Below, in pieces: positions 1-64,000 of a DNA stretch of 64,000 bases. The notes under the pieces are model-generated. The model saw only the letters and a program-made list of their open reading frames with translations, made no database searches and was not told where the DNA came from. Origin of the DNA: Chryseobacterium takakiae. GTDB taxonomy: Bacteria > Bacteroidota > Bacteroidia > Flavobacteriales > Weeksellaceae. Made by a program: the position numbers and the translations under genes. Every line of letters begins with the position of its first letter. Positions within the stretch are counted from its first letter, which is position 1. The stretch lies in assembly GCF_900129385.1 (NCBI RefSeq), contig NZ_FQVO01000010.1:1-64000 (forward strand). The letters are read 5' to 3'.

Positions 1-68
1 AAGCCATTTTCAATGATCGCAAAGAAAATTTCCAAAATAATTTGAATAACAATAATATCAAAAAATGA
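1..68 (+). CDS. C-terminal end of an upstream gene (partial)
   Basis: Reading frame 3 is open from the window edge to a TGA at 66-68 and encodes an Asn/Lys-rich tail ending NNIKK. A strong hairpin begins at the stop codon, as expected at the end of a gene. The piece is too short to identify, and the other two forward frames also stop early, so this is only a likely gene end. Confidence 0.3.
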   Translation, partial: AIFNDRKENFQNNLNNNNIKK

Positions 69-97
69 AGCCGACTCGTGAAATGAGACGGCTTCAT
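59..97. terminator. Bidirectional intrinsic terminator
   Basis: Arms 65-73 and 89-97 (ATGAAGCCG / CGGCTTCAT) pair perfectly, and an inner CTC/GAG pair (75-77 with 85-87) extends the stem. On the minus strand the stem is followed by six T (59-64), so it best ends the minus-strand transcript of the genes at 114-1245. It could also end the gene that leaves the window on the left. Confidence 0.75.
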
Positions 98-113
98 TCT
101 GTTTATAAGATAT

Positions 114-308
114 CTATTTCTTTTCTGATTGGTTACGTTTGAAAATAGTTTTGTAGGTATAGGAGAGAAAATCAATACATAATAATAATAAAATTAATAT
201 ATATGATGCCATTGCCAAAAAATTATTTTGTCGCACAATAATCTCATATTGTGAAATAAGAAATAATGCGATTAAGATTTCAAAAATTAGCAATTTTTTC
301 TTTTCCAT
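114..308 (-). CDS. Small two-helix membrane protein, unknown function
   Basis: This 64-residue protein has two hydrophobic stretches, at about residues 6-20 and 31-50, and charged Lys-rich ends (MEKKK at the start, KRNQSEKK at the end). It therefore probably sits in the inner membrane. It starts at ATG, one base after the stop of the lipoprotein gene at 310-1245 on the same strand, so the two are surely co-transcribed. I do not recognise a family. The pairing of a tiny membrane protein with a Gly/Ala-rich exported protein resembles toxin/immunity layouts, but nothing in the sequence proves that. Confidence 0.6.
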   Translation of the reverse strand: MEKKKLLIFEILIALFLISQYEIIVRQNNFLAMASYILILLLLCIDFLSYTYKTIFKRNQSEKK

Positions 309-309
309 T

Positions 310-1245
310 TTATTCAGTTTCCATATTCAACCAATAGTAAAAACTCTGTATAGATACTGAAAATGCAGACAATAAAGATTCTTTTTCAATACTGCTTAAT
401 CTTGAGTTTGCCACCTGCTCAACATAATAGCTTGTTATATTATTATAATCTTCAAAGTTTTGAGCGCTTTGTGTAGCTTCGAAGTATAATGACAATATAT
501 CAGAGCAGTTTTCATTAATTAAGCCATTATTTCTATATGCGTTTACAAGGGATTGTACATCATAATTAGAATTTTTATAATCGGAAGAAATCTGTTTTAT
601 TTGGTCTGCTCCTTTTTTAAAGTCAGGTGAGTTATATATTTTATCAAATTCACTTGATTTTAAATTGGGTATATTATTATATGCCCACTCTAATTCATTA
701 ACTTCATTTCCATCCATGTAAATTGTTTGCAGTCCTGAGTTATGTAAAATTCCTACATTTTCCAGATGATCAAAGTCTTTTGGAAAGTCATATACTACAG
801 ATAAACCTTGGGGAGAAGCGCTATTAAAAGTTCCTCTGCAATGACCGCCAGTACTGCAATACGCTGCATAAGATCCTCCTACAGCTCCTATAACAGCAGC
901 ACCTCCGGAAACCACAGCCCATCCTGTTCCAGCAGTAGCAGCACCTACTGCACCTGCTACTCCTTGTGCAACCCACACCATTCCTGCAGCTCCTCCTGCA
1001 TCACCAGAAGCTATTGCGGCAACCTGCCCAACAATCTGCCACCACTTCTTTTTACTTGCCGGGTCCTGATAAATATTCGTAGTTTTAAAATTGTCATTGT
1101 AATTTTTTAATTGCAATTTTAAGTCACTCGCACTAGTTTTTTTAGAAGTTACAGTTTCTGTTGCCACAACATTTTCATCACTTGTACAGCTACCGAAGTT
1201 CAGCAATACAGCTAAGCCAAGGATTTTAATTGAATTTTTATACAT
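310..1245 (-). CDS. Gly/Ala-rich lipoprotein, unknown function
   Basis: I place the start at the ATG at 1245, because the longer frame would begin with TTG. The 311-residue product opens with a lipoprotein signal peptide ending in the lipobox FGSC. The acylated Cys is followed by TSDEN, which resembles the Bacteroidota surface-export signal. After a Lys/Asn-rich linker comes a long hydrophobic Gly/Ala-rich segment (about residues 75-135) with many GxxxG-like spacings and two Cys near its end (AAYCSTGGHC). The C-terminal half is polar and probably helical. The hydrophobic core recalls glycine-zipper membrane-inserting proteins and some bacteriocins. Function is unknown. The 64-residue membrane protein follows immediately. 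Confidence 0.7.
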   Translation of the reverse strand: MYKNSIKILGLAVLLNFGSCTSDENVVATETVTSKKTSASDLKLQLKNYNDNFKTTNIYQDPASKKKWWQIVGQVAAIASGDAGGAAGMVWVAQGVAGAVGAATAGTGWAVVSGGAAVIGAVGGSYAAYCSTGGHCRGTFNSASPQGLSVVYDFPKDFDHLENVGILHNSGLQTIYMDGNEVNELEWAYNNIPNLKSSEFDKIYNSPDFKKGADQIKQISSDYKNSNYDVQSLVNAYRNNGLINENCSDILSLYFEATQSAQNFEDYNNITSYYVEQVANSRLSSIEKESLLSAFSVSIQSFYYWLNMETE

Positions 1246-1520
1246 ATTAATTTTTTTATTGAGCAGCAAAACTACTCAGAACAAAATAATTCACACAATA
1301 ATTACTTATTTGTTTTTCATTAATTTTTTTCTACATACCACAAAAATCTGAAAATGCAAATTTTTATTTAAAATCCTACAAAATTGCAAACAAACAGCCT
1401 GATAATATTTGTGATATAAAAATTTTAAGATAATATCTAATACAGATTTAATCTATCATAACTATTATTAAAAAATATTTAACGAAACATCTTTATTAAA
1501 GTAAATTGAATAAAAATAAT

Positions 1521-1529
1521 TAAATTTGC
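1521..1529 (+). promoter_or_regulatory. Promoter -7 element (TAAATTTGC) of the export operon
   Basis: TAAATTTGC matches the Bacteroidota -7 consensus TAnnTTTGC exactly and lies 19 bases before the ATG at 1549. No TTG lies at the ideal upstream distance; the nearest, at 1506-1508, is too close. The 279-base region between the divergent genes is otherwise very AT-rich with no other feature seen. Confidence 0.5.
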
Positions 1530-1548
1530 AAAAAATTTATTTCATTAT

Positions 1549-3570
1549 ATGCGAAAATTCTTGCAAATTCTACTACTGGTGAATTTTTTCATCTTCTTTA
1601 ATGCTCAAAACAAATCAACTCTAAGTATAAATTCAAAATCCCTAAGCGTTCTTGCAGAAGAATACAAAGAGATTTATACAGCTGCTAAAGAAATCATGAA
1701 AAATCTTCTGGCAGACAAAACAAATGCTGAAACAAATCATATTGACTTCTCGTTGTCAGATATTTCTTTAAATAAAACTGAATCTGCAATTGATTCCAAA
1801 AACATAAAATTTAAAAATACGCCACATCTCAATTGGGTTTCGGATATGAGCTACAACTTCAGCCCGGGGTTTGGTGATGATGATAATATTTTTTACCGGG
1901 CAAGAGTGTCTTCGGGCCTGGACTGGCTTGCCTTAGGAGAAGGAAGTCTCAAAAACCAGAAAATGCAGAATGCTCTTAATGAGAAAATGAGGAGTATGAA
2001 TGTTTTAGAAAAACAGCAATATAAAAAAGAGATCAACCACAGAGAACATCTGGAACAGGTAAGAGCTGCCTTCGATGCAAAAAAAATAAAGCTTTTATCT
2101 GATTATGAAAAACTGTTGAAAATTCAAAATGATTTTACGGTTAGACAAAATAAAATCGGATTAAAAAATGATGCAGAAGCTGCAGAGTCGAAATACAGAC
2201 TGGATAAAATTTCCATAGAAAAAAAATCACTAGAAAGCCTTTCAAAATCGTTTGATCATCAAAACTTTAATAACGAAATTATAAATTCAGGCATTCCGGA
2301 TCTTATACCGGTTGAAAATATTAATTTCAGTGCTTTGGTAAAAGATAAGGAAACTGCTTTGAAAATGGAAAAGGAAATACTGGACATGAAACGCAGAAGG
2401 GATAAGCAGCCTGATCTCAGATTGAAATTGCGTTACAATTATTATTCTGCATTATCAAGAGACCGGAATTTTGCCAGCGTTGGTGCTACTATTAACCTTC
2501 CCGTAAGCAGAAGTAAGAACGATATTGAAAGCGAAAATGAGATTAAGCTGAAAGAAAATTCTATCCAGGATCTGCAGTTGTTATACCGTAACAGGCTCAG
2601 TGAAATATACAGAGACTATTACCTTGCAAAATCCGAAATAGAAGTATTGGAAAGTGAGGTAAAATATCTTGAAGCAGAACTTAAAGTGAATTCCACCAAC
2701 GAAAAAAGCAATACTTTCAGCCCTGCGGCATACCTTGCTACCTCCGAAAAACTATTGAATAACCAGATACAAATTTGTGATAAAAAATCAGATCTGTATG
2801 AAAAATACCTTGATTACAGAATGTTATCCGGAACAGATGATACAGCAGCAGGCGCTCAGCAGTTAGCCAATAATGACAATATTGGGAATGAAACTTATAT
2901 CTGGAGCAGCTTTTTCACCAACTATTCCAATGCCTATATTATCAACCTGATGAATCACTGGCATATCAACCGGGTTTTCCTGTCAATCGGTAAAGTGACG
3001 GATATGGTAAAAGTTGCCGATTTTATGGCAATGGCTGCGCAAAATAACATCCAGGTATATCGCCTGATTGGCGAAAATTCCTATGCTGCTACAGATAACG
3101 GATTTGTTGATCTTCAGGTCGCTTTACAGGACGCCAAAAATATGGGATTTGCCGGAGTACATCTCGATATTGAACCCCACACCTTTGATGATTATAAAGC
3201 CAATGTAGATCTTTATGCACAAAGACTTATCAACCTGTTTACCAATTCAAAAACATGGTGTACGCAGAACAATATGGATTTGGGGGTAAGTGTTCCGATG
3301 CAGCTTCCGGCCGAAGTAGCCACTGCTTTACATGACAACAGCATTATGACCTACATTATGGCTTATGATGTACTGACACTCGACAAAAAACTTAATAAAA
3401 CAGCTTTAATAAGGAATATCCTGGGTCCAGACCTGTATGTATGGGTTTTCAGAATTAATGACTTCCAGGTATTCAGTGATCTTCTGGATGCAGAAGCGTA
3501 TGTACAGGCAGCAGGCGTTACAAAATTCGGGTATTACGATCTATCACAAATGAATAATTTTAAGCCATAA
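1549..3570 (+). CDS. TolC-like outer membrane protein fused to a glycosidase-like domain
   Basis: The 673-residue product begins with a signal peptide ending near FFNAQ (about residue 20). Residues about 30-430 are a charged helical coiled-coil region that, with its repeated Leu/Lys/Glu segments, resembles TolC-type outer membrane efflux proteins. From about residue 445 the sequence changes to a TIM-barrel-like domain. It contains VHLDIEP (D540 and E542), which looks like the DxE catalytic strand of GH18-type hydrolases, and a later YIMAYD strand also typical of such barrels. This is the first gene of a tightly packed operon with a HlyD-like adaptor (3-base gap), a TackOD1-type protein and a family-2 glycosyltransferase. 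I infer an outer membrane channel that carries its own glycan-acting domain, comparable in logic to PgaA/PgaB. Substrate unknown. Confidence 0.7.
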   Translation: MRKFLQILLLVNFFIFFNAQNKSTLSINSKSLSVLAEEYKEIYTAAKEIMKNLLADKTNAETNHIDFSLSDISLNKTESAIDSKNIKFKNTPHLNWVSDMSYNFSPGFGDDDNIFYRARVSSGLDWLALGEGSLKNQKMQNALNEKMRSMNVLEKQQYKKEINHREHLEQVRAAFDAKKIKLLSDYEKLLKIQNDFTVRQNKIGLKNDAEAAESKYRLDKISIEKKSLESLSKSFDHQNFNNEIINSGIPDLIPVENINFSALVKDKETALKMEKEILDMKRRRDKQPDLRLKLRYNYYSALSRDRNFASVGATINLPVSRSKNDIESENEIKLKENSIQDLQLLYRNRLSEIYRDYYLAKSEIEVLESEVKYLEAELKVNSTNEKSNTFSPAAYLATSEKLLNNQIQICDKKSDLYEKYLDYRMLSGTDDTAAGAQQLANNDNIGNETYIWSSFFTNYSNAYIINLMNHWHINRVFLSIGKVTDMVKVADFMAMAAQNNIQVYRLIGENSYAATDNGFVDLQVALQDAKNMGFAGVHLDIEPHTFDDYKANVDLYAQRLINLFTNSKTWCTQNNMDLGVSVPMQLPAEVATALHDNSIMTYIMAYDVLTLDKKLNKTALIRNILGPDLYVWVFRINDFQVFSDLLDAEAYVQAAGVTKFGYYDLSQMNNFKP

Positions 3571-3573
3571 TTA

Positions 3574-4614
3574 ATGGAAATCAATTTTAATGACGATAAA
3601 ATAACAGAAGAATCTTACGAAAAACCTGTTAAAAAAAGAAGATGGGACCGTTGGATTTATTTTGGCATTTTATTGTTGATCGTTTTTTCCGTCCTGAAAT
3701 GGATTATTTCATCTTGGATATTTGATTATGCAGACGGATTTCTCAAACAGCAGCAATTTGATGTAAAATTCACCAGCGATATAAGAATCCTTAATTATAC
3801 GGTAAAAGAAGGTTCAGCCGTAAAAAAAGGCGACACCTTGTTCAGCTACGAATTTTATGACACTAATCTGCGTAAAAACAGCATTCAGGATTCCCTGAAA
3901 AATCTCGTAGACAATACCTCTTTTGATAATAATATTGTAGAAATCAAGGCGCAGATATCAAAAAAGAAAAGCCTTGCCGCTGATCTTAGAAAAAGAGTGG
4001 CTTTCTGGCAAAACGAGAAAAAAAGGAAAGAAAAACTGGTATATATTAACCAGATTACACCCAATGAACTTGCCAATGTAGACCGTTCTATTGACGATCT
4101 TACCTATGAGCTCGCCTCGGTAAATGCTGACATTAAAGCACTGAATGACGAAATTGCAAAGATGGCTCAGATTAACAACCAAAGAAATAATCTCACAAGA
4201 GAAGAAAACAGAACTTCCGGTATTCATAATTATTATACTTCACCGGTAAACGGAAATACAGATCGTTTCAGAGTTGCTGACGGGCAGGTTGCTTATAAAT
4301 CGGATATTATTACTTCGATTGTGAATAAAAGACAATTTGTACAGGCATATATTGACATCAGTGATCTGGATGAATTTAAAGAAGGCGATCATGTAGCCAT
4401 AAAACTGCCGTACGGATTTAACAAAACGCTTACAGGAAAGGTAAAGAAAATTTATTCCATATCAGAGATCAAAGACAATACTCTTCTCAATAAAACCTTG
4501 AATGACAATAAATACGGTGTGGTAATTGATATTGTACCGATAGACGGAAAGTCCTGGGAAGAAGTAAAAATCAGTAACATTCCGGTGAAAGTAAGAAAAC
4601 TAAAATTTACATAA
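3574..4614 (+). CDS. HlyD-family periplasmic adaptor (membrane fusion protein)
   Basis: This 346-residue protein has one N-terminal membrane anchor (about residues 26-50, WIYFGILLLIVFSVLKWI) after a basic cytoplasmic end. A lipoyl-like half motif (VKEGSAVKKGDTLF, about residues 76-90) is followed by a long coiled coil (about 100-205), a second barrel half (YYTSPVNGNTDRFRVADGQ) and a beta-barrel region. That is the order of HlyD/EmrA adaptors, which bridge an inner membrane pump and an outer membrane channel. Here the flanking partners are a TolC-like fusion and a glycosyltransferase rather than a pump. The role may therefore resemble Alg44, an adaptor-like copolymerase of alginate synthesis. 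The gene lies 3 bases after the first gene and 3 bases before the next. Confidence 0.85.
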   Translation: MEINFNDDKITEESYEKPVKKRRWDRWIYFGILLLIVFSVLKWIISSWIFDYADGFLKQQQFDVKFTSDIRILNYTVKEGSAVKKGDTLFSYEFYDTNLRKNSIQDSLKNLVDNTSFDNNIVEIKAQISKKKSLAADLRKRVAFWQNEKKRKEKLVYINQITPNELANVDRSIDDLTYELASVNADIKALNDEIAKMAQINNQRNNLTREENRTSGIHNYYTSPVNGNTDRFRVADGQVAYKSDIITSIVNKRQFVQAYIDISDLDEFKEGDHVAIKLPYGFNKTLTGKVKKIYSISEIKDNTLLNKTLNDNKYGVVIDIVPIDGKSWEEVKISNIPVKVRKLKFT

Positions 4615-4617
4615 TCT

Positions 4618-5571
4618 ATGCCTGACAAAATACTGAATCTCGAAAACGGGATCAGCGCACAATTGCTGGATGACTGTATCAACAGAAACGAAATTCCCGA
4701 TGCGGACAATGCAGACATCTGGATTATCAACAATGATAAAGCCTTGAATGTAAGAAAATTCCTGGTTTCGCTGATCAGGCATCCGGATCCGAAGGTTTTT
4801 CTGAAGCCTGTTTTCCTGAGGAAAGATTTGAAAAATTTATATAAAGAATATAAAAATTTTAATCTTAAACATCTGTGTGACGGCTACATCAAAGAACTGG
4901 ACATACAAAGCAAAATACCTTATATCAGATTTATTCTAAATTTCATCAAAAATCTTAACCCTTCAATTTCTTTTTCCGAAGATGATTTGCTGAAAAAAAC
5001 ACTGATGTATTATTATTCAAGAAATAAAGACATTGAATTTCATGAAAGTTCAGGCTCTCTCAGCGGATATTCTTACCCAAGAATCGAAGCGTATTATGAT
5101 GGTACTACCGAAGCCTATGTCCACGGCAGAGCTCTTCTGAACACTGCTTACAAAAACGATTTTCTTCAGAGAAACTATATTGACACCTCGCATATCTGTA
5201 AAAAATGCTATTCCGGCTTTCTGAATTACAGGGAAGAATGTCCTAAATGTAAACAGCACAATCTTCAGGTAAGGGTTCTGATCCACCATTTCAGATGTGC
5301 TTACGTGGCCACAGAACAGAGCTTCCGACAGGGAGAAAAAATGATATGCCCGAAATGCAGTATGGAACTTAAGAATCTCGGTGTTGATTATGATAAACCG
5401 GGAAAAGTATTCTACTGCCTGAACGATCTCTGTAAACATGAATTTCAAAAACCTCTGATAGGCGTACATTGCATTAATTGCAAAACAGAACAGAGCCCTT
5501 CTGAACTGAATCTGGAGAAGATCTACAATTACGAGCTTACCCAAAAAGCCCTCAGCGAAATTCTCAATTAA
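4618..5571 (+). CDS. TackOD1-type zinc-ribbon protein
   Basis: The C-terminal half of this 317-residue protein carries Cys pairs at C194/C197, C208/C211, C244/C247, C267/C272 and C285/C288, plus HHFRC at 223-227. These should form two or more zinc ribbons. The arrangement (CxxC-SGxLNxxExCPxC, then IHHFxCAYV, then CPKC) matches my memory of the TackOD1 output domain, first described from Thaumarchaeota and found beside bacterial glycosyltransferases. The N-terminal part has a strand pattern (ADIWIINND) resembling a degenerate receiver domain. No signal peptide is visible, so it is cytoplasmic. Its place directly before the synthase suggests a sensory or regulatory role in polymer synthesis, which is inference. 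Confidence 0.65.
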   Translation: MPDKILNLENGISAQLLDDCINRNEIPDADNADIWIINNDKALNVRKFLVSLIRHPDPKVFLKPVFLRKDLKNLYKEYKNFNLKHLCDGYIKELDIQSKIPYIRFILNFIKNLNPSISFSEDDLLKKTLMYYYSRNKDIEFHESSGSLSGYSYPRIEAYYDGTTEAYVHGRALLNTAYKNDFLQRNYIDTSHICKKCYSGFLNYREECPKCKQHNLQVRVLIHHFRCAYVATEQSFRQGEKMICPKCSMELKNLGVDYDKPGKVFYCLNDLCKHEFQKPLIGVHCINCKTEQSPSELNLEKIYNYELTQKALSEILN

Positions 5572-5581
5572 CGAATTATCA

Positions 5582-6889
5582 GTGGAAAGTTTCTGGGAAA
5601 TTATTTTTTCTAATATCAGGTATTCAAACTGGTCTACCATCCTGAACTGGGGTTGGTATGTTTTCATCATAGATATTCCGAGATTTCTTATTCTGGAGAT
5701 CATCGTGCTTTTTGTTACCTTCAGAAATCGTTTTTTAAGTAAAGACAAATGGGAACGTGCACATACAAGAATGATGAGGGAATATCCTTTGGTTACGGTT
5801 CTTGTTCCCGGCCATAATGAAGGAAGACATCTTCATAAAATGGTAGTTTCCATGCAGAGGCAGACGTATAAGAATATTGAAATTATCGTTGTTGATGATG
5901 GTTCTACCGACAATACGGGAATTATCGGAAGATCTTTTGAGAAGAAAGGTTTCATCACGAAATTCCTCCGGTCCGAAATTCGTGGCGGAAAAGCATCGGC
6001 TGCCAATCTCGGACTGAAATATTCGAAAGGAAAATTTATTGTGCATATTGATGCAGATTCATCTCTTGACAACGATGCCATTGAAAAATCCCTCCTCCCC
6101 TTTTATGTTTATAAAAATGTTGGTGGTGTCGGCGGAAACCTTATGGTGAGAAACGATGAAGATTCCCTTACTTCTACCATGCAATATCTGGAGTATCAGC
6201 AATCGATAAGTATTTCCAGGATTGTTCTTTCCAGTCTTGGAATTTACAAGATTATCTCAGGAGCATTTGGTGTTTTCCCGAGAAAAGTACTTGAAAGAGT
6301 TGGTGGCTGGGATGTAGGTCCGGGTCTGGATGGAGATCTTACGGTGAAAATCAGAAAAATAGGCTATAATATTCACTTTGAGCAGAACGCCATCTGCAAT
6401 ACCCACGTTCCTGTAGCATGGGACAAACTTGCCAAACAAAGGTTACGCTGGTCTCGCTCGCTGGTACGGTTCAGGTTAAGAAAACACTATGATATATGGA
6501 TCCCTAACAAGAATTTCAGATGGTCTAACTTTTTCGCTTTTTTTGAAAATGTTTTTTTTGGATTGGTCCTGGATATTACCTGGATGATTTATATGCTAAG
6601 AATAATAATTGAGAATCCTGAATTCTTGCTTTTTTGGCTGCCTCTCAAATATTTAGTATATTTGCTGCTCTATTTTATGCAGTTTATCGTTTGCCTGGTA
6701 ATAGTGAAAAATAAAAAGAAATATTTATCAAAGATCATTTACGTTCCGCTTTATCCTTTGTATATGGGATACTTCATGCGCATCGTAAGAACCATTGCCT
6801 ATTTCGACGAATTGTTCTTCTACGATTCTTACAAAGATCCGTGGAACCCCCAGAAAACTTCAAAAAAAGCACGTGAATTCGGTGCATAA
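5582..6889 (+). CDS. Processive family-2 glycosyltransferase, membrane-bound
   Basis: The start is GTG, 10 bases after the previous gene. This 435-residue protein has an N-terminal membrane helix (about 25-50), a cytoplasmic GT-A domain and a C-terminal block of about three membrane helices. The catalytic pattern of processive beta-glycan synthases is present: DDGSTD (from D105), the DAD-type motif HIDADS, an acceptor-site Asp in GPGLDGDLT (usually ED in the family), and QRLRW as the QxxRW motif. Relatives such as PgaC and cellulose or hyaluronan synthases polymerise and extrude the chain through the inner membrane. With the adaptor and TolC-like genes upstream it would form a cell-envelope-spanning export route. 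The product sugar cannot be read from the sequence. Confidence 0.85.
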   Translation: MESFWEIIFSNIRYSNWSTILNWGWYVFIIDIPRFLILEIIVLFVTFRNRFLSKDKWERAHTRMMREYPLVTVLVPGHNEGRHLHKMVVSMQRQTYKNIEIIVVDDGSTDNTGIIGRSFEKKGFITKFLRSEIRGGKASAANLGLKYSKGKFIVHIDADSSLDNDAIEKSLLPFYVYKNVGGVGGNLMVRNDEDSLTSTMQYLEYQQSISISRIVLSSLGIYKIISGAFGVFPRKVLERVGGWDVGPGLDGDLTVKIRKIGYNIHFEQNAICNTHVPVAWDKLAKQRLRWSRSLVRFRLRKHYDIWIPNKNFRWSNFFAFFENVFFGLVLDITWMIYMLRIIIENPEFLLFWLPLKYLVYLLLYFMQFIVCLVIVKNKKKYLSKIIYVPLYPLYMGYFMRIVRTIAYFDELFFYDSYKDPWNPQKTSKKAREFGA

Positions 6890-6941
6890 ATTACTTAGCT
6901 ATTCAAAAAAACCTTATAAAACAAAACAACTTCCCCTTACA

Positions 6942-8969
6942 ATGACTAAAAAACTAAGCGCAGTAATAGGATTTTCCCTTCTTGTTGCTGCAACCGGATG
7001 TTCTTCGGAAGACAATCTTCTTCCTGAAAACAACGAAAGTTCCAACTCAATTACCAATGGAGATATCACCCTTCGATACGGAGGAGGCGATCTTGCCAAA
7101 AGTGTTGAACTCAAAAATTCAGCGGTTGATTTCATCAGATTCGACCAAAACGGACAGAAACATTCCGTTTCCCAGAAAACCGTAATGTATACCCCTAATC
7201 TTTCTGGTGCTATTGCTGCTGTAGGAAACAACTGGTATAATATTAACAACGGAGAAACGTATTACATTCCGGAAGGTACCACCTTTACAGGAGGATTCAA
7301 TTTCAATTCTGCAGGAAAGATCATCGTTTTGGGTGAACTGGGCGGATCCAACTGGATCAACGTTCCAAACGGAGGTAAAGTAGAAGTAGGAAATAACGGT
7401 AAAATTTCAAGTTCTGTCAATTTCCACCTGAATTCCGGGGGTATTTTAAACAACTACGGATTCGTAACGTATACTACAGGATCTGTTGACGGAATCATTA
7501 ACAATTATAACAATTTAAACTTTAATAATTCTGAAAGCCTTAACGGAAGCTCTACGGTAAACAACTACTGCAGAATGGTCTTTAATGCACAGAACAACTA
7601 TCTGAACGCAAGTCTTAATAATGAAGGTTATTTAACTTTTGAAAAAGGATTTCATATAAACGGTTCCGGAGTATTAAATCTTAAGCCGCAATCTTTCACG
7701 GAAGTTACCGGCGGAAGCGTTTCTGTGGACGGAAAAGTAAGCAATACCGGAAACAGCTTTGCCAGAATGGATTTTTCGAATATGTCTTTCGGAAACCTTA
7801 ACGCTTCTCCTGCTTTCACAGGATTTATTGATATGAACTTTGTGAATACTTCGTATGCTGTTCTACAAAACAATAACAAAATCAACAACCAGGTTACTTT
7901 AAATTCAAACACTTATATTGCGGCAGGAGAATGTACGCCTCAGAAAGGTATTGCTCCTTGTTCAGACAGCCAGCTTCAGTTTACGGTAGTAGCCAATGTG
8001 GTAAGCCCTTCCATCAACAACACTACGCTTAGTGCAACAGGTGTTACGGTAAACAACGGTTTTGCTTATGTATCTTACCATACCAATGATGCGCTTTCCG
8101 GAAGCAACACACAAGGAGCCATCAGAATCCTTAATGTGACGGATTACAGCGCTCCATCTCTTGTAAGCGAAGCATTATTCAACAACATCGAATTTAACAA
8201 TGTTGATGTGGCGAACAATAAATTATACGCTGTAGGCGGAGATAAAAACGGTTCTAAACTGGTTACGGCACCGCTTTACAATAATGTGTTCAATACTCAG
8301 GATCTTTCTTCATTCGTAAATTATAAGCTTCCGAGTTCTACCGCAAAAAATTCTTATTTCTACAATAATTATCTTTATGCTTCTACAGGGACAACAGGCG
8401 GAGGTTTCTTCAAGCTGGATCCTAATAACGGATATTCTGTGGCCGAACAGTTTAATTTTGCAGGAGAAAGAGCGAAATATGTTGCACACAACAATACATA
8501 TCAGGTATTTTTAGCAACCCAGGCGAATGGTGCTTCTTTAAGAATTGCCAATAATGACGGTTCAAATGCAAAGGTTTACAATTATGCCGGACTTGCTCAA
8601 TCTGTAACCGACGGTAAAAATGTAATTGTTCTTGATGATGAATATGTATACCTTGCTTTAAGCGATAAAGGGGTTGCTAAAATCAGATTAAACGATGGAC
8701 AGCTGATCAGTACTTTTGTACCTAGAAACTTTAAGGTTAACAACCAGAATGTCTTCAGCCAGACCGGACTTACCAATGCCGTTGCCGTAAGCAACTGCTA
8801 CCTTTACCTGGCAAACGGTACAGACGGAGTCATTGTTTTGAATAAAACGAACTTTAAAGTAGTTGGTTATTACAAGCTTAACGGTTCTGCCAATTATATT
8901 TATATCAATAATAACCTGGCATTTGTTGCCACAGGACAATCTGGTCTTAATATATTGAAAATAAATTAA
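6942..8969 (+). CDS. Surface lipoprotein: beta-helix-like plus LVIVD-type propeller
   Basis: I choose the ATG at 6942 because it places a signal peptide with lipobox AATGC at the N-terminus. The longer frame overlaps the glycosyltransferase. The Cys is followed by SSEDN, an acidic surface-export signal. Of 675 residues, roughly 90-300 are Asn/Gly-rich short repeats typical of a right-handed beta-helix (NNYGFVTYTTGSV, NNYNNLNFNN). Residues from about 340 to the end are repeated strand units (NGFAYVSY, NNKLYAVGG, CYLYLANGTDG, NLAFVATGQSG) of the LVIVD/propeller type. It is 52 bases downstream of the glycosyltransferase and likely co-transcribed, so it may bind or anchor the exported polymer. 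A paralogue with the two halves in reverse order lies at 12197-13867. Confidence 0.75.
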   Translation: MTKKLSAVIGFSLLVAATGCSSEDNLLPENNESSNSITNGDITLRYGGGDLAKSVELKNSAVDFIRFDQNGQKHSVSQKTVMYTPNLSGAIAAVGNNWYNINNGETYYIPEGTTFTGGFNFNSAGKIIVLGELGGSNWINVPNGGKVEVGNNGKISSSVNFHLNSGGILNNYGFVTYTTGSVDGIINNYNNLNFNNSESLNGSSTVNNYCRMVFNAQNNYLNASLNNEGYLTFEKGFHINGSGVLNLKPQSFTEVTGGSVSVDGKVSNTGNSFARMDFSNMSFGNLNASPAFTGFIDMNFVNTSYAVLQNNNKINNQVTLNSNTYIAAGECTPQKGIAPCSDSQLQFTVVANVVSPSINNTTLSATGVTVNNGFAYVSYHTNDALSGSNTQGAIRILNVTDYSAPSLVSEALFNNIEFNNVDVANNKLYAVGGDKNGSKLVTAPLYNNVFNTQDLSSFVNYKLPSSTAKNSYFYNNYLYASTGTTGGGFFKLDPNNGYSVAEQFNFAGERAKYVAHNNTYQVFLATQANGASLRIANNDGSNAKVYNYAGLAQSVTDGKNVIVLDDEYVYLALSDKGVAKIRLNDGQLISTFVPRNFKVNNQNVFSQTGLTNAVAVSNCYLYLANGTDGVIVLNKTNFKVVGYYKLNGSANYIYINNNLAFVATGQSGLNILKIN

Positions 8970-9020
8970 TTGCTACATTAATAAAAATATCCTGAATTAA
9001 AAGATTTAGGTTAAAACACA

Positions 9021-9055
9021 AAGGGAGACTGTTTTTCAACGGTCTCCTTTATTAT
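9021..9055. terminator. Intrinsic terminator between convergent genes
   Basis: Arms 9021-9031 and 9040-9050 form an 11-bp stem with two G-T pairs (AAGGGAGACTG / CGGTCTCCTTT) around an 8-base T-rich loop. The downstream T-run is broken by A. It lies between the lipoprotein gene and the convergent acetyltransferase and probably closes the export operon. Confidence 0.7.
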
Positions 9056-9111
9056 TATTTACGATACAATTGCTGACGTTAGTGTCTTAATTATTTAGAT
9101 TCTTTTATACT

Positions 9112-9675
9112 TTAAAACTGTTTTATATAAAAAAAGAATTCAAACCCGAAATATTTTGTGGCATATCTGGAAAATCCCTGCTTTTCATAAAAAGGAATAT
9201 TTACCAATGTAGAAGTTTCCAGGCACATGGCTTCTTTGGAGGACTTATAATATTCTATCAGCTCTTGTAAAAACGAAGTTCCTATTCCGTTTCCCTGTAA
9301 TTTCGGGACTACTCCCAGAAACCATAAATGAATATAATCTACATTTTGAGGAAGGGTTTGCTCAGTAATATTCTCTTTCTTCAGAACTTTTTTAATTTTT
9401 GATAATCCCACGACTTTAACGATCAACTGAAGATCAAGCAAAACCGATTGTAATCCGGACTTCTTTTTCTTTGGATCCAATAAAATGGCACAGGCCGTTT
9501 TATCTTCATTCATCCAGACATCACCAAAAAGAAATCCTTTTGCAACTGAATATTTAAAAAGCCCGGGAAGTGACCTTTTGTTCTTCACAGCAAAATTTGC
9601 AGATTGGTTATCTTTAAAAGATTCGGCTAGCAGTGCTACCAGTATAGGAATATCTTCCTTTTTTGCCCTTATCAT
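9112..9675 (-). CDS. GNAT family N-acetyltransferase
   Basis: The 187-residue protein has the GNAT fold signature. Strand 4 (YIHLWFLGVVPKLQ) leads into the acetyl-CoA pyrophosphate loop GNGIGTSFLQEL (a Q/RxxGxG/A-type motif), and the usual late motif NIPFYEKQGF follows. The N-terminus (MIRAKKEDIPILVALLAESF) is the typical first helix. The substrate is not predictable. It stands alone between a terminator and a 398-base gene-poor stretch, so it is probably a single transcription unit. Confidence 0.85.
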   Translation of the reverse strand: MIRAKKEDIPILVALLAESFKDNQSANFAVKNKRSLPGLFKYSVAKGFLFGDVWMNEDKTACAILLDPKKKKSGLQSVLLDLQLIVKVVGLSKIKKVLKKENITEQTLPQNVDYIHLWFLGVVPKLQGNGIGTSFLQELIEYYKSSKEAMCLETSTLVNIPFYEKQGFSRYATKYFGFEFFFYIKQF

Positions 9676-10073
9676 TGCTTTAAAAAAAATAATTATACAC
9701 TTTATATATTAATCACCCATTCAATTATTTACATAAGTAAATTTTAGAATATTTCACTTTTCACGCATCAAAATTATTTAAAAAAAAAGAGCTATCCCAT
9801 TTTTATTCATTAAGGTTTATTAACAAAAACTCAACTTTACAAAGATTTAAAATTAATGAGATTATCCGGCCGTTATTTTTTGCACAAGTTTATTTTGGGA
9901 ATATACTTTATGGACCCATCTTTAATGGGTATCAGAGAAAATCCTGAATTGTTTATATGAAAAAAGCACCATCAATACGGGTGCCTTATAACTTATGCAT
10001 ATAATATAACTTCTAAAAATCGACAAGATAACTTAGGATTGACAATACTTTATAAATTAGAATTCAATTAATT
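9676..10073. other. Gene-free stretch with a short hairpin
   Basis: This 398-base AT-rich stretch holds no convincing frame. It contains a perfect 6-bp hairpin (9914-9919 with 9925-9930, ACCCAT/ATGGGT) of unknown meaning and, at its right side, the terminator of the membrane gene at 10074-10571. Confidence 0.5.
9961..9985 (-). terminator. Intrinsic terminator of the 10074-10571 gene
   Basis: On the minus strand a GCACC/GGTGC stem (9967-9971 with 9981-9985) is followed by six T (9961-9966). It lies about 90 bases downstream of the stop codon of the membrane protein gene. Confidence 0.65.
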
Positions 10074-10571
10074 TTAGTCAAAAATACTTTTACTGTTGAT
10101 TTTCCTTTGTTTTATAAACTGTAAAACAGAACCTGCAATAAAAAAAACAAAGAGAAAAAGAAGGGTCTGCCCGATTACCGGATCTTTAATGTTTTTAGCA
10201 AGCGGATGACCAACCGGAATTCTTGTAAATGTCTCATTAACTGTGGGTACAAGAGAAAGAAAAAAACTGAATGACAGTAAAAAATTTTCAAAATACCTCG
10301 CTTTGCTGCTTTCTTTTCTTTTTGAATATAAAAAATACGCAATAGCAATAAGAATAATGATAAACAGTGAAAAAACGTGCCCTGCATTAAAACCTCCGTG
10401 TTTTGAAATACCCAATGCCGTAATTGAAGTGACGAGCGTTGCATAAAAATATACTTTCCCTGAACCTGCAGCAAGGTTGATTTTGCCATATTTCACAAAT
10501 GCCGTTACTGCTGCTGCAATTGCTAAGATACCAATGATGGTATGAAAAATTCCTAAACCTGATAAATTCAT
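10074..10571 (-). CDS. Four-helix integral membrane protein, unknown function
   Basis: The 165-residue protein has four hydrophobic segments at about residues 7-26, 41-60, 67-84 and 135-155, with a polar stretch between the third and fourth (RKESSKARYFENF, then VNETFTRIPVGHPLAKNIKDP). A conserved-looking KHGGFNAGH between helices 2 and 3 could bind a ligand or heme, but that is speculation. No family was recognised. It lies downstream of the AraC-type regulator on the same strand with a 177-base gap, so it may be a regulator target or an independent unit. Confidence 0.7.
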   Translation of the reverse strand: MNLSGLGIFHTIIGILAIAAAVTAFVKYGKINLAAGSGKVYFYATLVTSITALGISKHGGFNAGHVFSLFIIILIAIAYFLYSKRKESSKARYFENFLLSFSFFLSLVPTVNETFTRIPVGHPLAKNIKDPVIGQTLLFLFVFFIAGSVLQFIKQRKINSKSIFD

Positions 10572-10748
10572 TTTTGTTTATTTAAATTTGTTTTTAACTA
10601 AAAATTGTCAGGCATGTAAGAGAAAATTTTCTCCCTGAAACCGACAAGGCAAAGTTGCAACAGATAGACAAAAATGTTTTTGCGATTTGGTTCAGATATT
10701 TGCGATTTTGGTTCAAAAATCAACTCCGAAATATTCGGAAATACTTAT

Positions 10749-11606
10749 TCAGTTGTTCTCTTTCTGGCTGAGACGGTAATTTGAAGGGCTGCTGTGGAAT
10801 TTATCCTGAAAGTTCTTGGTAAATGTTGCAAGATCATTAAATCCGCATTCATAAGCAATATCGGTAATTCTTTCATCAGAAATTAGTAATAATTCTGCTG
10901 CTTTTTCAAGTTTTTTGTTTCTTATATAATGGGCAGGCGTATCGTTGTAAAGCTTTGTAAATTCTCTTTTGAATGAAGAAACACTTAGGTTGTTTTGTTC
11001 AGCAAGCTGCTCAATGGTTAGCTGTGAAAATAAATTCGCTTCAATGATCTGCTTAAAAGAATAAGCCGCCGGAGAAAAAAGCTGTGATAAGATCAATTGA
11101 ACAGACGGCGCACTTCCAGACTGAGCCAGCAATAAAATAATTTCCTTCAGCTTAAGAATCAGGATATCTTCATTCACGAGCGAAGGATTTTCGAAATAGA
11201 AAAGCAGACCTTCCACATATTTTTTAATCAGAAAATCGTTATTAATCTTTTGATTTGATTTATTTGAAACAGTACTTTCCGGTTTTTGCAAAATCAACGG
11301 CAAATCCCGGTCATAAATCTTCTTTAAAATATCAGGATAAAAAGTAACAATAACAATATGGCAATTTTCCTCGCGAGTGGAATTTTGAATATGTTTTCCC
11401 GAACTAATACAATTCAGCAATAATGAATAATCCGTAGGGATATTAACCGCTTTATCATCCGATCTGTATTGAAGTTCTCCCTTCATTACATAAATAAAAC
11501 ACGCTTGTTCGGCCACAGGAAAATCATATCTGAAAGGCCCTGCCAATTCTATTTTCTGCATCAGGGTCTTTCCGAATAAGTCATATTTTTTGTAATCATT
11601 AACCAT
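10749..11606 (-). CDS. AraC family transcriptional regulator
   Basis: The ATG at 11606 is preferred over a TTG slightly upstream. This gives 285 residues. The N-terminal half is a cupin-like sensing domain (ACFIYVMKGELQYRSDD). The C-terminal part (about 190-285) holds the two helix-turn-helix units of AraC/XylS proteins: QLTIEQLAEQNNLSVSSFKREF and ITDIAYECGFNDLATFTKNF, followed by HSSPSNYR. Regulators of this build in Bacteroidota respond to small molecules. The ligand is unknown. The divergent gene at 11810 (EF-Tu domain-like) and the downstream membrane gene at 10074 are candidate targets. Confidence 0.9.
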   Translation of the reverse strand: MVNDYKKYDLFGKTLMQKIELAGPFRYDFPVAEQACFIYVMKGELQYRSDDKAVNIPTDYSLLLNCISSGKHIQNSTREENCHIVIVTFYPDILKKIYDRDLPLILQKPESTVSNKSNQKINNDFLIKKYVEGLLFYFENPSLVNEDILILKLKEIILLLAQSGSAPSVQLILSQLFSPAAYSFKQIIEANLFSQLTIEQLAEQNNLSVSSFKREFTKLYNDTPAHYIRNKKLEKAAELLLISDERITDIAYECGFNDLATFTKNFQDKFHSSPSNYRLSQKENN

Positions 11607-11809
11607 ACTATTATTCAAGAAACTTTATCCAAATTTATGAAATATATAAAGTTTTAGGATGGTCTCAGGACAGTTTTGCATAACAGCAGTTTCCGAATAT
11701 TTCACTATCTTTCAGAAAGAAAATAGAGAAGGCCGCAGAAACATCAAAACAAATAAGTGATCATTAAACTGTTTTAGACGTTCGGCTGCTTGATTTAAAA
11801 ATTTATCTC

Positions 11810-12124
11810 ATGAAAAAACGCCCCCATTTTAAAGCATTAATGACTTATAAAACAACAGAAGATGGAGGTATTGTCACGCCTGTTTCATCCGGTTTCCGGG
11901 CTTCTTTGAAATTTCCTTTTGATACCAGGCTGTATATGGCAAGCCAGACTTTTTCTGAGACAGAACTTGTATTCCCCGGAGATGTTATCAGTGCCGAAAT
12001 TACGATGATAAATGATGGCACACCAAGCGATAAATTCTATGAAGGAATGGATTTTGAGTTTGAAGATCAGTCGGGAACCATCGGAAGCGGTGTTATTACC
12101 ACCGTTTATCCGGTACAGGGATAA
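11810..12124 (+). CDS. Stand-alone EF-Tu domain-3-like protein
   Basis: The 104-residue protein consists only of a domain that follows EF-Tu domain 3 strand by strand. It has FKALMTYKTTEDGG (EF-Tu: FEAEVYVLxKDEGG), TPVSSGFRASLKF (TPFxxGYRPQFYF), then LVFPGDVISAEITMI (MVMPGDNIxxxVxLI) and a final GTIGSGVITTV (RTVGAGVVxxI). There is no GTPase domain, so it cannot act as an elongation factor. It might be a decoy, a tRNA or EF-Ts binding mimic, or a reused beta-barrel. It is transcribed divergently from the AraC regulator and ends at a shared terminator. Confidence 0.75.
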   Translation: MKKRPHFKALMTYKTTEDGGIVTPVSSGFRASLKFPFDTRLYMASQTFSETELVFPGDVISAEITMINDGTPSDKFYEGMDFEFEDQSGTIGSGVITTVYPVQG

Positions 12125-12153
12125 GAAGATCTCCATAAAAATTCAGATAAAAT

Positions 12154-12177
12154 AAAGGAGACCTTTTGGCCTCCTTT
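12154..12177. terminator. Intrinsic terminator between convergent genes
   Basis: AAAGGAG (12154-12160) pairs with CTCCTTT (12171-12177), with an extra CC/GG pairing inside the loop. It lies between the plus-strand EF-Tu-like gene and the minus-strand lipoprotein gene and can serve both. Confidence 0.65.
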
Positions 12178-12196
12178 AATACTTCTAAATATTTAA

Positions 12197-13867
12197 TTAC
12201 AATTTATTTTTTACATCCGTAAATGTTCCGGTAATGGTTGAAGTACCGTTTTTAGTAACTGTCCCGTGGATGGTAATGGATGAATTGGTTCCGATAAATT
12301 CAATCTTGGATCCCTGGTTAATGGTAAGGTTTCCAAAAATCGTTACATTTCCTTCAATTTTCCAGTTGGCGTTGCTGTTAAGAATCATATGTCCGTAGGT
12401 TGTAAGGTTACCTTTCAGGTTAAGAAGCGCCCCGCTGTTGATATTAAGAGAATTCCACGGATTGCTTTGTGTACCCTGATAGAATTGTCCGTACATGTTG
12501 AATGTTGAGTTACTGTTCAGATTAACCCCCTGAGAAGCTGTTAATGCTCCGCACCATGTAAGCGTCTGGTTTACATTGATTCCCTGAAGGCTCTTCGTTC
12601 CGGAGTATTCTAATGTTTGTCCGGAGTTTACATTCAGCCAATCACTTCCGTTGTAAACTGCATAACCAGAACAGTTGGGAGCACCACTTTCAGGAGCTAC
12701 GGTTTTGATAATTTTTAATCCTCCGGTTCCTGTTGCAACGAAGATATATTCCCCTTTGCTCATTACGAAATTAGATGATCCTGTTAAATCAAGCGAACCC
12801 ATAAGTTTCAGCTGATTATTGTCTGTAGTATATACATAAAGACCGGCTCCTCCATTGGCAACAAATACTCTTCCTGAATTTACGGATACCGCATTGCTTA
12901 CAATATCCGAAGGATTAACATTCGGAACCTGTGTAGGTAAAGAAAGCGTCTGAAGCTTTGTTCCTGAAGTTAAGTTATAAACTCCTACTCCATGATATCC
13001 TTCTGAAACCAATAATTTTCCGTCGATGAAATCAATTGTTCTTTTGGCTTCTGCCACATCTGTGGAAGTTGAGAACGAAGTAATTAAATTAAGACCGTTT
13101 GCATCATAAATTTTTACGCCTTCCGTTCCGCTAAGGACAACAATTTTGTTATTGTTATAGCCTAAAGCTCTGAGATCGTTAAGAAGAATTGAGATTTCAA
13201 TTTGCTGACTGCTTTTATTAAGCTGAGCCAAAACACCTGTTGCTCCTGAAACAGCATAATATTTAGAGCTGCCTGAAGTAACATCCGTTCCTACCTTCCC
13301 ATTAAGGACAGTCTGCTGAAGCGAGTTGGTAAGCATACCGCCGTTAAGCGTCATACTTCCTACGAAAGCGGGCGAAGCTGCTCCTGAAGCATAAATATCT
13401 TTCGCACCTGCAATATATAATTTGCCGTTATCGTATCGTACCGAACTGATGTCTGTATCCGGAAGAATGGCCTGCATAACAAGCTGCGGAGCGTTCGGAT
13501 TGGTGATATTCAAAACCTCGATGGCTCCGAGATATGTTTCGCCTTCCGTGTTGTAAGATACATAAGCATAATTTCCTTCTACCGTAACATGCGTTGCTCT
13601 AAGTGTTTTCCCATTGTAAACCGGTGGAGCCACTTCAGCTACCAATACAAGGGGAAAATTACCTGCCGTTACGGTTTTCCCACCGGAGCTCGGCTTCATG
13701 TCCAGCACTCCTGCGTTTCCGAAATCAATTCTCTTGCTTAATATACCGGCATCAGAACTTAAAATTGGACCTGTTTCCTGCTGATCCTGAAAATCGTTGT
13801 CATCATTCCTACAAGATAAAACTGTCAGGAAAGTAAGTACAGCCATGTACGGTAAAATTTTTCTCAT
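12197..13867 (-). CDS. Surface lipoprotein: LVIVD-type propeller plus beta-helix-like tail
   Basis: This 556-residue protein begins with a signal peptide and lipobox TVLSC followed by RNDDND, a strong Bacteroidota surface-export signal. Residues about 70-385 are propeller-like repeats (GNYAYVSYNTEG, NGKLYIAGAKD, GRVFVANGGAGLYVY, EYIFVATGTGGLKII). The last 160 residues are Asn/Gly-rich short repeats resembling a beta-helix (NLNSNSTFNMYGQF, ILNSNANWKIEGNV). It is clearly paralogous to the lipoprotein at 6942-8969, but the two domains are in the opposite order. It is encoded alone, about 3 kb away. A role in surface adhesion or polymer binding is inferred. Confidence 0.75.
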   Translation of the reverse strand: MRKILPYMAVLTFLTVLSCRNDDNDFQDQQETGPILSSDAGILSKRIDFGNAGVLDMKPSSGGKTVTAGNFPLVLVAEVAPPVYNGKTLRATHVTVEGNYAYVSYNTEGETYLGAIEVLNITNPNAPQLVMQAILPDTDISSVRYDNGKLYIAGAKDIYASGAASPAFVGSMTLNGGMLTNSLQQTVLNGKVGTDVTSGSSKYYAVSGATGVLAQLNKSSQQIEISILLNDLRALGYNNNKIVVLSGTEGVKIYDANGLNLITSFSTSTDVAEAKRTIDFIDGKLLVSEGYHGVGVYNLTSGTKLQTLSLPTQVPNVNPSDIVSNAVSVNSGRVFVANGGAGLYVYTTDNNQLKLMGSLDLTGSSNFVMSKGEYIFVATGTGGLKIIKTVAPESGAPNCSGYAVYNGSDWLNVNSGQTLEYSGTKSLQGINVNQTLTWCGALTASQGVNLNSNSTFNMYGQFYQGTQSNPWNSLNINSGALLNLKGNLTTYGHMILNSNANWKIEGNVTIFGNLTINQGSKIEFIGTNSSITIHGTVTKNGTSTITGTFTDVKNKL

Positions 13868-14467
13868 AAAAGATTTTCTTTAATATATTGAAAGTAATTT
13901 TTTTTTTAAAATATAAATTTAATCTTTATAACTGTTTATTGTTCTCTTTTAAACATTACAAAGCTACAATGACAAACAAGATTGACTTGTAGCTTAAAAT
14001 GTACATTCATGTAAAGAAATAACTACAAAGGTTAATGTTTTTTATCATGAATTACCAATCTAAATGCCATGGATAATAATTCTTCGAAAGATTCTATTTG
14101 ATCTAAAAGTAAGTTCCGAATCTAAAACAGCCGCTTTAGAATACTTTTTTGCGTAGATGTTTATATTTAACAAGATTAAATATGTTATAATAACATGTAT
14201 CTATAATAAATTAAGACAACAAAAAGTCCTTTTCTGTTTTGCAGAAAAGGACACACACGCAAATTATAATATTACGCAATGTAATAATTTATTTTACTCT
14301 ACAAATATACTAAAATTAGTATAATATTATACCTATTTCAAAGAAAGTGAAACATTCAAACCGCGGTATCATTTTGATTTGATGGATTTATGATTTTGGG
14401 CTGTGCTGCTGGCAAAAAGATATATGGTATAGTTTTTGAAAATTTTTATACCAATTAAAGATTTTCT
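13868..14467. other. 600-base stretch with a probable small RNA
   Basis: No protein-coding frame is credible here. The left part holds the upstream region of the lipoprotein gene. The centre carries a perfect 11-bp hairpin with a minus-strand T-run and a -7-like promoter element, described separately as a candidate small RNA. The right part precedes the 88-residue gene at 14468. Confidence 0.5.
14221..14300 (-). ncRNA. Candidate small non-coding RNA
   Basis: On the minus strand TATATTTG (14309-14302) matches the Bacteroidota -7 element. About 70 bases on, a perfect 11-bp stem (GTCCTTTTCTG 14226-14236 with CAGAAAAGGAC 14242-14252) is followed by five T (14225-14221), a textbook intrinsic terminator. 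Between them lies a smaller hairpin (ATTAC/GTAAT). The interval has no ATG, so a structured RNA of about 75-80 bases is the simplest reading. No -33 TTG is found at the usual distance. No family recognised. Confidence 0.4.
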
Positions 14468-14734
14468 ATGGCCAAACAAATTACTCAACAAAAATTAGAC
14501 GAGCTTAAAAAGTTAAGATCTTCCTTAACTTCCAATGCCTCGATTGATTACACCATAGGAACAATTGTTCATATTAAACAGGTACTGGCAGATCTGGACC
14601 TTACCAGCGCATTTAGCTTCAGCATTACGACAGAACTGAATAAACTGGAAATTTACCGGGATAAATATTCTAACTTTTCTACAACAACATCCATTATTGA
14701 TAACGCCATTGATTATTATGCTTCGCAATTGTAG
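14468..14734 (+). CDS. Small helical protein, unknown function
   Basis: The 88-residue product begins MAKQITQQKLDELKKL and is predicted mostly helical, with Ser/Thr-rich turns. It has no signal peptide, membrane segment or Cys. It starts at ATG and has normal codon use for the window. No family was recognised. It stands alone between a 600-base intergenic stretch and a convergent antiporter gene. Confidence 0.6.
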   Translation: MAKQITQQKLDELKKLRSSLTSNASIDYTIGTIVHIKQVLADLDLTSAFSFSITTELNKLEIYRDKYSNFSTTTSIIDNAIDYYASQL

Positions 14735-14853
14735 ATTTGAATAATCTCAAATATATTTTACACCTGCAACTATATAATGTTTATTCCGCAGCAATTTTTA
14801 TTAGATCAATCTATCTTAAAATAATTTAATCTGAAGAATACCATAAGCTTCTT

Positions 14854-15951
14854 TTAAGGCACGATACTTATAAACAGATAAATTAGAAAAATCCCTACCA
14901 ATACAATTCCCTGCATAATATTCGTTTTCCCGGTAGCCAATGATACGGTGATAATAAATAAAGAAAGCCCTAGAAGAACTGTTGATTTGATATCAATACC
15001 CAAAGTCATTCTTATGCCAGTAATAACAGATATAATGGCAATAGCCGGAATACTTAGTCCGATACTTGCCAGTGCAGAACCAAATGCAAGATTCAAAGAA
15101 GTCTGGATCTGATCATTTTTCGCAGCCCTGAACGCCGAAAGAGCTTCCGGGAGAAGTACAATACCGGCAATTACAATACCTACTGCAGATTTCGGTGCGC
15201 CGACAGAAATTACGATAAATTCAACATCTTTTGAAAGTAATTTTGCCATCAATACCACTATTCCCAGGCAGAGTATCAAGAAAAAAATGCTGATATAAAT
15301 ATTTTTGTGAGAAGCTTTTTTGTGGCCATTCTTTCTTCCATAATCTTCCAAAAGTTTGTTCTGCGGTGAAATAAAGAAGCTGCGGTGTCTTATCGTCTGA
15401 ACCATGGTAAACCCCAGGTAGAGTGAAAGACAGATCAGGGCAATGAAAAGCAGCTGAAAAGATGTATATTCTCCTCCGCTGTGGCTTACCGTGTAATTGG
15501 GAAGTATGAGCAGAAATACTACTACTGCCGTAAGAGTAATAAGAGCTGTGCTTACACCTTTCAGGGTAAAAGACTGCTCCCGGTATCTCAATGAACCTAT
15601 GACAATACAGATCCCGATAATTCCGGTAAGAATAATCATTACGGCTGCAAAAACAGTGTCTCTTGCCAGGGTAATTGTTTCCAGCCCTTTCGCGCCCAGC
15701 ATAATGGAAATAATAAGTCCCACTTCTATCACCGTAATGGCAAACGCCAAAAGCAATGTGCCGAAAGGCTCACCAATGCGGCGTGCAATTACCTCAGAGT
15801 GATAAACTGCCGCCAAAACGCTTCCCAACAATAAAAAAGTTAAAAGGATCGAATAATAGCCTGAAGAAAAAAAAGCACTTCCAAAATATAAGAGCCATGC
15901 TAAAAGCGGAACAATGATTGTCCATGTCCGTAAATATTTGTTTTTATACAT
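14854..15951 (-). CDS. chaA: ChaA-like cation:proton antiporter
   Basis: The 365-residue protein has about eleven membrane helices. It carries two alpha-repeat signatures of the Ca2+/cation antiporter family: GEPFGTLLLAFAITVIEVGL near residue 75 and GIVLLPEALSAFRAAKND near residue 265, the latter followed by NLAFGSALASIGLSIP. The acidic Glu in each repeat is the expected ion ligand. ChaA exchanges Ca2+ or Na+/K+ for protons in the inner membrane and helps at alkaline pH. Length fits the family. It is a single gene on the minus strand. Confidence 0.9.
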   Translation of the reverse strand: MYKNKYLRTWTIIVPLLAWLLYFGSAFFSSGYYSILLTFLLLGSVLAAVYHSEVIARRIGEPFGTLLLAFAITVIEVGLIISIMLGAKGLETITLARDTVFAAVMIILTGIIGICIVIGSLRYREQSFTLKGVSTALITLTAVVVFLLILPNYTVSHSGGEYTSFQLLFIALICLSLYLGFTMVQTIRHRSFFISPQNKLLEDYGRKNGHKKASHKNIYISIFFLILCLGIVVLMAKLLSKDVEFIVISVGAPKSAVGIVIAGIVLLPEALSAFRAAKNDQIQTSLNLAFGSALASIGLSIPAIAIISVITGIRMTLGIDIKSTVLLGLSLFIITVSLATGKTNIMQGIVLVGIFLIYLFISIVP

Positions 15952-16022
15952 AAAGATTTTATGAGATTCTATAAAAATGTACTTTTAAAAAAGTTAATGA
16001 TGTTTTATTCAAATGAAATTTT

Positions 16023-16481
16023 CTATTTGAACCGATAAAGAAATACTACATCGCCTGTATACGCAGGTTTAAGCTCGTTTTTAATAACAAGTTTTGCCCC
16101 TACAACAACTTTAACCATTCCCCTGAGATCATTAACGGATCTTATAGTAGCCTGAAGAGACACCTCGGAATTCACTTTTACCGGAACTCCGAATCTGAAA
16201 TTTTCTATTCCGTAATTGATTTCAAGATTGACACTACGCACCTCTGCGATCTGTTTCCAAAGATAAGGTATCAGTGAAAGTGTAAGATAGCCGTGTGCAA
16301 TGGTCGACTTATAAGGCCCCTCATTTTCGGCTCTCTGTTGATCCACATGAATCCACTGATGATCCAGTGTCGCATCTGCAAACCGGTTGATCTGATCCTG
16401 ATCTATGACATGCCAGGAAGAGCTGCCAACTATCACCCCTTCCAGTAATTTATATTCTTCGTAATTGTTTATGATAACCAT
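16023..16481 (-). CDS. MaoC family dehydratase
   Basis: The 152-residue protein has the hotdog-fold hydratase 2 motif: DQDQINRFADATLDHQWIHVD, then GPYKSTIAHGYLTLSLIP. In (R)-specific enoyl-CoA hydratases the Asp (DHQWIH) and His (IAHG) are the catalytic pair. It probably hydrates an enoyl-CoA in fatty acid metabolism. It lies downstream of the cold-shock gene on the same strand, but a terminator separates them. Confidence 0.88.
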   Translation of the reverse strand: MVIINNYEEYKLLEGVIVGSSSWHVIDQDQINRFADATLDHQWIHVDQQRAENEGPYKSTIAHGYLTLSLIPYLWKQIAEVRSVNLEINYGIENFRFGVPVKVNSEVSLQATIRSVNDLRGMVKVVVGAKLVIKNELKPAYTGDVVFLYRFK

Positions 16482-16548
16482 GTTTATTTTATTTAGATAT
16501 TAGTAAGGTAAACCAACAGCAAATTCATACATATTATTACAAATCGTC

Positions 16549-16576
16549 AAAAGCCCCTAGCATAAAGCGAGAGGCT
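16549..16576 (-). terminator. Intrinsic terminator after the cold-shock gene
   Basis: Arms 16552-16561 and 16567-16576 form a 10-bp stem with one mismatch around an ATAAA loop. On the minus strand it is followed by TTTT. It sits about 40 bases past the stop of the csp gene and before the MaoC gene. Confidence 0.6.
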
Positions 16577-16614
16577 GATGAGTATAACGAAATAAAGTAA
16601 TATCCTTATTTATA

Positions 16615-16809
16615 TTATGCGAGTTTCACGTTGACAGCGTTTAAACCTCTGTCACCTTTCTGTACATCAAAAACAACCTGATCGTTTTCACGGATTGATC
16701 TTGTATTTAGTCCCGAAGAATGTACGAATATATCTGTACCACCTTCTGAAGGAGAAATAAACCCGAAGCCCTTTGCTTCGTTGAAAAATTTTACGGTGCC
16801 TGTTTGCAT
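16615..16809 (-). CDS. Cold-shock protein (CspA family)
   Basis: The 64-residue protein is a full cold-shock domain: [18 protein letters not shown] with the RNP1 motif (KGFGFI) and DIFVHSSGL as RNP2. It binds single-stranded nucleic acid and acts as an RNA chaperone. It follows the DEAD-box helicase gene by 51 bases on the same strand, so helicase and Csp are probably made together. It differs at about a dozen positions from the second csp at 30349-30543. Confidence 0.95.
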   Translation of the reverse strand: MQTGTVKFFNEAKGFGFISPSEGGTDIFVHSSGLNTRSIRENDQVVFDVQKGDRGLNAVNVKLA

Positions 16810-16860
16810 TGTAATTATTATTAAAGTTAAAAAGTATGTTATCTGTACACTTTACAGATT

Positions 16861-17982
16861 TCATTTTTGAAATTGTCTGACCGGCATGGTAAAGCCAATC
16901 AGTTTTTGAATATTTTTAAGATCTGAACGTTCTTCTCTATCACAGAAAGAAATAGCCGTTCCTTCGGCTCCCGCTCTTCCTGTCCTGCCGATTCGGTGAA
17001 CATAGGTTTCCGGAACATTAGGAAGTTCATAATTTACCACACGCGGCAAATCATCTATATCAATTCCTCTTGCTGCAATATCAGTAGCAATCAGCACATT
17101 AATTTTGCTGTTCTTAAAATCACTTAGTGCAGCTTGCCTGGCTGCCTGCGATTTGTTACCATGAATGGCCGCTGCAAAAATTCCAGCGTTTCCCAGCTGA
17201 GCAACAAGTTTGTTGGCAATATGTTTTGTGCGGGTAAAAACCAGCGAGCGTTTTACATCTTTACTTTGAAGTATATTAATAAGTAAACCGGTCTTGTTTT
17301 GTTTTTCTACAAAATATACAGACTGCTGTACGCTCTTCGCTGTTGACGATACCGGATTTACCGTAACCTCAACAGGATTATTAAGCATGATTTGTGCAAA
17401 TTTCCGGATATTAACGGGCATGGTAGCAGAGAAAAACAGGGTTTGCCTTTTCTGTGGAATCATTTTCAGGATTTTCTTCACATCATTGATAAAGCCCATA
17501 TCAAGCATGTGGTCTGCTTCATCCAAAACAAGAATTTCTATTTTGGAAAGATCAATATGCCGTTGTCCTACAAGATCCAGAAGTCTTCCGGGTGTAGCTA
17601 CCAGAATATCCACTCTTTTTCTTAAGGCAGCAAGCTGGCCTCCTATGGAAACACCTCCATAAACAGAGAGCTGCGAAAGAGGAAGATATTTGCTGTAGAT
17701 CCCGAAATTTTCTTCAATCTGTATCGCCAGTTCCCTTGTGGGAGTAAGGATTAAAGTTCTTATCTCATTGTGTTCCGGGGTATGTTTTTTCAGGAGCTGA
17801 AGAATAGGCATTGCAAATGCGGCAGTTTTTCCGGTACCGGTCTGCGCACATCCGATGATATCTTTACCGGCAAGAATATGAGGAATGGCAGAGTACTGTA
17901 TTTCTGTTGGTTTGGAATATCCGGCTTCTGTTACAGCACGGACAATGGGATTGATTAAATGTAAGTTTTTAAAACTGATCAT
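16861..17982 (-). CDS. DEAD-box RNA helicase (RhlE-like)
   Basis: I place the start at the ATG at 17982 (MISFKNLHLINPIVRAV), where the family's Q-motif region begins; the frame is open further upstream. All core motifs are present: Q motif KPTEIQ, Walker A AQTGTGKTAA, PTRELA, TPGR, DEAD, SAT, ARGIDI and HRIGRTGRAG. The 373-residue length with a short C-terminal end fits the minimal RhlE type. It would unwind RNA duplexes in ribosome assembly or cold adaptation. A 320-base leader with a shared cold-shock sequence precedes it, and a csp gene follows. Confidence 0.93.
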   Translation of the reverse strand: MISFKNLHLINPIVRAVTEAGYSKPTEIQYSAIPHILAGKDIIGCAQTGTGKTAAFAMPILQLLKKHTPEHNEIRTLILTPTRELAIQIEENFGIYSKYLPLSQLSVYGGVSIGGQLAALRKRVDILVATPGRLLDLVGQRHIDLSKIEILVLDEADHMLDMGFINDVKKILKMIPQKRQTLFFSATMPVNIRKFAQIMLNNPVEVTVNPVSSTAKSVQQSVYFVEKQNKTGLLINILQSKDVKRSLVFTRTKHIANKLVAQLGNAGIFAAAIHGNKSQAARQAALSDFKNSKINVLIATDIAARGIDIDDLPRVVNYELPNVPETYVHRIGRTGRAGAEGTAISFCDREERSDLKNIQKLIGFTMPVRQFQK

Positions 17983-18313
17983 AATTGTTCGGGAATTCCC
18001 CGGTATCTTGTGAACAAATCCGCATTGGGATCTGAATAGGTAATGTTGTAAGGATAAACAAATCAAGTCATACTCTTTCTGTTATCAGCTTTTTTGCTTA
18101 ACACTCCAATAATATTTAATATAAAATAGTACCGTCCGGCCTGCAATGACATAGCATTTCTTATAATTGACGAAATTGTAATTCCCGTTGTTATCTTGAA
18201 ATCGGATTAATAATTGGGCAGCTGGAGAAGCAAGACTGAGAGATCTAATTTGATTTAAAAGATGCCAGTTTAGCGAAGGCAGGAACCTGTCTTATGAACA
18301 CATTGCAAATATA
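17983..18313 (-). promoter_or_regulatory. Promoter and long leader of the helicase-csp operon
   Basis: On the minus strand TATATTTGC (18313-18305) matches the -7 consensus exactly. The transcript would carry a leader of about 315 bases before the helicase ATG. Near its 5' end, at 18290-18266 read on the minus strand, is ACAGGTTCCTGCCTTCGCTA followed by AACTG. A nearly identical sequence opens the leader of the other cold-shock gene (30221-30245). Long structured leaders are typical of cold-shock mRNAs. This also accounts for most of the gene-free stretch up to 18402. Confidence 0.55.
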
Positions 18314-18402
18314 CAGTAAACAATATAAAAAACATTAAATATAATTAATTGATTATCAAAATTTTATTTGTACCTTCCTCCCAAACAGAATTGTTTGCAA
18401 CC

Positions 18403-19383
18403 ATGCGGATGATTTTAAATTCCGTACCGATGCAAACCCAAATGAATAGCCCGCAAACCCAATCTGAAACACTGGATCAACATTCTTCCCGACAGGTAAG
18501 GATTGCCTATTTCATCATGATTCATCATAAGCCGCATGTTTTCAGGGCCATGTTCGAAAAAATCTATACCCGTGACCAGTTTTACCTGATTCATATCGAC
18601 AGAAAAGCCAAAGCAGAGCTAACGGAGGAGATTCAGATGTATCTGATGAAATATCCGAATGTTTTTATTCTTGAAAGCATGAATATTGTTCCCGGAGGCT
18701 TCAGTATGATTCAGGCTGAGCTTAACGCCATGGAATATCTGCTGAATGTTAGCAAAGACTGGGATTATTTTGTCAATTTAAGCGGCGAAGACTATCCGCT
18801 CAAATCGCAGAACATCATCCGAAAGTTTCTCACCGTCAATAACGGCCGAAATTATCTTTTTTATTATGATCAGAAGTTTTACAGACCCGATACCCTTAAA
18901 AGAATACAGAATCACTTTACGGAACTAACACATAAAATTTCTTCGTTAATTTATAAAAGAGAATTTATGGAGGGAGTTATTCCCTATATCGGTGGCAAAT
19001 GGTTTATGTTTACAAGAGAGACCTGTACCTTTCTTATTAATAATAAAAGGGTTATGGATTTCGAAGATTATTATCTGCACACTTTTTTACCGGCAGAATC
19101 TTTCTTTCAGACCGTTCTTATGAATACTGTTTTCAAAGATATTATTGTAAATGATGATAAAAGGGCGTCTATTGAAATAAGCTTTTTTAATAAAAACCAA
19201 TATCATATTCAACTTATAGAATCGCTTAAAAACAGCAACCAGCTTTTCATCAGAAAAGTAAATGACAAAACCCACGAAAGTATTCTTCAGTACATTAATG
19301 ACAGTTTTCTTATACCTTTAAAGGAAATTGATGAGGTACAGAGAGAAATTAAACGAGATGACCGTGACAATAACTGGTCTTAG
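18403..19383 (+). CDS. GT14-type (Core-2/I-branching) glycosyltransferase
   Basis: The start is uncertain. The open frame reaches back to a TTG at 18349, but ATGs occur at 18403, 18409, 18430 and 18442, and the conserved domain begins only at VRIAYFIMIHHKP. The product (326 residues from 18403) matches the Branch family: IHIDRKAK, PGGFSMIQAELNAMEYLL, DYFVNLSGEDYPLKS and GGKWFMFTRETC. These enzymes transfer N-acetylglucosamine or xylose onto glycans. No signal peptide or membrane helix is seen, so it acts in the cytoplasm, perhaps in surface glycan synthesis. It is a single gene before the arsenic operon. Confidence 0.85.
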   Translation: MRMILNSVPMQTQMNSPQTQSETLDQHSSRQVRIAYFIMIHHKPHVFRAMFEKIYTRDQFYLIHIDRKAKAELTEEIQMYLMKYPNVFILESMNIVPGGFSMIQAELNAMEYLLNVSKDWDYFVNLSGEDYPLKSQNIIRKFLTVNNGRNYLFYYDQKFYRPDTLKRIQNHFTELTHKISSLIYKREFMEGVIPYIGGKWFMFTRETCTFLINNKRVMDFEDYYLHTFLPAESFFQTVLMNTVFKDIIVNDDKRASIEISFFNKNQYHIQLIESLKNSNQLFIRKVNDKTHESILQYINDSFLIPLKEIDEVQREIKRDDRDNNWS

Positions 19384-19454
19384 TGCATATTGATAAGAGC
19401 GGTGTGATGTTAAACAAATATTTCATTTTTTTATTAGGATAATTCATTACTTAA

Positions 19455-19471
19455 TCGTAATATTGCAATAT
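19455..19471. promoter_or_regulatory. Putative ArsR operator 1
   Basis: TCGTAATATTGCAATA (19455-19470) contains the perfect 12-base palindrome ATATTGCAATAT (19460-19471), 13 bases before the arsR ATG. A near copy lies at 19832-19847. The position and symmetry fit autoregulation by ArsR. Confidence 0.55.
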
Positions 19472-19483
19472 ACAAATAATTTT

Positions 19484-19810
19484 ATGGGAGCAACCAAAAC
19501 AGATCATTTCACAGATGAGCAAAACAGAATAGCAATCATTGCCAAAGCACTGGGACATCCCGCAAGAATTGCTATTATTGAATATTTGCTGAAGGTTAAC
19601 ACCTGCATCTGCGGAGATATTGTGAATGAATTACCTTTGGCACAGGCTACCGTTTCGCAGCATTTGAAAGAACTGAAAAATGCAGGGCTTATCAAAGGAA
19701 ACATCGAAGGAACAGCTATCTGCTATTGCATCGATGAAAATGCTTTTGCAGTACTTAAAGATTACTTTTCAAAAATAATTGTTACTGTTGCCAATCAAAA
19801 ATGCTGCTAG
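19484..19810 (+). CDS. arsR: ArsR family metalloregulator
   Basis: The ATG at 19484 is chosen over an upstream TTG lying inside the palindrome. The 108-residue winged-helix protein has the metalloid-sensing pair C41/C43 (VNTCICGDIVNEL), the recognition helix AQATVSQHLKELKNAG and the wing GTAICYCIDE. The C-terminus ends in a further Cys pair (C107/C108). ArsR represses until As(III) binds the cysteines. It is the first gene of the arsenic operon. Confidence 0.9.
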   Translation: MGATKTDHFTDEQNRIAIIAKALGHPARIAIIEYLLKVNTCICGDIVNELPLAQATVSQHLKELKNAGLIKGNIEGTAICYCIDENAFAVLKDYFSKIIVTVANQKCC

Positions 19811-19831
19811 GCATTTTTTTAATATGAATTA

Positions 19832-19847
19832 TCGCAATATTGCATTA
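19832..19847. promoter_or_regulatory. Putative ArsR operator 2
   Basis: TCGCAATATTGCATTA matches operator 1 at 14 of 16 positions and contains the perfect palindrome GCAATATTGC (19834-19843). It lies between arsR and the DUF6428 gene, so the structural genes may have their own ArsR-controlled promoter. Confidence 0.5.
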
Positions 19848-19867
19848 AACCAATAAATTATAACATC

Positions 19868-20341
19868 ATGAAATTATCAGAAATTAAAGAAATTTTACCA
19901 GCATTGGAAAATATTGAATTTCAGCTGGAAGACGGAACTTTTGTTCCGGAACATTTCCATGTGACAGAAGTTGGTAGTGTCATCAAACATTTTATTGACT
20001 GCGGAGGGACGATCCGGAAAGAAAAAAAAGTTAATTTTCAATTGTGGAATGCCAATGATTTTGAACACAGGCTGAAACCAACAAAACTTCTCAATATCAT
20101 CAGGCTCTCTGAAGACAAGCTTGGCCTTGAGGATGGCGAAATTGAAGTAGAATACCAGAATACGACTATTGGAAAATACAATCTTGAGTTTAACGGACAG
20201 AATTTTGTTCTTACCAGTACGACCACTGCCTGTTTAGCACAAGATGCCTGTGGAATTCCTGCAGAAAAACAAAAAATCAGCTTGTCTGAACTTTCTTCTG
20301 ATTCATCTTCGTGCTGTGCTCCAAATTCGGGATGCTGCTAA
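19868..20341 (+). CDS. DUF6428-type protein of the ars operon, Cys-rich tail
   Basis: This 157-residue cytoplasmic protein sits between arsR and the arsenate reductase gene, the position I associate with DUF6428 family proteins in Bacteroidota. It begins MKLSEIKEILPALENIEFQL and has no membrane segment. The end is striking: C149, C150, C156 and C157 in SCCAPNSGCC, plus a mid-protein TACLAQDACG pair. Vicinal cysteines bind As(III) well, so a metallochaperone or sequestering role is plausible but unproven. Confidence 0.7.
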   Translation: MKLSEIKEILPALENIEFQLEDGTFVPEHFHVTEVGSVIKHFIDCGGTIRKEKKVNFQLWNANDFEHRLKPTKLLNIIRLSEDKLGLEDGEIEVEYQNTTIGKYNLEFNGQNFVLTSTTTACLAQDACGIPAEKQKISLSELSSDSSSCCAPNSGCC

Positions 20342-20367
20342 ATATAACCACTTATAATACTATAACA

Positions 20368-20979
20368 ATGTATCTTAAATTATCAGAAACCGTGCAACTG
20401 ATGAAAAATCAGGAAATAAGTCCGGAAAGAAAAAATACACTTGCTCCATTAATTGATTTCATTCAAAAAAAGGTGGATGAAAAAAAAGGCATTAACATTA
20501 ATTTTATCTGTACCCACAACTCAAGAAGAAGCCATTTATCGCAGGTTTGGGCACAGCTAGCCAGTTTTTATTATGACGTTCCTCACGTTACCTGTTATTC
20601 CGGAGGAACAGAAGAAACGGCATTGTTTCCTAAAGTAGCAGAAACCCTTATCGGACAAGGCTTTTCCATTATAAAAATTTCTGATTCCGAAAATCCTGTG
20701 TATGCCGTTAAATATGATGAAAACAGTCATCCCATCATCGGTTTCTCTAAAAAATACGATCATTCTTTTAATCCGGTTCAGGAATTTGCAGCAGTCATGA
20801 CCTGTTCTCAGGCCGATGGCGGCTGTCCTTTCATTGCAGGAGCTGAAAAACGAATCCCAATTACTTTTGAAGATCCTAAAATCTCTGACGGCACAACTGA
20901 ACAGACAAAAGTATACAATGAGAGAAGCCTGGAAATAGGAGCTGAAATGCTCTATGTCTTTTCACAGATCAAAAAATAA
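20368..20979 (+). CDS. Arsenate reductase, protein-tyrosine-phosphatase-like
   Basis: The ATG at 20368 is preferred; a longer frame would overlap DUF6428. The 203-residue protein carries the low-molecular-weight phosphatase P-loop CTHNSRRS (Cx5R) at about residue 50 and a later MTCSQADGGCPF segment with extra Cys. Such enzymes reduce As(V) to As(III) via a Cys relay, with thioredoxin or glutaredoxin as donor. It lies directly upstream of an acetyltransferase and the ACR3 exporter, so As(III) would be exported. Alternatively it could act on phosphotyrosine, but the context argues for arsenate. Confidence 0.85.
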   Translation: MYLKLSETVQLMKNQEISPERKNTLAPLIDFIQKKVDEKKGININFICTHNSRRSHLSQVWAQLASFYYDVPHVTCYSGGTEETALFPKVAETLIGQGFSIIKISDSENPVYAVKYDENSHPIIGFSKKYDHSFNPVQEFAAVMTCSQADGGCPFIAGAEKRIPITFEDPKISDGTTEQTKVYNERSLEIGAEMLYVFSQIKK

Positions 20980-20980
20980 T

Positions 20981-21472
20981 ATGGAAATCGTATCAATCAA
21001 TAAAGATCATTATCCTGATATTGCTGCCATTTACAAACAAGGCATCGATACGGGTATGGCGACATTTGAAACTTCCGTTCCTTCATGGGAAAGCTGGAGT
21101 GAAAATAAACTGCAGCATAGCAGATTCATCGCTTTTGAGAATAATCAGGCATTGGGATGGGCGGCTTTATCAAAAGTAAGCAGCCGTTGCGTATATGAAG
21201 GTGTTGCCGAAGTAAGCATTTATATATCCGAAAATCACCGAGGAAAAGGTGTCGGAAAAATACTGATGGAACATCTCATTAAGGACAGTGAAACCCACGG
21301 AATATGGACTTTGCAGTCGGGAATGTTTCCCGAAAACGAAGCCACTGTAGCATTGCATAAAGTTTTCGGATTCCGGATTATAGGCTATCGCGAAAAAATA
21401 GGAAAGCTGGGAGATGTATGGAAAGATAGCTTGATTATGGAAAGAAGAAGCAAAATCGTAGGAACAGATTAA
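20981..21472 (+). CDS. GNAT acetyltransferase of the ars operon (ArsN/Pat-like)
   Basis: It starts one base after the arsenate reductase stop. The 163-residue protein resembles phosphinothricin N-acetyltransferases: GMATFETSVPSWESW near the N-terminus, VSIYISENHRGKGVGKILM as the acetyl-CoA loop, and FRIIGYREKIGKLGDVWKD near the end. ArsN1 proteins of this family, found in ars operons, acetylate organoarsenicals such as arsinothricin. Whether this one acts on an arsenical or another amino compound cannot be read from sequence. Confidence 0.82.
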   Translation: MEIVSINKDHYPDIAAIYKQGIDTGMATFETSVPSWESWSENKLQHSRFIAFENNQALGWAALSKVSSRCVYEGVAEVSIYISENHRGKGVGKILMEHLIKDSETHGIWTLQSGMFPENEATVALHKVFGFRIIGYREKIGKLGDVWKDSLIMERRSKIVGTD

Positions 21473-21482
21473 AAAAAATGAA

Positions 21483-22514
21483 ATGCAAACAAAATTAAAA
21501 TTTCCCGACAATTTCCTGACCCTCTGGATATTTCTGGCCATGTTTTTGGGAATAGGCTTAGGATATTTCTTCCCCGAAATTGCTAAAATCAGCGATGCAA
21601 TGTCTTCAGGAACTACCAATATCCCGCTGGCAATAGGGCTGATCATTATGATGTATCCGCCGCTGGCAAAAGTTGACTATACATTATTGCCTAAAATCTT
21701 TCAGGATAAAAAAGCCATCGGAATTTCTTTACTGCTAAACTGGGTGATTGGCCCCATATTAATGTTTGTACTGGCTGTTGTTTTTCTAAGAGATGAACCT
21801 AATTATATGATTGGGCTGATTCTCATCGGCCTTGCAAGATGCATTGCCATGGTTCTTGTATGGAACGACCTGGCAAAAGGCAATCGGGAATACGGCGCGT
21901 TGCTGGTAGCGCTGAACAGTATTTTTCAGGTATTGAGCTACAGCTTTATGGTGTGGCTATTCATCAACATTCTGCCAGAAAAACTGGGGCTTGCTCATTT
22001 CAATGTCACCGTATCAATGGCTGATGTTACCAAAAGTGTTATGATTTACCTGGGGATTCCTTTCCTTGCCGGATTCTTAAGCCGCTATTTTTTAGTCAGG
22101 TTAAAAGGAACGGAATGGTACAACAGAAAATTTATTCCTGCCATTTCTCCCCTTACATTGTATGCATTATTATTTACCATTGTATTAATGTTCAGCCTGA
22201 AAGGCGATACTATTGTAAAGCTGCCTTTAGATGTGGTAAAAGTGGCGGTTCCTCTTATTGTGTATTTTCTGCTGATGTTTTTTATAAGTTTCCTGATTAA
22301 CAAATCGCTTAATATTCCTTATGATAAAAACGCTTCCATTGCATTTACGGCAACGGGAAATAATTTTGAACTGGCGATTGCAGTATCTATCGCAGTTTTC
22401 GGGATCAGTTCCCCACAGGCATTTGTAGGAGTCATTGGTCCGTTGGTGGAAGTTCCGGTTCTTATCCTGCTTGTAAGAATAAGTTTGTGGCTTAAAAAAA
22501 GATATTACAGTTAG
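21483..22514 (+). CDS. arsB: ACR3 family arsenite efflux transporter
   Basis: The 343-residue protein has ten hydrophobic segments. It shows the ACR3 signatures: ARCIAMVLVWNDLAKGN, containing the conserved Cys of helix 4, and FTATGNNFELAIAVSIAVFG with GVIGPLVEVPVLI near the end. ACR3 exports As(III) across the inner membrane, driven by the proton-motive force. It lies 10 bases after the acetyltransferase and closes the operon. The symbol arsB is often used for both this and the unrelated ArsB family; this is ACR3. Confidence 0.93.
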   Translation: MQTKLKFPDNFLTLWIFLAMFLGIGLGYFFPEIAKISDAMSSGTTNIPLAIGLIIMMYPPLAKVDYTLLPKIFQDKKAIGISLLLNWVIGPILMFVLAVVFLRDEPNYMIGLILIGLARCIAMVLVWNDLAKGNREYGALLVALNSIFQVLSYSFMVWLFINILPEKLGLAHFNVTVSMADVTKSVMIYLGIPFLAGFLSRYFLVRLKGTEWYNRKFIPAISPLTLYALLFTIVLMFSLKGDTIVKLPLDVVKVAVPLIVYFLLMFFISFLINKSLNIPYDKNASIAFTATGNNFELAIAVSIAVFGISSPQAFVGVIGPLVEVPVLILLVRISLWLKKRYYS

Positions 22515-22710
22515 GTAGAATGAAACTTATTGCTTAATTTCTTTAAATATAAGACGCTTTCTTTTGTGAATCTGATCATTCTGTTTTTATTATGTTTCCA
22601 AACCAGCCTGGATTGGCGTGGCATTGGGAGTAATTGTCGCATTATTACGCAGGAAATGGGATTGTTAAAAGCTTTAGGTGCAGCCTATATTTAGCTTCTC
22701 ATTATTGGGT
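22515..22710 (+). other. Possible gene remnant between convergent operons
   Basis: Between 22590 and 22695 two overlapping frames look coding-like but are broken. One reads AWIGVALGVIVALLRRKWD before a stop and looks like a membrane helix. Another runs to a TAG near 22692 and ends GLLKALGAAYI. Neither has a good start. This could be the decayed end of a membrane protein gene with a frameshift, or chance. Confidence 0.25.
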
Positions 22711-23406
22711 TTAGGAAACATTCACCCCGAAAATATGCCCTATAAATGCCGTAACCCCCATTGCCACGGTCCCCCAGAAACATATTCTCATGACGGCGAC
22801 AACTATTTTTGAACCACCGGTTTTCGCAGAAATGGCTCCGAGAATCATCAGAAAAATAATAGAAAATCCATATTGAAAGTACACCATTTCTTTGATGGGC
22901 GCTGTAATAGAAATAATAAAAGGAAGCAATGCCCCGAGAGCAAAGGAACCAAACGAAGCAATGGCCGCCTGTAATGGTTTTGCCTGCGTAATCTCATTAA
23001 TGCCCAACTCATCGTGGGCATGGGCTGCCAACGCATCATGCTCGGTAAGTTCGGCAGCCACCCGTATAGCGGTTTCTTTGCTTACTCCCCGTTTTTCATA
23101 GATTTTGGCAAGTTCCTGCAACTCTATTTCCGGCATTTCTTCAAGCTCACGTTTTTCACGCAACAAATCTGCTTTTTCGGTATCTTCCTGAGAACTTACG
23201 GAAACATACTCTCCTGCTGCCATGGACATGGCACCGGCAATCATTCCTGCGAGGGCGGCAAGAATAATGGTATTTCTATCAGGTGATGCTGCAGCAACCC
23301 CAATAACAATACTCGTAGTGGAAAGCAATCCGTCATTGGCTCCCAATACCGCTGCTCGAAGCCATCCTACCCTGTTTACATAATGTTTTTCTAAAAGATG
23401 ATGCAT
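22711..23406 (-). CDS. VIT family iron/manganese transporter
   Basis: The 231-residue protein matches the VIT1/CCC1 family: HYVNRVGWLRAAVLGANDGLLS, AGAMSMAAGEYVSVSSQEDTEKAD and ASFGSFALGALLPF. The middle Glu-rich cytoplasmic segment (about 85-140) corresponds to the metal-binding domain. These proteins move Fe2+ or Mn2+ across membranes, usually out of the cytoplasm in bacteria. It starts 2 bases after the PAP2 gene stop, so it is the last gene of the ApbE/DUF4266 operon. Confidence 0.92.
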   Translation of the reverse strand: MHHLLEKHYVNRVGWLRAAVLGANDGLLSTTSIVIGVAAASPDRNTIILAALAGMIAGAMSMAAGEYVSVSSQEDTEKADLLREKRELEEMPEIELQELAKIYEKRGVSKETAIRVAAELTEHDALAAHAHDELGINEITQAKPLQAAIASFGSFALGALLPFIISITAPIKEMVYFQYGFSIIFLMILGAISAKTGGSKIVVAVMRICFWGTVAMGVTAFIGHIFGVNVS

Positions 23407-23408
23407 TA

Positions 23409-24179
23409 TTAAAAGTTTAAAACCAGTCCGGCTCCAAAGTTTTTACCATCTGCAACAGGATAAATCATCGTAAAACTTTTGGAATCTTGTTTATTAAATA
23501 ATATATTAATGTATGGGAACAACCAGTATGCCAGTTCCGTGCTTAAAATCCCGAATCCTGCACCTGCCACAACATCTCCCACCCAATGTTTGTCATTAAG
23601 CGTTCTGTAAACACCTGTAAAAATGGCAATAGGATATCCCGAAAGAGACAGCCAGAAATTTTCATCCTTATATTCCCTGAAAAGAAAATGAGCTGATGAA
23701 AAAGCAGTTGTTGTGTGTCCGGAAGGAAAAGAAAGGTGGTTGGACCCATCCGGCCGATCTTCCTTTACCAAATGTTTCAGGGGAAAAACAAATGCAGCGG
23801 AAATTACCTGTGAAGTTCCGTAGATGATCGTCCGTTCCCTGAAATTATGTTTTCCTTTAATTCCGGAAAGATTATATCCATATACCATTACCGCAGGGAG
23901 ATATTGGGTATAATTATCGAGCTTAATATGGTTGGGCTGATGTTCTCCGATTTCATATTTCGTAGACCTGTTGAGGTTTTTTAATGCATCCGAAGTAAGA
24001 CTTACTGTTCCATATCCTATGAATACAGCCGGAATAATAAGCTTTTTATAGCTTGGCTTATAGACTTTATCCTGATACTTGAAATTTTCACCGGACATGG
24101 AAGAATCTGCTTTCATCTGTCCATTCACAGAAAAAGAAAAAATCAAAGCAGTGAAAATTGTGAGAAATGGTGATTTCAT
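23409..24179 (-). CDS. PAP2 family phosphatase, exported
   Basis: The 256-residue protein begins with a signal peptide. It holds the three motifs of the acid phosphatase/PAP2 superfamily: KHLVKEDRP (motif 1), PSGHTTTAFS (motif 2) and YRTLNDKHWVGDVVAG (motif 3, with the catalytic His-Asp). These enzymes dephosphorylate lipids or small molecules in the periplasm, for example undecaprenyl diphosphate. It lies between DUF3570 and VIT with gaps of 5 and 2 bases. Confidence 0.9.
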   Translation of the reverse strand: MKSPFLTIFTALIFSFSVNGQMKADSSMSGENFKYQDKVYKPSYKKLIIPAVFIGYGTVSLTSDALKNLNRSTKYEIGEHQPNHIKLDNYTQYLPAVMVYGYNLSGIKGKHNFRERTIIYGTSQVISAAFVFPLKHLVKEDRPDGSNHLSFPSGHTTTAFSSAHFLFREYKDENFWLSLSGYPIAIFTGVYRTLNDKHWVGDVVAGAGFGILSTELAYWLFPYINILFNKQDSKSFTMIYPVADGKNFGAGLVLNF

Positions 24180-24184
24180 GGTTA

Positions 24185-25354
24185 TTATCTGAACCTTAAA
24201 TTTAAGGAAATAATATCAGATCTCATCCCTACAGATTTTGTATAATGTCCATATCTTAATTCCAGCATATTCAGGCGTTCCACTCCAAATAAACCATTCT
24301 TCGGGCTGATTCGGATTCCGGCCCCATAAAAGTGGCTGTCGAATTTTGACAAATCATAATTACTGGTATAAAAATCATCAAAAGCCGTATGCTGCTGATA
24401 AGGCGCGAAATATTTTGTTGCCGTTTGAGAATAATACCTATAGAACGGACTTACCGAAATAAATGGTGAAATTTTCACCGGCGTTTCCAGGCTGAAGGTA
24501 TTGGATTTCAGTCCCCAGTCATCAGTATAATAGCGATAATAGGCCCGCAGGATTACTTTATCGCCCAGGAAATAGTTGGCTCTCAAACCTAAAGGAATTT
24601 TAAATCTTTTATCCGGTAAGGTTTCCTGATGTACAGAATTATCATTAAAATAGACCCTGTGAAACGGCAGGCTTAAATATCCTGTCTGCTGAACGGCATC
24701 TCCTAAAATCTCGATCTGGAAATTCTGATTGATAATCTGGGAATAGGCCAGAGACAGTGCAAAAGTGTTTCTACCACTCGTGCCATAGCCTTCACTGGTT
24801 CTTAATTCGATAGGTGCAATAAGCTTAACCTGATCCAGAAAGGTCTGGAATTTTGCCGTAAATTCTCCCATCCGGTTTGCCGTTTTCTGCGAAAAGCCAA
24901 TGTTGGCACCGTAAGACTGGTAATCAAACTCAAAAGATGTAGAAACTCCCGCCATTAAGGATGTTCCTTTGGATTCATTTTCACGGCTCCAGCTTAAAGC
25001 AGGATAAATTCTGTTGTCTGATCGGGATGCGGATGAATTGGCTTTAAGATCAATCATATCTGAAGATGCGGAAGTATAATGATCAATGCCCACACTAAAG
25101 CCGAATTTATTTTTCCTGTCTTTTTTATCGTACTTTACCATTGTTACATCTATGGTATTGGAAATATCGGTTAATTTTTCCGTGCCTGTTCCTCCTGTAA
25201 CGGCAGAGTTATTTCCGTCCTGTTTATAGTAGCTTGAAACTAGATTGGCTTCATCAAAAGTCAGCTTTTTCGGCTGTTCATTATTTGTATTTTCCTGTGC
25301 TTTTGCATTAAAAATTCCAAAAAGAGCAATAACACTTATGATTAATTTTTTCAT
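24185..25354 (-). CDS. DUF3570-type outer membrane beta-barrel protein
   Basis: The 389-residue product has a signal peptide (MKKLIISVIALFGIFNAKAQ) and long alternating strands with aromatic ends, as in an outer membrane barrel. It ends SLNLRFR, with the terminal aromatic at the second-last position. The placement after a DUF4266 lipoprotein and an ApbE gene is how I remember DUF3570 proteins being arranged in many Proteobacteria and Bacteroidota. Function is unknown; an outer membrane partner of the redox module is inferred. Confidence 0.8.
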   Translation of the reverse strand: MKKLIISVIALFGIFNAKAQENTNNEQPKKLTFDEANLVSSYYKQDGNNSAVTGGTGTEKLTDISNTIDVTMVKYDKKDRKNKFGFSVGIDHYTSASSDMIDLKANSSASRSDNRIYPALSWSRENESKGTSLMAGVSTSFEFDYQSYGANIGFSQKTANRMGEFTAKFQTFLDQVKLIAPIELRTSEGYGTSGRNTFALSLAYSQIINQNFQIEILGDAVQQTGYLSLPFHRVYFNDNSVHQETLPDKRFKIPLGLRANYFLGDKVILRAYYRYYTDDWGLKSNTFSLETPVKISPFISVSPFYRYYSQTATKYFAPYQQHTAFDDFYTSNYDLSKFDSHFYGAGIRISPKNGLFGVERLNMLELRYGHYTKSVGMRSDIISLNLRFR

Positions 25355-25388
25355 TTTAGATCACTTTAATTTTGTAAGTATTCTTTTT

Positions 25389-25616
25389 TTAATTACACCC
25401 GCAGCCGCCGCCAACTTTCCCTGCATTGGCTCCGGAAGAGCCTTCTCGGTAAGACTGGAAGCTTAGCTCGGTTTTTTCGATCGGTCTGTTTCCGAGAATC
25501 ATTTCAGAATCATTAAGCTTGTTTTTTTCGTACTCTTTTACGGTGGTACAGGATTGCAGTGAGGCAATGGTGATCAATAGGCAAATTGCCACTATTATTT
25601 TTATAAAATTTTTCAT
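25389..25616 (-). CDS. DUF4266 lipoprotein with GGGCGC tail
   Basis: The 75-residue lipoprotein has a signal peptide and lipobox LQSC (C23). The C-terminal tail has REGSSGANAGKV (57-68), followed by GGGCGCN with C72 and C74. The EGSSGA part resembles the sequence that ApbE flavinylates in FMN-binding proteins (D-G-x-S/T-G-A). An apbE gene is 87 bases upstream in the same operon and no classical FMN-bind protein is nearby. DUF4266, DUF3570, ApbE and a thioredoxin recur together as a set. A flavin- or metal-carrying role is inference. Confidence 0.8.
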   Translation of the reverse strand: MKNFIKIIVAICLLITIASLQSCTTVKEYEKNKLNDSEMILGNRPIEKTELSFQSYREGSSGANAGKVGGGCGCN

Positions 25617-25703
25617 TGGTTCTGAATTTGTTTTAGAAACTTTTATTCTGAATTAAGAGAGAGATTTTTTGCTACACTTTGTAGATTCAGAATGATGATG
25701 GTT

Positions 25704-26630
25704 TCATTTTAAATTAATGTTTTGTGATGAATATATTTTGTCCTGGTCATCAATAATAATACATTCCAGATGATTAATCTGGTTGACCATATGGATCGCT
25801 GCATTGATTCCCATAATGCTTACAGGGGTCGCCATGGCGTCTGCAATTTCTGCATTAGGACAAAAAACAGTTACACTTTTTATTCCTGAAACAGGCATTC
25901 CTGTTTTAGGGTTGATCGTATGTGAATATCTTTTCCCGTTGATGATAACGAATTTTTCGTAATTCCCGGACGTTGCAATGGCCATATCGGTAATATTCAT
26001 ATAGGAAAACGGCCGTCCGGCATTATCCGGATCTGCAATTCCTATCGTCCAGGGTTTTCCGTCTGCCTGATTTCCCCATGCAGTAAGATCCCCGGAAGCA
26101 TTGACAATTCCTGAGGTTACTCCTCTTCTTTGCAGAAGTCTCTTTGCCATTTCGGCAGCATACCCTTTCCCGATTCCTCCGAAACCTATGCGCATTCCTT
26201 TCTCTTTGAGAAAAACTGTCTGGTTATCTCGATCAAGAATAATATTACGGTAATTCACGAGCTTCAGATGATCTTTAATAAGTTCAGGATCTGGAAGCGC
26301 ATTCATTGTACGGTCGAAATTCCAGAAGCTTTTATCAATTCCGCCATAGGAAATATCAAAATATCCGTCTGTAACAGCACTGATACGCATACTTCTTTCA
26401 ATAAGATCAAAAATTTCCAGGTCTACCTGTACAGGTTGTATTCCTGCATTTTTGTTGATAAGATTGGTCTGGCTTTCTTCATTGAAAGTAGTAAACAATT
26501 TTTCAATCCTGCGTATTTCTTCAATGGCTACATCAATATGCTCCTGAGCTTTTTTCTCATCATTTCCCACAACGGTAATTTCAAAAGCGTTCCCCATAAG
26601 TTTCTGAGGTCTTTTGAATTCTCTTAGCAT
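25704..26630 (-). CDS. apbE: ApbE family FAD:protein FMN transferase
   Basis: The ATG at 26630 is chosen because it lies 10 bases after the thioredoxin gene and starts the conserved domain. The 308-residue protein contains MGNAFEITVVG, then FGGIGKGYAAEMAKRLL, NASGDLTAWG and YSHTINPKTGMPVSG, the ApbE fold landmarks including the metal-ligand Asp/Thr region. The enzyme moves FMN from FAD to a Ser/Thr of a target protein. No signal peptide or lipobox is visible, although many family members are periplasmic lipoproteins, so its compartment is unclear. Confidence 0.9.
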   Translation of the reverse strand: MLREFKRPQKLMGNAFEITVVGNDEKKAQEHIDVAIEEIRRIEKLFTTFNEESQTNLINKNAGIQPVQVDLEIFDLIERSMRISAVTDGYFDISYGGIDKSFWNFDRTMNALPDPELIKDHLKLVNYRNIILDRDNQTVFLKEKGMRIGFGGIGKGYAAEMAKRLLQRRGVTSGIVNASGDLTAWGNQADGKPWTIGIADPDNAGRPFSYMNITDMAIATSGNYEKFVIINGKRYSHTINPKTGMPVSGIKSVTVFCPNAEIADAMATPVSIMGINAAIHMVNQINHLECIIIDDQDKIYSSQNINLK

Positions 26631-26640
26631 ACGCGTTAAT

Positions 26641-27084
26641 TTATTTTTGGTTTTCTTTGACCGAACGGATTTCGTTACTAAAAGCCAAGGCATTTTCAGA
26701 CGGAAGCCCTTCCCAGGTTTTCAGCACCTTTCCGTCCTGGTTCAATAACAGCGTATACGGAAAAAGACCTTTTGGATTATATTGATCGGCAAGGGCTGCA
26801 TTTTCCTTTTTCAGTTCGGCAGAAAGCTGGTTCTTTTTGTTTCTTGGAAAATCTGCATTGATATAAAGGATAATATGATCAGCCTGCAGCTTTTTGAAAT
26901 CTTCAGCTTCCATAATATTTTTATGAAGTTTGATACACGGAATGCACCAGTCTGAACCGGAAAAATTAAGTAAAATAAGTTCTTTATTTTCTGCTGCCGT
27001 TTTTTTTGCAGTTTCCAGCCTGTTCTGTGCGTGATAAACAATGGAGAATACAACCATTACAATGGCTGACAATAGTGTTTTCAT
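26641..27084 (-). CDS. Thioredoxin-like protein, exported
   Basis: The 147-residue protein has a signal peptide (to about YHAQ, residue 20) and a thioredoxin fold with active site WCIPC (C47, C50). The expected Pro loop is present in GLFPYTLLLNQDGKVLKTWEG. A periplasmic thiol-disulfide role is likely. It precedes apbE by 10 bases and probably supplies electrons to, or matures, a Cys-containing partner such as the CGC tail of DUF4266. That is inference. Confidence 0.88.
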   Translation of the reverse strand: MKTLLSAIVMVVFSIVYHAQNRLETAKKTAAENKELILLNFSGSDWCIPCIKLHKNIMEAEDFKKLQADHIILYINADFPRNKKNQLSAELKKENAALADQYNPKGLFPYTLLLNQDGKVLKTWEGLPSENALAFSNEIRSVKENQK

Positions 27085-27140
27085 TATGTATAATGATTTA
27101 TAATTTAACGATATTATATTTGATTTGGTTTAAATCAATT

Positions 27141-27539
27141 TTAAATTACCGGGGAATGTCTGGGAGGCTCCCAGATGGAGCCTGCAAATCCTTTGAAACG
27201 GAAGTCCTCATCCTTTGACGGGATTTTATTTGACGTTATCTGTTGTACGTATGAATTTTTGGATTCAAAGCTAAATCCCGGATTCATTACAGTAAAAATC
27301 AAAGCCAAAGGTGCGGAATGGATGATAAAGGGAAGTTTCTGATCTTTTCCTTCATCTCCGTCTTTAACAGGATGGTTGTAATGGGTTTTGAGAAAAGCAA
27401 TGAACGGCATTTCCGGATTGAGCTTTTTATGCTCACAGTAATGTTCTATGAGATTCGGGATTTTCAAAAGCTGATATAATTCGGTTGTAGAAACCAAATA
27501 TAACGAGAGGAACAATATGGAAATCAACTTTTTCACCAT
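27141..27539 (-). CDS. Small exported protein, unknown function
   Basis: The 132-residue protein has an N-terminal hydrophobic segment (LISILFLSLYLVSTTE), probably a signal peptide or anchor. After it comes LIEHYCEHKKLNPEMPFIAFLKTHY, an acidic linker and the end IWEPPRHSPV. Similar short proteins with a terminal IWxPP motif occur beside metal-efflux and redox genes in Bacteroidota as far as I recall, but no function is known. It is the first gene of the minus-strand redox operon, 56 bases before the thioredoxin gene. Confidence 0.65.
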   Translation of the reverse strand: MVKKLISILFLSLYLVSTTELYQLLKIPNLIEHYCEHKKLNPEMPFIAFLKTHYNHPVKDGDEGKDQKLPFIIHSAPLALIFTVMNPGFSFESKNSYVQQITSNKIPSKDEDFRFKGFAGSIWEPPRHSPVI

Positions 27540-27698
27540 TCAAATTTATAAAATGTTTCGTTTAGAATTACTTTAAATTAACATTTTAATATTTTTTTAA
27601 AGTCACGCTTGGACGGCTATGTTTTTATCAGATTTCCAGAAAGATTTAAACTCCTGCAGACCTTTGTAAAGTTGCGGGATTCTCAGCGTCTTCGGCAT

Positions 27699-27890
27699 TC
27701 ATGATATTTCCTTTTTTTCGGAATGAGAATAGGATATTGAAAAGGTACTGAGAAAGGTAATGGTTGTACGGTTTCCACTTTCATCAACTTTTATGACAAG
27801 CGATTTGCAGCAGGGTGATGCATTGAAATGGTTTTTGTATTGTGTTCCGCATTTGAAGCATTCCGTAATTACGGTTTCATTTTTTTCCAT
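27699..27890 (-). CDS. Small Cys-rich (zinc-ribbon-like) protein
   Basis: The 63-residue protein contains CFKCGTQYKN and then SPCCKSLVIKV, a Cx2C...CC arrangement that may bind zinc. No signal peptide. The C-terminal half is Ser/Thr-rich. It begins at ATG 27890 and is on the same strand as its neighbours at 27141 and 27956 but separated by more than 100 bases. No family recognised. Confidence 0.55.
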   Translation of the reverse strand: MEKNETVITECFKCGTQYKNHFNASPCCKSLVIKVDESGNRTTITFLSTFSISYSHSEKKEIS

Positions 27891-27955
27891 GATTATTGTG
27901 TTTGTTTATAATTGTTTTGGATGAATGTTTATAATTTTTTACTGTTAAACCTTAG

Positions 27956-28189
27956 TTAATTATGCTCTGTCTGAAATTTATTGATGAGGGATACTTTGTA
28001 GAGTGCATCAATCACTTTTTGGTCGCTGAGTTTTTTCTTTCTGACTTTTCGAATATACGCCGGATCTTTCGGTTCTTTTTTAAGAATAATATTAACTGAA
28101 GTGGTATAGCGTGGCGGCAGCCATTGCTCGATAAAATCAAGCTTTTCGCCGGTTTTATCCTGATGAGAGGGTTTCATCAATGTACTCAT
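27956..28189 (-). CDS. Small basic protein divergent from an HTH gene
   Basis: The ATG at 28189 is preferred over a TTG further out. The 77-residue product contains FIEQWLPPRYTTSVNIILKK and a Lys-rich segment VRKKKLSDQKVIDALYKV. No signal peptide. It is divergently transcribed from the HTH gene at 28340, across a region with a short palindrome. Function is unknown; small genes paired with XRE regulators are often regulator targets. Confidence 0.55.
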   Translation of the reverse strand: MSTLMKPSHQDKTGEKLDFIEQWLPPRYTTSVNIILKKEPKDPAYIRKVRKKKLSDQKVIDALYKVSLINKFQTEHN

Positions 28190-28233
28190 AGAAACGATCA
28201 ATTTTGTTTAACCTTTTTTTGTAATTTTGTGTC

Positions 28234-28247
28234 TGTCTGATAAGACA
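28234..28247. promoter_or_regulatory. Possible operator in a divergent promoter region
   Basis: TGTCTGATAAGACA is a perfect inverted repeat of 5-base arms. It lies between the divergent genes at 28189 and 28340, a usual place for binding by an XRE-type regulator. Confidence 0.3.
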
Positions 28248-28339
28248 TTTGAAAAACAAATATACAAATATATATTAAAAACAACAAATTATTGAATTTT
28301 AACAATATTTTATTGTTTTTATTTGATAAAACACTCAAT

Positions 28340-28639
28340 ATGAAAATTTACGAAAAAATCCGTGAGTACAGCAAGAGCAGAGGCGAAACCATGAAGGAAA
28401 TTGCAAACGCATATGGTGTAACCCCTCAATCTATCCAGCTTTATTTTTCGGGAAAAAATGCGATGCCTCTTAATTTCCTGGTGTGGTACATTGAAGAACA
28501 TCCGGATTTGGATTTATATGCTCTTTTCAATAAGAATGAGCAGAGTATTGTTTCTGAACCTAAACCGGCTTATCATAAAAAGTCGAAAAAGCAGGACGTT
28601 ATTGACAGGATTGTAGAAATTCTGGAAAAAGAACTATAA
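28340..28639 (+). CDS. XRE-like HTH protein
   Basis: The ATG at 28340 starts the conserved part (MKIYEKIREYSKSRGETMKE). The 99-residue protein has a helix-turn-helix, ETMKEIANAYGVTPQSIQLYFSG, at about residues 15-37. A short effector-like segment and a Lys/Glu-rich end (DRIVEILEKEL) follow. It is a small DNA-binding regulator, probably controlling its divergent neighbour. No phage genes are nearby. Confidence 0.75.
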   Translation: MKIYEKIREYSKSRGETMKEIANAYGVTPQSIQLYFSGKNAMPLNFLVWYIEEHPDLDLYALFNKNEQSIVSEPKPAYHKKSKKQDVIDRIVEILEKEL

Positions 28640-29057
28640 ACAAATAGCAAAACAAAACCTATAATGAATATTGTTGTTAAATTTTCAATGAATTAAATAA
28701 AAGTTCTTATAAAATCTTACCAAGACCATCAGATAATTTACTCAATTGCTATTCTATGAATGTTAATTTTAACAAAATTAAATACATTTATAGCAGTATT
28801 TATTTTTAATGAGCTACCTTTATCCGTGATATAGAAAATGTACAATTTTATGATTTATTATTGTATTTTTTGTATTACTATTGTTTTAATGATCAGGATT
28901 CCACAAATATATCATAAGATTTGTAATCAGGATTTGTTATTCCGGCGAATAATGCTCGCAGGTATACTAAGGGCTTCACCATCATCTGAAGTTTTATGGA
29001 CACTGGTTGAATAATAATTCAGCTATTTATGTATTAAGGATTAGAATCTTTTTGGAT
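28640..29057. other. Gene-free AT-rich stretch
   Basis: This 418-base stretch is very AT-rich and holds no credible frame, tRNA or strong hairpin. It presumably contains the promoter of the KAS III gene that follows. Confidence 0.5.
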
Positions 29058-30119
29058 ATGACAAGCAAAATCATAGGTGTAGGGAACTACATCCCCTCAG
29101 AAACCATCAGTAACTTATTTTTCGGCGAACATGTTTTCCTGAATGAAGAAGGAAACTTACTGAAAGACAGTAATGAATCTATTACAAAAAAATTACAGAA
29201 AATAACAGGTATCGAAGAAAGAAGATATGCCGGCAGCACACAGGTTGCTTCAGATCTTGGCCTTATTGCCGCACAGTCTGCGATTGAAGATTCAGGGATT
29301 GATCCTGAGACTCTTGATTATATTATTTTCGCCCATAATTTTGGAGATGTGCGCTTCGGAACCATTCAGTCTGATACCGTTCCGAGCCTGGCGTCAAGGG
29401 TAAAGCACACTTTACGCATTAAAAATAATTTCTGCGTAGCATATGACGTCCTTTTCGGCTGTCCGGGATGGATTGAGGGAGTCATTCAGGCGCACGCTTT
29501 TATTCGCTCCGGAATGGCTAAAAGATGTCTTGTAATAGGTGCCGAAACGCTTTCGAGGGTAGTAGATATTCATGACAGGGACAGTATGATCTATGCAGAC
29601 GGAGCCGGAGCTGTTATTCTGGAAGCCAACGATGCGGATGATTCTGGAATTAAATCGCACCTTTCAGCTTCTTATACCTTGAACGAAAAAGATTTCCTGT
29701 ACTTTGGGAAATCTTATAATAATGAAAGCTGCCCGGATACGAAATACATTAAAATGGACGGAAGAAAAATCTATGAATTTGCTCTTTCCAACGTTCCTAC
29801 AGCCATGCAGAAGTGCCTGGATGACAGCGGGTATTCTATCAATGACCTAAGCAAAATTATTATTCATCAGGCTAATGAAAAAATGGACGAAGCAATTGTG
29901 GAAAGATTTTATCAGCTGTATGGAATGAATGTTCCTTCGGGAATTATGCCAATGGTAATCAGCAAATTAGGAAACAGCAGTGTGGCAACAATTCCTTCTC
30001 TTCTCACAATGATCCTTAAAAATGAACTGGAATCCCATACCATAGAAAAGGATGATATTATTCTTTTTGCATCTGTAGGAGCAGGAATGAATATCAATGC
30101 AATGGTTTACAAATTTTAA
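29058..30119 (+). CDS. 3-oxoacyl-ACP synthase III (FabH-like)
   Basis: The ATG at 29058 begins the conserved N-terminus MTSKIIGVGNYIPSE. The 353-residue thiolase-fold enzyme has its active-site Cys in VLFGCPGW, where classical FabH has ACAGF, the His in IIHQANEKM, and the Asn in KLGNSSVATIPSLL. KAS III starts fatty acid or polyketide-like chains by condensing acyl-CoA with malonyl-ACP. The GCPG variant suggests a role other than the main FabH. It is monocistronic here, with no ACP nearby. Confidence 0.88.
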   Translation: MTSKIIGVGNYIPSETISNLFFGEHVFLNEEGNLLKDSNESITKKLQKITGIEERRYAGSTQVASDLGLIAAQSAIEDSGIDPETLDYIIFAHNFGDVRFGTIQSDTVPSLASRVKHTLRIKNNFCVAYDVLFGCPGWIEGVIQAHAFIRSGMAKRCLVIGAETLSRVVDIHDRDSMIYADGAGAVILEANDADDSGIKSHLSASYTLNEKDFLYFGKSYNNESCPDTKYIKMDGRKIYEFALSNVPTAMQKCLDDSGYSINDLSKIIIHQANEKMDEAIVERFYQLYGMNVPSGIMPMVISKLGNSSVATIPSLLTMILKNELESHTIEKDDIILFASVGAGMNINAMVYKF

Positions 30120-30203
30120 TAAACAAACGTTATCCGTTTAAACTAATATACAAATATTTTTGATAATCAATAATTTAAATTAACAGCGATAGGTATATTT
30201 TTG

Positions 30204-30348
30204 TATATTTGCAAAACAAAACAGGTTTCTGCCTTTGCTATTCTGTAGAGCATAGATAATATTTTCTTTCAGTTTACTTTTTCAGCCATTTGTTTTATAA
30301 GGTCACGGCACAAGGCTTTGGCTTAACAATAATTTAATACCATTTACA
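30204..30348 (+). promoter_or_regulatory. Promoter and leader of the second cold-shock gene
   Basis: TATATTTGC (30204-30212) is an exact -7 element. The leader to the ATG at 30349 is about 130 bases, as in cold-inducible csp mRNAs. Its first bases contain ACAGGTTTCTGCCTTTGCTA plus TTCTG (30221-30245), matching the helicase leader at 18290-18266 at 21 of 25 positions. Confidence 0.6.
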
Positions 30349-30543
30349 ATGCAAGAAGGCACAGTAAAATTTTTCAATGAAGCAAAAGGCTTCGGATTTA
30401 TCACTCCAGCAGACGGAAGCAAAGATGTTTTTGTACATTCTTCCGGATTAATCTCAAGATCTATCCAGGAAAATGACAGAGTAGTTTTTGAAGTTCAGCA
30501 GGGCCAGAAAGGCTTAAACGCAGTGAACGTAAAATTGGCATAA
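30349..30543 (+). CDS. Cold-shock protein (CspA family)
   Basis: The 64-residue protein is a complete cold-shock domain with RNP1 KGFGFI and RNP2 DVFVHSSGL. It binds single-stranded RNA and DNA and prevents mRNA structure at low temperature. It has its own promoter, a long leader and a good terminator at 30708. A tiny frame overlaps its stop codon. It is a paralogue of the gene at 16615. Confidence 0.95.
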
Positions 30544-30617
30544 TGCCGAATGTCAAGGTACTGACAGTTGAGACAAAAGGTATTGACGGAGCTTTCTCAG
30601 TAGCCAAATCTAGTTAA
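30543..30617 (+). CDS. Possible 24-residue micro-ORF overlapping the csp stop
   Basis: An ATG overlaps the csp stop codon as TAATG, an arrangement that can couple translation. The frame gives 24 residues ([13 protein letters not shown]...). The product is a small, mildly charged peptide with no recognised family. It may be a real coupled peptide or only untranslated 3' sequence. Confidence 0.25.
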   Translation: MPNVKVLTVETKGIDGAFSVAKSS

Positions 30618-30707
30618 TATCCAATTTATCTGTTTTCTCATTCTGAAGACATTACCTGAAAAAGACATTATTAAATTGATTTAATCTTATTTTATATATG
30701 TCATAAA

Positions 30708-30733
30708 CCTCCTGTGAATGCGGGAGGCTTTTT
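30708..30733 (+). terminator. Intrinsic terminator of the second csp gene
   Basis: CCTCCTG (30708-30714) pairs with CGGGAGG (30721-30727), including one G-T pair, around TGAATG. It is followed by CTTTTTT. It gives a csp transcript of roughly 510 bases. Confidence 0.85.
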
Positions 30734-30875
30734 TATGTATTTTCATCAATGACTGATAAAATAGTTTTCCTGTTTTTAGCAATTTATTTATCTTCGTTTT
30801 TTCAACCTTAATATTTTAATTTTGTCTCAAGAACCAGCAAATAAGCCAGTCAGCTCCTCTCATAAACTGATTCCT

Positions 30876-31337
30876 ATGACGGATTTCGTTATAGAATATT
30901 ACTCCCATGAAGGGTATGCAGATCTGCAGACCTTAAAACTGATGAATAATTATGCTAATTTCCTGAAAAAACCTCTGACACTCGGTATGTTTGTGCCGGT
31001 AGATAACAAAGGAAACATTCTTAAAGAGCCTAAAAATTACTCTTCCTGGAAATCTCTTCAACATAACAAAAAATCAGGCAAAACAGAAAGTCCCGTTTTC
31101 GAAGAGTATAAAATATACCGCAATGCAGAGCAAAAATGTCTGTTTGAAGGATTTATCATTGCTTACAATGGATATTCCGTAGTACGGATCACCGCGATGT
31201 ATAATCCCAAGATTGAGCTTTCCTTTAATAAAAATGATAAGAGCTTTCAGAACTTCAGCGATGTAGAATCACTAACATCTTTTGATGAAATATTTTTAAA
31301 TGCCAATGCATTGAAGAAACTGGGACTTCGTCCATAA
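30876..31337 (+). CDS. Hypothetical cytoplasmic protein
   Basis: The frame is open from a TTG at 30822. That TTG lies in TAATTTTG, which looks like a -7 promoter element, so I prefer the ATG at 30876 (MTDFVIEYYSHEGYADLQ). This gives 153 residues with no signal peptide, membrane segment or Cys cluster. The body mixes strands and helices (PLTLGMFVPVDNKGNILKEP). No family was recognised. It converges with the photolyase gene 20 bases away. Confidence 0.6.
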   Translation: MTDFVIEYYSHEGYADLQTLKLMNNYANFLKKPLTLGMFVPVDNKGNILKEPKNYSSWKSLQHNKKSGKTESPVFEEYKIYRNAEQKCLFEGFIIAYNGYSVVRITAMYNPKIELSFNKNDKSFQNFSDVESLTSFDEIFLNANALKKLGLRP

Positions 31338-31356
31338 AGCTGAATTCAATAACAGA

Positions 31357-32658
31357 TCAGTTTTTCACTGCTTTTCCATAAACTTCGAGTGCTCTTTTCC
31401 TGGCAAAAGTATGTTCTACTATTTCTTCTGCATTAATTTCATTTTCATTAAGCCATGTTTTGATATACTTTTGATCTTTATCAAATTTTTTGGCCTGTTC
31501 AGCAGGATTAAAAACCCTGAAATAAGGTGCTGCATCGCAACCGCAGCCTGCAGCCCACTGCCAGTTTCCGTTGTTGGAAGAGAGCTCATAATCCAGAAGT
31601 TTTTCTGCAAAATATGCTTCTCCCCATCTCCAGTCGATCAACAGATGTTTGGTAAGGAAACTTGCCACCACCATTCTTACTCTGTTGTGCATGAATCCGG
31701 TTTCGTTCAGTTGACGCATTCCCGCATCAACAATCGGATATCCGGTTTTTCCTTTGCACCAGAGATCGAATTCTTTTTCGTTGTTTCTCCATTCTATCTT
31801 TTCATATTTTTCTTTGAAAGAATGGTTGACAACTTTGGGGAAGTGATAAAGAATCTGCATGAAAAATTCTCTCCAGATTAGCTCATTCAGCCAGGTTTCA
31901 TTATGTGCCAAGGCAAACTGAACACATTTGCGTACGGAAATTGTTCCGAAACGCAGGGCTACGCCAAGATGCGTGGTGTGATCCTTTCCTGGAAAATCCC
32001 TGTATTTATCATAATTATCAATGATGGATTTTTTTAATGCAGGATCCATCATTTTCAAATCTGTTTTTTTGAATCCGATATCCTTAAGATCAGGAAACGG
32101 AGCAGGTTTGTACGAAAGAAAATTGGAAAAATTAATTCTGAAACTTTCGATCTTATTTTTCTTTAAAAGTTCTTTCCATTTTTTCGAATAAGGCGTGTAA
32201 ACCGTGTATGGCGTACCATCACTCTTCATCACTTCATCTTTTTCAAAAATAACCTGGTCTTTAAAGCTTTTAAAATTGATCTCGTTCTTTTTCAGGAAAT
32301 ATTCGATTTCCTGATCACGACTGATAGCCTTAGGCTCATAATCCGTATTGCAGAAAACCGTATCAACATCATAGTTTTTCATTAGTTTTTTGAAAGCATC
32401 AAGAGGTTTTTCATAAAAGACTGTAATTCCGCTATTGTGTTTATTAAGCTCATTATGAATCTCTTTCAGAGCCTGATGAAAGTAATCTACTCTCTTATCC
32501 GACTTGTTTTCCAGTTGATCAAGGATATCCTTGTCGAAAATAAAAACAGGAAGTACTCTTTGTTTCTGTTGTAAAGCATGATAAAGACCACAATTATCCT
32601 GTAGCCTGAGATCTCTCCGGAACCAGAAAACATTTATTTTATTCTTTGTTTCAGACAT
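31357..32658 (-). CDS. Deoxyribodipyrimidine photolyase / cryptochrome
   Basis: The 433-residue protein has the N-terminal alpha/beta photolyase domain (NVFWFRRDLRLQDNCGLYHAL) and the C-terminal FAD domain. The latter includes WRWGEAYFAEKLLDYELSSNNGNWQWAAGCGCDAAPY and FRVFNPAEQAKKFD type segments (shown here as key landmarks only). The tryptophan-rich NNGNWQW segment and DAAPYFR match class I CPD photolyases, which use light and FADH- to split thymine dimers. It follows the SRPBCC gene by 7 bases, so the two form an operon. Confidence 0.93.
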   Translation of the reverse strand: MSETKNKINVFWFRRDLRLQDNCGLYHALQQKQRVLPVFIFDKDILDQLENKSDKRVDYFHQALKEIHNELNKHNSGITVFYEKPLDAFKKLMKNYDVDTVFCNTDYEPKAISRDQEIEYFLKKNEINFKSFKDQVIFEKDEVMKSDGTPYTVYTPYSKKWKELLKKNKIESFRINFSNFLSYKPAPFPDLKDIGFKKTDLKMMDPALKKSIIDNYDKYRDFPGKDHTTHLGVALRFGTISVRKCVQFALAHNETWLNELIWREFFMQILYHFPKVVNHSFKEKYEKIEWRNNEKEFDLWCKGKTGYPIVDAGMRQLNETGFMHNRVRMVVASFLTKHLLIDWRWGEAYFAEKLLDYELSSNNGNWQWAAGCGCDAAPYFRVFNPAEQAKKFDKDQKYIKTWLNENEINAEEIVEHTFARKRALEVYGKAVKN

Positions 32659-32665
32659 ACATCAG

Positions 32666-33124
32666 TTATTGATTGAAATATTTTTCCAGAACTTTAAAGC
32701 GATAATCGAAAATATGTTCAAGCTTATTTTTAACAAAAAGTCTGTTCGCTATTTCGCCGATAAAACCAAAGGGAAGCTCATAATCAACCTTGTCTTTCAT
32801 TAGAACACCCTGCTCATTTTCGATAAATTCATGATGATGATTCCAAAGTTTGTAAGGCCCTTTTTTCTGAAAATCGGTAAAGCTTTTCCTGAAATTTACC
32901 TGGGTAATTTCTGTTTTCCATTTCATTTTAATTCCAAAAAGCGGTGAAACGAAATAATCGATGATCATTCCTTCATATATTTCGTTTGTGTCGAACTTTG
33001 TACGGACAATGAAATTCATATCTTCAGGAGTAATTTTGGAAAGATTTCCGGGGGAAGAAAAAAATTCCCAGGCTGTTTTCAGATCACAATGCAGCTGCTG
33101 TTCACGGAATAATGTATGTTTCAT
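32666..33124 (-). CDS. SRPBCC family protein
   Basis: The ATG at 33124 is preferred over a TTG four codons upstream. The 152-residue protein has the START-like fold pattern: FREQQLHCDLKTAWEFFSSPGNLSKITP at the N-terminus, then IYEGMIIDYFVSPLFGI and DKVDYELPFGFIGEIAN. Such proteins bind hydrophobic ligands. In Bacteroidota an SRPBCC gene often sits directly upstream of the photolyase gene, as here, suggesting a linked role in light response. Confidence 0.85.
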   Translation of the reverse strand: MKHTLFREQQLHCDLKTAWEFFSSPGNLSKITPEDMNFIVRTKFDTNEIYEGMIIDYFVSPLFGIKMKWKTEITQVNFRKSFTDFQKKGPYKLWNHHHEFIENEQGVLMKDKVDYELPFGFIGEIANRLFVKNKLEHIFDYRFKVLEKYFNQ

Positions 33125-33386
33125 CTTTTTTCTCAATCAAATACAATTAAAGTACCATAATACTGTAAAAAGTAAAATAAATTACCAATAGTACAAATTT
33201 AATACATTATTTCAATGTTTCGATTTTTTAGATTGAGAATTGTAAAGAGATCAATAATAAAAGTTTTTTTTATACAGAATTTAGTACTAAATTTTAATTG
33301 CAAAAGACAAAAGTTACTCTCTTGGTCGTCAAGAAATAAGATTTCAAATCTTTTGATAATTTGCACTTAAATAAAGTTAATCAGGT

Positions 33387-34040
33387 CTATTTATTATAAA
33401 TCCACATCAGAACAGGTTTTTTTGATTGCCGCAAAATTGGATCTATTTTCTTCATGGCATTATTGGATACAGTAGGACAGCCCCATCCTTCGGGAGAACC
33501 TGTAGGAAAAGTTTCTTCGTCGCTCATCAGTTCCCAGGAATGAAATACAATGATTCTTTTCAAGGCATTACTGTTGGTATTTTCCAGACCGTGCATTAAA
33601 TATTTCACATTAATTCCCCAGTTACTGTATCCTCTTCCCTCAAGTTTATATTTACCTAAAGAAGAAAGATGACTTCCGTCTTCATTACTGAATTGCGGTT
33701 TATCTTTTGACTCATCACTGCTCCATCTGTTATTTCCGCAGCCATGCCCTACAAGGTAAGCGGCAGAAACAGAATCTTTTTTAAAATCCCAAATAAAAAA
33801 CCGCTTCAATCCGGAATGAATGCTCATATCAATCAAAATACAGAAATCAGTATTCAGTTTCTTGTTTTTACAGAATTGCAGAGCTTCACGGGCTTTCTGT
33901 CTCATCTCTTTGAGATCAGGTTTATCTGCCACGGCATTATTTGAAGTTAAAGAACTTCCGGAATTGTTTTGCTGTTGTTCTTTCTGGCAGGAGAAGATGG
34001 CATATAAAAATATGATGCCTACGTAAAAGATTTTTCTCAT
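33387..34040 (-). CDS. L,D-transpeptidase-like (YkuD_2) lipoprotein
   Basis: The ATG at 34040 gives a signal peptide with lipobox AIFSC. The 217-residue protein carries the murein L,D-transpeptidase pattern: VFHSWELMSDEETFPTGSPE followed by GWGCPTVSN, with His and the nucleophilic Cys. It would act on peptidoglycan in the periplasm as a cross-linking or amino-acid exchange enzyme. Its start overlaps the stop of the upstream gene as ATGA, so the two are translationally coupled. Confidence 0.87.
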   Translation of the reverse strand: MRKIFYVGIIFLYAIFSCQKEQQQNNSGSSLTSNNAVADKPDLKEMRQKAREALQFCKNKKLNTDFCILIDMSIHSGLKRFFIWDFKKDSVSAAYLVGHGCGNNRWSSDESKDKPQFSNEDGSHLSSLGKYKLEGRGYSNWGINVKYLMHGLENTNSNALKRIIVFHSWELMSDEETFPTGSPEGWGCPTVSNNAMKKIDPILRQSKKPVLMWIYNK

Positions 34041-34708
34041 TTTTTGTAATGCAGAAATATTCCGTAATCGGTTGGTGTCCAAAGCGCGGCTTTTTGTCCG
34101 GCGGCTTTCAGGGCATTGTTTGCCCACGTATTGCAGGTGTCGAGGAAGCTGTATCTGCCTTGGGCATCATAGAAGGCATCATTGTCTCCGTAAACCGCAT
34201 TGGTAGGAATAAGAATATTTTTACCATCCTGATTTTTGTCAAATTTACCGTCAACAAATTTCACGAGTTCCTTGTATTGATTTTTGCTGATCATGATCAT
34301 TTTACAATCGTCGCCTTCTTTCATTTCGCGGTAAAACGTACAGTGCATGGCAGATTCGCTGAGCCAGAAAGCAGCTTTAAAAGCGGTGGAAAATTTAAGA
34401 TCAGCCCAGGTAGGAGTGTCCAGGTAAAAACCTTTATCGCCCCAGCCAATACCAACATATTTAAAATCTGTTTTTTTTGATTTTGTATTGGTGAAAGGAA
34501 GTTCTGCACTCCAGTCGTGAAGATCATTTTGTACGGGCATTACGATATCTGTATGTACACCGTTCGTATAAATATAAATGGGAATTTCTTTTTTCTCTCC
34601 GTCATCCTTGGCCGAAATTTCGATAAATGGCAGGAAATACCCGAGCGCGACATAAAGAGCAACAATACCTACAATAATTCCTAATGTTTTAAGAAGGAGA
34701 AGCAACAT
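34037..34708 (-). CDS. DUF2459 (TIGR02117) family protein
   Basis: The ATG at 34708 is chosen over a TTG upstream. The 223-residue protein has one N-terminal membrane helix (LLLLLKTLGIIVGIVALYVAL) and then a periplasmic domain. Landmarks are IYTNGVHTDIVMPV, WGDKGFYLDTPTW and SFLDTCNTWANNALKAAG, as in the TIGR02117 family. Function is unknown, although the CNTW motif and the coupling to an L,D-transpeptidase suggest a cysteine-type enzyme acting on the cell envelope. Confidence 0.82.
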   Translation of the reverse strand: MLLLLLKTLGIIVGIVALYVALGYFLPFIEISAKDDGEKKEIPIYIYTNGVHTDIVMPVQNDLHDWSAELPFTNTKSKKTDFKYVGIGWGDKGFYLDTPTWADLKFSTAFKAAFWLSESAMHCTFYREMKEGDDCKMIMISKNQYKELVKFVDGKFDKNQDGKNILIPTNAVYGDNDAFYDAQGRYSFLDTCNTWANNALKAAGQKAALWTPTDYGIFLHYKK

Positions 34709-34771
34709 TTTTTTCACAATCAAGCTAATAAATATAGTTAATAAAATTTAATAATAATTTTCACAAAAGTA

Positions 34772-34802
34772 TTGGATATAAACAAATTTATCTCTAAATT
34801 TA
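34772..34802 (+). promoter_or_regulatory. Promoter of the 26-residue peptide gene
   Basis: TTG (34772-34774) and TAAATTTA (34795-34802) are 20 bases apart, which fits the Bacteroidota TTG/TAnnTTTG promoter with one mismatch at the last base. A transcript would begin near 34807 and be about 140 bases long. Confidence 0.5.
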
Positions 34803-34822
34803 AGTACAAAATCTTCACAAAT

Positions 34823-34903
34823 ATGCAGAAAAACGCTAAATCCAACAAAAGATTTAAAATAAGAGTAAAAGTAGCTCCAAAAAGAGTACAAAAAAAACGT
34901 TGA
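34823..34903 (+). CDS. 26-residue highly basic peptide
   Basis: ATG to TGA encodes 26 residues, 12 of them Lys or Arg, including KNAKSNKRFKIRVKVAPKR. The frame lies between a plausible promoter and a strong intrinsic terminator whose stem starts at the stop codon. It is therefore a self-contained transcription unit. The composition resembles tiny ribosomal proteins (bL34, bL36, THX), but it does not match their patterns as I know them. An extra small ribosomal protein, bL38, has been reported for Flavobacterium ribosomes; I cannot recall its sequence, so identity is open. A small RNA is the alternative. Confidence 0.5.
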   Translation: MQKNAKSNKRFKIRVKVAPKRVQKKR

Positions 34904-34945
34904 TTTTCGTAGGGATAAATAATCTCCGGAAGTCAATTTTTTTTT
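34900..34945 (+). terminator. Strong intrinsic terminator after the 26-residue frame
   Basis: TTGATTTTCG (34900-34909) pairs with CGGAAGTCAA (34927-34936), using two G-T pairs. An inner GGGAT/ATCTC stem (34912-34916 with 34922-34926) stacks on it after a 2-base bulge. Nine T follow (34937-34945). Confidence 0.88.
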
Positions 34946-35061
34946 GAGAAAAATTTCTTATTTGTCTTTACATTTCGCCTCTTTAAATATTAAATTTAAG
35001 GAATGGCCATTTATCCATTTTACTTTGGAAATTAAAAAATTCCAGACAGGAGATTATCTCT

Positions 35062-36012
35062 CTAAAGATCTGCAGATTTATTATTCTTTTCCAGAAATTC
35101 AATATTTCTTTTTAATCCGGCAAACTTTGTTCTTTTAACAGGAGATTTTCTGAAGATCTCTGAAAAAAGTTCCTGCGTAAGCTCTTTCCACTCATCTTTT
35201 TTAAAATTTTTCAATGCTTCATTCGGGGCAAACTTTTTTTGCTGTGTGGGCGCTGAAAACCGGTTCCACGGACAAACATCCTGACATACATCACACCCGA
35301 ACATCCAATCATCCATTTTATCTTTAAAATAATCCGGAATTTCATTTTTAAGTTCAATCGTAGCATAAGAAATGCATTTGGTGCCGTCAATAAGCTTATC
35401 CGAAACGATGGCATTGGTGGGACAGGCATCGATACATTTCCTGCAGGTTCCACAGTGATCTGTGGTAGCATGATCGGGAACTAATTCCAGATCGCAAATA
35501 ATTTCGGCCAGAAAATAAAATGAACCGTTCTGTTTGGTGATGAGGTTGGCATTTTTTCCAACCCAGCCTATTCCTGATTTTCTAGCCCAGCTCCTTTCCA
35601 GTACCGGCGCAGAATCTACAAAAACCCTAAAGGCAAATTCGCCGATCTCTTGCTGTAATCCCGAAACCATTTCCCTGAGAATATCTTTGATGACTTCGTG
35701 ATAGTCTTCCGCATAGGCATACTTTGAGATTTTAAAATTGTCCAGTGTCGGGATTTTTTCTTCGGGAAAATAATTATAAGAAAGAGAAATCACCGATTTT
35801 GAGCCTTCTACCAATAATCTCGGATCCAGCCTTTTATCGAAATGATTTTCCATATATTTCATTTCACCATGAAAATTACTCTTCAGCCATTCTTCAAGAG
35901 GTTTTGCATCTTCTTCCAGAAAATCAGCTTTAGAAATACCACAACTCTGAAAGCCAAAACTTTTTGCCTTGGCTTTTATCAACTGTGAATATTTTTCAGC
36001 GTTTGAATTCAT
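35062..36012 (-). CDS. queG: Epoxyqueuosine reductase QueG
   Basis: The ATG at 36012 is preferred; a TTG lies 15 bases upstream. The 316-residue enzyme carries two [4Fe-4S] motifs: CGTCRKCIDACPT and CDVCQDVCPWNR. It also has the cobalamin-binding N-terminal domain with ERSWARKSGIGWVGKN and VVDSAP-like (FVDSAPVLER) elements. QueG reduces epoxyqueuosine to queuosine at position 34 of tRNA. It has a clear -7 promoter element just upstream on the minus strand. Confidence 0.93.
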   Translation of the reverse strand: MNSNAEKYSQLIKAKAKSFGFQSCGISKADFLEEDAKPLEEWLKSNFHGEMKYMENHFDKRLDPRLLVEGSKSVISLSYNYFPEEKIPTLDNFKISKYAYAEDYHEVIKDILREMVSGLQQEIGEFAFRVFVDSAPVLERSWARKSGIGWVGKNANLITKQNGSFYFLAEIICDLELVPDHATTDHCGTCRKCIDACPTNAIVSDKLIDGTKCISYATIELKNEIPDYFKDKMDDWMFGCDVCQDVCPWNRFSAPTQQKKFAPNEALKNFKKDEWKELTQELFSEIFRKSPVKRTKFAGLKRNIEFLEKNNKSADL

Positions 36013-36021
36013 AATTTTACC

Positions 36022-36052
36022 TTGCAAAACTAAGATTATTTTATAAATTTGC
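36022..36052 (+). promoter_or_regulatory. Promoter of the 36088 gene
   Basis: TTG at 36022-36024 and TAAATTTGC at 36044-36052 are separated by 19 bases, a full match to the Bacteroidota consensus. The start codon is 36 bases further on. Confidence 0.75.
36024..36032 (-). promoter_or_regulatory. -7 element of the queG promoter
   Basis: Read on the minus strand, TAGTTTTGC matches TAnnTTTGC and lies 11 bases before the queG ATG. It overlaps the opposite promoter, so the two divergent genes may compete for polymerase. Confidence 0.5.
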
Positions 36053-36087
36053 CGCTTTAAAATTCTTACAACAATTAAATTATAACC

Positions 36088-37302
36088 ATGAAGAAAGTTA
36101 TTTGGATAACCGCTATTACTGCAGCAGGATTATTACATGCACAAATTAAATTTGAAAAAGGTTATTTCGTAGATAATTCAGGAAAAAGAACTGATGCTTT
36201 CATAAAAAACCTGGACTGGAAAAACAATCCTACGGAATTTGAATTCAAAACAGACGAATCTTCATCGGAAATAAAAAAAGAAACCATTAAAAACATCCAG
36301 GAATTCGGGATTGATAATGAACAAAGATATACAAGAAAAACCGTTATGATAGATGGCTCTTCCAAACAATTAAACAATCTTTCTAATGAAAGAAAACCAG
36401 AATTCACAGAAGAGACCGTGTTCCTGAAATATGTTGTTGAAGGAAAAGCAGATCTTTTATATTATGAAAACGGTGATCTGGAAAAATTCTTCATTTCCAC
36501 TAATGGCTCTGATGTAAAACAGCTTATTTACAAGCCCTATTATATCAATGCTTCATCAGTAGCTTACAATGAAGATTATAAAAAACAGATTCTGGATAAT
36601 CTTAACTGTGGGGTGGATCTTACAGATGTTAATAATCTGAAGTATAAATCCAGTGATCTCGTTAAAGTTTTCCTGAAATATAACCAATGTTCAAACAGCA
36701 CTGCGATCAATTATAATCAGAATTACGAAAAACGGGATCTGTTTAACCTTACCGTAAGACCCGGAATTAATCTTTCCTCCTTTGAAATCTCAAACAGTTC
36801 ATTTGTAACAAGCGAATCCAATAAATTTGATAATAAAGTAACTTTCAGAATTGGTTTGGAAGCTGAATTAATTCTTCCATTCAACAAAAATAAATGGGCA
36901 ATTTTTGCTGAACCGACCTATCAATATTACAAAGCGGAAAAGGACTTTGTCGTTTACCAGGGACAGGCTTCTGAAAACATACGAACCAGAAGCATCGATT
37001 ATAAATCGATCGAAATCCCTATTGGGATCAGATATTATTTATTTTTGAATGACAAATCAAAGCTTTTCATTAATGCAGCTTACAATGTTGATTTTGAAAT
37101 GAATTCAAACATTTATTATGATTTTCAGTCCCTTAAAACTTCTTCTGCAAGCAATTTTTCTTTCGGTGCAGGGTATAAATACAACGATAAATTCGTTGTG
37201 GAATTCCGCACTTCCACAAAAAGAGACCTTTTGCAAAACAACACCATCATCAATACCGGATATAGGACGTCTTCTCTTATATTAGGATATACACTATTCT
37301 AG
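36088..37302 (+). CDS. Outer membrane beta-barrel protein, unknown function
   Basis: The 404-residue protein begins with a signal peptide (AGLLHAQ). The first ~210 residues form a soluble domain with GYFVDNSGKRTDAFIKNLDWKNNP and VFLKYVVEGKADLLYYENG. The remaining part (VRPGINLSSFEISNS onwards) is a porin-like barrel of the PorT/OMP_b-brl type, ending SSLILGYTLF with a terminal Phe. Similar Flavobacteriia proteins are of unknown function. It has its own strong promoter. Confidence 0.75.
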   Translation: MKKVIWITAITAAGLLHAQIKFEKGYFVDNSGKRTDAFIKNLDWKNNPTEFEFKTDESSSEIKKETIKNIQEFGIDNEQRYTRKTVMIDGSSKQLNNLSNERKPEFTEETVFLKYVVEGKADLLYYENGDLEKFFISTNGSDVKQLIYKPYYINASSVAYNEDYKKQILDNLNCGVDLTDVNNLKYKSSDLVKVFLKYNQCSNSTAINYNQNYEKRDLFNLTVRPGINLSSFEISNSSFVTSESNKFDNKVTFRIGLEAELILPFNKNKWAIFAEPTYQYYKAEKDFVVYQGQASENIRTRSIDYKSIEIPIGIRYYLFLNDKSKLFINAAYNVDFEMNSNIYYDFQSLKTSSASNFSFGAGYKYNDKFVVEFRTSTKRDLLQNNTIINTGYRTSSLILGYTLF

Positions 37303-37377
37303 AAAAACCATTAAGATCATCCATTTTCAGTAGAATTTTACGTATTTTCGTAATGAGTTTAATCTAAAAAACAAATT

Positions 37378-37677
37378 ATGTCTCTATCAGAAGTTTTAAA
37401 ATCAGGAAATTATGCATTAATTGACGTTCGCGAGCCTATGGAGCTTGAAATGGACGGGAATATTGATGGTGCTAAAAATATTCCTCTGGGGGAAGTGGAA
37501 GACAGACAAGAAGAAATCCTGTCAATAGAGAAGCCGGTAATTATTTTCTGCAGAAGCGGAAACAGAAGCGGAAAGGCTTTAGAATATCTTAACACACAAG
37601 GCCTGAAGGAAGGTTATAACGGCGGAGGCTGGGCAGAGCTGAAGCAGGCTATCGAAGCAAATCAGGGAACTTTTTAA
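37378..37677 (+). CDS. Rhodanese-like domain protein
   Basis: The 99-residue single-domain rhodanese has ALIDVREPMELEMDG and the active-site loop IIFCRSGNRSGKA, with Cys followed by an RSGNR anion pocket. It probably carries persulfide sulfur in the cytoplasm. The stop codon lies inside the terminator stem. Confidence 0.92.
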   Translation: MSLSEVLKSGNYALIDVREPMELEMDGNIDGAKNIPLGEVEDRQEEILSIEKPVIIFCRSGNRSGKALEYLNTQGLKEGYNGGGWAELKQAIEANQGTF

Positions 37678-37689
37678 AGTTCCTTTTTT
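37666..37689 (+). terminator. Intrinsic terminator overlapping the rhodanese stop
   Basis: GGAACTTT (37666-37673) pairs with AAAGTTCC (37676-37683), followed by six T (37684-37689). The TAA stop at 37675-37677 is inside the hairpin. Confidence 0.75.
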
Positions 37690-37704
37690 ATTTAAACCTG
37701 TATT

Positions 37705-38319
37705 ATGCGGTTGAAAGAAGTATATTTTAGCATTTGTTCGGAACTTACGGATGATCAGAATCTTATTGAAAGTTTTTGGACAGAAATCGATAAAAAATAT
37801 TGTGAAAAAGAAAGACATTATCACAATTTCGACCATCTGGAAAATATGTTCCGGGAATTAAATGGCATAAAAGCTGATATACAGGATTACACTGCCATTG
37901 CTTTTTCAGTGTTTTATCACGATGTTATTTACAATGCTTCTTCAAAATCAAATGAAGAAAAGAGTGCTCGTTTTGCAGAAAAACACCTGAAGCAAATTGG
38001 CGCCCAAGCAGGATTTATTGAAAAAATTTCCCGGCAGATTATGGCTACCAGGTTTCATGACAAATCCGGCGATAATGATACGGATTATCTTGTGGATGCT
38101 GACCTTTCAGTACTTGGTCAAGAGCCTGAAAAATATAAAGAATATACTCAAAAAGTAAGAAAGGAATATTGTATTTATCCTGATTTTCTTTATAATCCGG
38201 GAAGAAAAAAAGTACTGCAGCATTTTCTGGAATCTGAAAGTATTTTTAAAACAGAGTATTTTAAGGAAAAATATGAACAGCAGGCCATAAAGAATATTCG
38301 TTCAGAAATCGAATATTAA
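37705..38319 (+). CDS. HD-superfamily phosphohydrolase-like protein
   Basis: The 204-residue protein matches predicted HD phosphohydrolases of the COG4339 type: ERHYHNFDHLENMF near residue 35, AFSVFYHDVIYN near residue 70, and LVDADLSVLGQ later. The repeated His/Asp pattern is expected to bind a divalent metal. The substrate is unknown. It begins 28 bases after the rhodanese gene, past its terminator. Confidence 0.8.
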   Translation: MRLKEVYFSICSELTDDQNLIESFWTEIDKKYCEKERHYHNFDHLENMFRELNGIKADIQDYTAIAFSVFYHDVIYNASSKSNEEKSARFAEKHLKQIGAQAGFIEKISRQIMATRFHDKSGDNDTDYLVDADLSVLGQEPEKYKEYTQKVRKEYCIYPDFLYNPGRKKVLQHFLESESIFKTEYFKEKYEQQAIKNIRSEIEY

Positions 38320-38755
38320 AATTGGGGCTAAAGCCAATATTGATTTTTTTAAAGTAAAGCGGGCTCCTATTGAGTTTTGCTGATTTCTATGATAAGCTCC
38401 TCCGATTTCTTCAAACTATTTCAGAAAACAGAATATTATTTAACCTGAGTTCGGAATAAGTTTATACAAAACGCAAAGCTAAACAAAAGTATCAATCACA
38501 GGGTTTTTAAAAATTTAAGATATACAAAGGCATAAAACTTATCAAAGTAATACAAAACTCTTGTATTACTTTGATAAACGAAGTGGCATTGTTTAACTTA
38601 AAAGCGTTTCAAAAATTAAATATTTCTTTGTTTCTCTTTGTGCTTTTTGTATCACAAATTTATTTATTATTATCCCGAACTCACGTTATTTATTTTGGAT
38701 ACGGTTTATGGTTTACCATTTACATTCATAATCCTTCTCTCCATTAATTTAACTA
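38320..38755. other. 436-base gap holding a MITE-like element
   Basis: No frame is credible. A GGCTAAAGCC hairpin near 38325 followed by a T-run may end the HD gene. Most of the rest is the inverted-repeat element at 38441-38688. Confidence 0.55.
38441..38688. repeat. MITE-like element with terminal inverted repeats
   Basis: The ends TAACCTGAGTTCGGAATAA (38441-38459) and, inverted, TTATCCCGAACTCACGTTA (38670-38688) match at 17 of 19 positions. Further in, the arms also match imperfectly (ACAAAACGCAAAGC against GCTTTTTGTATC-type sequence). At the centre is a perfect 17-bp inverted repeat (38539-38555 with 38561-38577) around a 5-base loop. The whole 248-base element could fold into one long hairpin. 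It encodes no protein. A mobile miniature element or a large structured RNA are the options; a target-site duplication was not clear. Confidence 0.6.
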
Positions 38756-39745
38756 TTATAAAACCGGGTTGCCTGTATTTCTGAATTCTTCCAACAAATT
38801 GCTGAATACTTTATCTACAGGAAGAACTTCATCAATCAAAGCGGAAACCTGTCCTATTTCCAGTTCACCTTCCTCCATATCACCTTCAAACATTCCTTTT
38901 TTTGCTCTTGCACGCCCAAGAGATGCGATCAGTAATTCTTTATTTCTTCCGGTAATATAAATATCTTCAAGTTCGTTGAAAAACTTGTTTTTAACCATTC
39001 TTACAGGTGCAAGTTCTTTCAAAGTAAGATGGGTATCTCCTTCCTGAAGTTGGGTTATTTTTTGCTTCCAGTTTTCGTGGGCACTTGCTTCTGCAGTTGC
39101 GGCAAAACGTGAACCGATCTGCACTCCGTCTGCTCCCAGGATCATTGCCGCTTTCATTTGTGAACCCAAAGCGATACCTCCGGCTGCGATCAAAGGTTTT
39201 GAAATATGTTTTTTCACATTCGGAATCAGGCAGAAAGTGGTAGTTTCATCCCTTCCGTTGTGTCCTCCGGCTTCAAAGCCTTCTGCCACTATTGCATCTA
39301 CGCCAGCTTCTTCGCATTTGATGGCAAATTTGGTAGAGGAAACTACATGAGCTACTTTCAATCCTTCTTTCTGTAACGTTTCCGTGTATGTTTTAGGATT
39401 TCCGGCTGATGTGAAAACAATCTTTACACCTTCTTCCAGTATAATCTGTATTACCTCATCAATATTCGGATAAAGCATCGGAACATTTACCCCGAAAGGC
39501 TTATCCGTTGCCTGTTTACATTTTTTGATATTTTCACGTAATATGTCGGGATACATGCTTCCTGCACCAATAAGGCCCAGCCCTCCGCAGTTAGATACTG
39601 CCGAAGCAAGTCTCCATCCCGAATGCCAGATCATTCCGCCCTGAATAATTGGATATTGGATATTAAAAAGTTGGGTGATTCTGTTTTGACCCTGCTGCAT
39701 CTCGTGAAGCTTTTTAGCCGAATTGAAATCTATAAAATTGCTCAT
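38756..39745 (-). CDS. Nitronate monooxygenase / FabK-like flavin oxidoreductase
   Basis: The 329-residue TIM-barrel protein has the 2-nitropropane dioxygenase family pattern: QYPIIQGGMIWHSGWRLASA, VSNCGGLGLIGAG, DAIVAEGFEAGGHNGRD and PLIAAGGIALGSQMKAAM with GADGVQIGSRF. It binds FMN. Substrates could be alkyl nitronates, or enoyl-ACP if it is FabK-like; sequence inspection does not decide. It is a single gene. Confidence 0.87.
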   Translation of the reverse strand: MSNFIDFNSAKKLHEMQQGQNRITQLFNIQYPIIQGGMIWHSGWRLASAVSNCGGLGLIGAGSMYPDILRENIKKCKQATDKPFGVNVPMLYPNIDEVIQIILEEGVKIVFTSAGNPKTYTETLQKEGLKVAHVVSSTKFAIKCEEAGVDAIVAEGFEAGGHNGRDETTTFCLIPNVKKHISKPLIAAGGIALGSQMKAAMILGADGVQIGSRFAATAEASAHENWKQKITQLQEGDTHLTLKELAPVRMVKNKFFNELEDIYITGRNKELLIASLGRARAKKGMFEGDMEEGELEIGQVSALIDEVLPVDKVFSNLLEEFRNTGNPVL

Positions 39746-39789
39746 GCTGTAAAAATAATAAAAAACAGGATTTATCGGGAGTTTCGAAT

Positions 39790-39816
39790 AAAAAAACCTT
39801 CAGAAAATTCTGAAGG
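39790..39816 (-). terminator. Intrinsic terminator of the SurA-like gene
   Basis: CCTTCAGAA (39797-39805) and TTCTGAAGG (39808-39816) form a perfect 9-bp palindrome. On the minus strand it is followed by seven T. It lies 8 bases after the stop codon. Confidence 0.85.
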
Positions 39817-39823
39817 CTAAGTA

Positions 39824-41194
39824 TTATTTTTTGATGGCGTCTTTCTTCCAGTTTCCTTTGAAGGCGCACTCGTTATAACGTCCGTCTATGGAAATAAATG
39901 TTGTTGGAAGTTTTGAATTAACAAACTTTTCCACCATTTCACTCCTCCTCTTATTAAGAGCCATTTGTTTGATTCTGTCATAATCCGTTTCCAAGGTTAT
40001 CTGGTGCGAAGGAATTACATCTTCAATTTTGATGATCTTCACCACTTTTCTGTCTCTTTCGTCTTTGTCGTCAAATGCATTGGTAATATCTCCTTTATTA
40101 AGACCAGCCAGCTCATAGCTGATGGTTCCCGGAACAGATTCTCTTTCTATTTTGCTGGAACCATCTGATCCCGGGATTACCCCGGCATTGAACTTTGTTC
40201 TTTTATCGTCTGAGAATCTGAATGCAGCATCTTTGAAGGTAATTTTACCACTGGAAATCAAGCCTCTGATGCTGTCTAATTTCACTTTCGCTGTTTTAAT
40301 TTCTTCATCCGTAGGAGTTGCCATTAAAAGAATATGCCTTGCATCATAGATCTTACCTGCTTTTCTCACCAGCTGTATGATATGATAACCGAATTCTGAT
40401 TCTATCGGATCTGAAATTTCACCTTCCTGAAGATTCAGAGCAGCGGCTTCAAAAGGTTTTACCATCTGTCCTTTAGAAATATTTTTCATAAGTCCGCCAT
40501 TTGAAGCAGATCCCGGATCTTCTGAATAGATTCTTGCCTGGCTCTCAAAACTCTCTCCTCCTTCAATATCTTTTTTAATTTTTTTCAACCTGTTGATAAG
40601 ATCCTCCTTATGAGCTTCAGTAAGTTTAGGATACATCATAATCTGCGATAAAGAAACTTCATCTTTTATTTCCGGAAGCTGGGTCTTATACATATTGTAG
40701 AAGTCCGTTACCTCATTTGGAGTAACGTCTGCTTTTTCTGTAATTCTCTGGTATTTGGCCTGTGCGTAATATTGATCTGTGTCAATTTTCTCGATCGCAT
40801 TTTTCATTTCATAGCCGTTCCTGAATTTATAGGCAGCCAGCATCGTTTTTTCATCAGGAAACTGTGACAGCAACTGCTGATATTTTGCGTTAGCCTGTTC
40901 TTTAATTGCTGCAGAACGGTTTTCGATCAGTGTATCTTTTCTTGCCTCGTATACCAGAAGCTTATTATTGAGAAGGTTTTCCAAAAACTCACACTTATCA
41001 ATATTGGTAGTTCCCTGCTGTTTTGCATAGTTCATCTGCTCATTTACGTCAGACTCCAGAACAATTTCATCACCGATTACAGCAGCAATACCATCCACTA
41101 AATCTCCTTGTTTCAGCTGAGCATTCAGCGAATTTACACCAAAAAGGATGATGAAAATTCCAAAAAGAAAAGTGATCTTAAGTTTATTTATCAT
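39824..41194 (-). CDS. surA: SurA-like periplasmic peptidyl-prolyl isomerase
   Basis: The 456-residue protein has a signal peptide, an N-terminal SurA-type chaperone domain (GDLVDGIAAVIGDEIVLESDV) and two parvulin domains. The first runs from about VSLSQIMMYP to FGYHIIQLV, the second from ARHILLMATP onwards. It should help fold outer membrane proteins and catalyse Pro isomerisation. Length fits SurA. It is a single-gene unit with its own terminator. Confidence 0.9.
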   Translation of the reverse strand: MINKLKITFLFGIFIILFGVNSLNAQLKQGDLVDGIAAVIGDEIVLESDVNEQMNYAKQQGTTNIDKCEFLENLLNNKLLVYEARKDTLIENRSAAIKEQANAKYQQLLSQFPDEKTMLAAYKFRNGYEMKNAIEKIDTDQYYAQAKYQRITEKADVTPNEVTDFYNMYKTQLPEIKDEVSLSQIMMYPKLTEAHKEDLINRLKKIKKDIEGGESFESQARIYSEDPGSASNGGLMKNISKGQMVKPFEAAALNLQEGEISDPIESEFGYHIIQLVRKAGKIYDARHILLMATPTDEEIKTAKVKLDSIRGLISSGKITFKDAAFRFSDDKRTKFNAGVIPGSDGSSKIERESVPGTISYELAGLNKGDITNAFDDKDERDRKVVKIIKIEDVIPSHQITLETDYDRIKQMALNKRRSEMVEKFVNSKLPTTFISIDGRYNECAFKGNWKKDAIKK

Positions 41195-41282
41195 TTTACT
41201 ATTTTAAACAAGTTGCAAATTTAGAATTCTTAATGAATTACACTAAATTTTTTATTATAAATATTTCTTAAAAAAGACGTAT

Positions 41283-42206
41283 TTATTGTAGTTCTATATC
41301 AAAAGTTGTCAATTCCTTAAACTGTTTTAGTCTTCGGAACATATCGGCTTCATTTACCTCTTCAATTCTTTCGGTTCCGAATTTTTCAACGGTGAAAGAT
41401 GCCATTGCCGAACCTACGATCAAAGCAGATTTCATAGTTTCGAAATCGGTTTTTCCTTTTTTAGCCAGATAAGCTGCAAAACCTCCTGCAAAAGTATCTC
41501 CCGCTCCGGTAGGATCGAAAACTTCTTCCAACGGCAGCGCCGGAATGGCAAACACTTTATTGTCATGGAAAAGCAAAGCACCGTGTTCTCCTTTTTTGAT
41601 GATGACGTATTCCGGTCCCATTTCGTGTATTTTTTTAGCTGCTTTTACCAGAGAGTATTCTCCTGAAAGTTGTCTTGCTTCTTCGTCGTTAATAGTAATG
41701 ACATCTGTTTTAGCAATCATTTCCATTAAAATATCCCAGGCGGTATCCATCCAGAAATTCATCGTATCAAGGATAACCAACTTTGGACGGTTGTGCATTT
41801 TTTCCAATACCGAAAGCTGTACGCCAGGGTGAAGGTTTCCTAATAACAAAATCTCCGCATCTTGCATAGAATCCGGGATTTTAGGATCAAAATTTTCCAG
41901 AACATTCACTTCTGTAGCCAATGTATCTCTGGTGTTAAGGTCATTGTGATATTTACCGGACCAGAAAAATGTTTTGCCATCTTTCACGATTTCAATTCCT
42001 TCTATATTTACGTTTCTGTTGGTGAACATATCAAGATGTTTCTGCGGAAAATCTCCTCCCACTACGGAAACGATTCCTGATTTTACTCCAAGTACGGATG
42101 AAGTAATTCCGATATAGGTTGCCGCACCTCCCAAAATTTTGTCTGTTTTACCAAATGGTGTTTCGATTGCATCGAATGCAACACTTCCTACAACTAAAAG
42201 TTTCAT
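41283..42206 (-). CDS. PfkB family carbohydrate kinase
   Basis: The 307-residue protein has the ribokinase fold: LVVGSVAFDAIETPFGK at the start, GGAATYIGITSSVLG, and the catalytic signature DPTGAGDTFAGGFAAYL near residue 245, containing the base Asp. It phosphorylates a sugar or nucleoside with ATP; substrate unknown. It lies 28 bases after gldD on the same strand, so the pair is probably co-transcribed. Confidence 0.9.
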   Translation of the reverse strand: MKLLVVGSVAFDAIETPFGKTDKILGGAATYIGITSSVLGVKSGIVSVVGGDFPQKHLDMFTNRNVNIEGIEIVKDGKTFFWSGKYHNDLNTRDTLATEVNVLENFDPKIPDSMQDAEILLLGNLHPGVQLSVLEKMHNRPKLVILDTMNFWMDTAWDILMEMIAKTDVITINDEEARQLSGEYSLVKAAKKIHEMGPEYVIIKKGEHGALLFHDNKVFAIPALPLEEVFDPTGAGDTFAGGFAAYLAKKGKTDFETMKSALIVGSAMASFTVEKFGTERIEEVNEADMFRRLKQFKELTTFDIELQ

Positions 42207-42234
42207 ATTTTTTTCAAAGTATATTTAAGAGTAA

Positions 42235-42792
42235 TTAATTTTTCCATTCAAATGTGTCCAAAAGGTGTTTCATATCTTTTTTGATATAATCCACCGCCGG
42301 TGCCAGCGAATCTGGCTTGGGTCTTGTATTGAAATATAAATAGGCCGTTACAAAATGTTTTGTACTGTCTGTAATGTAAAACTGAAGGTTTGAAGCACTT
42401 TGTCCTTTCAACTCATAAAAATTTCCATAGACTTTTTTATCAGGATATTCAAATGATTTGGTATCAATGGCACTAGCTTTTATCGTATGCTCATACACCA
42501 TTTTTTCAGCTTCCTGAATGTGGGCGGCAAAATCATTTTGTATCGGGTAATACGTTACAAAAATTTTCGCTTTCATTTTCGGATAGTTCAGATAATACCA
42601 GCAAGGTCTTTTGGCTTGTGTGATTGTTGCAAAATCGGAATATTCAAAAGTATAAGCACAGTTGTTTTCAAACTTCTGGTATTTCGGGGCAGGATATTCC
42701 AGACGAAGCTCACCGTAAGGTTTCGGAACGGGATCTTTGGAACAGGACACGAATATCAGTGCGATAAAAATAAAAAAGACGTTTTTAAACAT
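42235..42792 (-). CDS. gldD: Gliding motility lipoprotein GldD
   Basis: The ATG at 42792 starts a signal peptide with lipobox IFVSC. The 185-residue protein shows the GldD pattern: CSKDPVPKPYGELRLEYPAP, then NNCAYTFEYSDFATI and RPCWYYLNYPKMKAKIFVTYYP. GldD is needed for gliding and type IX secretion in Flavobacterium johnsoniae, so the organism likely carries that system. A TACTTTTGC promoter element lies just upstream on the minus strand. Confidence 0.9.
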   Translation of the reverse strand: MFKNVFFIFIALIFVSCSKDPVPKPYGELRLEYPAPKYQKFENNCAYTFEYSDFATITQAKRPCWYYLNYPKMKAKIFVTYYPIQNDFAAHIQEAEKMVYEHTIKASAIDTKSFEYPDKKVYGNFYELKGQSASNLQFYITDSTKHFVTAYLYFNTRPKPDSLAPAVDYIKKDMKHLLDTFEWKN

Positions 42793-43061
42793 TTTGCAAA
42801 AGTACAAATTAGATTTCAGATTTCGGAAGACAAATTTCGGCATTTCAATCTGTAAGAATGATTTTACAATTGATTTTTTTGATACTTTGTACCTGTTAAA
42901 AAGCCCACTTTAATTTAAATCGCCAATTATTTAACATTAAGATTTTATAACGTTTTAAGATCAATTAAGAAAATATCTTTGCTATTAAAGATAAGACAAT
43001 TATTATGGCTTATAGACTCAACACTTCTTTCTTTAATTTTTTAATTTAAACCATTTTATAA

Positions 43062-43086
43062 TAAAAAAACGAACTTTAAAGTCCGT
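43062..43086 (-). terminator. Intrinsic terminator of mvaD
   Basis: On the minus strand ACGGACTT pairs with AAGTTCGT (43086-43079 with 43076-43069), followed by seven T. It lies 20 bases past the stop of the mevalonate gene. Confidence 0.8.
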
Positions 43087-43105
43087 TCTGTTATATTTAA
43101 TTCAT

Positions 43106-44161
43106 TTAAAATCTCATCATGTCTTTTACAACTCCTCCATTCTGTGTATACTGCAGCAATTCCGTTTCAATGAATAATTTTATTGTTTTCTCGGAACCGT
43201 TATTCGGAAATAGAAGGTGAACATTGGCGCCTGCATCAAGGGTAAAGAATAAAGACAGGCCTGTTTCTTTTCTGAAATCCCAGATTTTATTGATAACTTC
43301 CAGTGTTCCTGTTTTCATGAGAATAAATGCAGGATCGCTCATCATCATCATCGCATGGAGCGTTAATGCCTCATGTTCAACGAGTTTTATGAACCGCGGC
43401 AGATCTCCGGCGGCAAGGATTTCCTTCATTGGGCCAAAATTTTCCCTTGCTTCCTGAAATCTTCTGTCGGCGTAAGGATTGGTATTCATCAGGCCGTGTC
43501 CTACCGTTGAGGAAACGCTTTTCTCCCCTTCATGAATCAGCAGAACCCAATCATTAAAATCTTTAAAAATTTCATGAATTTCATCATTGGGATACTGAAC
43601 AGCAAAAAGATCCGAGCTTTCTTTCACCTGGCATTCTCCCCAAACCACCAGTCCGTTATACAAACTTCTGCAAGCACTTCCGCTTCCCAGTCTTGCCAAA
43701 AAAGAGGCTTTTCTCAATGATTCCTCTTCCGAAGTTTTTCCCGAGAAAATTTCATCCAGATTCATCAGGCATTTTGCAATCGCACCGAAACCGGAAGCCG
43801 AACTTGCAATTCCTGAGCTGTGCGGGAATGTGTTTTCAGTCCTGATTACATATTTGCCTTTTAAAATCCAGGGAAGATATTGTTCTATATTCGTAAAGTA
43901 TTTTTCAATTTTAGCTGCAAATTTAGGTTCCTCATTGCCCGCCAGAAAAGTCTGCACGGAAAATGTTTCATTTGCCGAAAATTCTACAGTGGTATTGGTT
44001 TTACAATGATTCAATGTATAGCTGATACTCGGATTTGCAGGAATCTGATTATCATATTTGCCCCAATATTTAATCAGCGCTATGTTTGACGGACAGCTTT
44101 CTGAAACCGTCTGATTTTGTACCGTAAATTCTTTTTTTCCTAAAAATTCCTGTGTTGTCAT
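43106..44161 (-). CDS. mvaD: Diphosphomevalonate decarboxylase
   Basis: The ATG at 44161 is preferred over an upstream TTG. The 351-residue GHMP-kinase-fold protein has SCPSNIALIKYWGKYD near the start, the phosphate loop HSSGIASSASGFGAIAKCL, and GSGSACRSLYNGLVVWGE. It converts mevalonate 5-diphosphate to isopentenyl diphosphate, the last step of the mevalonate pathway used by Flavobacteriia for isoprenoids. A small gap separates it from the acyl-CoA synthetase gene upstream. Confidence 0.93.
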   Translation of the reverse strand: MTTQEFLGKKEFTVQNQTVSESCPSNIALIKYWGKYDNQIPANPSISYTLNHCKTNTTVEFSANETFSVQTFLAGNEEPKFAAKIEKYFTNIEQYLPWILKGKYVIRTENTFPHSSGIASSASGFGAIAKCLMNLDEIFSGKTSEEESLRKASFLARLGSGSACRSLYNGLVVWGECQVKESSDLFAVQYPNDEIHEIFKDFNDWVLLIHEGEKSVSSTVGHGLMNTNPYADRRFQEARENFGPMKEILAAGDLPRFIKLVEHEALTLHAMMMMSDPAFILMKTGTLEVINKIWDFRKETGLSLFFTLDAGANVHLLFPNNGSEKTIKLFIETELLQYTQNGGVVKDMMRF

Positions 44162-44203
44162 AACTCTTTTTTTTGTCAATCAGCTTATTAATCCATCTAT
44201 TTA

Positions 44204-45973
44204 TTAGTACATCTGATCAATAATCTCCGCATATTTTTTAAGAACCACATTTCTCTTCACTTTCAGCGTAGGTGTTATTTCTCCGGTGTTGATTTCAAAT
44301 TCTGCGGGCATTAAAGTAAACTTTTTCACTTTTTCAAAGTCGGACAAATGTTCCTGAAGTTCTTTAATTTTCTGTTTATAGAAATCGTTTACCGTTTTGT
44401 TCTTCACTGTCTCTTCCCAATTTGTAAACGGAATATTATTTTTTTTAAGATAATCCTTCAGAAATTCAAAATTAGGAACAATAAGCGCTGAAGCGAATTG
44501 TCTTCCTTCCGCGATCATGACGATCTGCTGGATGAAATTATTATTGGTAAGAAGATTTTCAATCTGCTGTGGAGCAATATATTTTCCGTTTGATGTTTTC
44601 ATAAGGTCTTTCAGGCGATCGGTGATGATAAGATTTCCCTTTTCATCGATCTTTCCGGCATCACCGGTTTTAAACCATCCGTCTTCCGTGAACACTTTTC
44701 GGGTATCTTCCGGATTGTTGTAATAGCCTTTCATAATTCCGTTTCCTCTGGCCTGGATTTCATCCTGATCTCCGATACGGATTTCCACACCGGGAAGCGG
44801 TTTTCCGCTGGTTCCGTGCTCAAAATGAGTGAAAGGGAAAAGCGTAAGAGTTGCAGTAGTTTCCGTCAGTCCATATCCTACGGTAACGTGAATTCCTACC
44901 GATTCAAAAAAACGGGTTACTTCGGGAGATAATGAAGCTCCGCCACAAGGCAAGAACCAGAGCCTTCCTCCCATTTTGTCTTTAATTTTGCTGAAGACTA
45001 AGGTATCTGCAAGTGACTGCTTTATTTTTAAACCGAACGGAATTGATTTTTCGTTTCTTGTTAATTCGGCAGTCTCCCACCCTGTTTTTACGGCCCAGTT
45101 GAAGATTTTTTTCTTGAGCGAAGAACCTTCTTCTGCCTTTTCCAGCACGCCTGCGTAGATTTTCTGGAAAAACCTCGGAACAGCACACATCATTGTAGGT
45201 TTAACCTCTTCCAGCGTGTTCGCAATATTTTTAGGGTCTTCTAGAAAATACACTCTTGCACCACCGTACAGACAAAGAAGGCTCCAGCTGCGTTCAAAAA
45301 CATGGCTTAAAGGCAGAAATGCCAGAGAAAGCTCTTCTTCGAAATTTTTAAATTTAAAAAACTCAAAATGGGCATCAAAAGCTTTGATGAAATTACCGTG
45401 GGTCAGCATTACTCCTTTTGGCGTACCGGTGGTTCCGGAAGTATAAATCAATGTGGCAACATCATCATTTTCTTTTGGACTGAATTCTCCTTCTGAAGCT
45501 GATTTTGCAATGAAATCTTCCAAATAAAAACTGCTGAATTCTTTTTTGATCCACACTGCTTTTTTGGAAACAATAATCGTTTCGAGGCTGCATTCTTTTT
45601 TCTGCAGAATTTCAAGGCAGGCATCATACTGCGCCTGGTCTCCTACCAGAATAATTTTTGCTCCGGAATCTTTAATGATGTATTCTGCCTGTTCTGCATT
45701 ATTGGTTGAATAAATGGGTACGGTGACCGCACCTAAAGACATCGCCGCAAGATCAAAGATCATCCATTCCGAAGAATTATCAGAATAGATGGAAACTTTA
45801 TCGTTTTCCTTGATTCCCGCTTCTTTCAGAGCATTGGCTGTTTTAAAAACAATTTCCGAGAATTTCTTCCAGCTCAGCTCTTTCCATCCTTCATTCTTCT
45901 TTTTAAATCCAATGGCTGGTTTTAAGGGATGTTTCTCTATATTTTTTTGAATGATTGCCTCCGCAAGATTCAT
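44204..45973 (-). CDS. Long-chain acyl-CoA synthetase (AMP-forming)
   Basis: The 589-residue adenylate-forming enzyme has the P-loop YTSGTTGTPKGVMLTHGN, the VGYGLTETTA motif and the hinge DGWFKTGDAGKIDEKGNL with ITDRLKDLMKTSNGKYIAPQ. It activates fatty acids to acyl-CoA. Its start overlaps the stop of the epimerase gene by 4 bases (45970-45973), showing coupling. It lies 43 bases before mvaD. Confidence 0.93.
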   Translation of the reverse strand: MNLAEAIIQKNIEKHPLKPAIGFKKKNEGWKELSWKKFSEIVFKTANALKEAGIKENDKVSIYSDNSSEWMIFDLAAMSLGAVTVPIYSTNNAEQAEYIIKDSGAKIILVGDQAQYDACLEILQKKECSLETIIVSKKAVWIKKEFSSFYLEDFIAKSASEGEFSPKENDDVATLIYTSGTTGTPKGVMLTHGNFIKAFDAHFEFFKFKNFEEELSLAFLPLSHVFERSWSLLCLYGGARVYFLEDPKNIANTLEEVKPTMMCAVPRFFQKIYAGVLEKAEEGSSLKKKIFNWAVKTGWETAELTRNEKSIPFGLKIKQSLADTLVFSKIKDKMGGRLWFLPCGGASLSPEVTRFFESVGIHVTVGYGLTETTATLTLFPFTHFEHGTSGKPLPGVEIRIGDQDEIQARGNGIMKGYYNNPEDTRKVFTEDGWFKTGDAGKIDEKGNLIITDRLKDLMKTSNGKYIAPQQIENLLTNNNFIQQIVMIAEGRQFASALIVPNFEFLKDYLKKNNIPFTNWEETVKNKTVNDFYKQKIKELQEHLSDFEKVKKFTLMPAEFEINTGEITPTLKVKRNVVLKKYAEIIDQMY

Positions 45974-46983
45974 TGTTTTGCCTTTTTATCGTTAATATAA
46001 TTTTTAAGATGAAAATCTATGGTTTCTTCCAACGGGATAAATGTATAATTTAGTCTTTCCTTTACTTTTTTATTGGATATGATTTTCATTCGGGAAATCG
46101 CTTCTACATTTGATTTTGTTACCATTTTGAGCTGTGGAATAAGCCATCCGAAAAGCATATTCGCCACGATTCCCATATTAAGCTGAAATTTTGTGAGTAC
46201 TTTTGCTTCTTTTAATCCAAGCTCTTTTCTGATCTGCTTTGCCAGTTCGGCATATCTTTTATTTTCAGAAATAATGATAAACCGTTCCCCGAAAATATTT
46301 CTTTCCATGAGTTCAACCGATATTTCCGCAACATCCCTTACGTCTGCATAGCTGGTTCCGCCGGAAAAGGTAAAGCCGTTTTTTTCCATGGTAGGAAATA
46401 CATCGCCGCTGCTCTTGCCCCAGCTTCCGCTTCCGATGATCATTCCCGGGTTTATAATTACGACATTCAGACCTTCCGCAGATGCTCTCCAGACTTCCAT
46501 TTCGGCAAGATGTTTTGAAATGGCATAAGCGGAATGATCCTCTTTAGGATTAAAATCAGAATCTTCGTCAAGCTCGCCGTTTTCATTATCTATATCGAGA
46601 ACAGCAACGGAACTTACGTGTAGAAATTTCTTTACCTCCGAATTTTCGCAGGCATATAGAAGGTTTTGGGTTCCTTTCACGTTGGTATGGTACATTTCTT
46701 TTGCATCATCCGGATTGAAACCGACTTTGGCTGCACAGTGGTATACTTCATCCACGCCTTTCAGCGCATCCTGAATCGACTGAATATCATCAAAATCGAC
46801 ATTTATCCATTCTATCTTATTGAAAAAATCGTCAGGATTTTCCGTATAAAATGAATAGGAATGCTTTACTTCGTCTAAATTGCTTGTCGCTCTCTTAGCA
46901 GCCCGAACGTTTTTTCCTTTTTTAAGAAGCTCCAAAACGATTACCCTGCCTAGAATTCCGGTAGCACCTGTTACAAAAACCAT
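45970..46983 (-). CDS. NAD-dependent epimerase/dehydratase (extended SDR)
   Basis: The 337-residue protein starts with the Rossmann loop VTGATGILGRVIVLELL and has the SDR active-site pair in DHSAYAISKHLAEMEVW (YxxxK), followed by VVIINPGMIIGSG. It resembles dihydroflavonol-reductase/3-beta-HSD type enzymes. Its tight coupling to an acyl-CoA synthetase hints at lipid or sterol-like metabolism, but the substrate is unknown. Confidence 0.88.
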   Translation of the reverse strand: MVFVTGATGILGRVIVLELLKKGKNVRAAKRATSNLDEVKHSYSFYTENPDDFFNKIEWINVDFDDIQSIQDALKGVDEVYHCAAKVGFNPDDAKEMYHTNVKGTQNLLYACENSEVKKFLHVSSVAVLDIDNENGELDEDSDFNPKEDHSAYAISKHLAEMEVWRASAEGLNVVIINPGMIIGSGSWGKSSGDVFPTMEKNGFTFSGGTSYADVRDVAEISVELMERNIFGERFIIISENKRYAELAKQIRKELGLKEAKVLTKFQLNMGIVANMLFGWLIPQLKMVTKSNVEAISRMKIISNKKVKERLNYTFIPLEETIDFHLKNYINDKKAKQ

Positions 46984-47132
46984 CCGTTATTTTTACTTGG
47001 TTGACTTATTTATGCTCATATTCTCCTTCTCTGCAAATTTGCGATTTTTAAAGGAGAATTCAATTTTTAATTAATGACAAATTACAATAAATTGAAATAA
47101 TAACCTAAAAACAGATCACCTGAAGTCATGAA

Positions 47133-47155
47133 TCAAAAAAAACGGGCATTGCCCG
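47133..47155 (-). terminator. Intrinsic terminator of the graspetide operon
   Basis: CGGGC (47143-47147) and GCCCG (47151-47155) form a stem around ATT. On the minus strand it is followed by eight T (47142-47135). It lies 42 bases past the last ATP-grasp gene. Confidence 0.85.
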
Positions 47156-47196
47156 CTCTTCATTAAAAATTAAAAAAAATCATTTTTGTTGTTATG

Positions 47197-48201
47197 CTAT
47201 GCCAAAACTTCATTGCTTCTTCTTGGAGCTTTATCGCATAAAATATCGGCAATGCTTTTTGAGATCAGGTTTCCTTCAGTAAGGTTATCCAGCCAGAAAA
47301 ATTCTCCTGCCGCATTGATTTCAATAAAATAATATTCGTCTTCGGGAGAAACAATAATGTCAATTGCGCCATAATCCACATGATACACGTCCAGAAGCTC
47401 CAGCAATTTTGCTTCGACATCAGAAGGAAGCTCCGTAGGAACCCATTTATCAATAAGATTGACCCCGTCTTTTCTCCAGTCTATTTTTGCGGCATCCGAC
47501 TGCTGGGAATCTATTTCAAAAGCGAAAATATCCCTTCCGACAACCGTTACCCGGAGTTCTTTTTTCTTCTCTATTTTTTTCTGAAACTGCATTGGGCAAT
47601 ACAAAAGTGTATCCAACTCTTCCAGTTTGTCTTCATTGACAACATTAGTGAAAACCACACTTTCCACACCATCTTCATAAATGGCAAATCCGGTCTGCAT
47701 TTTAGCCACTACATTCTGATGTTTTATGATAAACTGTTTTGCTTCTTCGGGATTGTTGGTAATGCAGGTCTCCGGAATTTTAAGTCCGATTTTATCTGCA
47801 ATTTTGAGCTGCTCTTCTTTGCTGTCCAGTCTTCTGTAAACACTTGGTTTTCCAAGCGAATAGACATCAACAGATTCTAAAAACCCGAACAGGGTATTTC
47901 TTATTTCTCCCATCGCCGCGCCGTAAAACTTCTCGTCGATTTCCTCTCTCAGGCCCCGTCCCATATTATAAGCACGTCTGTACCAAACTGCCGAAATATC
48001 ATCCAGATGGTGTCTTTTATCATGAGTTTCAAGAACGGTGGTCCATTTTCCATCCTGGAATGTGGAAGATAGTTTATTGGTTAAGGGATATTCATCTACA
48101 TTAAAGCGAATTACTTCGCATCCGTTCTTATCAATATATTCGGTTACTTTTTCAATTGAAAAATTATCTCCGGTATGGGTAATTATTAAAATTTTATTCA
48201 T
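47197..48201 (-). CDS. ATP-grasp graspetide ligase (MvdC/MvdD family), second enzyme
   Basis: The 334-residue protein begins NKILIITHTGDNFSIEKV, typical of the MvdC/MvdD peptide-macrocyclising ligases. It has the ATP-grasp landmarks LKIPETCITNNPEEA, VVAKMQTGF, and the metal-binding end YYFIEINAAGEFFWLDNLTEG. The end FFWLDNLT is closer to what I remember of MvdC (amide-forming) than MvdD, though this is a weak assignment. Its start overlaps the previous ligase gene by 8 bases, so both are made together. The substrates are the four precursors upstream. Confidence 0.88.
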   Translation of the reverse strand: MNKILIITHTGDNFSIEKVTEYIDKNGCEVIRFNVDEYPLTNKLSSTFQDGKWTTVLETHDKRHHLDDISAVWYRRAYNMGRGLREEIDEKFYGAAMGEIRNTLFGFLESVDVYSLGKPSVYRRLDSKEEQLKIADKIGLKIPETCITNNPEEAKQFIIKHQNVVAKMQTGFAIYEDGVESVVFTNVVNEDKLEELDTLLYCPMQFQKKIEKKKELRVTVVGRDIFAFEIDSQQSDAAKIDWRKDGVNLIDKWVPTELPSDVEAKLLELLDVYHVDYGAIDIIVSPEDEYYFIEINAAGEFFWLDNLTEGNLISKSIADILCDKAPRRSNEVLA

Positions 48202-49150
48202 TGGTTTTCATTCTTTTTATAAGATTATCGGCAATTCTTTGTACGATAGGAAAATTAAGATCTTTCTGCAGCATTCCCCACTCTCCCTGCGGATTAACCT
48301 CGAGAAAATAATATCTCCCGTCTTTTCCGCGGATCATGTCTATGGCTCCCATGTAAAGTCCCATTTCTTTCATCATTCCTGTGAGACCTGACTTTATATT
48401 TTCGGGAAGATCATATTCTGACCAGAAGTAGTTTCCTTTTGCAATCCTCCAATCGGTATTTTCGCTGTTATTGATTTTACCGGTGAAGAATTCTCCGTCA
48501 AGATAAATAATCCTCAGCTCATATTCTTTTTCGATGTAAGGCTGAAAGATCATTGGGCAGTATTGGATATCTGCAATATTTTCAAGAGAATCTTCATCAA
48601 TAATTTGGGTTGAAAGAAGATTTTCTCCGCCCATTGATTTTGAAATAACTCCGTGAAGCTTGGCAACCATTTTTCCGCTGCCATAAGTATAAAAAAATGT
48701 AGTAATGGCTTCGGCATCGTTTGAAAAAAGAGTTTTTGGTACAATCAGCCCTTTTTTTTCAGCGATTTTGAGCTGGAGTATTTTATTGCCGTCTATTTTG
48801 TTTTCAATTTCGAAAGGATTAATCCACGGAAGATGTTCCAATGCTGTGAAAAGATTGTAACGCAGGGTGGAATATTCTTTAATAAAGATCTTTTTATACT
48901 CTTCATCCAGTTCTTCGGGAGTTTCAATTCTCCATGATTTCCTGTGCCAGACACTTTTTACGTCTTCAGACTTTAATGTATTTCCAAATTCGTCGATAAG
49001 TTTAAAAGAATTCTGGCTGATGCAGATTTTCTGAGCATGGTTAAGTTTATCAGAGTTCAGTCTGAAATACGGAATATTTTTCGAGGTAAGGTATTCAAAA
49101 AAGAGATCAATATTGTAAAAATCCCGTGAATGTGTAATGCAAAGAATCAT
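48194..49150 (-). CDS. ATP-grasp graspetide ligase (MvdC/MvdD family), first enzyme
   Basis: The 318-residue protein opens MILCITHSRDFYNIDLFFEY and has LIVPKTLFSNDAEAITTFF, KMVAKLHGVISKSMGGEN, and YYFLEVNPQGEWGMLQKD as ATP and Mg ligands. The ending GEWGMLQKDLNFPIVQRIA resembles MvdD, the ester-forming ligase of microviridin, and CdnC of chryseoviridin. It joins Thr/Ser to Asp/Glu side chains using ATP. It lies 90 bases after the last precursor, past a strong hairpin. Confidence 0.9.
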   Translation of the reverse strand: MILCITHSRDFYNIDLFFEYLTSKNIPYFRLNSDKLNHAQKICISQNSFKLIDEFGNTLKSEDVKSVWHRKSWRIETPEELDEEYKKIFIKEYSTLRYNLFTALEHLPWINPFEIENKIDGNKILQLKIAEKKGLIVPKTLFSNDAEAITTFFYTYGSGKMVAKLHGVISKSMGGENLLSTQIIDEDSLENIADIQYCPMIFQPYIEKEYELRIIYLDGEFFTGKINNSENTDWRIAKGNYFWSEYDLPENIKSGLTGMMKEMGLYMGAIDMIRGKDGRYYFLEVNPQGEWGMLQKDLNFPIVQRIADNLIKRMKTNE

Positions 49151-49167
49151 TTGCCTGTTTTTTTATT

Positions 49168-49199
49168 AAAAAAGGAAACTTAGAGCGTAAGTTTCCTTT
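49168..49199 (-). terminator. Hairpin between precursors and ligase genes (attenuator)
   Basis: AAAGGAAACTTA (49171-49182) and TAAGTTTCCTTT (49188-49199) form a perfect 12-bp stem around GAGCG. On the minus strand it is followed by a T-rich run. It sits inside the operon, after the four precursor genes and before the ligases, so partial termination would yield many precursors and few enzymes. Confidence 0.8.
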
Positions 49200-49240
49200 T
49201 TATATGATTTTGTTAATGTATTAGATATCAACAATTCCAT

Positions 49241-49462
49241 TTACACAGTCGGAACATCATCGTCACCGTCTGATGGATATTTCATGGTCTGTAATAAGTC
49301 CAGCGTTGGTTTTGTTACCGTATCCGCAGTTTTTGATGTGGTAGCGCTATCTAACCTAATATCCGTAATTTCATTTCCTCCTTTGATTTTCTCAGGATCC
49401 TGAAGTTGCTTTTCAAGGAATGATGCGAAAAAAGGCTTCTTTTTTGAATTTTTATTTTTCAT
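49241..49462 (-). CDS. Graspetide (chryseoviridin-like) precursor 4
   Basis: The 73-residue precursor has the microviridin-type leader KKPFFASFLEKQLQDPE (residues 8-24), which the ligases recognise, and KGG at 27-29, a double-glycine-like site. Three Thr-x4-Asp units follow: TDIRLD (33-38), TSKTAD (42-47) and TKPTLD (50-55). The microviridin core TMKYPSDGDDD is at 59-69. Linkers are two or three residues. This is the precursor closest to the ligase genes. Confidence 0.92.
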   Translation of the reverse strand: MKNKNSKKKPFFASFLEKQLQDPEKIKGGNEITDIRLDSATTSKTADTVTKPTLDLLQTMKYPSDGDDDVPTV

Positions 49463-49499
49463 AATAATTAATTTAAAGGATTAATTCCAAATGCCATTT

Positions 49500-49721
49500 T
49501 TAAATTAAAGTAGCATCTTCATCACCATCTGACGGATATTTCATAGTCTGAGCCAAGTCATAGATCGGCTTTGTTACAATATCGGCAGTCTTTGATGTCG
49601 CAACATTGTCTAATCTTATATCAGTAATCTCACCACCTCCTTTTACTTTCTCCGGGTCCTGAAGCTGTTTTTCAAGGAATGATGCAAAGAAAGGTTTCTT
49701 TTTTGAATTTTTGTTTTTCAT
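49500..49721 (-). CDS. Graspetide (chryseoviridin-like) precursor 3
   Basis: The 73-residue precursor has the same leader, with KGGG at 27-30. Its Thr-x4-Asp units are TDIRLD (33-38), TSKTAD (42-47) and TKPIYD (50-55), followed by TMKYPSDGDED at 59-69. It differs from precursor 4 at about ten positions, mostly in the linkers, the last ring and the tail (ATLI against VPTV), which suggests recent duplication with selection on ring variants. Confidence 0.92.
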   Translation of the reverse strand: MKNKNSKKKPFFASFLEKQLQDPEKVKGGGEITDIRLDNVATSKTADIVTKPIYDLAQTMKYPSDGDEDATLI

Positions 49722-49761
49722 AATAATTAATTTAGAGTTTTAATGTAATGGTTGTTTAGTC

Positions 49762-50004
49762 TTAAAGTGCAGTTGCATCTTCGTCACCATCTGAAGGATA
49801 TTTTAGGGTAACATGATCGCCTCCGGGTTTTGTAACATTATCAACAGTTACTGATGTAACACTGTCTTTCAGCGCTCCGGTTGTACTATCCTGCAATGCA
49901 GATGTAATTGTTCCTGAACCTCCTTTTACAGTTTCGGGGTCTTGGATTTGCTTTTCTAAGAACGAAGCAAAGAACGGTTTCTTTTTTGAATTCTTATTTT
50001 TCAT
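49762..50004 (-). CDS. Graspetide (chryseoviridin-like) precursor 2
   Basis: The 80-residue precursor has the leader KKPFFASFLEKQIQDPE, then VKGGSG. Four Thr-x4-Asp units start at T34, T42, T50 and T58 (TSALQD, TGALKD, TSVTVD, TKPGGD), exactly eight residues apart. The core TLKYPSDGDED starts at T66, the next position in the same period. This fits a run of single-ring macrocycles ending in a bicyclic or tricyclic microviridin core. Confidence 0.92.
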   Translation of the reverse strand: MKNKNSKKKPFFASFLEKQIQDPETVKGGSGTITSALQDSTTGALKDSVTSVTVDNVTKPGGDHVTLKYPSDGDEDATAL

Positions 50005-50041
50005 AACAATTAATTTAGAGTGTTAATTTTCGGTGTTAATT

Positions 50042-50281
50042 CTAAAGTGATATTCCATCTTCATCACTGTCTGAAGGATATTTCATGGAAACTACATCAC
50101 TTCCCGGTTTTGTAATACTATCCAATTGGACAGAAGTTACACTGTCTGTAAGAGCACCAGTTGAGTTATCTGCCAATACAGAAGTGGCAGTTCCGGAACC
50201 TCCTTTAATTGTTTCAGGATCCTGGATTTGCTTTTCTAAGAAAGAAGCAAAGAATGGTTTTTTGTTTTTTTTACCTTCCAT
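50042..50281 (-). CDS. Graspetide (chryseoviridin-like) precursor 1
   Basis: The ATG at 50281 is chosen because it begins the leader MEGKKNKKPFFASF; a longer frame exists. The 79-residue precursor has four Thr-x4-Asp units at T33, T41, T49 and T57 (TSVLAD, TGALTD, TSVQLD, TKPGSD), eight residues apart. The core SMKYPSDSDED starts at S65, with Ser replacing the first Thr. It is the first gene of the operon and probably lies next to the promoter. Confidence 0.92.
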   Translation of the reverse strand: MEGKKNKKPFFASFLEKQIQDPETIKGGSGTATSVLADNSTGALTDSVTSVQLDSITKPGSDVVSMKYPSDSDEDGISL

Positions 50282-50398
50282 GATGTTAATATTTAATGAT
50301 TTAGAATGGTCTAAAAGTATTAAAAAAAAATCACCCAAAGAAGAATAAAATATTTTTTAAGAAAATTTTAACAATTAATAGCTAATAACGAAATTATT

Positions 50399-51178
50399 TT
50401 AATTAATATGTAAAAATTCTTTAACAACATTAGCAAAATCAACAGGATTCTCTGCCTGAACCCAATGTCCTGCATTTTTTATGGTAACAAAGTCTGCCTT
50501 TGGAAACTGCTGCCTGATCGCAAAATGATCCTGTGGAAGAATGTAATTTGATTGAGCTCCGGCAATGAATAAAGCCGGCCCGTCAAAAACTCCGAATTTT
50601 ATTGCATTGGATACAAATTCATTATATTTCTCGGACAAAGTTTTCAGATTAAATCTCCAGTTTAACTTTTTATGATCGTCCCAGTATAAATTTTTTGTCA
50701 GGAATTGAATCGTAGATTTTTCAGGAATATACTGATTAAGCACTGCCTCTACCTCATTTCTTGAAGAAACCGTATTAAAATCCACAGTTTCCAGTGCTTT
50801 AATAATTCCCTGATGATGTGGCGGATATGCTTTTGGTGAGATATCAACCACAATAAGGCGTTCCACTTTTTCGGGAAACTTTATCGCAAACTGCATCACT
50901 GCTTTTCCACCCAGCGAATGTCCCAGAATATGAGCTTTAGCCATTCCATAATGTTCCATGTATTGTAAAATATCTTCCGCCAGATCATCATGAGACATAT
51001 TTTCCGAATGAAAGCTTCTTCCGTGATTACGAAGATCAATAAGATGTACCGGAAGGTATTCTCCCATATCTTTACCGAAAGCCCCCCAGTTATCAAGCAT
51101 TCCGAATAAACCGTGAAATACCAGAAGTGGTGTTTGTGAAAGATTTTCACCAAATATTTTTGAATTTAAAATTTCCAT
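50399..51178 (-). CDS. Alpha/beta hydrolase (YbfF-like esterase)
   Basis: The 259-residue protein has the oxyanion-loop pattern VFHGLFGMLDNWG, the nucleophile elbow GHSLGGKAVMQ and the late His in NAGHWVQAENP, the usual triad. YbfF-type enzymes hydrolyse acyl-CoA or ester substrates. It lies 13 bases after pdxJ and 117 bases before the first graspetide precursor. It is not obviously part of that cluster. Confidence 0.9.
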   Translation of the reverse strand: MEILNSKIFGENLSQTPLLVFHGLFGMLDNWGAFGKDMGEYLPVHLIDLRNHGRSFHSENMSHDDLAEDILQYMEHYGMAKAHILGHSLGGKAVMQFAIKFPEKVERLIVVDISPKAYPPHHQGIIKALETVDFNTVSSRNEVEAVLNQYIPEKSTIQFLTKNLYWDDHKKLNWRFNLKTLSEKYNEFVSNAIKFGVFDGPALFIAGAQSNYILPQDHFAIRQQFPKADFVTIKNAGHWVQAENPVDFANVVKEFLHIN

Positions 51179-51191
51179 AATTTTTGTTATT

Positions 51192-51911
51192 CTACCATTT
51201 TGCCAATCTCTTCAGATAAGCCTGAACCGTATTTTCCAATCCCATATACAAAGCTTCAGAAATCAAAGCATGGCCAATTGAAACCTCAAGCAGGTTAGGG
51301 ATATTGTCTGCAAAATATTTGAGATTATCAAGGCTCAGATCGTGCCCGGCATTTAATCCAAGTCCGAAATCTACCGCTGTCAATGCTGTATCGTAATAAG
51401 GTTTTATGGCTAATTCTTTATTGCTTGTGTAGTTTTTCGCATATGCTTCTGTATAAAGCTCGATCCTGTCCGTTCCGGTTTTGGCAGCATATTCCACCAA
51501 TTCCGGATTAGGGTCCAAAAAAATTGAGGTGCGGATACCGGCATTTTTAAACTCAGCTATAATTTCTGTAAGAAAACCAAGGTGTTTTTTAGTATCCCAT
51601 CCTGCGTTGGAAGTGATGGCATCGTCAGCGTCCGGAACCAAAGTTACCTGTTCGGGTTTTACATCTAAGACCATATCGATAAAAGATCTGTGCGGATTTC
51701 CTTCGATATTGAATTCTGTTGTTACAAGCGGTTTAAGATCATAAACATCTTTTCTGGTAATATGTCTTTCATCCGGTCTGGGATGAATGGTAATTCCCTG
51801 ACCGCCATATTCCTGAATTTTTACTGCAGCTTCCGTTACACTGGGCGTTTCACCTCCTCTGGCATTTCTTATGGTTGCAATTTTATTAATGTTTACACTA
51901 AGTTTTGTCAT
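51192..51911 (-). CDS. pdxJ: Pyridoxine 5'-phosphate synthase PdxJ
   Basis: The ATG at 51911 (MTKLSVNINKIATIRNARGG) gives 239 residues, the family's usual length. Landmarks are GITIHPRPDERHIT, EFNIEGNPHRSFIDMVL, VTLVPDADDAITSNAGWD and GLNAGHDLSLDNL. PdxJ condenses 3-amino-acetone phosphate and deoxyxylulose phosphate in vitamin B6 synthesis. Its first 14 bases overlap the end of the membrane protein gene upstream, so the two are coupled. Confidence 0.95.
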   Translation of the reverse strand: MTKLSVNINKIATIRNARGGETPSVTEAAVKIQEYGGQGITIHPRPDERHITRKDVYDLKPLVTTEFNIEGNPHRSFIDMVLDVKPEQVTLVPDADDAITSNAGWDTKKHLGFLTEIIAEFKNAGIRTSIFLDPNPELVEYAAKTGTDRIELYTEAYAKNYTSNKELAIKPYYDTALTAVDFGLGLNAGHDLSLDNLKYFADNIPNLLEVSIGHALISEALYMGLENTVQAYLKRLAKW

Positions 51912-52872
51912 TTCTACTGATAAGTTTTTGAAATACTGTCCTGACGGATAAGGCATTAAGCGGAAATTCAGCAAGTACATGCAGCATGCTCAGAACAAAT
52001 AATACCGTCAGACCCATTTGATAATTATACAAATACAAAGCTATTGATAAAATCCAAATTGCAGAAACGAAAAGTGTATTTTTTAGGCTTAAAGATCTTG
52101 CCCATCCAATTACTGAAGTCTTTACGAACCAGTTCAGATAATGGAAGGTATAAGCAAAAGCAATGAAAATCTGCACTTTTAAAACTCCGGAAACAACCGA
52201 TATATTTTTCCCTGTTAAAAAAACAAGCTGTTCATTAATAATTTTAAAACCTGTAGAATTAAATACCTTTTCAGACCTTTCTCTGGAAAAAACGAAATTT
52301 TCCACGGGTAAAAAAGCAATCATAAACGGTATTGCCAATAGCAATATGACCGTAAAAAGTGCAGTAATATGTGATGACCTTAAATAACCTGAAATCATAA
52401 AAAGTGCCGTAAATATATAAACATGGATCAGTGTCGGAAGAAATAACCCCAGCAAAATAATCAGACTCGGTTTGAAAAACGAGAGCAGTATCAATATTAA
52501 TAATAAAAATACTGCTAAAAACTTAGCATAATTTTTCTCAGATATCAAAATCAGGTAGGCTGAGAAAATAAAAAACAGACCGATAATACTTCCGTATATA
52601 ATATTTGCCCTGAATAAAGCAACATTCAAATAAATTATAAAAAGCAATCCTACGACACAGAGTGCAAAAAATAAAAACTTTCCCGCATGTGTCTTCTTTA
52701 CAAAAAAATTTTTTCTTTTCAGCCAGTGCAGTTCGGTAAGATAATGCAGCGGTCCCAATACCGCGTACGAAAACAGGAAGACATCAAAAGGTAATAAACA
52801 TGCCAGTAAAAATGAAAATACCAGCATGAGAACATTAAAAAATTCTATTCTATTATTGATGGCCGAATACAC
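51898..52872 (-). CDS. Polytopic membrane protein with His/Glu motifs
   Basis: The frame starts at GTG 52872; an ATG at residue 16 (52827) is the alternative. The 324-residue protein has about eight to nine membrane helices. It has three His-containing segments near membrane ends: LGPLHYLTELHWL, AYTFHYLNWFVKT and SMLHVLAEFPLNALS. These could bind a metal, as in Brp/Blh-like carotenoid oxygenases, but the family is not established. It overlaps pdxJ by 14 bases and follows the MscS gene. Confidence 0.7.
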   Translation of the reverse strand: MYSAINNRIEFFNVLMLVFSFLLACLLPFDVFLFSYAVLGPLHYLTELHWLKRKNFFVKKTHAGKFLFFALCVVGLLFIIYLNVALFRANIIYGSIIGLFFIFSAYLILISEKNYAKFLAVFLLLILILLSFFKPSLIILLGLFLPTLIHVYIFTALFMISGYLRSSHITALFTVILLLAIPFMIAFLPVENFVFSRERSEKVFNSTGFKIINEQLVFLTGKNISVVSGVLKVQIFIAFAYTFHYLNWFVKTSVIGWARSLSLKNTLFVSAIWILSIALYLYNYQMGLTVLFVLSMLHVLAEFPLNALSVRTVFQKLISRNDKT

Positions 52873-52886
52873 AATTTTTAACAGAA

Positions 52887-54146
52887 TTATACTTTTACCT
52901 GCATCACTTCAAGATCAAACTCCTTTGACGCCACCAGCAAATGATCAAAAATATCAGACTGGATTTCCTCAAAGCGTACCCATTCTGTATCATTGGTAAA
53001 AGCATAAATTTCAAGAGGAAGCCCCTGCGGTGTACTGTTGAGCTGACGTACCATGATGGGACCTTCTTTATCCAATTCCGGAATACGTTCTATATACTTT
53101 TGGGCATAATATCTGAAAACACCAATATTGGTAAGCTGCCTGCCGTTGATGATCTCTTCTTTATGCGCCATATTCTCTTTTTCTTTTTTCAGCTCCAACG
53201 ATCGCTCACTAAGATAATCAGAAATCAGGTTAATGCTTTTAAGGCGCTCAATATCTTCATCATTAAGAAATTTAAATGAGTTGATATTAAAGAAAATAGA
53301 TTTTTTAATTCTTCTTCCATTCGTCTCGGAGATTACCTGCATATTTTTGATCTCTGTAGTGAGAAGATCATACGTAGGAATGGTGGAAAAGGTCCTGTCG
53401 AAATTATTGATTTTTGTGGTCAGAAGGTTGATTTCAGCAATATTACCTTCAATATTATACTTTGGAATATTTACCCAGTCTCCTACTTTGAGATTTTTAG
53501 AAGTTGCCACATGAAGCCCGGTCACAAATCCCAGAATGGTATCACGGAATACAAGAACGAGAACAGCCGTAATCGCCCCAAGACTACCGACAATAGTTGT
53601 TCCTTTAATCCCGAAGATTACGCAGATCCCAACAACTGAGAATAGAAAAATACCTAAAATTTTTACGGTCTCCGAAATAGCATTCAGGGCCATGATTTTG
53701 TAAAAATCCTGTTTAATGACAAAATAATTCCTGAAAGCAGTCAATCCTCTGTACAGCATTCCTGCAAATATCATCACAAGGCCTAAATTAACACATCTTA
53801 TAATAAATGTGGTTGTTTTGGTTAAAGCCCCTGCAAATATAGATTCATGAATACTTCCAATAATCAAAAGCGCAATTAAATGAGCAATTGAATTGGTAAT
53901 TCTTGATTCATAAATTGAATTTATGGCAGGATATTTTTCTTTGTTTCTGAAAATCCTGAAAACGCTATTGATTATGACTTTAAAAACAAAATCAATAACC
54001 AGAAAGATAGCGATCAGCAAAAGAATCTTTACAATAATATGAAATACGAAATCAAGGCCGGATGGTGCAATTCGGCTGATGTAACGGTAAAGAGGTTCAC
54101 TCAATCCCTGTATGAGATCCTTTGTTTCTTCTAATTGGTCGTTCAT
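52887..54146 (-). CDS. MscS-family mechanosensitive channel
   Basis: The ATG at 54146 begins MNDQLEETKDLIQGLSEPLY. The 419-residue protein has about five membrane helices. The last pore helix (SLGAITAVLVLVFRDTILGF) is followed by the MscS domain VTGLHVATSKNLKVGDWVNI and NLLTTKINNFDRTFSTIPTY. It would open under membrane tension and release solutes. It is longer than MscS (286 residues), like the YbdG/MscM group. Confidence 0.9.
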   Translation of the reverse strand: MNDQLEETKDLIQGLSEPLYRYISRIAPSGLDFVFHIIVKILLLIAIFLVIDFVFKVIINSVFRIFRNKEKYPAINSIYESRITNSIAHLIALLIIGSIHESIFAGALTKTTTFIIRCVNLGLVMIFAGMLYRGLTAFRNYFVIKQDFYKIMALNAISETVKILGIFLFSVVGICVIFGIKGTTIVGSLGAITAVLVLVFRDTILGFVTGLHVATSKNLKVGDWVNIPKYNIEGNIAEINLLTTKINNFDRTFSTIPTYDLLTTEIKNMQVISETNGRRIKKSIFFNINSFKFLNDEDIERLKSINLISDYLSERSLELKKEKENMAHKEEIINGRQLTNIGVFRYYAQKYIERIPELDKEGPIMVRQLNSTPQGLPLEIYAFTNDTEWVRFEEIQSDIFDHLLVASKEFDLEVMQVKV

Positions 54147-54372
54147 TACAGCAAATTTAGGAAAATAAGTAATTTTTATACAGATATCTTTTAGCAATTT
54201 TTATCCCAAAAATAATTACGTTGGTTTTATGGAAATTTTAATTTTTTTTTTAAGCCACCCAGCTCCTCTTCAAACGCCTATTAACAAATAAGTCTTTTAT
54301 AATAATAAACAATATTATATTAATATATTTAAAAAAAATAACATTTTTATGATTTTATGTTTAATATTTTTT

Positions 54373-54380
54373 TAAATTTG
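54373..54380 (+). promoter_or_regulatory. -7 promoter element of the 54416 gene
   Basis: TAAATTTG matches TAnnTTTG and lies 35 bases before the lipoprotein ATG. A TTG at the usual upstream distance is not present. Confidence 0.45.
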
Positions 54381-54415
54381 ATACAAACTAAACAAAACTA
54401 CAAAACCATATACAT

Positions 54416-55597
54416 ATGAAAAAACACTACTTTCTAATTTTATTGTGTGTATTTACACTTTTAACGAACTGCTCCGGAGGCGACGACGCGCCGGCAGTTA
54501 CTGAAAACACAAATACAGCCGTTAAAACCGGGAAGCTTACCGGAAAGGTAATGTCAAAAAACGGAACCAAACCTATTGGAGGCGCTTCTGTTTTTACCTT
54601 TGATGACAAGTATAAAATCTATTACACGACTTCAGATTCAGAAGGTAATTTCACACTTGATGCTCCCGCCGGAAACCGTACCATTTATATCCAGACCGGT
54701 AACGGAACCAATTTCCGCACAGAAATTTCCGCAGTGGTTAAAGACAATGAAACAGTTGCTCTTGATGCAAATCAGACCAAACTTAACCAGGTTGCAAAAA
54801 TTGCTTACGTAAAAGGAACTTATGATAAGATAGAGGACATTATTCAGATTTTAGGATATACCGCAACAGAAATCACAAATAACGATCTGGCTAATATGAC
54901 CACAATTTCGCAATACGACATTATATTCCTCAATTGCGGCTCCAGAAGCAGCACAACAAATCCCGCACTTTACACAGCAATTGATGCCAACTTAGCCATT
55001 TTTGTGGCCAACGGGGGAAGTATCTATGCTTCAGACTGGGATGTGGCTTATTTAGTAGGCGGAACCACCAATACCAATAACTGCGCGTTGCCGGGAGGAT
55101 TTGTGCCTGATTCAAAATTATGCTCCAAAAATATCGGAAGCTCCGGCAATGTAGCCGCTACGGTAAACAATGCCGGATTGACCTCTGCTTTAGGCTTCAA
55201 CACGCTTAATCTGGATTATGATTTAGGAGCATGGCAAAAAATAATCAATTATGATCCTGCTTATTGGGAAGTACTGGTGAAAGAAACTTCATCAAATGAT
55301 GCGTTGATGATCAGAACCAACCATTTTGCTGCAACGGGGATTCCGGTTACTCCAATAGGAAATGCTGCAAACACAACTTTTGTAACGGTTTGTGTAACCC
55401 TTCCCGGAAATATCCAGATCAGCCTTTCTGTTCCTCAGGCAGTAGTTCCTTTCCTTGTTGCATTGGGCGCAACAGTGGGGCCATGCTCAGGAGCTTCCAA
55501 CAGCGGTTATATTTATTACACTACTTTCCATAACCACGCTTCAGGAAATATTGGTAACGCCGGTGTGATTCTACAATATGTAATTTTAAACCTTTAA
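54416..55597 (+). CDS. Surface lipoprotein with carboxypeptidase-regulatory and ThuA-like domains
   Basis: The 393-residue protein has a lipoprotein signal peptide with lipobox LTNC, followed by SGGDD, an acidic surface-export signal. Residues about 40-115 (GKLTGKVMSKNGTKPIGGASVFT) form a carboxypeptidase-regulatory-like beta-sandwich. The rest (VAKIAYVKGTYDKIEDIIQIL, YDIIFLNCGSRSS, IFVANGGSIYASDWD) looks like a ThuA/class I amidotransferase-like fold, in which the Cys in FLNCG is at the nucleophile position. Function is unknown. Single gene with its own terminator. Confidence 0.75.
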   Translation: MKKHYFLILLCVFTLLTNCSGGDDAPAVTENTNTAVKTGKLTGKVMSKNGTKPIGGASVFTFDDKYKIYYTTSDSEGNFTLDAPAGNRTIYIQTGNGTNFRTEISAVVKDNETVALDANQTKLNQVAKIAYVKGTYDKIEDIIQILGYTATEITNNDLANMTTISQYDIIFLNCGSRSSTTNPALYTAIDANLAIFVANGGSIYASDWDVAYLVGGTTNTNNCALPGGFVPDSKLCSKNIGSSGNVAATVNNAGLTSALGFNTLNLDYDLGAWQKIINYDPAYWEVLVKETSSNDALMIRTNHFAATGIPVTPIGNAANTTFVTVCVTLPGNIQISLSVPQAVVPFLVALGATVGPCSGASNSGYIYYTTFHNHASGNIGNAGVILQYVILNL

Positions 55598-55620
55598 TAA
55601 AAACTTCACCTTAAACATGG

Positions 55621-55650
55621 AAGTGGCTTTTCTGAAGCCACTTTTTTTTA
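55621..55650 (+). terminator. Intrinsic terminator of the 54416 gene
   Basis: AAGTGGCTT (55621-55629) and AAGCCACTT (55635-55643) form a perfect 9-bp stem around TTCTG, followed by a T-run. It lies 24 bases after the stop codon. Confidence 0.88.
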
Positions 55651-55676
55651 TATCTTTTCATTAAATTAAAAAAAAA

Positions 55677-56168
55677 ATGGACACAGCCTTAATTGATATT
55701 CTTTGCCTTATTCTTCTGTTTTTGGGAATTCTAGGAACTTTTTTGCCTGTTTTACCGGGTCTGCTGCTAAGTATCTGCGGACTTCTGATCTATAAATTCG
55801 GAACCGACTCGGACCTCAGCATGATCTACATCTGGACTTTTATAATCCTTACGATTGCCTCTGTCATTCTTAATTATGTCATTCCGGCAAAGACTAATCA
55901 GAAATATGGCGGAACGCGGTGGGGAAGTATCGGCTCAGTGATCGGAACGATTGTAGGAATATTTATTCCAATTCCTTTAGGATTTTTAGTGGGAATGTTT
56001 GCCGGTGTTTTTATAGGAGAGCTTCTTCATGACAGTAAAGATATCAATAAAGCTTTAAAATCAACCAAAGGTGCTTTCATTGGGTTTATTTACGGCACCG
56101 GATTCAGTTTTGTGGTGGGTGTGGCAATGTTTTTGGTGGTAGTATTGGATATGCTTTCCATTATTTAA
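55677..56168 (+). CDS. DUF456 family membrane protein
   Basis: The 163-residue protein has about four to five membrane helices. DUF456 features are LGTFLPVLPGLLLSICGLLIY near the start, TNQKYGGTRWGSIGSVIGTI and GMFAGVFIGELLHD. Function is not known. It is followed 9 bases later by a lipoprotein gene. Confidence 0.85.
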   Translation: MDTALIDILCLILLFLGILGTFLPVLPGLLLSICGLLIYKFGTDSDLSMIYIWTFIILTIASVILNYVIPAKTNQKYGGTRWGSIGSVIGTIVGIFIPIPLGFLVGMFAGVFIGELLHDSKDINKALKSTKGAFIGFIYGTGFSFVVGVAMFLVVVLDMLSII

Positions 56169-56177
56169 AACAAAAAA

Positions 56178-56672
56178 ATGTTGTACAAAGCCATTATATT
56201 AAGTGCAGGACTGTTATTAATTAACTGCAAAACGCAAAAAGGAACCCAAGTTCCGCTAAAAGACCACGTGGAAAATTCAGGGAATATTACAAAAAACACT
56301 ACTGAAGATTCTGTGATCTACTTCAATGAAGGTGAAAACAGGTTTTTGGATGAATGCCAGATGAATGTAACATTCAAAGGTATTTCTGAAGACAGCCGCT
56401 GCCCGAAAGACGTTAATTGCATCTGGGCCGGAGTTGCCGTAGCGGAAGTGGAAGTAATGGGAACAGCAACAAGACCTGTGACTTTATCCCTTGCAAGCCT
56501 TGATAATAAGGGACGAAATTACCATCAATCCGCAGATTTCAATGGATATACGATCACCTTAACAGAAGTAACCCCATACCCTGAATCTGGAGAAAGCACA
56601 AAAAGCCTTAAAGGAAAATATAAAATAGGCATAGTGATCAAAAAATCTGATAATACCTCTACCATGAAATAG
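56178..56672 (+). CDS. Lipoprotein, unknown function
   Basis: The 164-residue protein has a signal peptide with lipobox LLINC. A conserved-looking core reads DECQMNVTFKGISEDSRCPKDVNCIWAG and YHQSADFNGYTITLTEVTPYP (Cys-linked strands). The RCPxxxxCxWAG pattern recurs in small exported proteins of many bacteria, of unknown role. It overlaps the convergent uracil-DNA glycosylase gene by 14 bases at its end. Confidence 0.75.
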   Translation: MLYKAIILSAGLLLINCKTQKGTQVPLKDHVENSGNITKNTTEDSVIYFNEGENRFLDECQMNVTFKGISEDSRCPKDVNCIWAGVAVAEVEVMGTATRPVTLSLASLDNKGRNYHQSADFNGYTITLTEVTPYPESGESTKSLKGKYKIGIVIKKSDNTSTMK

Positions 56673-57300
56673 GCTTCTTTCCTTTGGAAATAAGATATTC
56701 GTTAATTTTTGAAAAAGGCTTGCTTCCGAAAAATCCCCTGTGAACGGAAAAAGGCGACGGATGCGCAGATTTTAAAATAAAATGTTTGGCCGGATCTATA
56801 AGTTCGGCTTTTTTTTGGGCGAAAGCGCCCCACAGTACAAAAACCACATTTTCTTTTTTATCCGAAATTTCTTTGATTATAAAATCCGTAAACTTTTCCC
56901 AGCCGAGATCTTTATGAGAGTTCGGAGAATGGGCGCGTACCGTTAACGTCGCATTTAACAGCAAAACACCCTGCTTCCCCCAGTCGTCCAGTTCTTTGGA
57001 AGTCCTTTCCACACCGATATCATTTTTAAGCTCGATAAAAATATTTTTCAGGGAAGGCGGCGCAGTAACCTGTTCCGAAACGGAAAAGCAAAGACCATTT
57101 GCCTGATAATCATTATGATAAGGATCCTGTCCGATAATTACCACCTCAACTTCATCGAAAGGCGTGATTTCCAGCGCTCTGAAAATCTGGCTTTTCGGAG
57201 GAAACACTTTTGTGGTTTTATACTCCTCCTTTACTTTTTCCCAAAGATTGGTAAAGTATTCGGTATTTTTTATCGGGGCTAATATTTCTGTCCAAGTCAT
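56659..57300 (-). CDS. ung: Uracil-DNA glycosylase (family 1)
   Basis: The 213-residue enzyme has VVIIGQDPYHNDYQANGLCFSV, with catalytic Asp and Tyr, LLNATLTVRAHSPNSH and the minor-groove loop SAHPSPFSVHRGFFG. It removes uracil from DNA. Length fits the family. It is a single gene and its end overlaps the preceding lipoprotein gene. Confidence 0.95.
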   Translation of the reverse strand: MTWTEILAPIKNTEYFTNLWEKVKEEYKTTKVFPPKSQIFRALEITPFDEVEVVIIGQDPYHNDYQANGLCFSVSEQVTAPPSLKNIFIELKNDIGVERTSKELDDWGKQGVLLLNATLTVRAHSPNSHKDLGWEKFTDFIIKEISDKKENVVFVLWGAFAQKKAELIDPAKHFILKSAHPSPFSVHRGFFGSKPFSKINEYLISKGKKPISW

Positions 57301-57802
57301 ATTGAATAATTTATCAGATGTTTTTTATTGATAGTTTTTAAACCTCAACTGCTCTGTAAGATCAAAAGTATTGCCATGAATTTAAAAATTTTATAAAAAA
57401 GTATCATGCAACCTTTTTCTCGATCACTGTTTATAATTGCCAAATATAAAAATATATCAGGATATCCAAAAATGAGCTCTGATCAGCATTTATAAAGTAA
57501 TCATTCATTGTCAATCCAACAAGATAATTCCAGTGACTTTCATCAGTATTCATCCTTCAAAGATTTATATGATTTATTTTTTTTGATACGTTTAAGCAAA
57601 TAAGCAGCTGAAAAATCACAATTATCATCCAGTCTTTAACAATCTTTAACTTATGTTTTGATTTTATTGAAAAATAAATAACCACAATTATATTAAGGAT
57701 TTATATCATATTTAAAAATTATCATAAAATTAACATAATATATACCTTTATATCACAAAACAAAAGAATATTACACAACATAATTAATAAATATTTGTCG
57801 AT
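57301..57802. other. Gene-free 502-base stretch
   Basis: It is very AT-rich with no credible frame or strong hairpin. A -7-like TACCTTTA at 57743-57750 may be the promoter of the YceI operon. Nothing else was seen. Confidence 0.5.
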
Positions 57803-58339
57803 ATGAAAACTTTAAGAATTTTCTTGAATGCTACAATGCTATGCGGAACATTATTTTTTTATCAAAATGCAGAGGCTCAAAAAATAAATCAGAAGACAAC
57901 AGTAATTGCTGTTAACGGAACTTCTCCTTTACACGACTGGGAAATGAATTCTTCAGCAGCTTATTTTACAGGAACCGTGAATGGAAATAACATATCCAAC
58001 GCCACTTTTACCATGCCTGTGAAAAACCTGAAAAGCAAAAAAGGAAGTACCATGGATAATAAAGCTTATGAAGCATTGAAATCTTCACAATATCCCACCA
58101 TCAGTTTTACAGCAGCTTCTATCAATTTCGGCAAAAGCAATGTAAGCGGAAAACTGACTATCGCAGGAGTTTCCAAAAATGTTTCTTTTCCCGTAAGTGT
58201 TGTTAAAAATGAAAATACTTACACCATTTATGGAACCGAAACCGTAAAACTTTCAGATTTCGGAATGAGCAGACCCGGATTTATGGGTATAAAAACAGGA
58301 GATGAAGTCACCATCAAAGTGAATATTACAGCCCAGTAA
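57803..58339 (+). CDS. YceI family protein, exported
   Basis: The 178-residue protein has a signal peptide (to about residue 25, QNAEAQ). Its YceI lipocalin-like barrel shows VIAVNGTSPLHDWEMNSSAAYFTG, NATFTMPVKNLKSKKGSTMDNKAYEAL and SKNVSFPVSVVKNENTY. YceI proteins bind isoprenoid quinones or other amphiphiles in the periplasm. It is followed by a porin and a second, divergent YceI-like gene. Confidence 0.9.
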   Translation: MKTLRIFLNATMLCGTLFFYQNAEAQKINQKTTVIAVNGTSPLHDWEMNSSAAYFTGTVNGNNISNATFTMPVKNLKSKKGSTMDNKAYEALKSSQYPTISFTAASINFGKSNVSGKLTIAGVSKNVSFPVSVVKNENTYTIYGTETVKLSDFGMSRPGFMGIKTGDEVTIKVNITAQ

Positions 58340-58387
58340 GAAATCAGCATCAAAACCATGATTAATCAATATTAAAAAATAAACGTT

Positions 58388-59659
58388 ATGAAAACCATTT
58401 ACATAAAAACAGCACTTTTAGGAACTATTTTACTTGCTAATACTGCACAGGCTCAACAGTTTCCTTTAGATAATCTTAAACCAAGAGACCAGAGAGGAAT
58501 CAATATTTTTGAAAATCCTAAAGATTCTGTAACAAGCTTTGAGAAACTTAAAGTAAGAATAGGCGGAGCATTCGCCCTACAATTCCAAGGCCTGAAACAT
58601 GAAAGCGGCGCAGATCAATCCGTTCCGGCAACCCAACTTTACGACATCGGAAATAACTTTAACCTTGCTACAGCGAACCTTGATATTGATGTGGCTTTAT
58701 ATGACGGCATCAATTTACATTTAAGAACATTTTTAAGTTCCCGCCACCACAATGAAACCTATGTAAAAGGAGGCTACCTTCAAATTGACAAGCTTGATTT
58801 TATCAAAAAAGATTTTTTGAGTGACTTTATGAAATATTCAACCATAAAATTCGGTCATGATGAAATTAATTACGGGGACGTGCACTTCAGAAGAAGCGAT
58901 AATGCCTACACCACCCAAAACCCGTTTGTTGGAAATTACCTGATGGACGCCTATGCAACAATGGTTTTTGCTGAATATTACTACCGCAGAGACGGATTCA
59001 TCGGAATGGGAGGTATTACCAACGGAAGACTCAACCAGAATGCCAACGGAGGAACAAGCCCTTCTTTATATGCTAAAATAGGCTACGACAAACAACTGAA
59101 CAGCGATCTCAGAGTACGTCTTACAGGATCCGTTTACAACACCGCCAATACCCAAAGACTGGATTTCTATGATGGTGACAGAGCCGGATCACGATACTAT
59201 TATGTGATGGAAAATGCCGCCGCCACTTCTTCTGCCAATTTCAGATCAGGACAGGTAGTACCGGATTTTAAAAACAAAGTGACTTCCATTATGATCAACC
59301 CGTTTGTAAGATATAAAGGTCTGGAATTCTTCGGAACTTTTGAAAACGCTTCAGGCAGAAATACGACAGAAATCGACCGCAGAACATGGAACCAGTATGC
59401 CGCGGAACTTATTTACCGATTCGGAAATAATGACAATCTGTACTTCGGGGGAAGATACAACCTGGTAAAAGGTGAACTGGCGACAGGAAATAAGGTAGAT
59501 GTAACCCGTTACAATATCGGCGGAGGATGGTTTATGACCAAAAACATTCTTACCAAAGCAGAATATGTCAATCAGAAATACGACGGCTACCCAACATCAA
59601 GCATCCTGTATGACGGCAAATTCAATGGATTTGTTCTGGAAGCTGCCATTTCTTTCTAA
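58388..59659 (+). CDS. Porin-like outer membrane protein
   Basis: The 423-residue protein has a signal peptide (NTAQAQ) and a beta-barrel resembling phosphate-selective porins (OprP-like): LRTFLSSRHHNETYVKGGYLQID, IKFGHDEINYGDVHFRRSDN, AELIYRFGNNDNLYFGGRYNL. It ends VLEAAISF with a C-terminal Phe for BAM insertion. The cargo is unknown. It lies 48 bases after the YceI gene. Confidence 0.85.
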   Translation: MKTIYIKTALLGTILLANTAQAQQFPLDNLKPRDQRGINIFENPKDSVTSFEKLKVRIGGAFALQFQGLKHESGADQSVPATQLYDIGNNFNLATANLDIDVALYDGINLHLRTFLSSRHHNETYVKGGYLQIDKLDFIKKDFLSDFMKYSTIKFGHDEINYGDVHFRRSDNAYTTQNPFVGNYLMDAYATMVFAEYYYRRDGFIGMGGITNGRLNQNANGGTSPSLYAKIGYDKQLNSDLRVRLTGSVYNTANTQRLDFYDGDRAGSRYYYVMENAAATSSANFRSGQVVPDFKNKVTSIMINPFVRYKGLEFFGTFENASGRNTTEIDRRTWNQYAAELIYRFGNNDNLYFGGRYNLVKGELATGNKVDVTRYNIGGGWFMTKNILTKAEYVNQKYDGYPTSSILYDGKFNGFVLEAAISF

Positions 59660-59710
59660 ATGCTAATCACAGAAAAAGCTATCCAAAGTTTTTTCAAAAC
59701 TACCTGAATT

Positions 59711-60217
59711 ATGAAACCTTTTTTAGCAGCAATTCCGTTTATAGTCGGAATATTTATGAATGCCCAGGAAAACTACATTCAGATCAATGGAAGCACTAAT
59801 ATTAATACTTTCAAATGTACCAACACTACATTCAGAACGCCTGGAGGCAATTTCATAATTAGTGAAAAAAGTCTTCCAAACATTGCACTGAAAGTAGACG
59901 ATTTCGATTGCCACAACAAAATAATGACCTCTGATTTTCAGAAAACTCTTTTAGCGGAAGATCATCCGTACCTTCATATAAAGTTTATTTCTTTAGACAG
60001 GAATAAAGCACTATACAATGCACAGATAGAAGTAAAGATGATTAACCGAAGTAAAATATACCATATCACATTGTGTCTTGAAAACGGAAAGCTTACTGGC
60101 AGAAGAAGTGTTAAATTCAGTGATTTTGATATATCACCTCCAAAAAGAATGGGTGGGATGATTGTAGTAAAGGATGATCTTAATCTCGTCTTTGCCCTTG
60201 CTACAAACACGCAATAA
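59711..60217 (+). CDS. Divergent YceI-like exported protein
   Basis: The 168-residue protein has a signal peptide (FIVGIFMNAQ). A YceI-like order of strands is visible: IQINGSTNINTFKC, then IALKVDDFDCHNKIMTSDFQKTLLAEDHPYLHIKF, then GRRSVKFSDFDISPPKRMGG. In YceI the corresponding last part reads VKLSDFGM. Two Cys (TFKC and FDC) could form a disulfide. It closes the YceI/porin operon. Confidence 0.65.
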   Translation: MKPFLAAIPFIVGIFMNAQENYIQINGSTNINTFKCTNTTFRTPGGNFIISEKSLPNIALKVDDFDCHNKIMTSDFQKTLLAEDHPYLHIKFISLDRNKALYNAQIEVKMINRSKIYHITLCLENGKLTGRRSVKFSDFDISPPKRMGGMIVVKDDLNLVFALATNTQ

Positions 60218-60267
60218 AAACAACACAATTTATTTTAGATTACAAAGAAATGTTTAAAGATTGATAA

Positions 60268-60299
60268 AGTCTGCAGTATTCAGTTACTGCAGGCTTTTG
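60268..60299 (+). terminator. Intrinsic terminator of the YceI/porin operon
   Basis: AGTCTGCAGTA (60268-60278) and TACTGCAGGCT (60285-60295) form an 11-bp stem with one G-T pair, followed by TTTT. It overlaps the 3' end of the convergent acetyltransferase gene. Confidence 0.82.
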
Positions 60300-60817
60300 G
60301 AACTGTAAACCCCATCATTTTTCAGGCTAAAAACCATATTTTCCGGAATCCCATCATCTATCCCTCCCTCTTCCAATACAAAATCATGTTTTGAAAGAAG
60401 TTTTTTTGAATTATCATTATAACGGTGAGTCATTGCCACAATTTCTTTCAAAAGCAAACTGTTAAAAGCGAAATTTATAACAGCTTTTAATGCCTCCGAC
60501 ATGATTCCTTTCCTGTGATAATCAGGTAACAGTTCATACCCCACTTCTGCAACCGTCCGGTCTTCAGAAAAATTCCAGAGACAGATGGTACCAATAAGAT
60601 TAGATTGGTCTTTTAAAGATATCCCCCAGTAAAATGTTTTATGATTTCGGGTGTTTTCTTTAATCGTTAGAATAAACTGCAGCGCATCGTAATTATTTTT
60701 GGGAGAAACTCTCTGCACATATTGATTGATAATTTCGTTGCTGCGAATTTTCAGAATATCATCGACATAGCTTTCGTTGATTTCTTTTAATTGCAGTCTT
60801 TCAGTTTCCAGTTTCAT
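60284..60817 (-). CDS. GNAT acetyltransferase (RimJ/RimL-like)
   Basis: The 177-residue protein starts MKLETERLQLKEI, typical of RimJ/RimL-like acetyltransferases. It has the acetyl-CoA loop LLPDYHRKGIMSEALKAVINF and the late NDNSKKLLSKHDFVLEEGG. It may acetylate N-terminal or other amino groups. Its 3' end holds the terminator of the convergent operon. Confidence 0.88.
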   Translation of the reverse strand: MKLETERLQLKEINESYVDDILKIRSNEIINQYVQRVSPKNNYDALQFILTIKENTRNHKTFYWGISLKDQSNLIGTICLWNFSEDRTVAEVGYELLPDYHRKGIMSEALKAVINFAFNSLLLKEIVAMTHRYNDNSKKLLSKHDFVLEEGGIDDGIPENMVFSLKNDGVYSSKSLQ

Positions 60818-60901
60818 AGCTCAAATATAATAAACATGATTAATAGATATTTTCAAATCTTCAAATTAGCTCATTTTCAAATTAAAATGCACATTTTTCA
60901 C

Positions 60902-60910
60902 TAAATTTGC
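60902..60910 (+). promoter_or_regulatory. -7 element directly upstream of the MutS2-like gene
   Basis: TAAATTTGC is an exact TAnnTTTGC match ending 3 bases before the GTG start at 60914. With a transcription start about 5 bases on, the message would be almost leaderless. Confidence 0.45.
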
Positions 60911-60913
60911 ACT

Positions 60914-63061
60914 GTGTTTATAAATAAAGAAGATTTAAATGAATTAGAGTTTCCGCAATTGCTCGCGGAGATCTCCCCTTTTGCATATTCTCCAAAAACA
61001 AGAGAAAAAATTCTTCAGCTTCGCCCGATGGAAATTGATGAGGCCGAACTTTCCCTGAAAAAAACTTCAGAATATTTATCCAGTTTTGAAAGTTCCAATG
61101 CCATTCCTTTTGACGAGTATGAAGATATTGAAAGCGAACTTAAATTAATGCTGATTGAAAATTACCGCCTGGAAAACGGTGCTTTCATCAAAATAAAAAT
61201 CCTCACGGAACAGATCGGGAAACTTCAGAAGTTTTTCCCAACCATGCCGGAAACTTTTCCTACTTTAATGGAAGATGCTTCTGTTTTAGAATTCAGAAAA
61301 GAAATCATTGATAAGGTGGATAAAGTTTTTAACCGTTTTGGTGAAGTAAAAAGTGAAGCTTCTCCGGTTTTAAAAGGGTTGAGAACGGAAATCCAGCATG
61401 CGAAAAAAGCAATCCAGGAAAACTTTAACCGAGCTTTATTCAATTACGGTCAGAGTGAATTTTTAGACGACATCCGTGAAACCATTATTGATGACCAGAG
61501 GGTTTTAGCTGTAAAATCAGGTTTTAAGAAAAGAGTTCCGGGAAGAGTGCTTGGATTATCAAAAACCGGTTCTATTACATACATCCAGCCGGATTCTGTA
61601 GTGAAACACTATTTTAAGCTTAAAGAAAACGAAGAGGAAGAAAAAAAAGAAATTGATAAAATTTTACGCCAGCTTACTGCAGAATTGGCAGAATATCAAC
61701 CTCAGTTGTGGAGGTATCAGAAATACATTTTCGACCTTGATTTAACGAGGGCTAAAGCAAAATTTGCAGAGCTGATCAATGGTATCTTACCAAAAATCAA
61801 CCGCCATAAAACATTGAGATTAAGAGATGCTTTTCATCCATTATTATTTTTAAGAAATAAAGCGGAAAATAAAACGATTCATCCCCAGACCCTAACATTC
61901 ACGGAACATAACAGAATTATTTGTATTTCCGGACCCAATGCAGGTGGAAAATCCATCACTTTGAAAACTGTCGGTTTACTGCAGCTGATGATCCAGAGTG
62001 GAATTCTTGTTCCCGTTCATCCGAAATCCGAAATGTTTTTCTTTGATAAAATAATGACCGATATCGGCGACAATCAGTCAATTGAAAATCATTTATCAAC
62101 TTATTCTTCGAGATTGAGGAAAATGTCGGGAATTATCCGTGAAGCAGATGCCCATACGCTTTTACTGATTGACGAATTCGGTACCGGTTCCGATCCTGAA
62201 TTAGGAGGTGCTTTAGCCGAAAGTTTCCTGGAGTTTTTCTACGATAAAAAGAGTTTTGCAATCATTACTACGCATTACACCAATATCAAACTGGTAGTAG
62301 AACAGCTTCCGAATGCCCAAAATGCAGCCATGCTCTTCAATGAAGAAACGCTGGAGCCGATGTATAAACTTGAAGTGGGACAAGCGGGAAGTTCATTTAC
62401 TTTTGAAGTAGCCGAGAAAAATAAAATCCCGAGGTTCATTATCCATTCCGCTAAGAAAAAAGTTGAGCACGACATTGTCAATCTTGATAAAACCATTGTC
62501 AAGCTTCAACAGGAAAAGTATGAGGTTGAAAAGCTGAAATCCGATCTTGCAGAAAGAAAGGAATCTGTTGAGGACAAGCGTGATAATCTACAAAAGCTTA
62601 ATGAGCAGCTTCAGCAAAAGTTGTATAATTTCCAGAAGCTGTATGAAGAAGAACACCGTAAACTGCAGTTCGGGAACAAGATTGAAACTTTTATTGACAG
62701 CTACACCAAAGGCAAATCGAGAAAAGATGTAGTGAAAGATTTTGTAAAACTCCTGGAACAGGAAAAATTCCGCAAGCTGGGTGTTGACAAAGATGAAAGC
62801 AAGCGGCTGCAGGTGGTGAAGCGGAAAATCACCCAACAGCTGAAAAAAGAAGAAGTAATTGAAAAAATTGCTGAAACCAACGAGAAACTGGAGGAAAAAC
62901 GGCAAACTGACCGTTCACTGTGGATGAAAGTGGGTCAGAGAGTTCGCATTGCCGGAAGCACAAGCGTGGGGACCATTGAGAAGATTTCCAAGAAAAAGGT
63001 GGTGGTTAACTATGGAACATTCAAAACAACCATTGATGCGGATGAATTGGAGAGAATTTAA
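60914..63061 (+). CDS. MutS2-like ATPase without Smr domain
   Basis: The start is GTG (MFINKEDLNELEFPQLLAEI). The 715-residue protein has the MutS2 core: lever and clamp regions, Walker A GPNAGGKSITLKTVG, Walker B LLIDEFGTGSDPELGGALAE and the ITTHYTNIK switch. A long coiled coil (about 500-620) follows, then a KOW-like barrel (VGQRVRIAGSTSVGTIEKI). It ends at that barrel, so the C-terminal Smr nuclease domain of classical MutS2 (usually about 780-800 residues) is missing. It could act in ribosome rescue or suppression of recombination. Confidence 0.88.
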   Translation: MFINKEDLNELEFPQLLAEISPFAYSPKTREKILQLRPMEIDEAELSLKKTSEYLSSFESSNAIPFDEYEDIESELKLMLIENYRLENGAFIKIKILTEQIGKLQKFFPTMPETFPTLMEDASVLEFRKEIIDKVDKVFNRFGEVKSEASPVLKGLRTEIQHAKKAIQENFNRALFNYGQSEFLDDIRETIIDDQRVLAVKSGFKKRVPGRVLGLSKTGSITYIQPDSVVKHYFKLKENEEEEKKEIDKILRQLTAELAEYQPQLWRYQKYIFDLDLTRAKAKFAELINGILPKINRHKTLRLRDAFHPLLFLRNKAENKTIHPQTLTFTEHNRIICISGPNAGGKSITLKTVGLLQLMIQSGILVPVHPKSEMFFFDKIMTDIGDNQSIENHLSTYSSRLRKMSGIIREADAHTLLLIDEFGTGSDPELGGALAESFLEFFYDKKSFAIITTHYTNIKLVVEQLPNAQNAAMLFNEETLEPMYKLEVGQAGSSFTFEVAEKNKIPRFIIHSAKKKVEHDIVNLDKTIVKLQQEKYEVEKLKSDLAERKESVEDKRDNLQKLNEQLQQKLYNFQKLYEEEHRKLQFGNKIETFIDSYTKGKSRKDVVKDFVKLLEQEKFRKLGVDKDESKRLQVVKRKITQQLKKEEVIEKIAETNEKLEEKRQTDRSLWMKVGQRVRIAGSTSVGTIEKISKKKVVVNYGTFKTTIDADELERI

Positions 63062-63070
63062 TGTTAAACA

Positions 63071-63559
63071 ATGACTGTAAAAACGCTGATTACTTTTAAG
63101 GATTTTTTGATGTTTAATTTAAAAAATTCATTAATCCGAATCATTGTATTTCCAATAATTGCATTAATTTTTTTTGGAATAAATTATTACAATGCAGATA
63201 ATGACAATCGGGAATTTATGGAATCGGCATCGATCTGGTTGTTGGTTTTTTTTGTTTTCATCATTATCCGCACTTATTTTAGCGTAAAGAATATTTTTAA
63301 TTCCAACAAAAAAATCCAGGAAATTATTTCCTATACTTTTACGGATGACAAAATCCGCACGGAAGGCGAAACTTTTGACGGAGATTTTACATGGAATTCG
63401 GTGTATAAAGTAAAGGAAAACAAAGAATGGTTTCTGATTTACCAAAGTGCCCGGACCATGAACATGGTTCCTAAAAAGTTTTTTACAAAGGATCAGATTT
63501 CAGGGCTTAGAGATCTCATCAGAAAGAATAAGGTGAAAGCAAAGCTCAGGAATGACTGA
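63071..63559 (+). CDS. YcxB-like membrane protein
   Basis: The 162-residue protein has two membrane helices (about 22-42 and 53-73), followed by a soluble C-terminal domain YTFTDDKIRTEGETFDGDFTWNSVYKV that resembles the YcxB family. It lies 9 bases after the MutS2-like gene and likely forms an operon with it. Function is unknown. Confidence 0.75.
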   Translation: MTVKTLITFKDFLMFNLKNSLIRIIVFPIIALIFFGINYYNADNDNREFMESASIWLLVFFVFIIIRTYFSVKNIFNSNKKIQEIISYTFTDDKIRTEGETFDGDFTWNSVYKVKENKEWFLIYQSARTMNMVPKKFFTKDQISGLRDLIRKNKVKAKLRND

Positions 63560-63571
63560 ATAAAATAGTAA

Positions 63572-63596
63572 GGGTGCCCTAAAAGCACTCTTTTTT
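63572..63596 (+). terminator. Intrinsic terminator after the YcxB-like gene
   Basis: GGGTGC (63572-63577) and GCACTC (63585-63590) form a stem with one G-T pair, followed by six T. It separates the operon from the small membrane protein gene. Confidence 0.8.
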
Positions 63597-63643
63597 ATTA
63601 TAAAAATTAGTACAGTATTCTGTTATATTGCTACATTTGAAAT

Positions 63644-63922
63644 ATGATCAAAACCATAAAAATTCTTTGGATTTTCTATCTGAAATTATTAATTCCGGCC
63701 CTATTGTTTTCTTTGCTGCTGGCTTTTCAGACGGGCTTTTCTATCGGGAATTTCGGATTTTGTTTTCTGGTTATGTTGCCTGCATTTCATTTTTTAATTT
63801 ATGAATTAAGACTGAAAAGAGAATATGTATTTTTTGCCAATTTCGGTTTTTCAAGAGCATCTCTTTGGATCATCACCGCTTCTATTGGATTTGTTATCAA
63901 TATTATTTCTAAATTGTTATGA
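63644..63922 (+). CDS. Small membrane protein coupled to an ABC ATPase gene
   Basis: The 92-residue protein has about three membrane segments (LWIFYLKLLIPALLFSLLLAF, GFCFLVMLPAFHFLIYEL, and a C-terminal IITASIGFVINIISKLL). Its stop overlaps the ABC ATPase start as ATGA. It may be a subunit of that transporter. No family recognised. Confidence 0.65.
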   Translation: MIKTIKILWIFYLKLLIPALLFSLLLAFQTGFSIGNFGFCFLVMLPAFHFLIYELRLKREYVFFANFGFSRASLWIITASIGFVINIISKLL

Positions 63923-64000
63923 GCAAGCTCCATATAGACAGTGTCACAAAATCTTACGGTTCAAAAACAATTCTAAAGGATATTTATTTAAGTTGTGAAA
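63919..64000 (+). CDS. ABC transporter ATP-binding protein (N-terminus only)
   Basis: The window ends after 27 codons (MSKLHIDSVTKSYGSKTILKD...). This is the usual start of an ABC ATPase, before its Walker A. It is coupled to the small membrane protein upstream through an ATGA overlap. Confidence 0.75.
   Translation, partial: MSKLHIDSVTKSYGSKTILKDIYLSCE

Follow-up and report, generated by a model that had tools for sequence, protein, structure and literature searches.

The locus on the reverse strand of the 64,000-nt stretch analysed (the window) is, with high confidence, a chryseoviridin-type multicore graspetide cluster of the microviridin group, in which CdnC- and CdnB-like enzymes would close the predicted rings. 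The initial annotation had matched its precursors to chryseoviridin, and this assignment is upheld by a ligase 86% identical to CdnC, a CdnB-like partner and the flanking genes published for such loci, as well as by four precursors that pass the microviridin/marinostatin model and together hold the same ring total as those of Chryseobacterium gregarium. The cluster is a sound but ordinary addition to a described kind, with the layout of the characterised C. gregarium cluster. It adds natural ring-loop sequences to the family and confirms Thr-x4-Asp as the unit, successive units mostly lying 8 or 9 residues apart.

Precursor peptides and their ring units

Four genes on the reverse strand encode the precursors A1 (79 aa, 50042..50281), A2 (80 aa, 49762..50004), A3 (73 aa, 49500..49721) and A4 (73 aa, 49241..49462), which have a PFFASFLEKQ leader in common and a KYPSD core at their ends. 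All four score above the curated cut-off (26 bits) of NF033738 microvirid_RiPP, the microviridin/marinostatin precursor model, at 66.0, 68.7, 71.2 and 70.5 bits for A1, A2, A3 and A4, respectively, and are matched also by Pfam Inhibitor_I10. A search of the PDB with the precursor sequence returned chance matches only. The C-terminal motif given for chryseoviridin, TxxxxDxxxTxKxPSDxD[DE] (PMC8939145), was found in 4/4 precursors; the gap ahead of the core measures 2 or 3 residues, and A1 has Ser in place of Thr. The same source agrees on the graspetide family and its extra rings.

Besides the core, each precursor carries 3 to 4 N-terminal T-x4-D units. In A1 the leader and a GG motif are followed by four single-ring units (TSVLAD, TGALTD, TSVQLD and TKPGSD; 50096..50185) with a period of 8 and by the microviridin-like core SMKYPSDSDED (50060..50089), the region reading TSVLADNS-TGALTDSV-TSVQLDSI-TKPGSDVV-SMKYPSDSDED. 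This core opens with Ser where Thr would stand, and by homology to microviridin its predicted linkages are the S1-D7 and S6-D9 esters and a K3-E10 amide. A2 has the same arrangement of four units (TSALQD, TGALKD, TSVTVD and TKPGGD; 49816..49905) with a period of 8, followed by the core TLKYPSDGDED (49780..49809), and reads TSALQDST-TGALKDSV-TSVTVDNV-TKPGGDHV-TLKYPSDGDED. Three units each were found in A3 (TDIRLD, TSKTAD and TKPIYD; 49557..49625) and A4 (TDIRLD, TSKTAD and TKPTLD; 49298..49366), with a Thr-to-Thr spacing of 9, 8, 9 in both. Their cores are TMKYPSDGDED (49518..49547) and TMKYPSDGDDD (49259..49288), respectively, the lactam acceptor of the latter being Asp.

The measured spacing bears out what the initial annotation had described for A1 and A2, namely four Thr-x4-Asp units 8 residues apart and a microviridin core that continues this period, and its count of three units in A3 and A4 and total of 14 single rings and four cores agree with the sequences. 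The eight-residue period that it had extended to all four precursors holds exactly for A1 and A2 only, and a single period across the set is ruled out by the 9, 8, 9 spacing of A3 and A4. When the residues between the GG motif and the core were permuted for each precursor, comparison of the T-x4-D count with chance gave p = 0.00013, 0.0003, 0.002 and 0.02 for A1, A2, A3 and A4, respectively.

Upstream of A1 (window positions 50282-50400) there is an AT-rich stretch, TTGTTAAAATTTTCTTAAAA and then TTTTTTTAATACTTTAG, which is conserved across relatives and is possibly the promoter region.

ATP-grasp ligases and neighbouring genes

Both ligase genes lie downstream of the precursors on the reverse strand, and their reading frames overlap by 8 bases. 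The one adjoining the precursors (48194..49150) encodes a CdnB-like ATP-grasp ligase of 318 aa, of the MvdC/MdnB type, whose closest PDB match is AMdnB (7M4S, E 1.1e-59) and which scores 406 bits against the MvdC equivalog TIGR04185, slightly under the cut-off of 425. The second (47197..48201) encodes a protein of 334 aa of the MvdD/MdnC type, which we assign to the CdnC-type dual-function ligases: it matches C. gregarium CdnC, the structure of which is solved (PDB 7MGV, E 8.8e-201), and its score against the MvdD equivalog TIGR04184, 480.9 bits, is slightly over the cut-off of 475. The CdnC-like ligase is predicted to make the single-ring esters and the core esters, and the CdnB-like ligase the Lys-Glu/Asp amide. 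In 2021, Zhao and colleagues reportedly found CdnC to install four rings of five or six residues as well as a microviridin-like core. A third, distant ATP-grasp relative with 28% identity to CdnB is encoded in the same genome (G000:C24:303415-304020).

The cluster is flanked by genes for an alpha/beta hydrolase (50399..51178) and an NAD-dependent epimerase (45970..46983), both on the reverse strand; Makarova et al. 2022 (PMC8939145) used these two neighbours for chryseoviridin loci. Neither a C39 exporter nor a protease was found within the cluster locus, and no tRNAs within the window. At other sites in the genome there are two Peptidase_C39 proteins (G000:C6:21-386 and G000:C20:62416-62778), possible exporters of GG-leader peptides.

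Comparison with known clusters

The cdn cluster of C. gregarium DSM 19109 (locus L013), whose CdnC matches 7MGV without mismatch over 333 residues, likewise comprises four precursors with GG leaders, CdnB and CdnC. It also matches the window in its 14 single-ring units plus four cores when Ser donors are counted as well, and has the same hairpin before CdnB and one precursor with a four-unit, period-8 array and core identical in layout to A1 and A2. The window locus differs in its ring loop sequences, in its set of precursors (two with four rings, two with three) and in having no CdnA3-type precursor; C. gregarium CdnA3, the experimentally characterised one, is of another sequence type and has a long C-terminal tail. 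In Chryseobacterium taeanense (locus L005), where CdnC is 95% identical to that of the window and the first precursor is nearly identical to A1, a CdnA3-like precursor stands in the place of the second 4-ring precursor.

Cyanobacterial microviridin (mdn/mvd) clusters share with the window a TxKYPSDxDE-type core, a PFFARFLE-like leader and two paralogous ATP-grasp ligases; unlike them, the window precursors place single-ring arrays before the core. Several modifiable units per precursor also occur in the multicore microviridin AMdnA, yet its repeat is a whole microviridin core (PMC5934393), whereas that of the window is one small ring.

Conservation of the ring units across the genus

CdnC was matched at E <= 1e-20 in 149/173 genomes of the genus. 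A few of these are weak hits on other ATP-grasp ligases, so that genuine cdn loci number somewhat fewer than 149; CdnC-like ligases are still present in most of the genus. The scan of genome contigs gave 80 loci with CdnC relatives, and, the window included, 80 loci had recognisable precursors, 193 in total. Our parser assigned two Thr units to 37 of these precursors, three to 93, four to 62 and none to 1, with a unit spacing of 8 in 416 cases and of 9 in 165. The array of four units 8 apart that runs into the core was seen in 25/193 precursors, including two in the window and one in C. gregarium. Pro is third in the unit (T-x-P) in 371/574 ring units across the 80 loci, which suggests a turn preference inside the ring. 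Three precursors (L069:4310-4528, L051:4745-4957 and L052:4762-4974) contain a degenerated ring unit, that of L069 having lost both Thr and Asp.

For the substitution counts we used 132 non-independent, gapless pairs of 78-95% DNA identity, in which the second sequence was free to lose ring residues. Ring Thr had changed at 11/414 sites (2.7%), each time to Ser, and ring Asp at 2/414 (0.5%), compared with 13-37% at loop positions and 7.2% in the leader. At the codon level, by contrast, 51% of the Thr and 30% of the Asp codons in these pairs had changed. This pattern indicates that the ring Thr and Asp are kept by purifying selection, and it is a stronger test of the T-x4-D units than residue permutation. 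From pairs required to have identical ring parses, we obtained dN/dS of about 0.06 for the leader and about 0.22 for the loops; for Thr and Asp themselves such estimates are partly circular, as is the zero entropy there, since matching parses leave both residues unchanged by construction. The loop value gives, on average, no sign of positive selection. At the DNA level the units are identical at 5-13 of 24 positions, and a recent 24-bp tandem duplication of units is thus unsupported.

These data bear on whether the arrays are cyclised at all. Were cyclisation limited to the C-terminal core, with the Thr-x4-Asp repeats forming a linear spacer, one would have to account for ring Thr and Asp that hardly change amid variable loops, for Ser as the sole replacement of Thr, and for the close identity of the window ligase to a CdnC reported to install single rings; we consider this very improbable. 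Even less probable are bonds that join neighbouring units in a hairpin topology, as in plesiocin and thuringinin. Such topologies occur in other graspetides (PMC8939145) and the regular spacing would suit repeated hairpins equally well, but the ligases are of the MvdC/MvdD and not the plesiocin type, and the unit number steps singly from 2 to 4, which favours self-contained units. Decay or silencing of the locus can be practically dismissed, as all six ORFs are open and synonymous change dominates across relatives in both leader and loops, and we found no support for it.

Hairpin between precursors and ligases

The 90-base gap between A4 and the CdnB-like gene folds at -19.1 kcal/mol (z = -4.66) and contains a terminator-like hairpin (49168..49201, reverse strand) with a 14-bp stem, a 5-base loop and a U-run. 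A hairpin before CdnB was present in 80/80 loci, vs. 1/112 gaps between precursors. A pattern search for the exact inner stem gave one occurrence in the genome of the window and matches in 74/98 genomes of the genus, nearly always as a single copy and, where coordinates were compared, about 1 kb upstream of cdnC. Outer stem pairs exchange A-T for G-C (pair 6: 50 A-T, 24 G-C), whereas inner pairs hardly vary.

The hairpin is likely a partial terminator that holds the precursor in excess over the ligase, and thus a candidate attenuator; it may instead be a conserved protein-binding site. No known RNA family was matched in Rfam at the gathering threshold. The hairpin is not described in PMC8939145, and our search on RiPP read-through terminators, with limited coverage of the subscription literature, was empty. 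As a genus-wide, cluster-specific element, it is a small testable extra of the 80-locus comparison.

Predicted maturation of the precursors

While genes, gene order, homology and conservation are read directly from the sequences, the maturation steps (CdnC esters, CdnB amide and GG cleavage) we infer by analogy with chryseoviridin and microviridin, ring closure being suggested in addition by homology and conservation. The PFFASFLEKQ leader of the four precursors would recruit both ATP-grasp ligases. CdnC would turn each Thr-x4-Asp into its own six-residue omega-ester ring and form both core esters at the C terminus, while CdnB would add the Lys-Glu/Asp amide. With all rings closed, A1 and A2 are expected to lose 7 waters each, A3 and A4 6 each. 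A protease or exporter whose gene lies outside the locus presumably cuts off the leader at the GG motif. The products would be beaded cyclic peptides, probably serine protease inhibitors. A more speculative and rather doubtful idea is that each precursor gives one beaded, multi-headed inhibitor, with separate rings engaging different proteases and the hairpin keeping the precursor in excess. If true, one operon would deploy 14 single-ring and four caged warheads.

Core lactam partners

Lys-3 and the acidic residue at position 10 of the core are both kept in 177/182 distinct precursors and both lost in the other 5. Fisher's test of the joint loss gave p = 6e-10, a value that is overstated, as the five precursors may descend from one event. 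Their joint loss fits a Lys-Glu/Asp amide, as would be expected if the two residues are bonded. We found no description of precursors without both lactam partners in the literature searched. Natural cores of this kind would be expected to need CdnC, not CdnB. The five (L012:3862-4077, L014:4014-4253, L016:3910-4125, L017:4252-4491 and L020:3869-4084) have Arg where the lactam Lys would stand and Ala/Ser at the acidic position, which makes the amide impossible.
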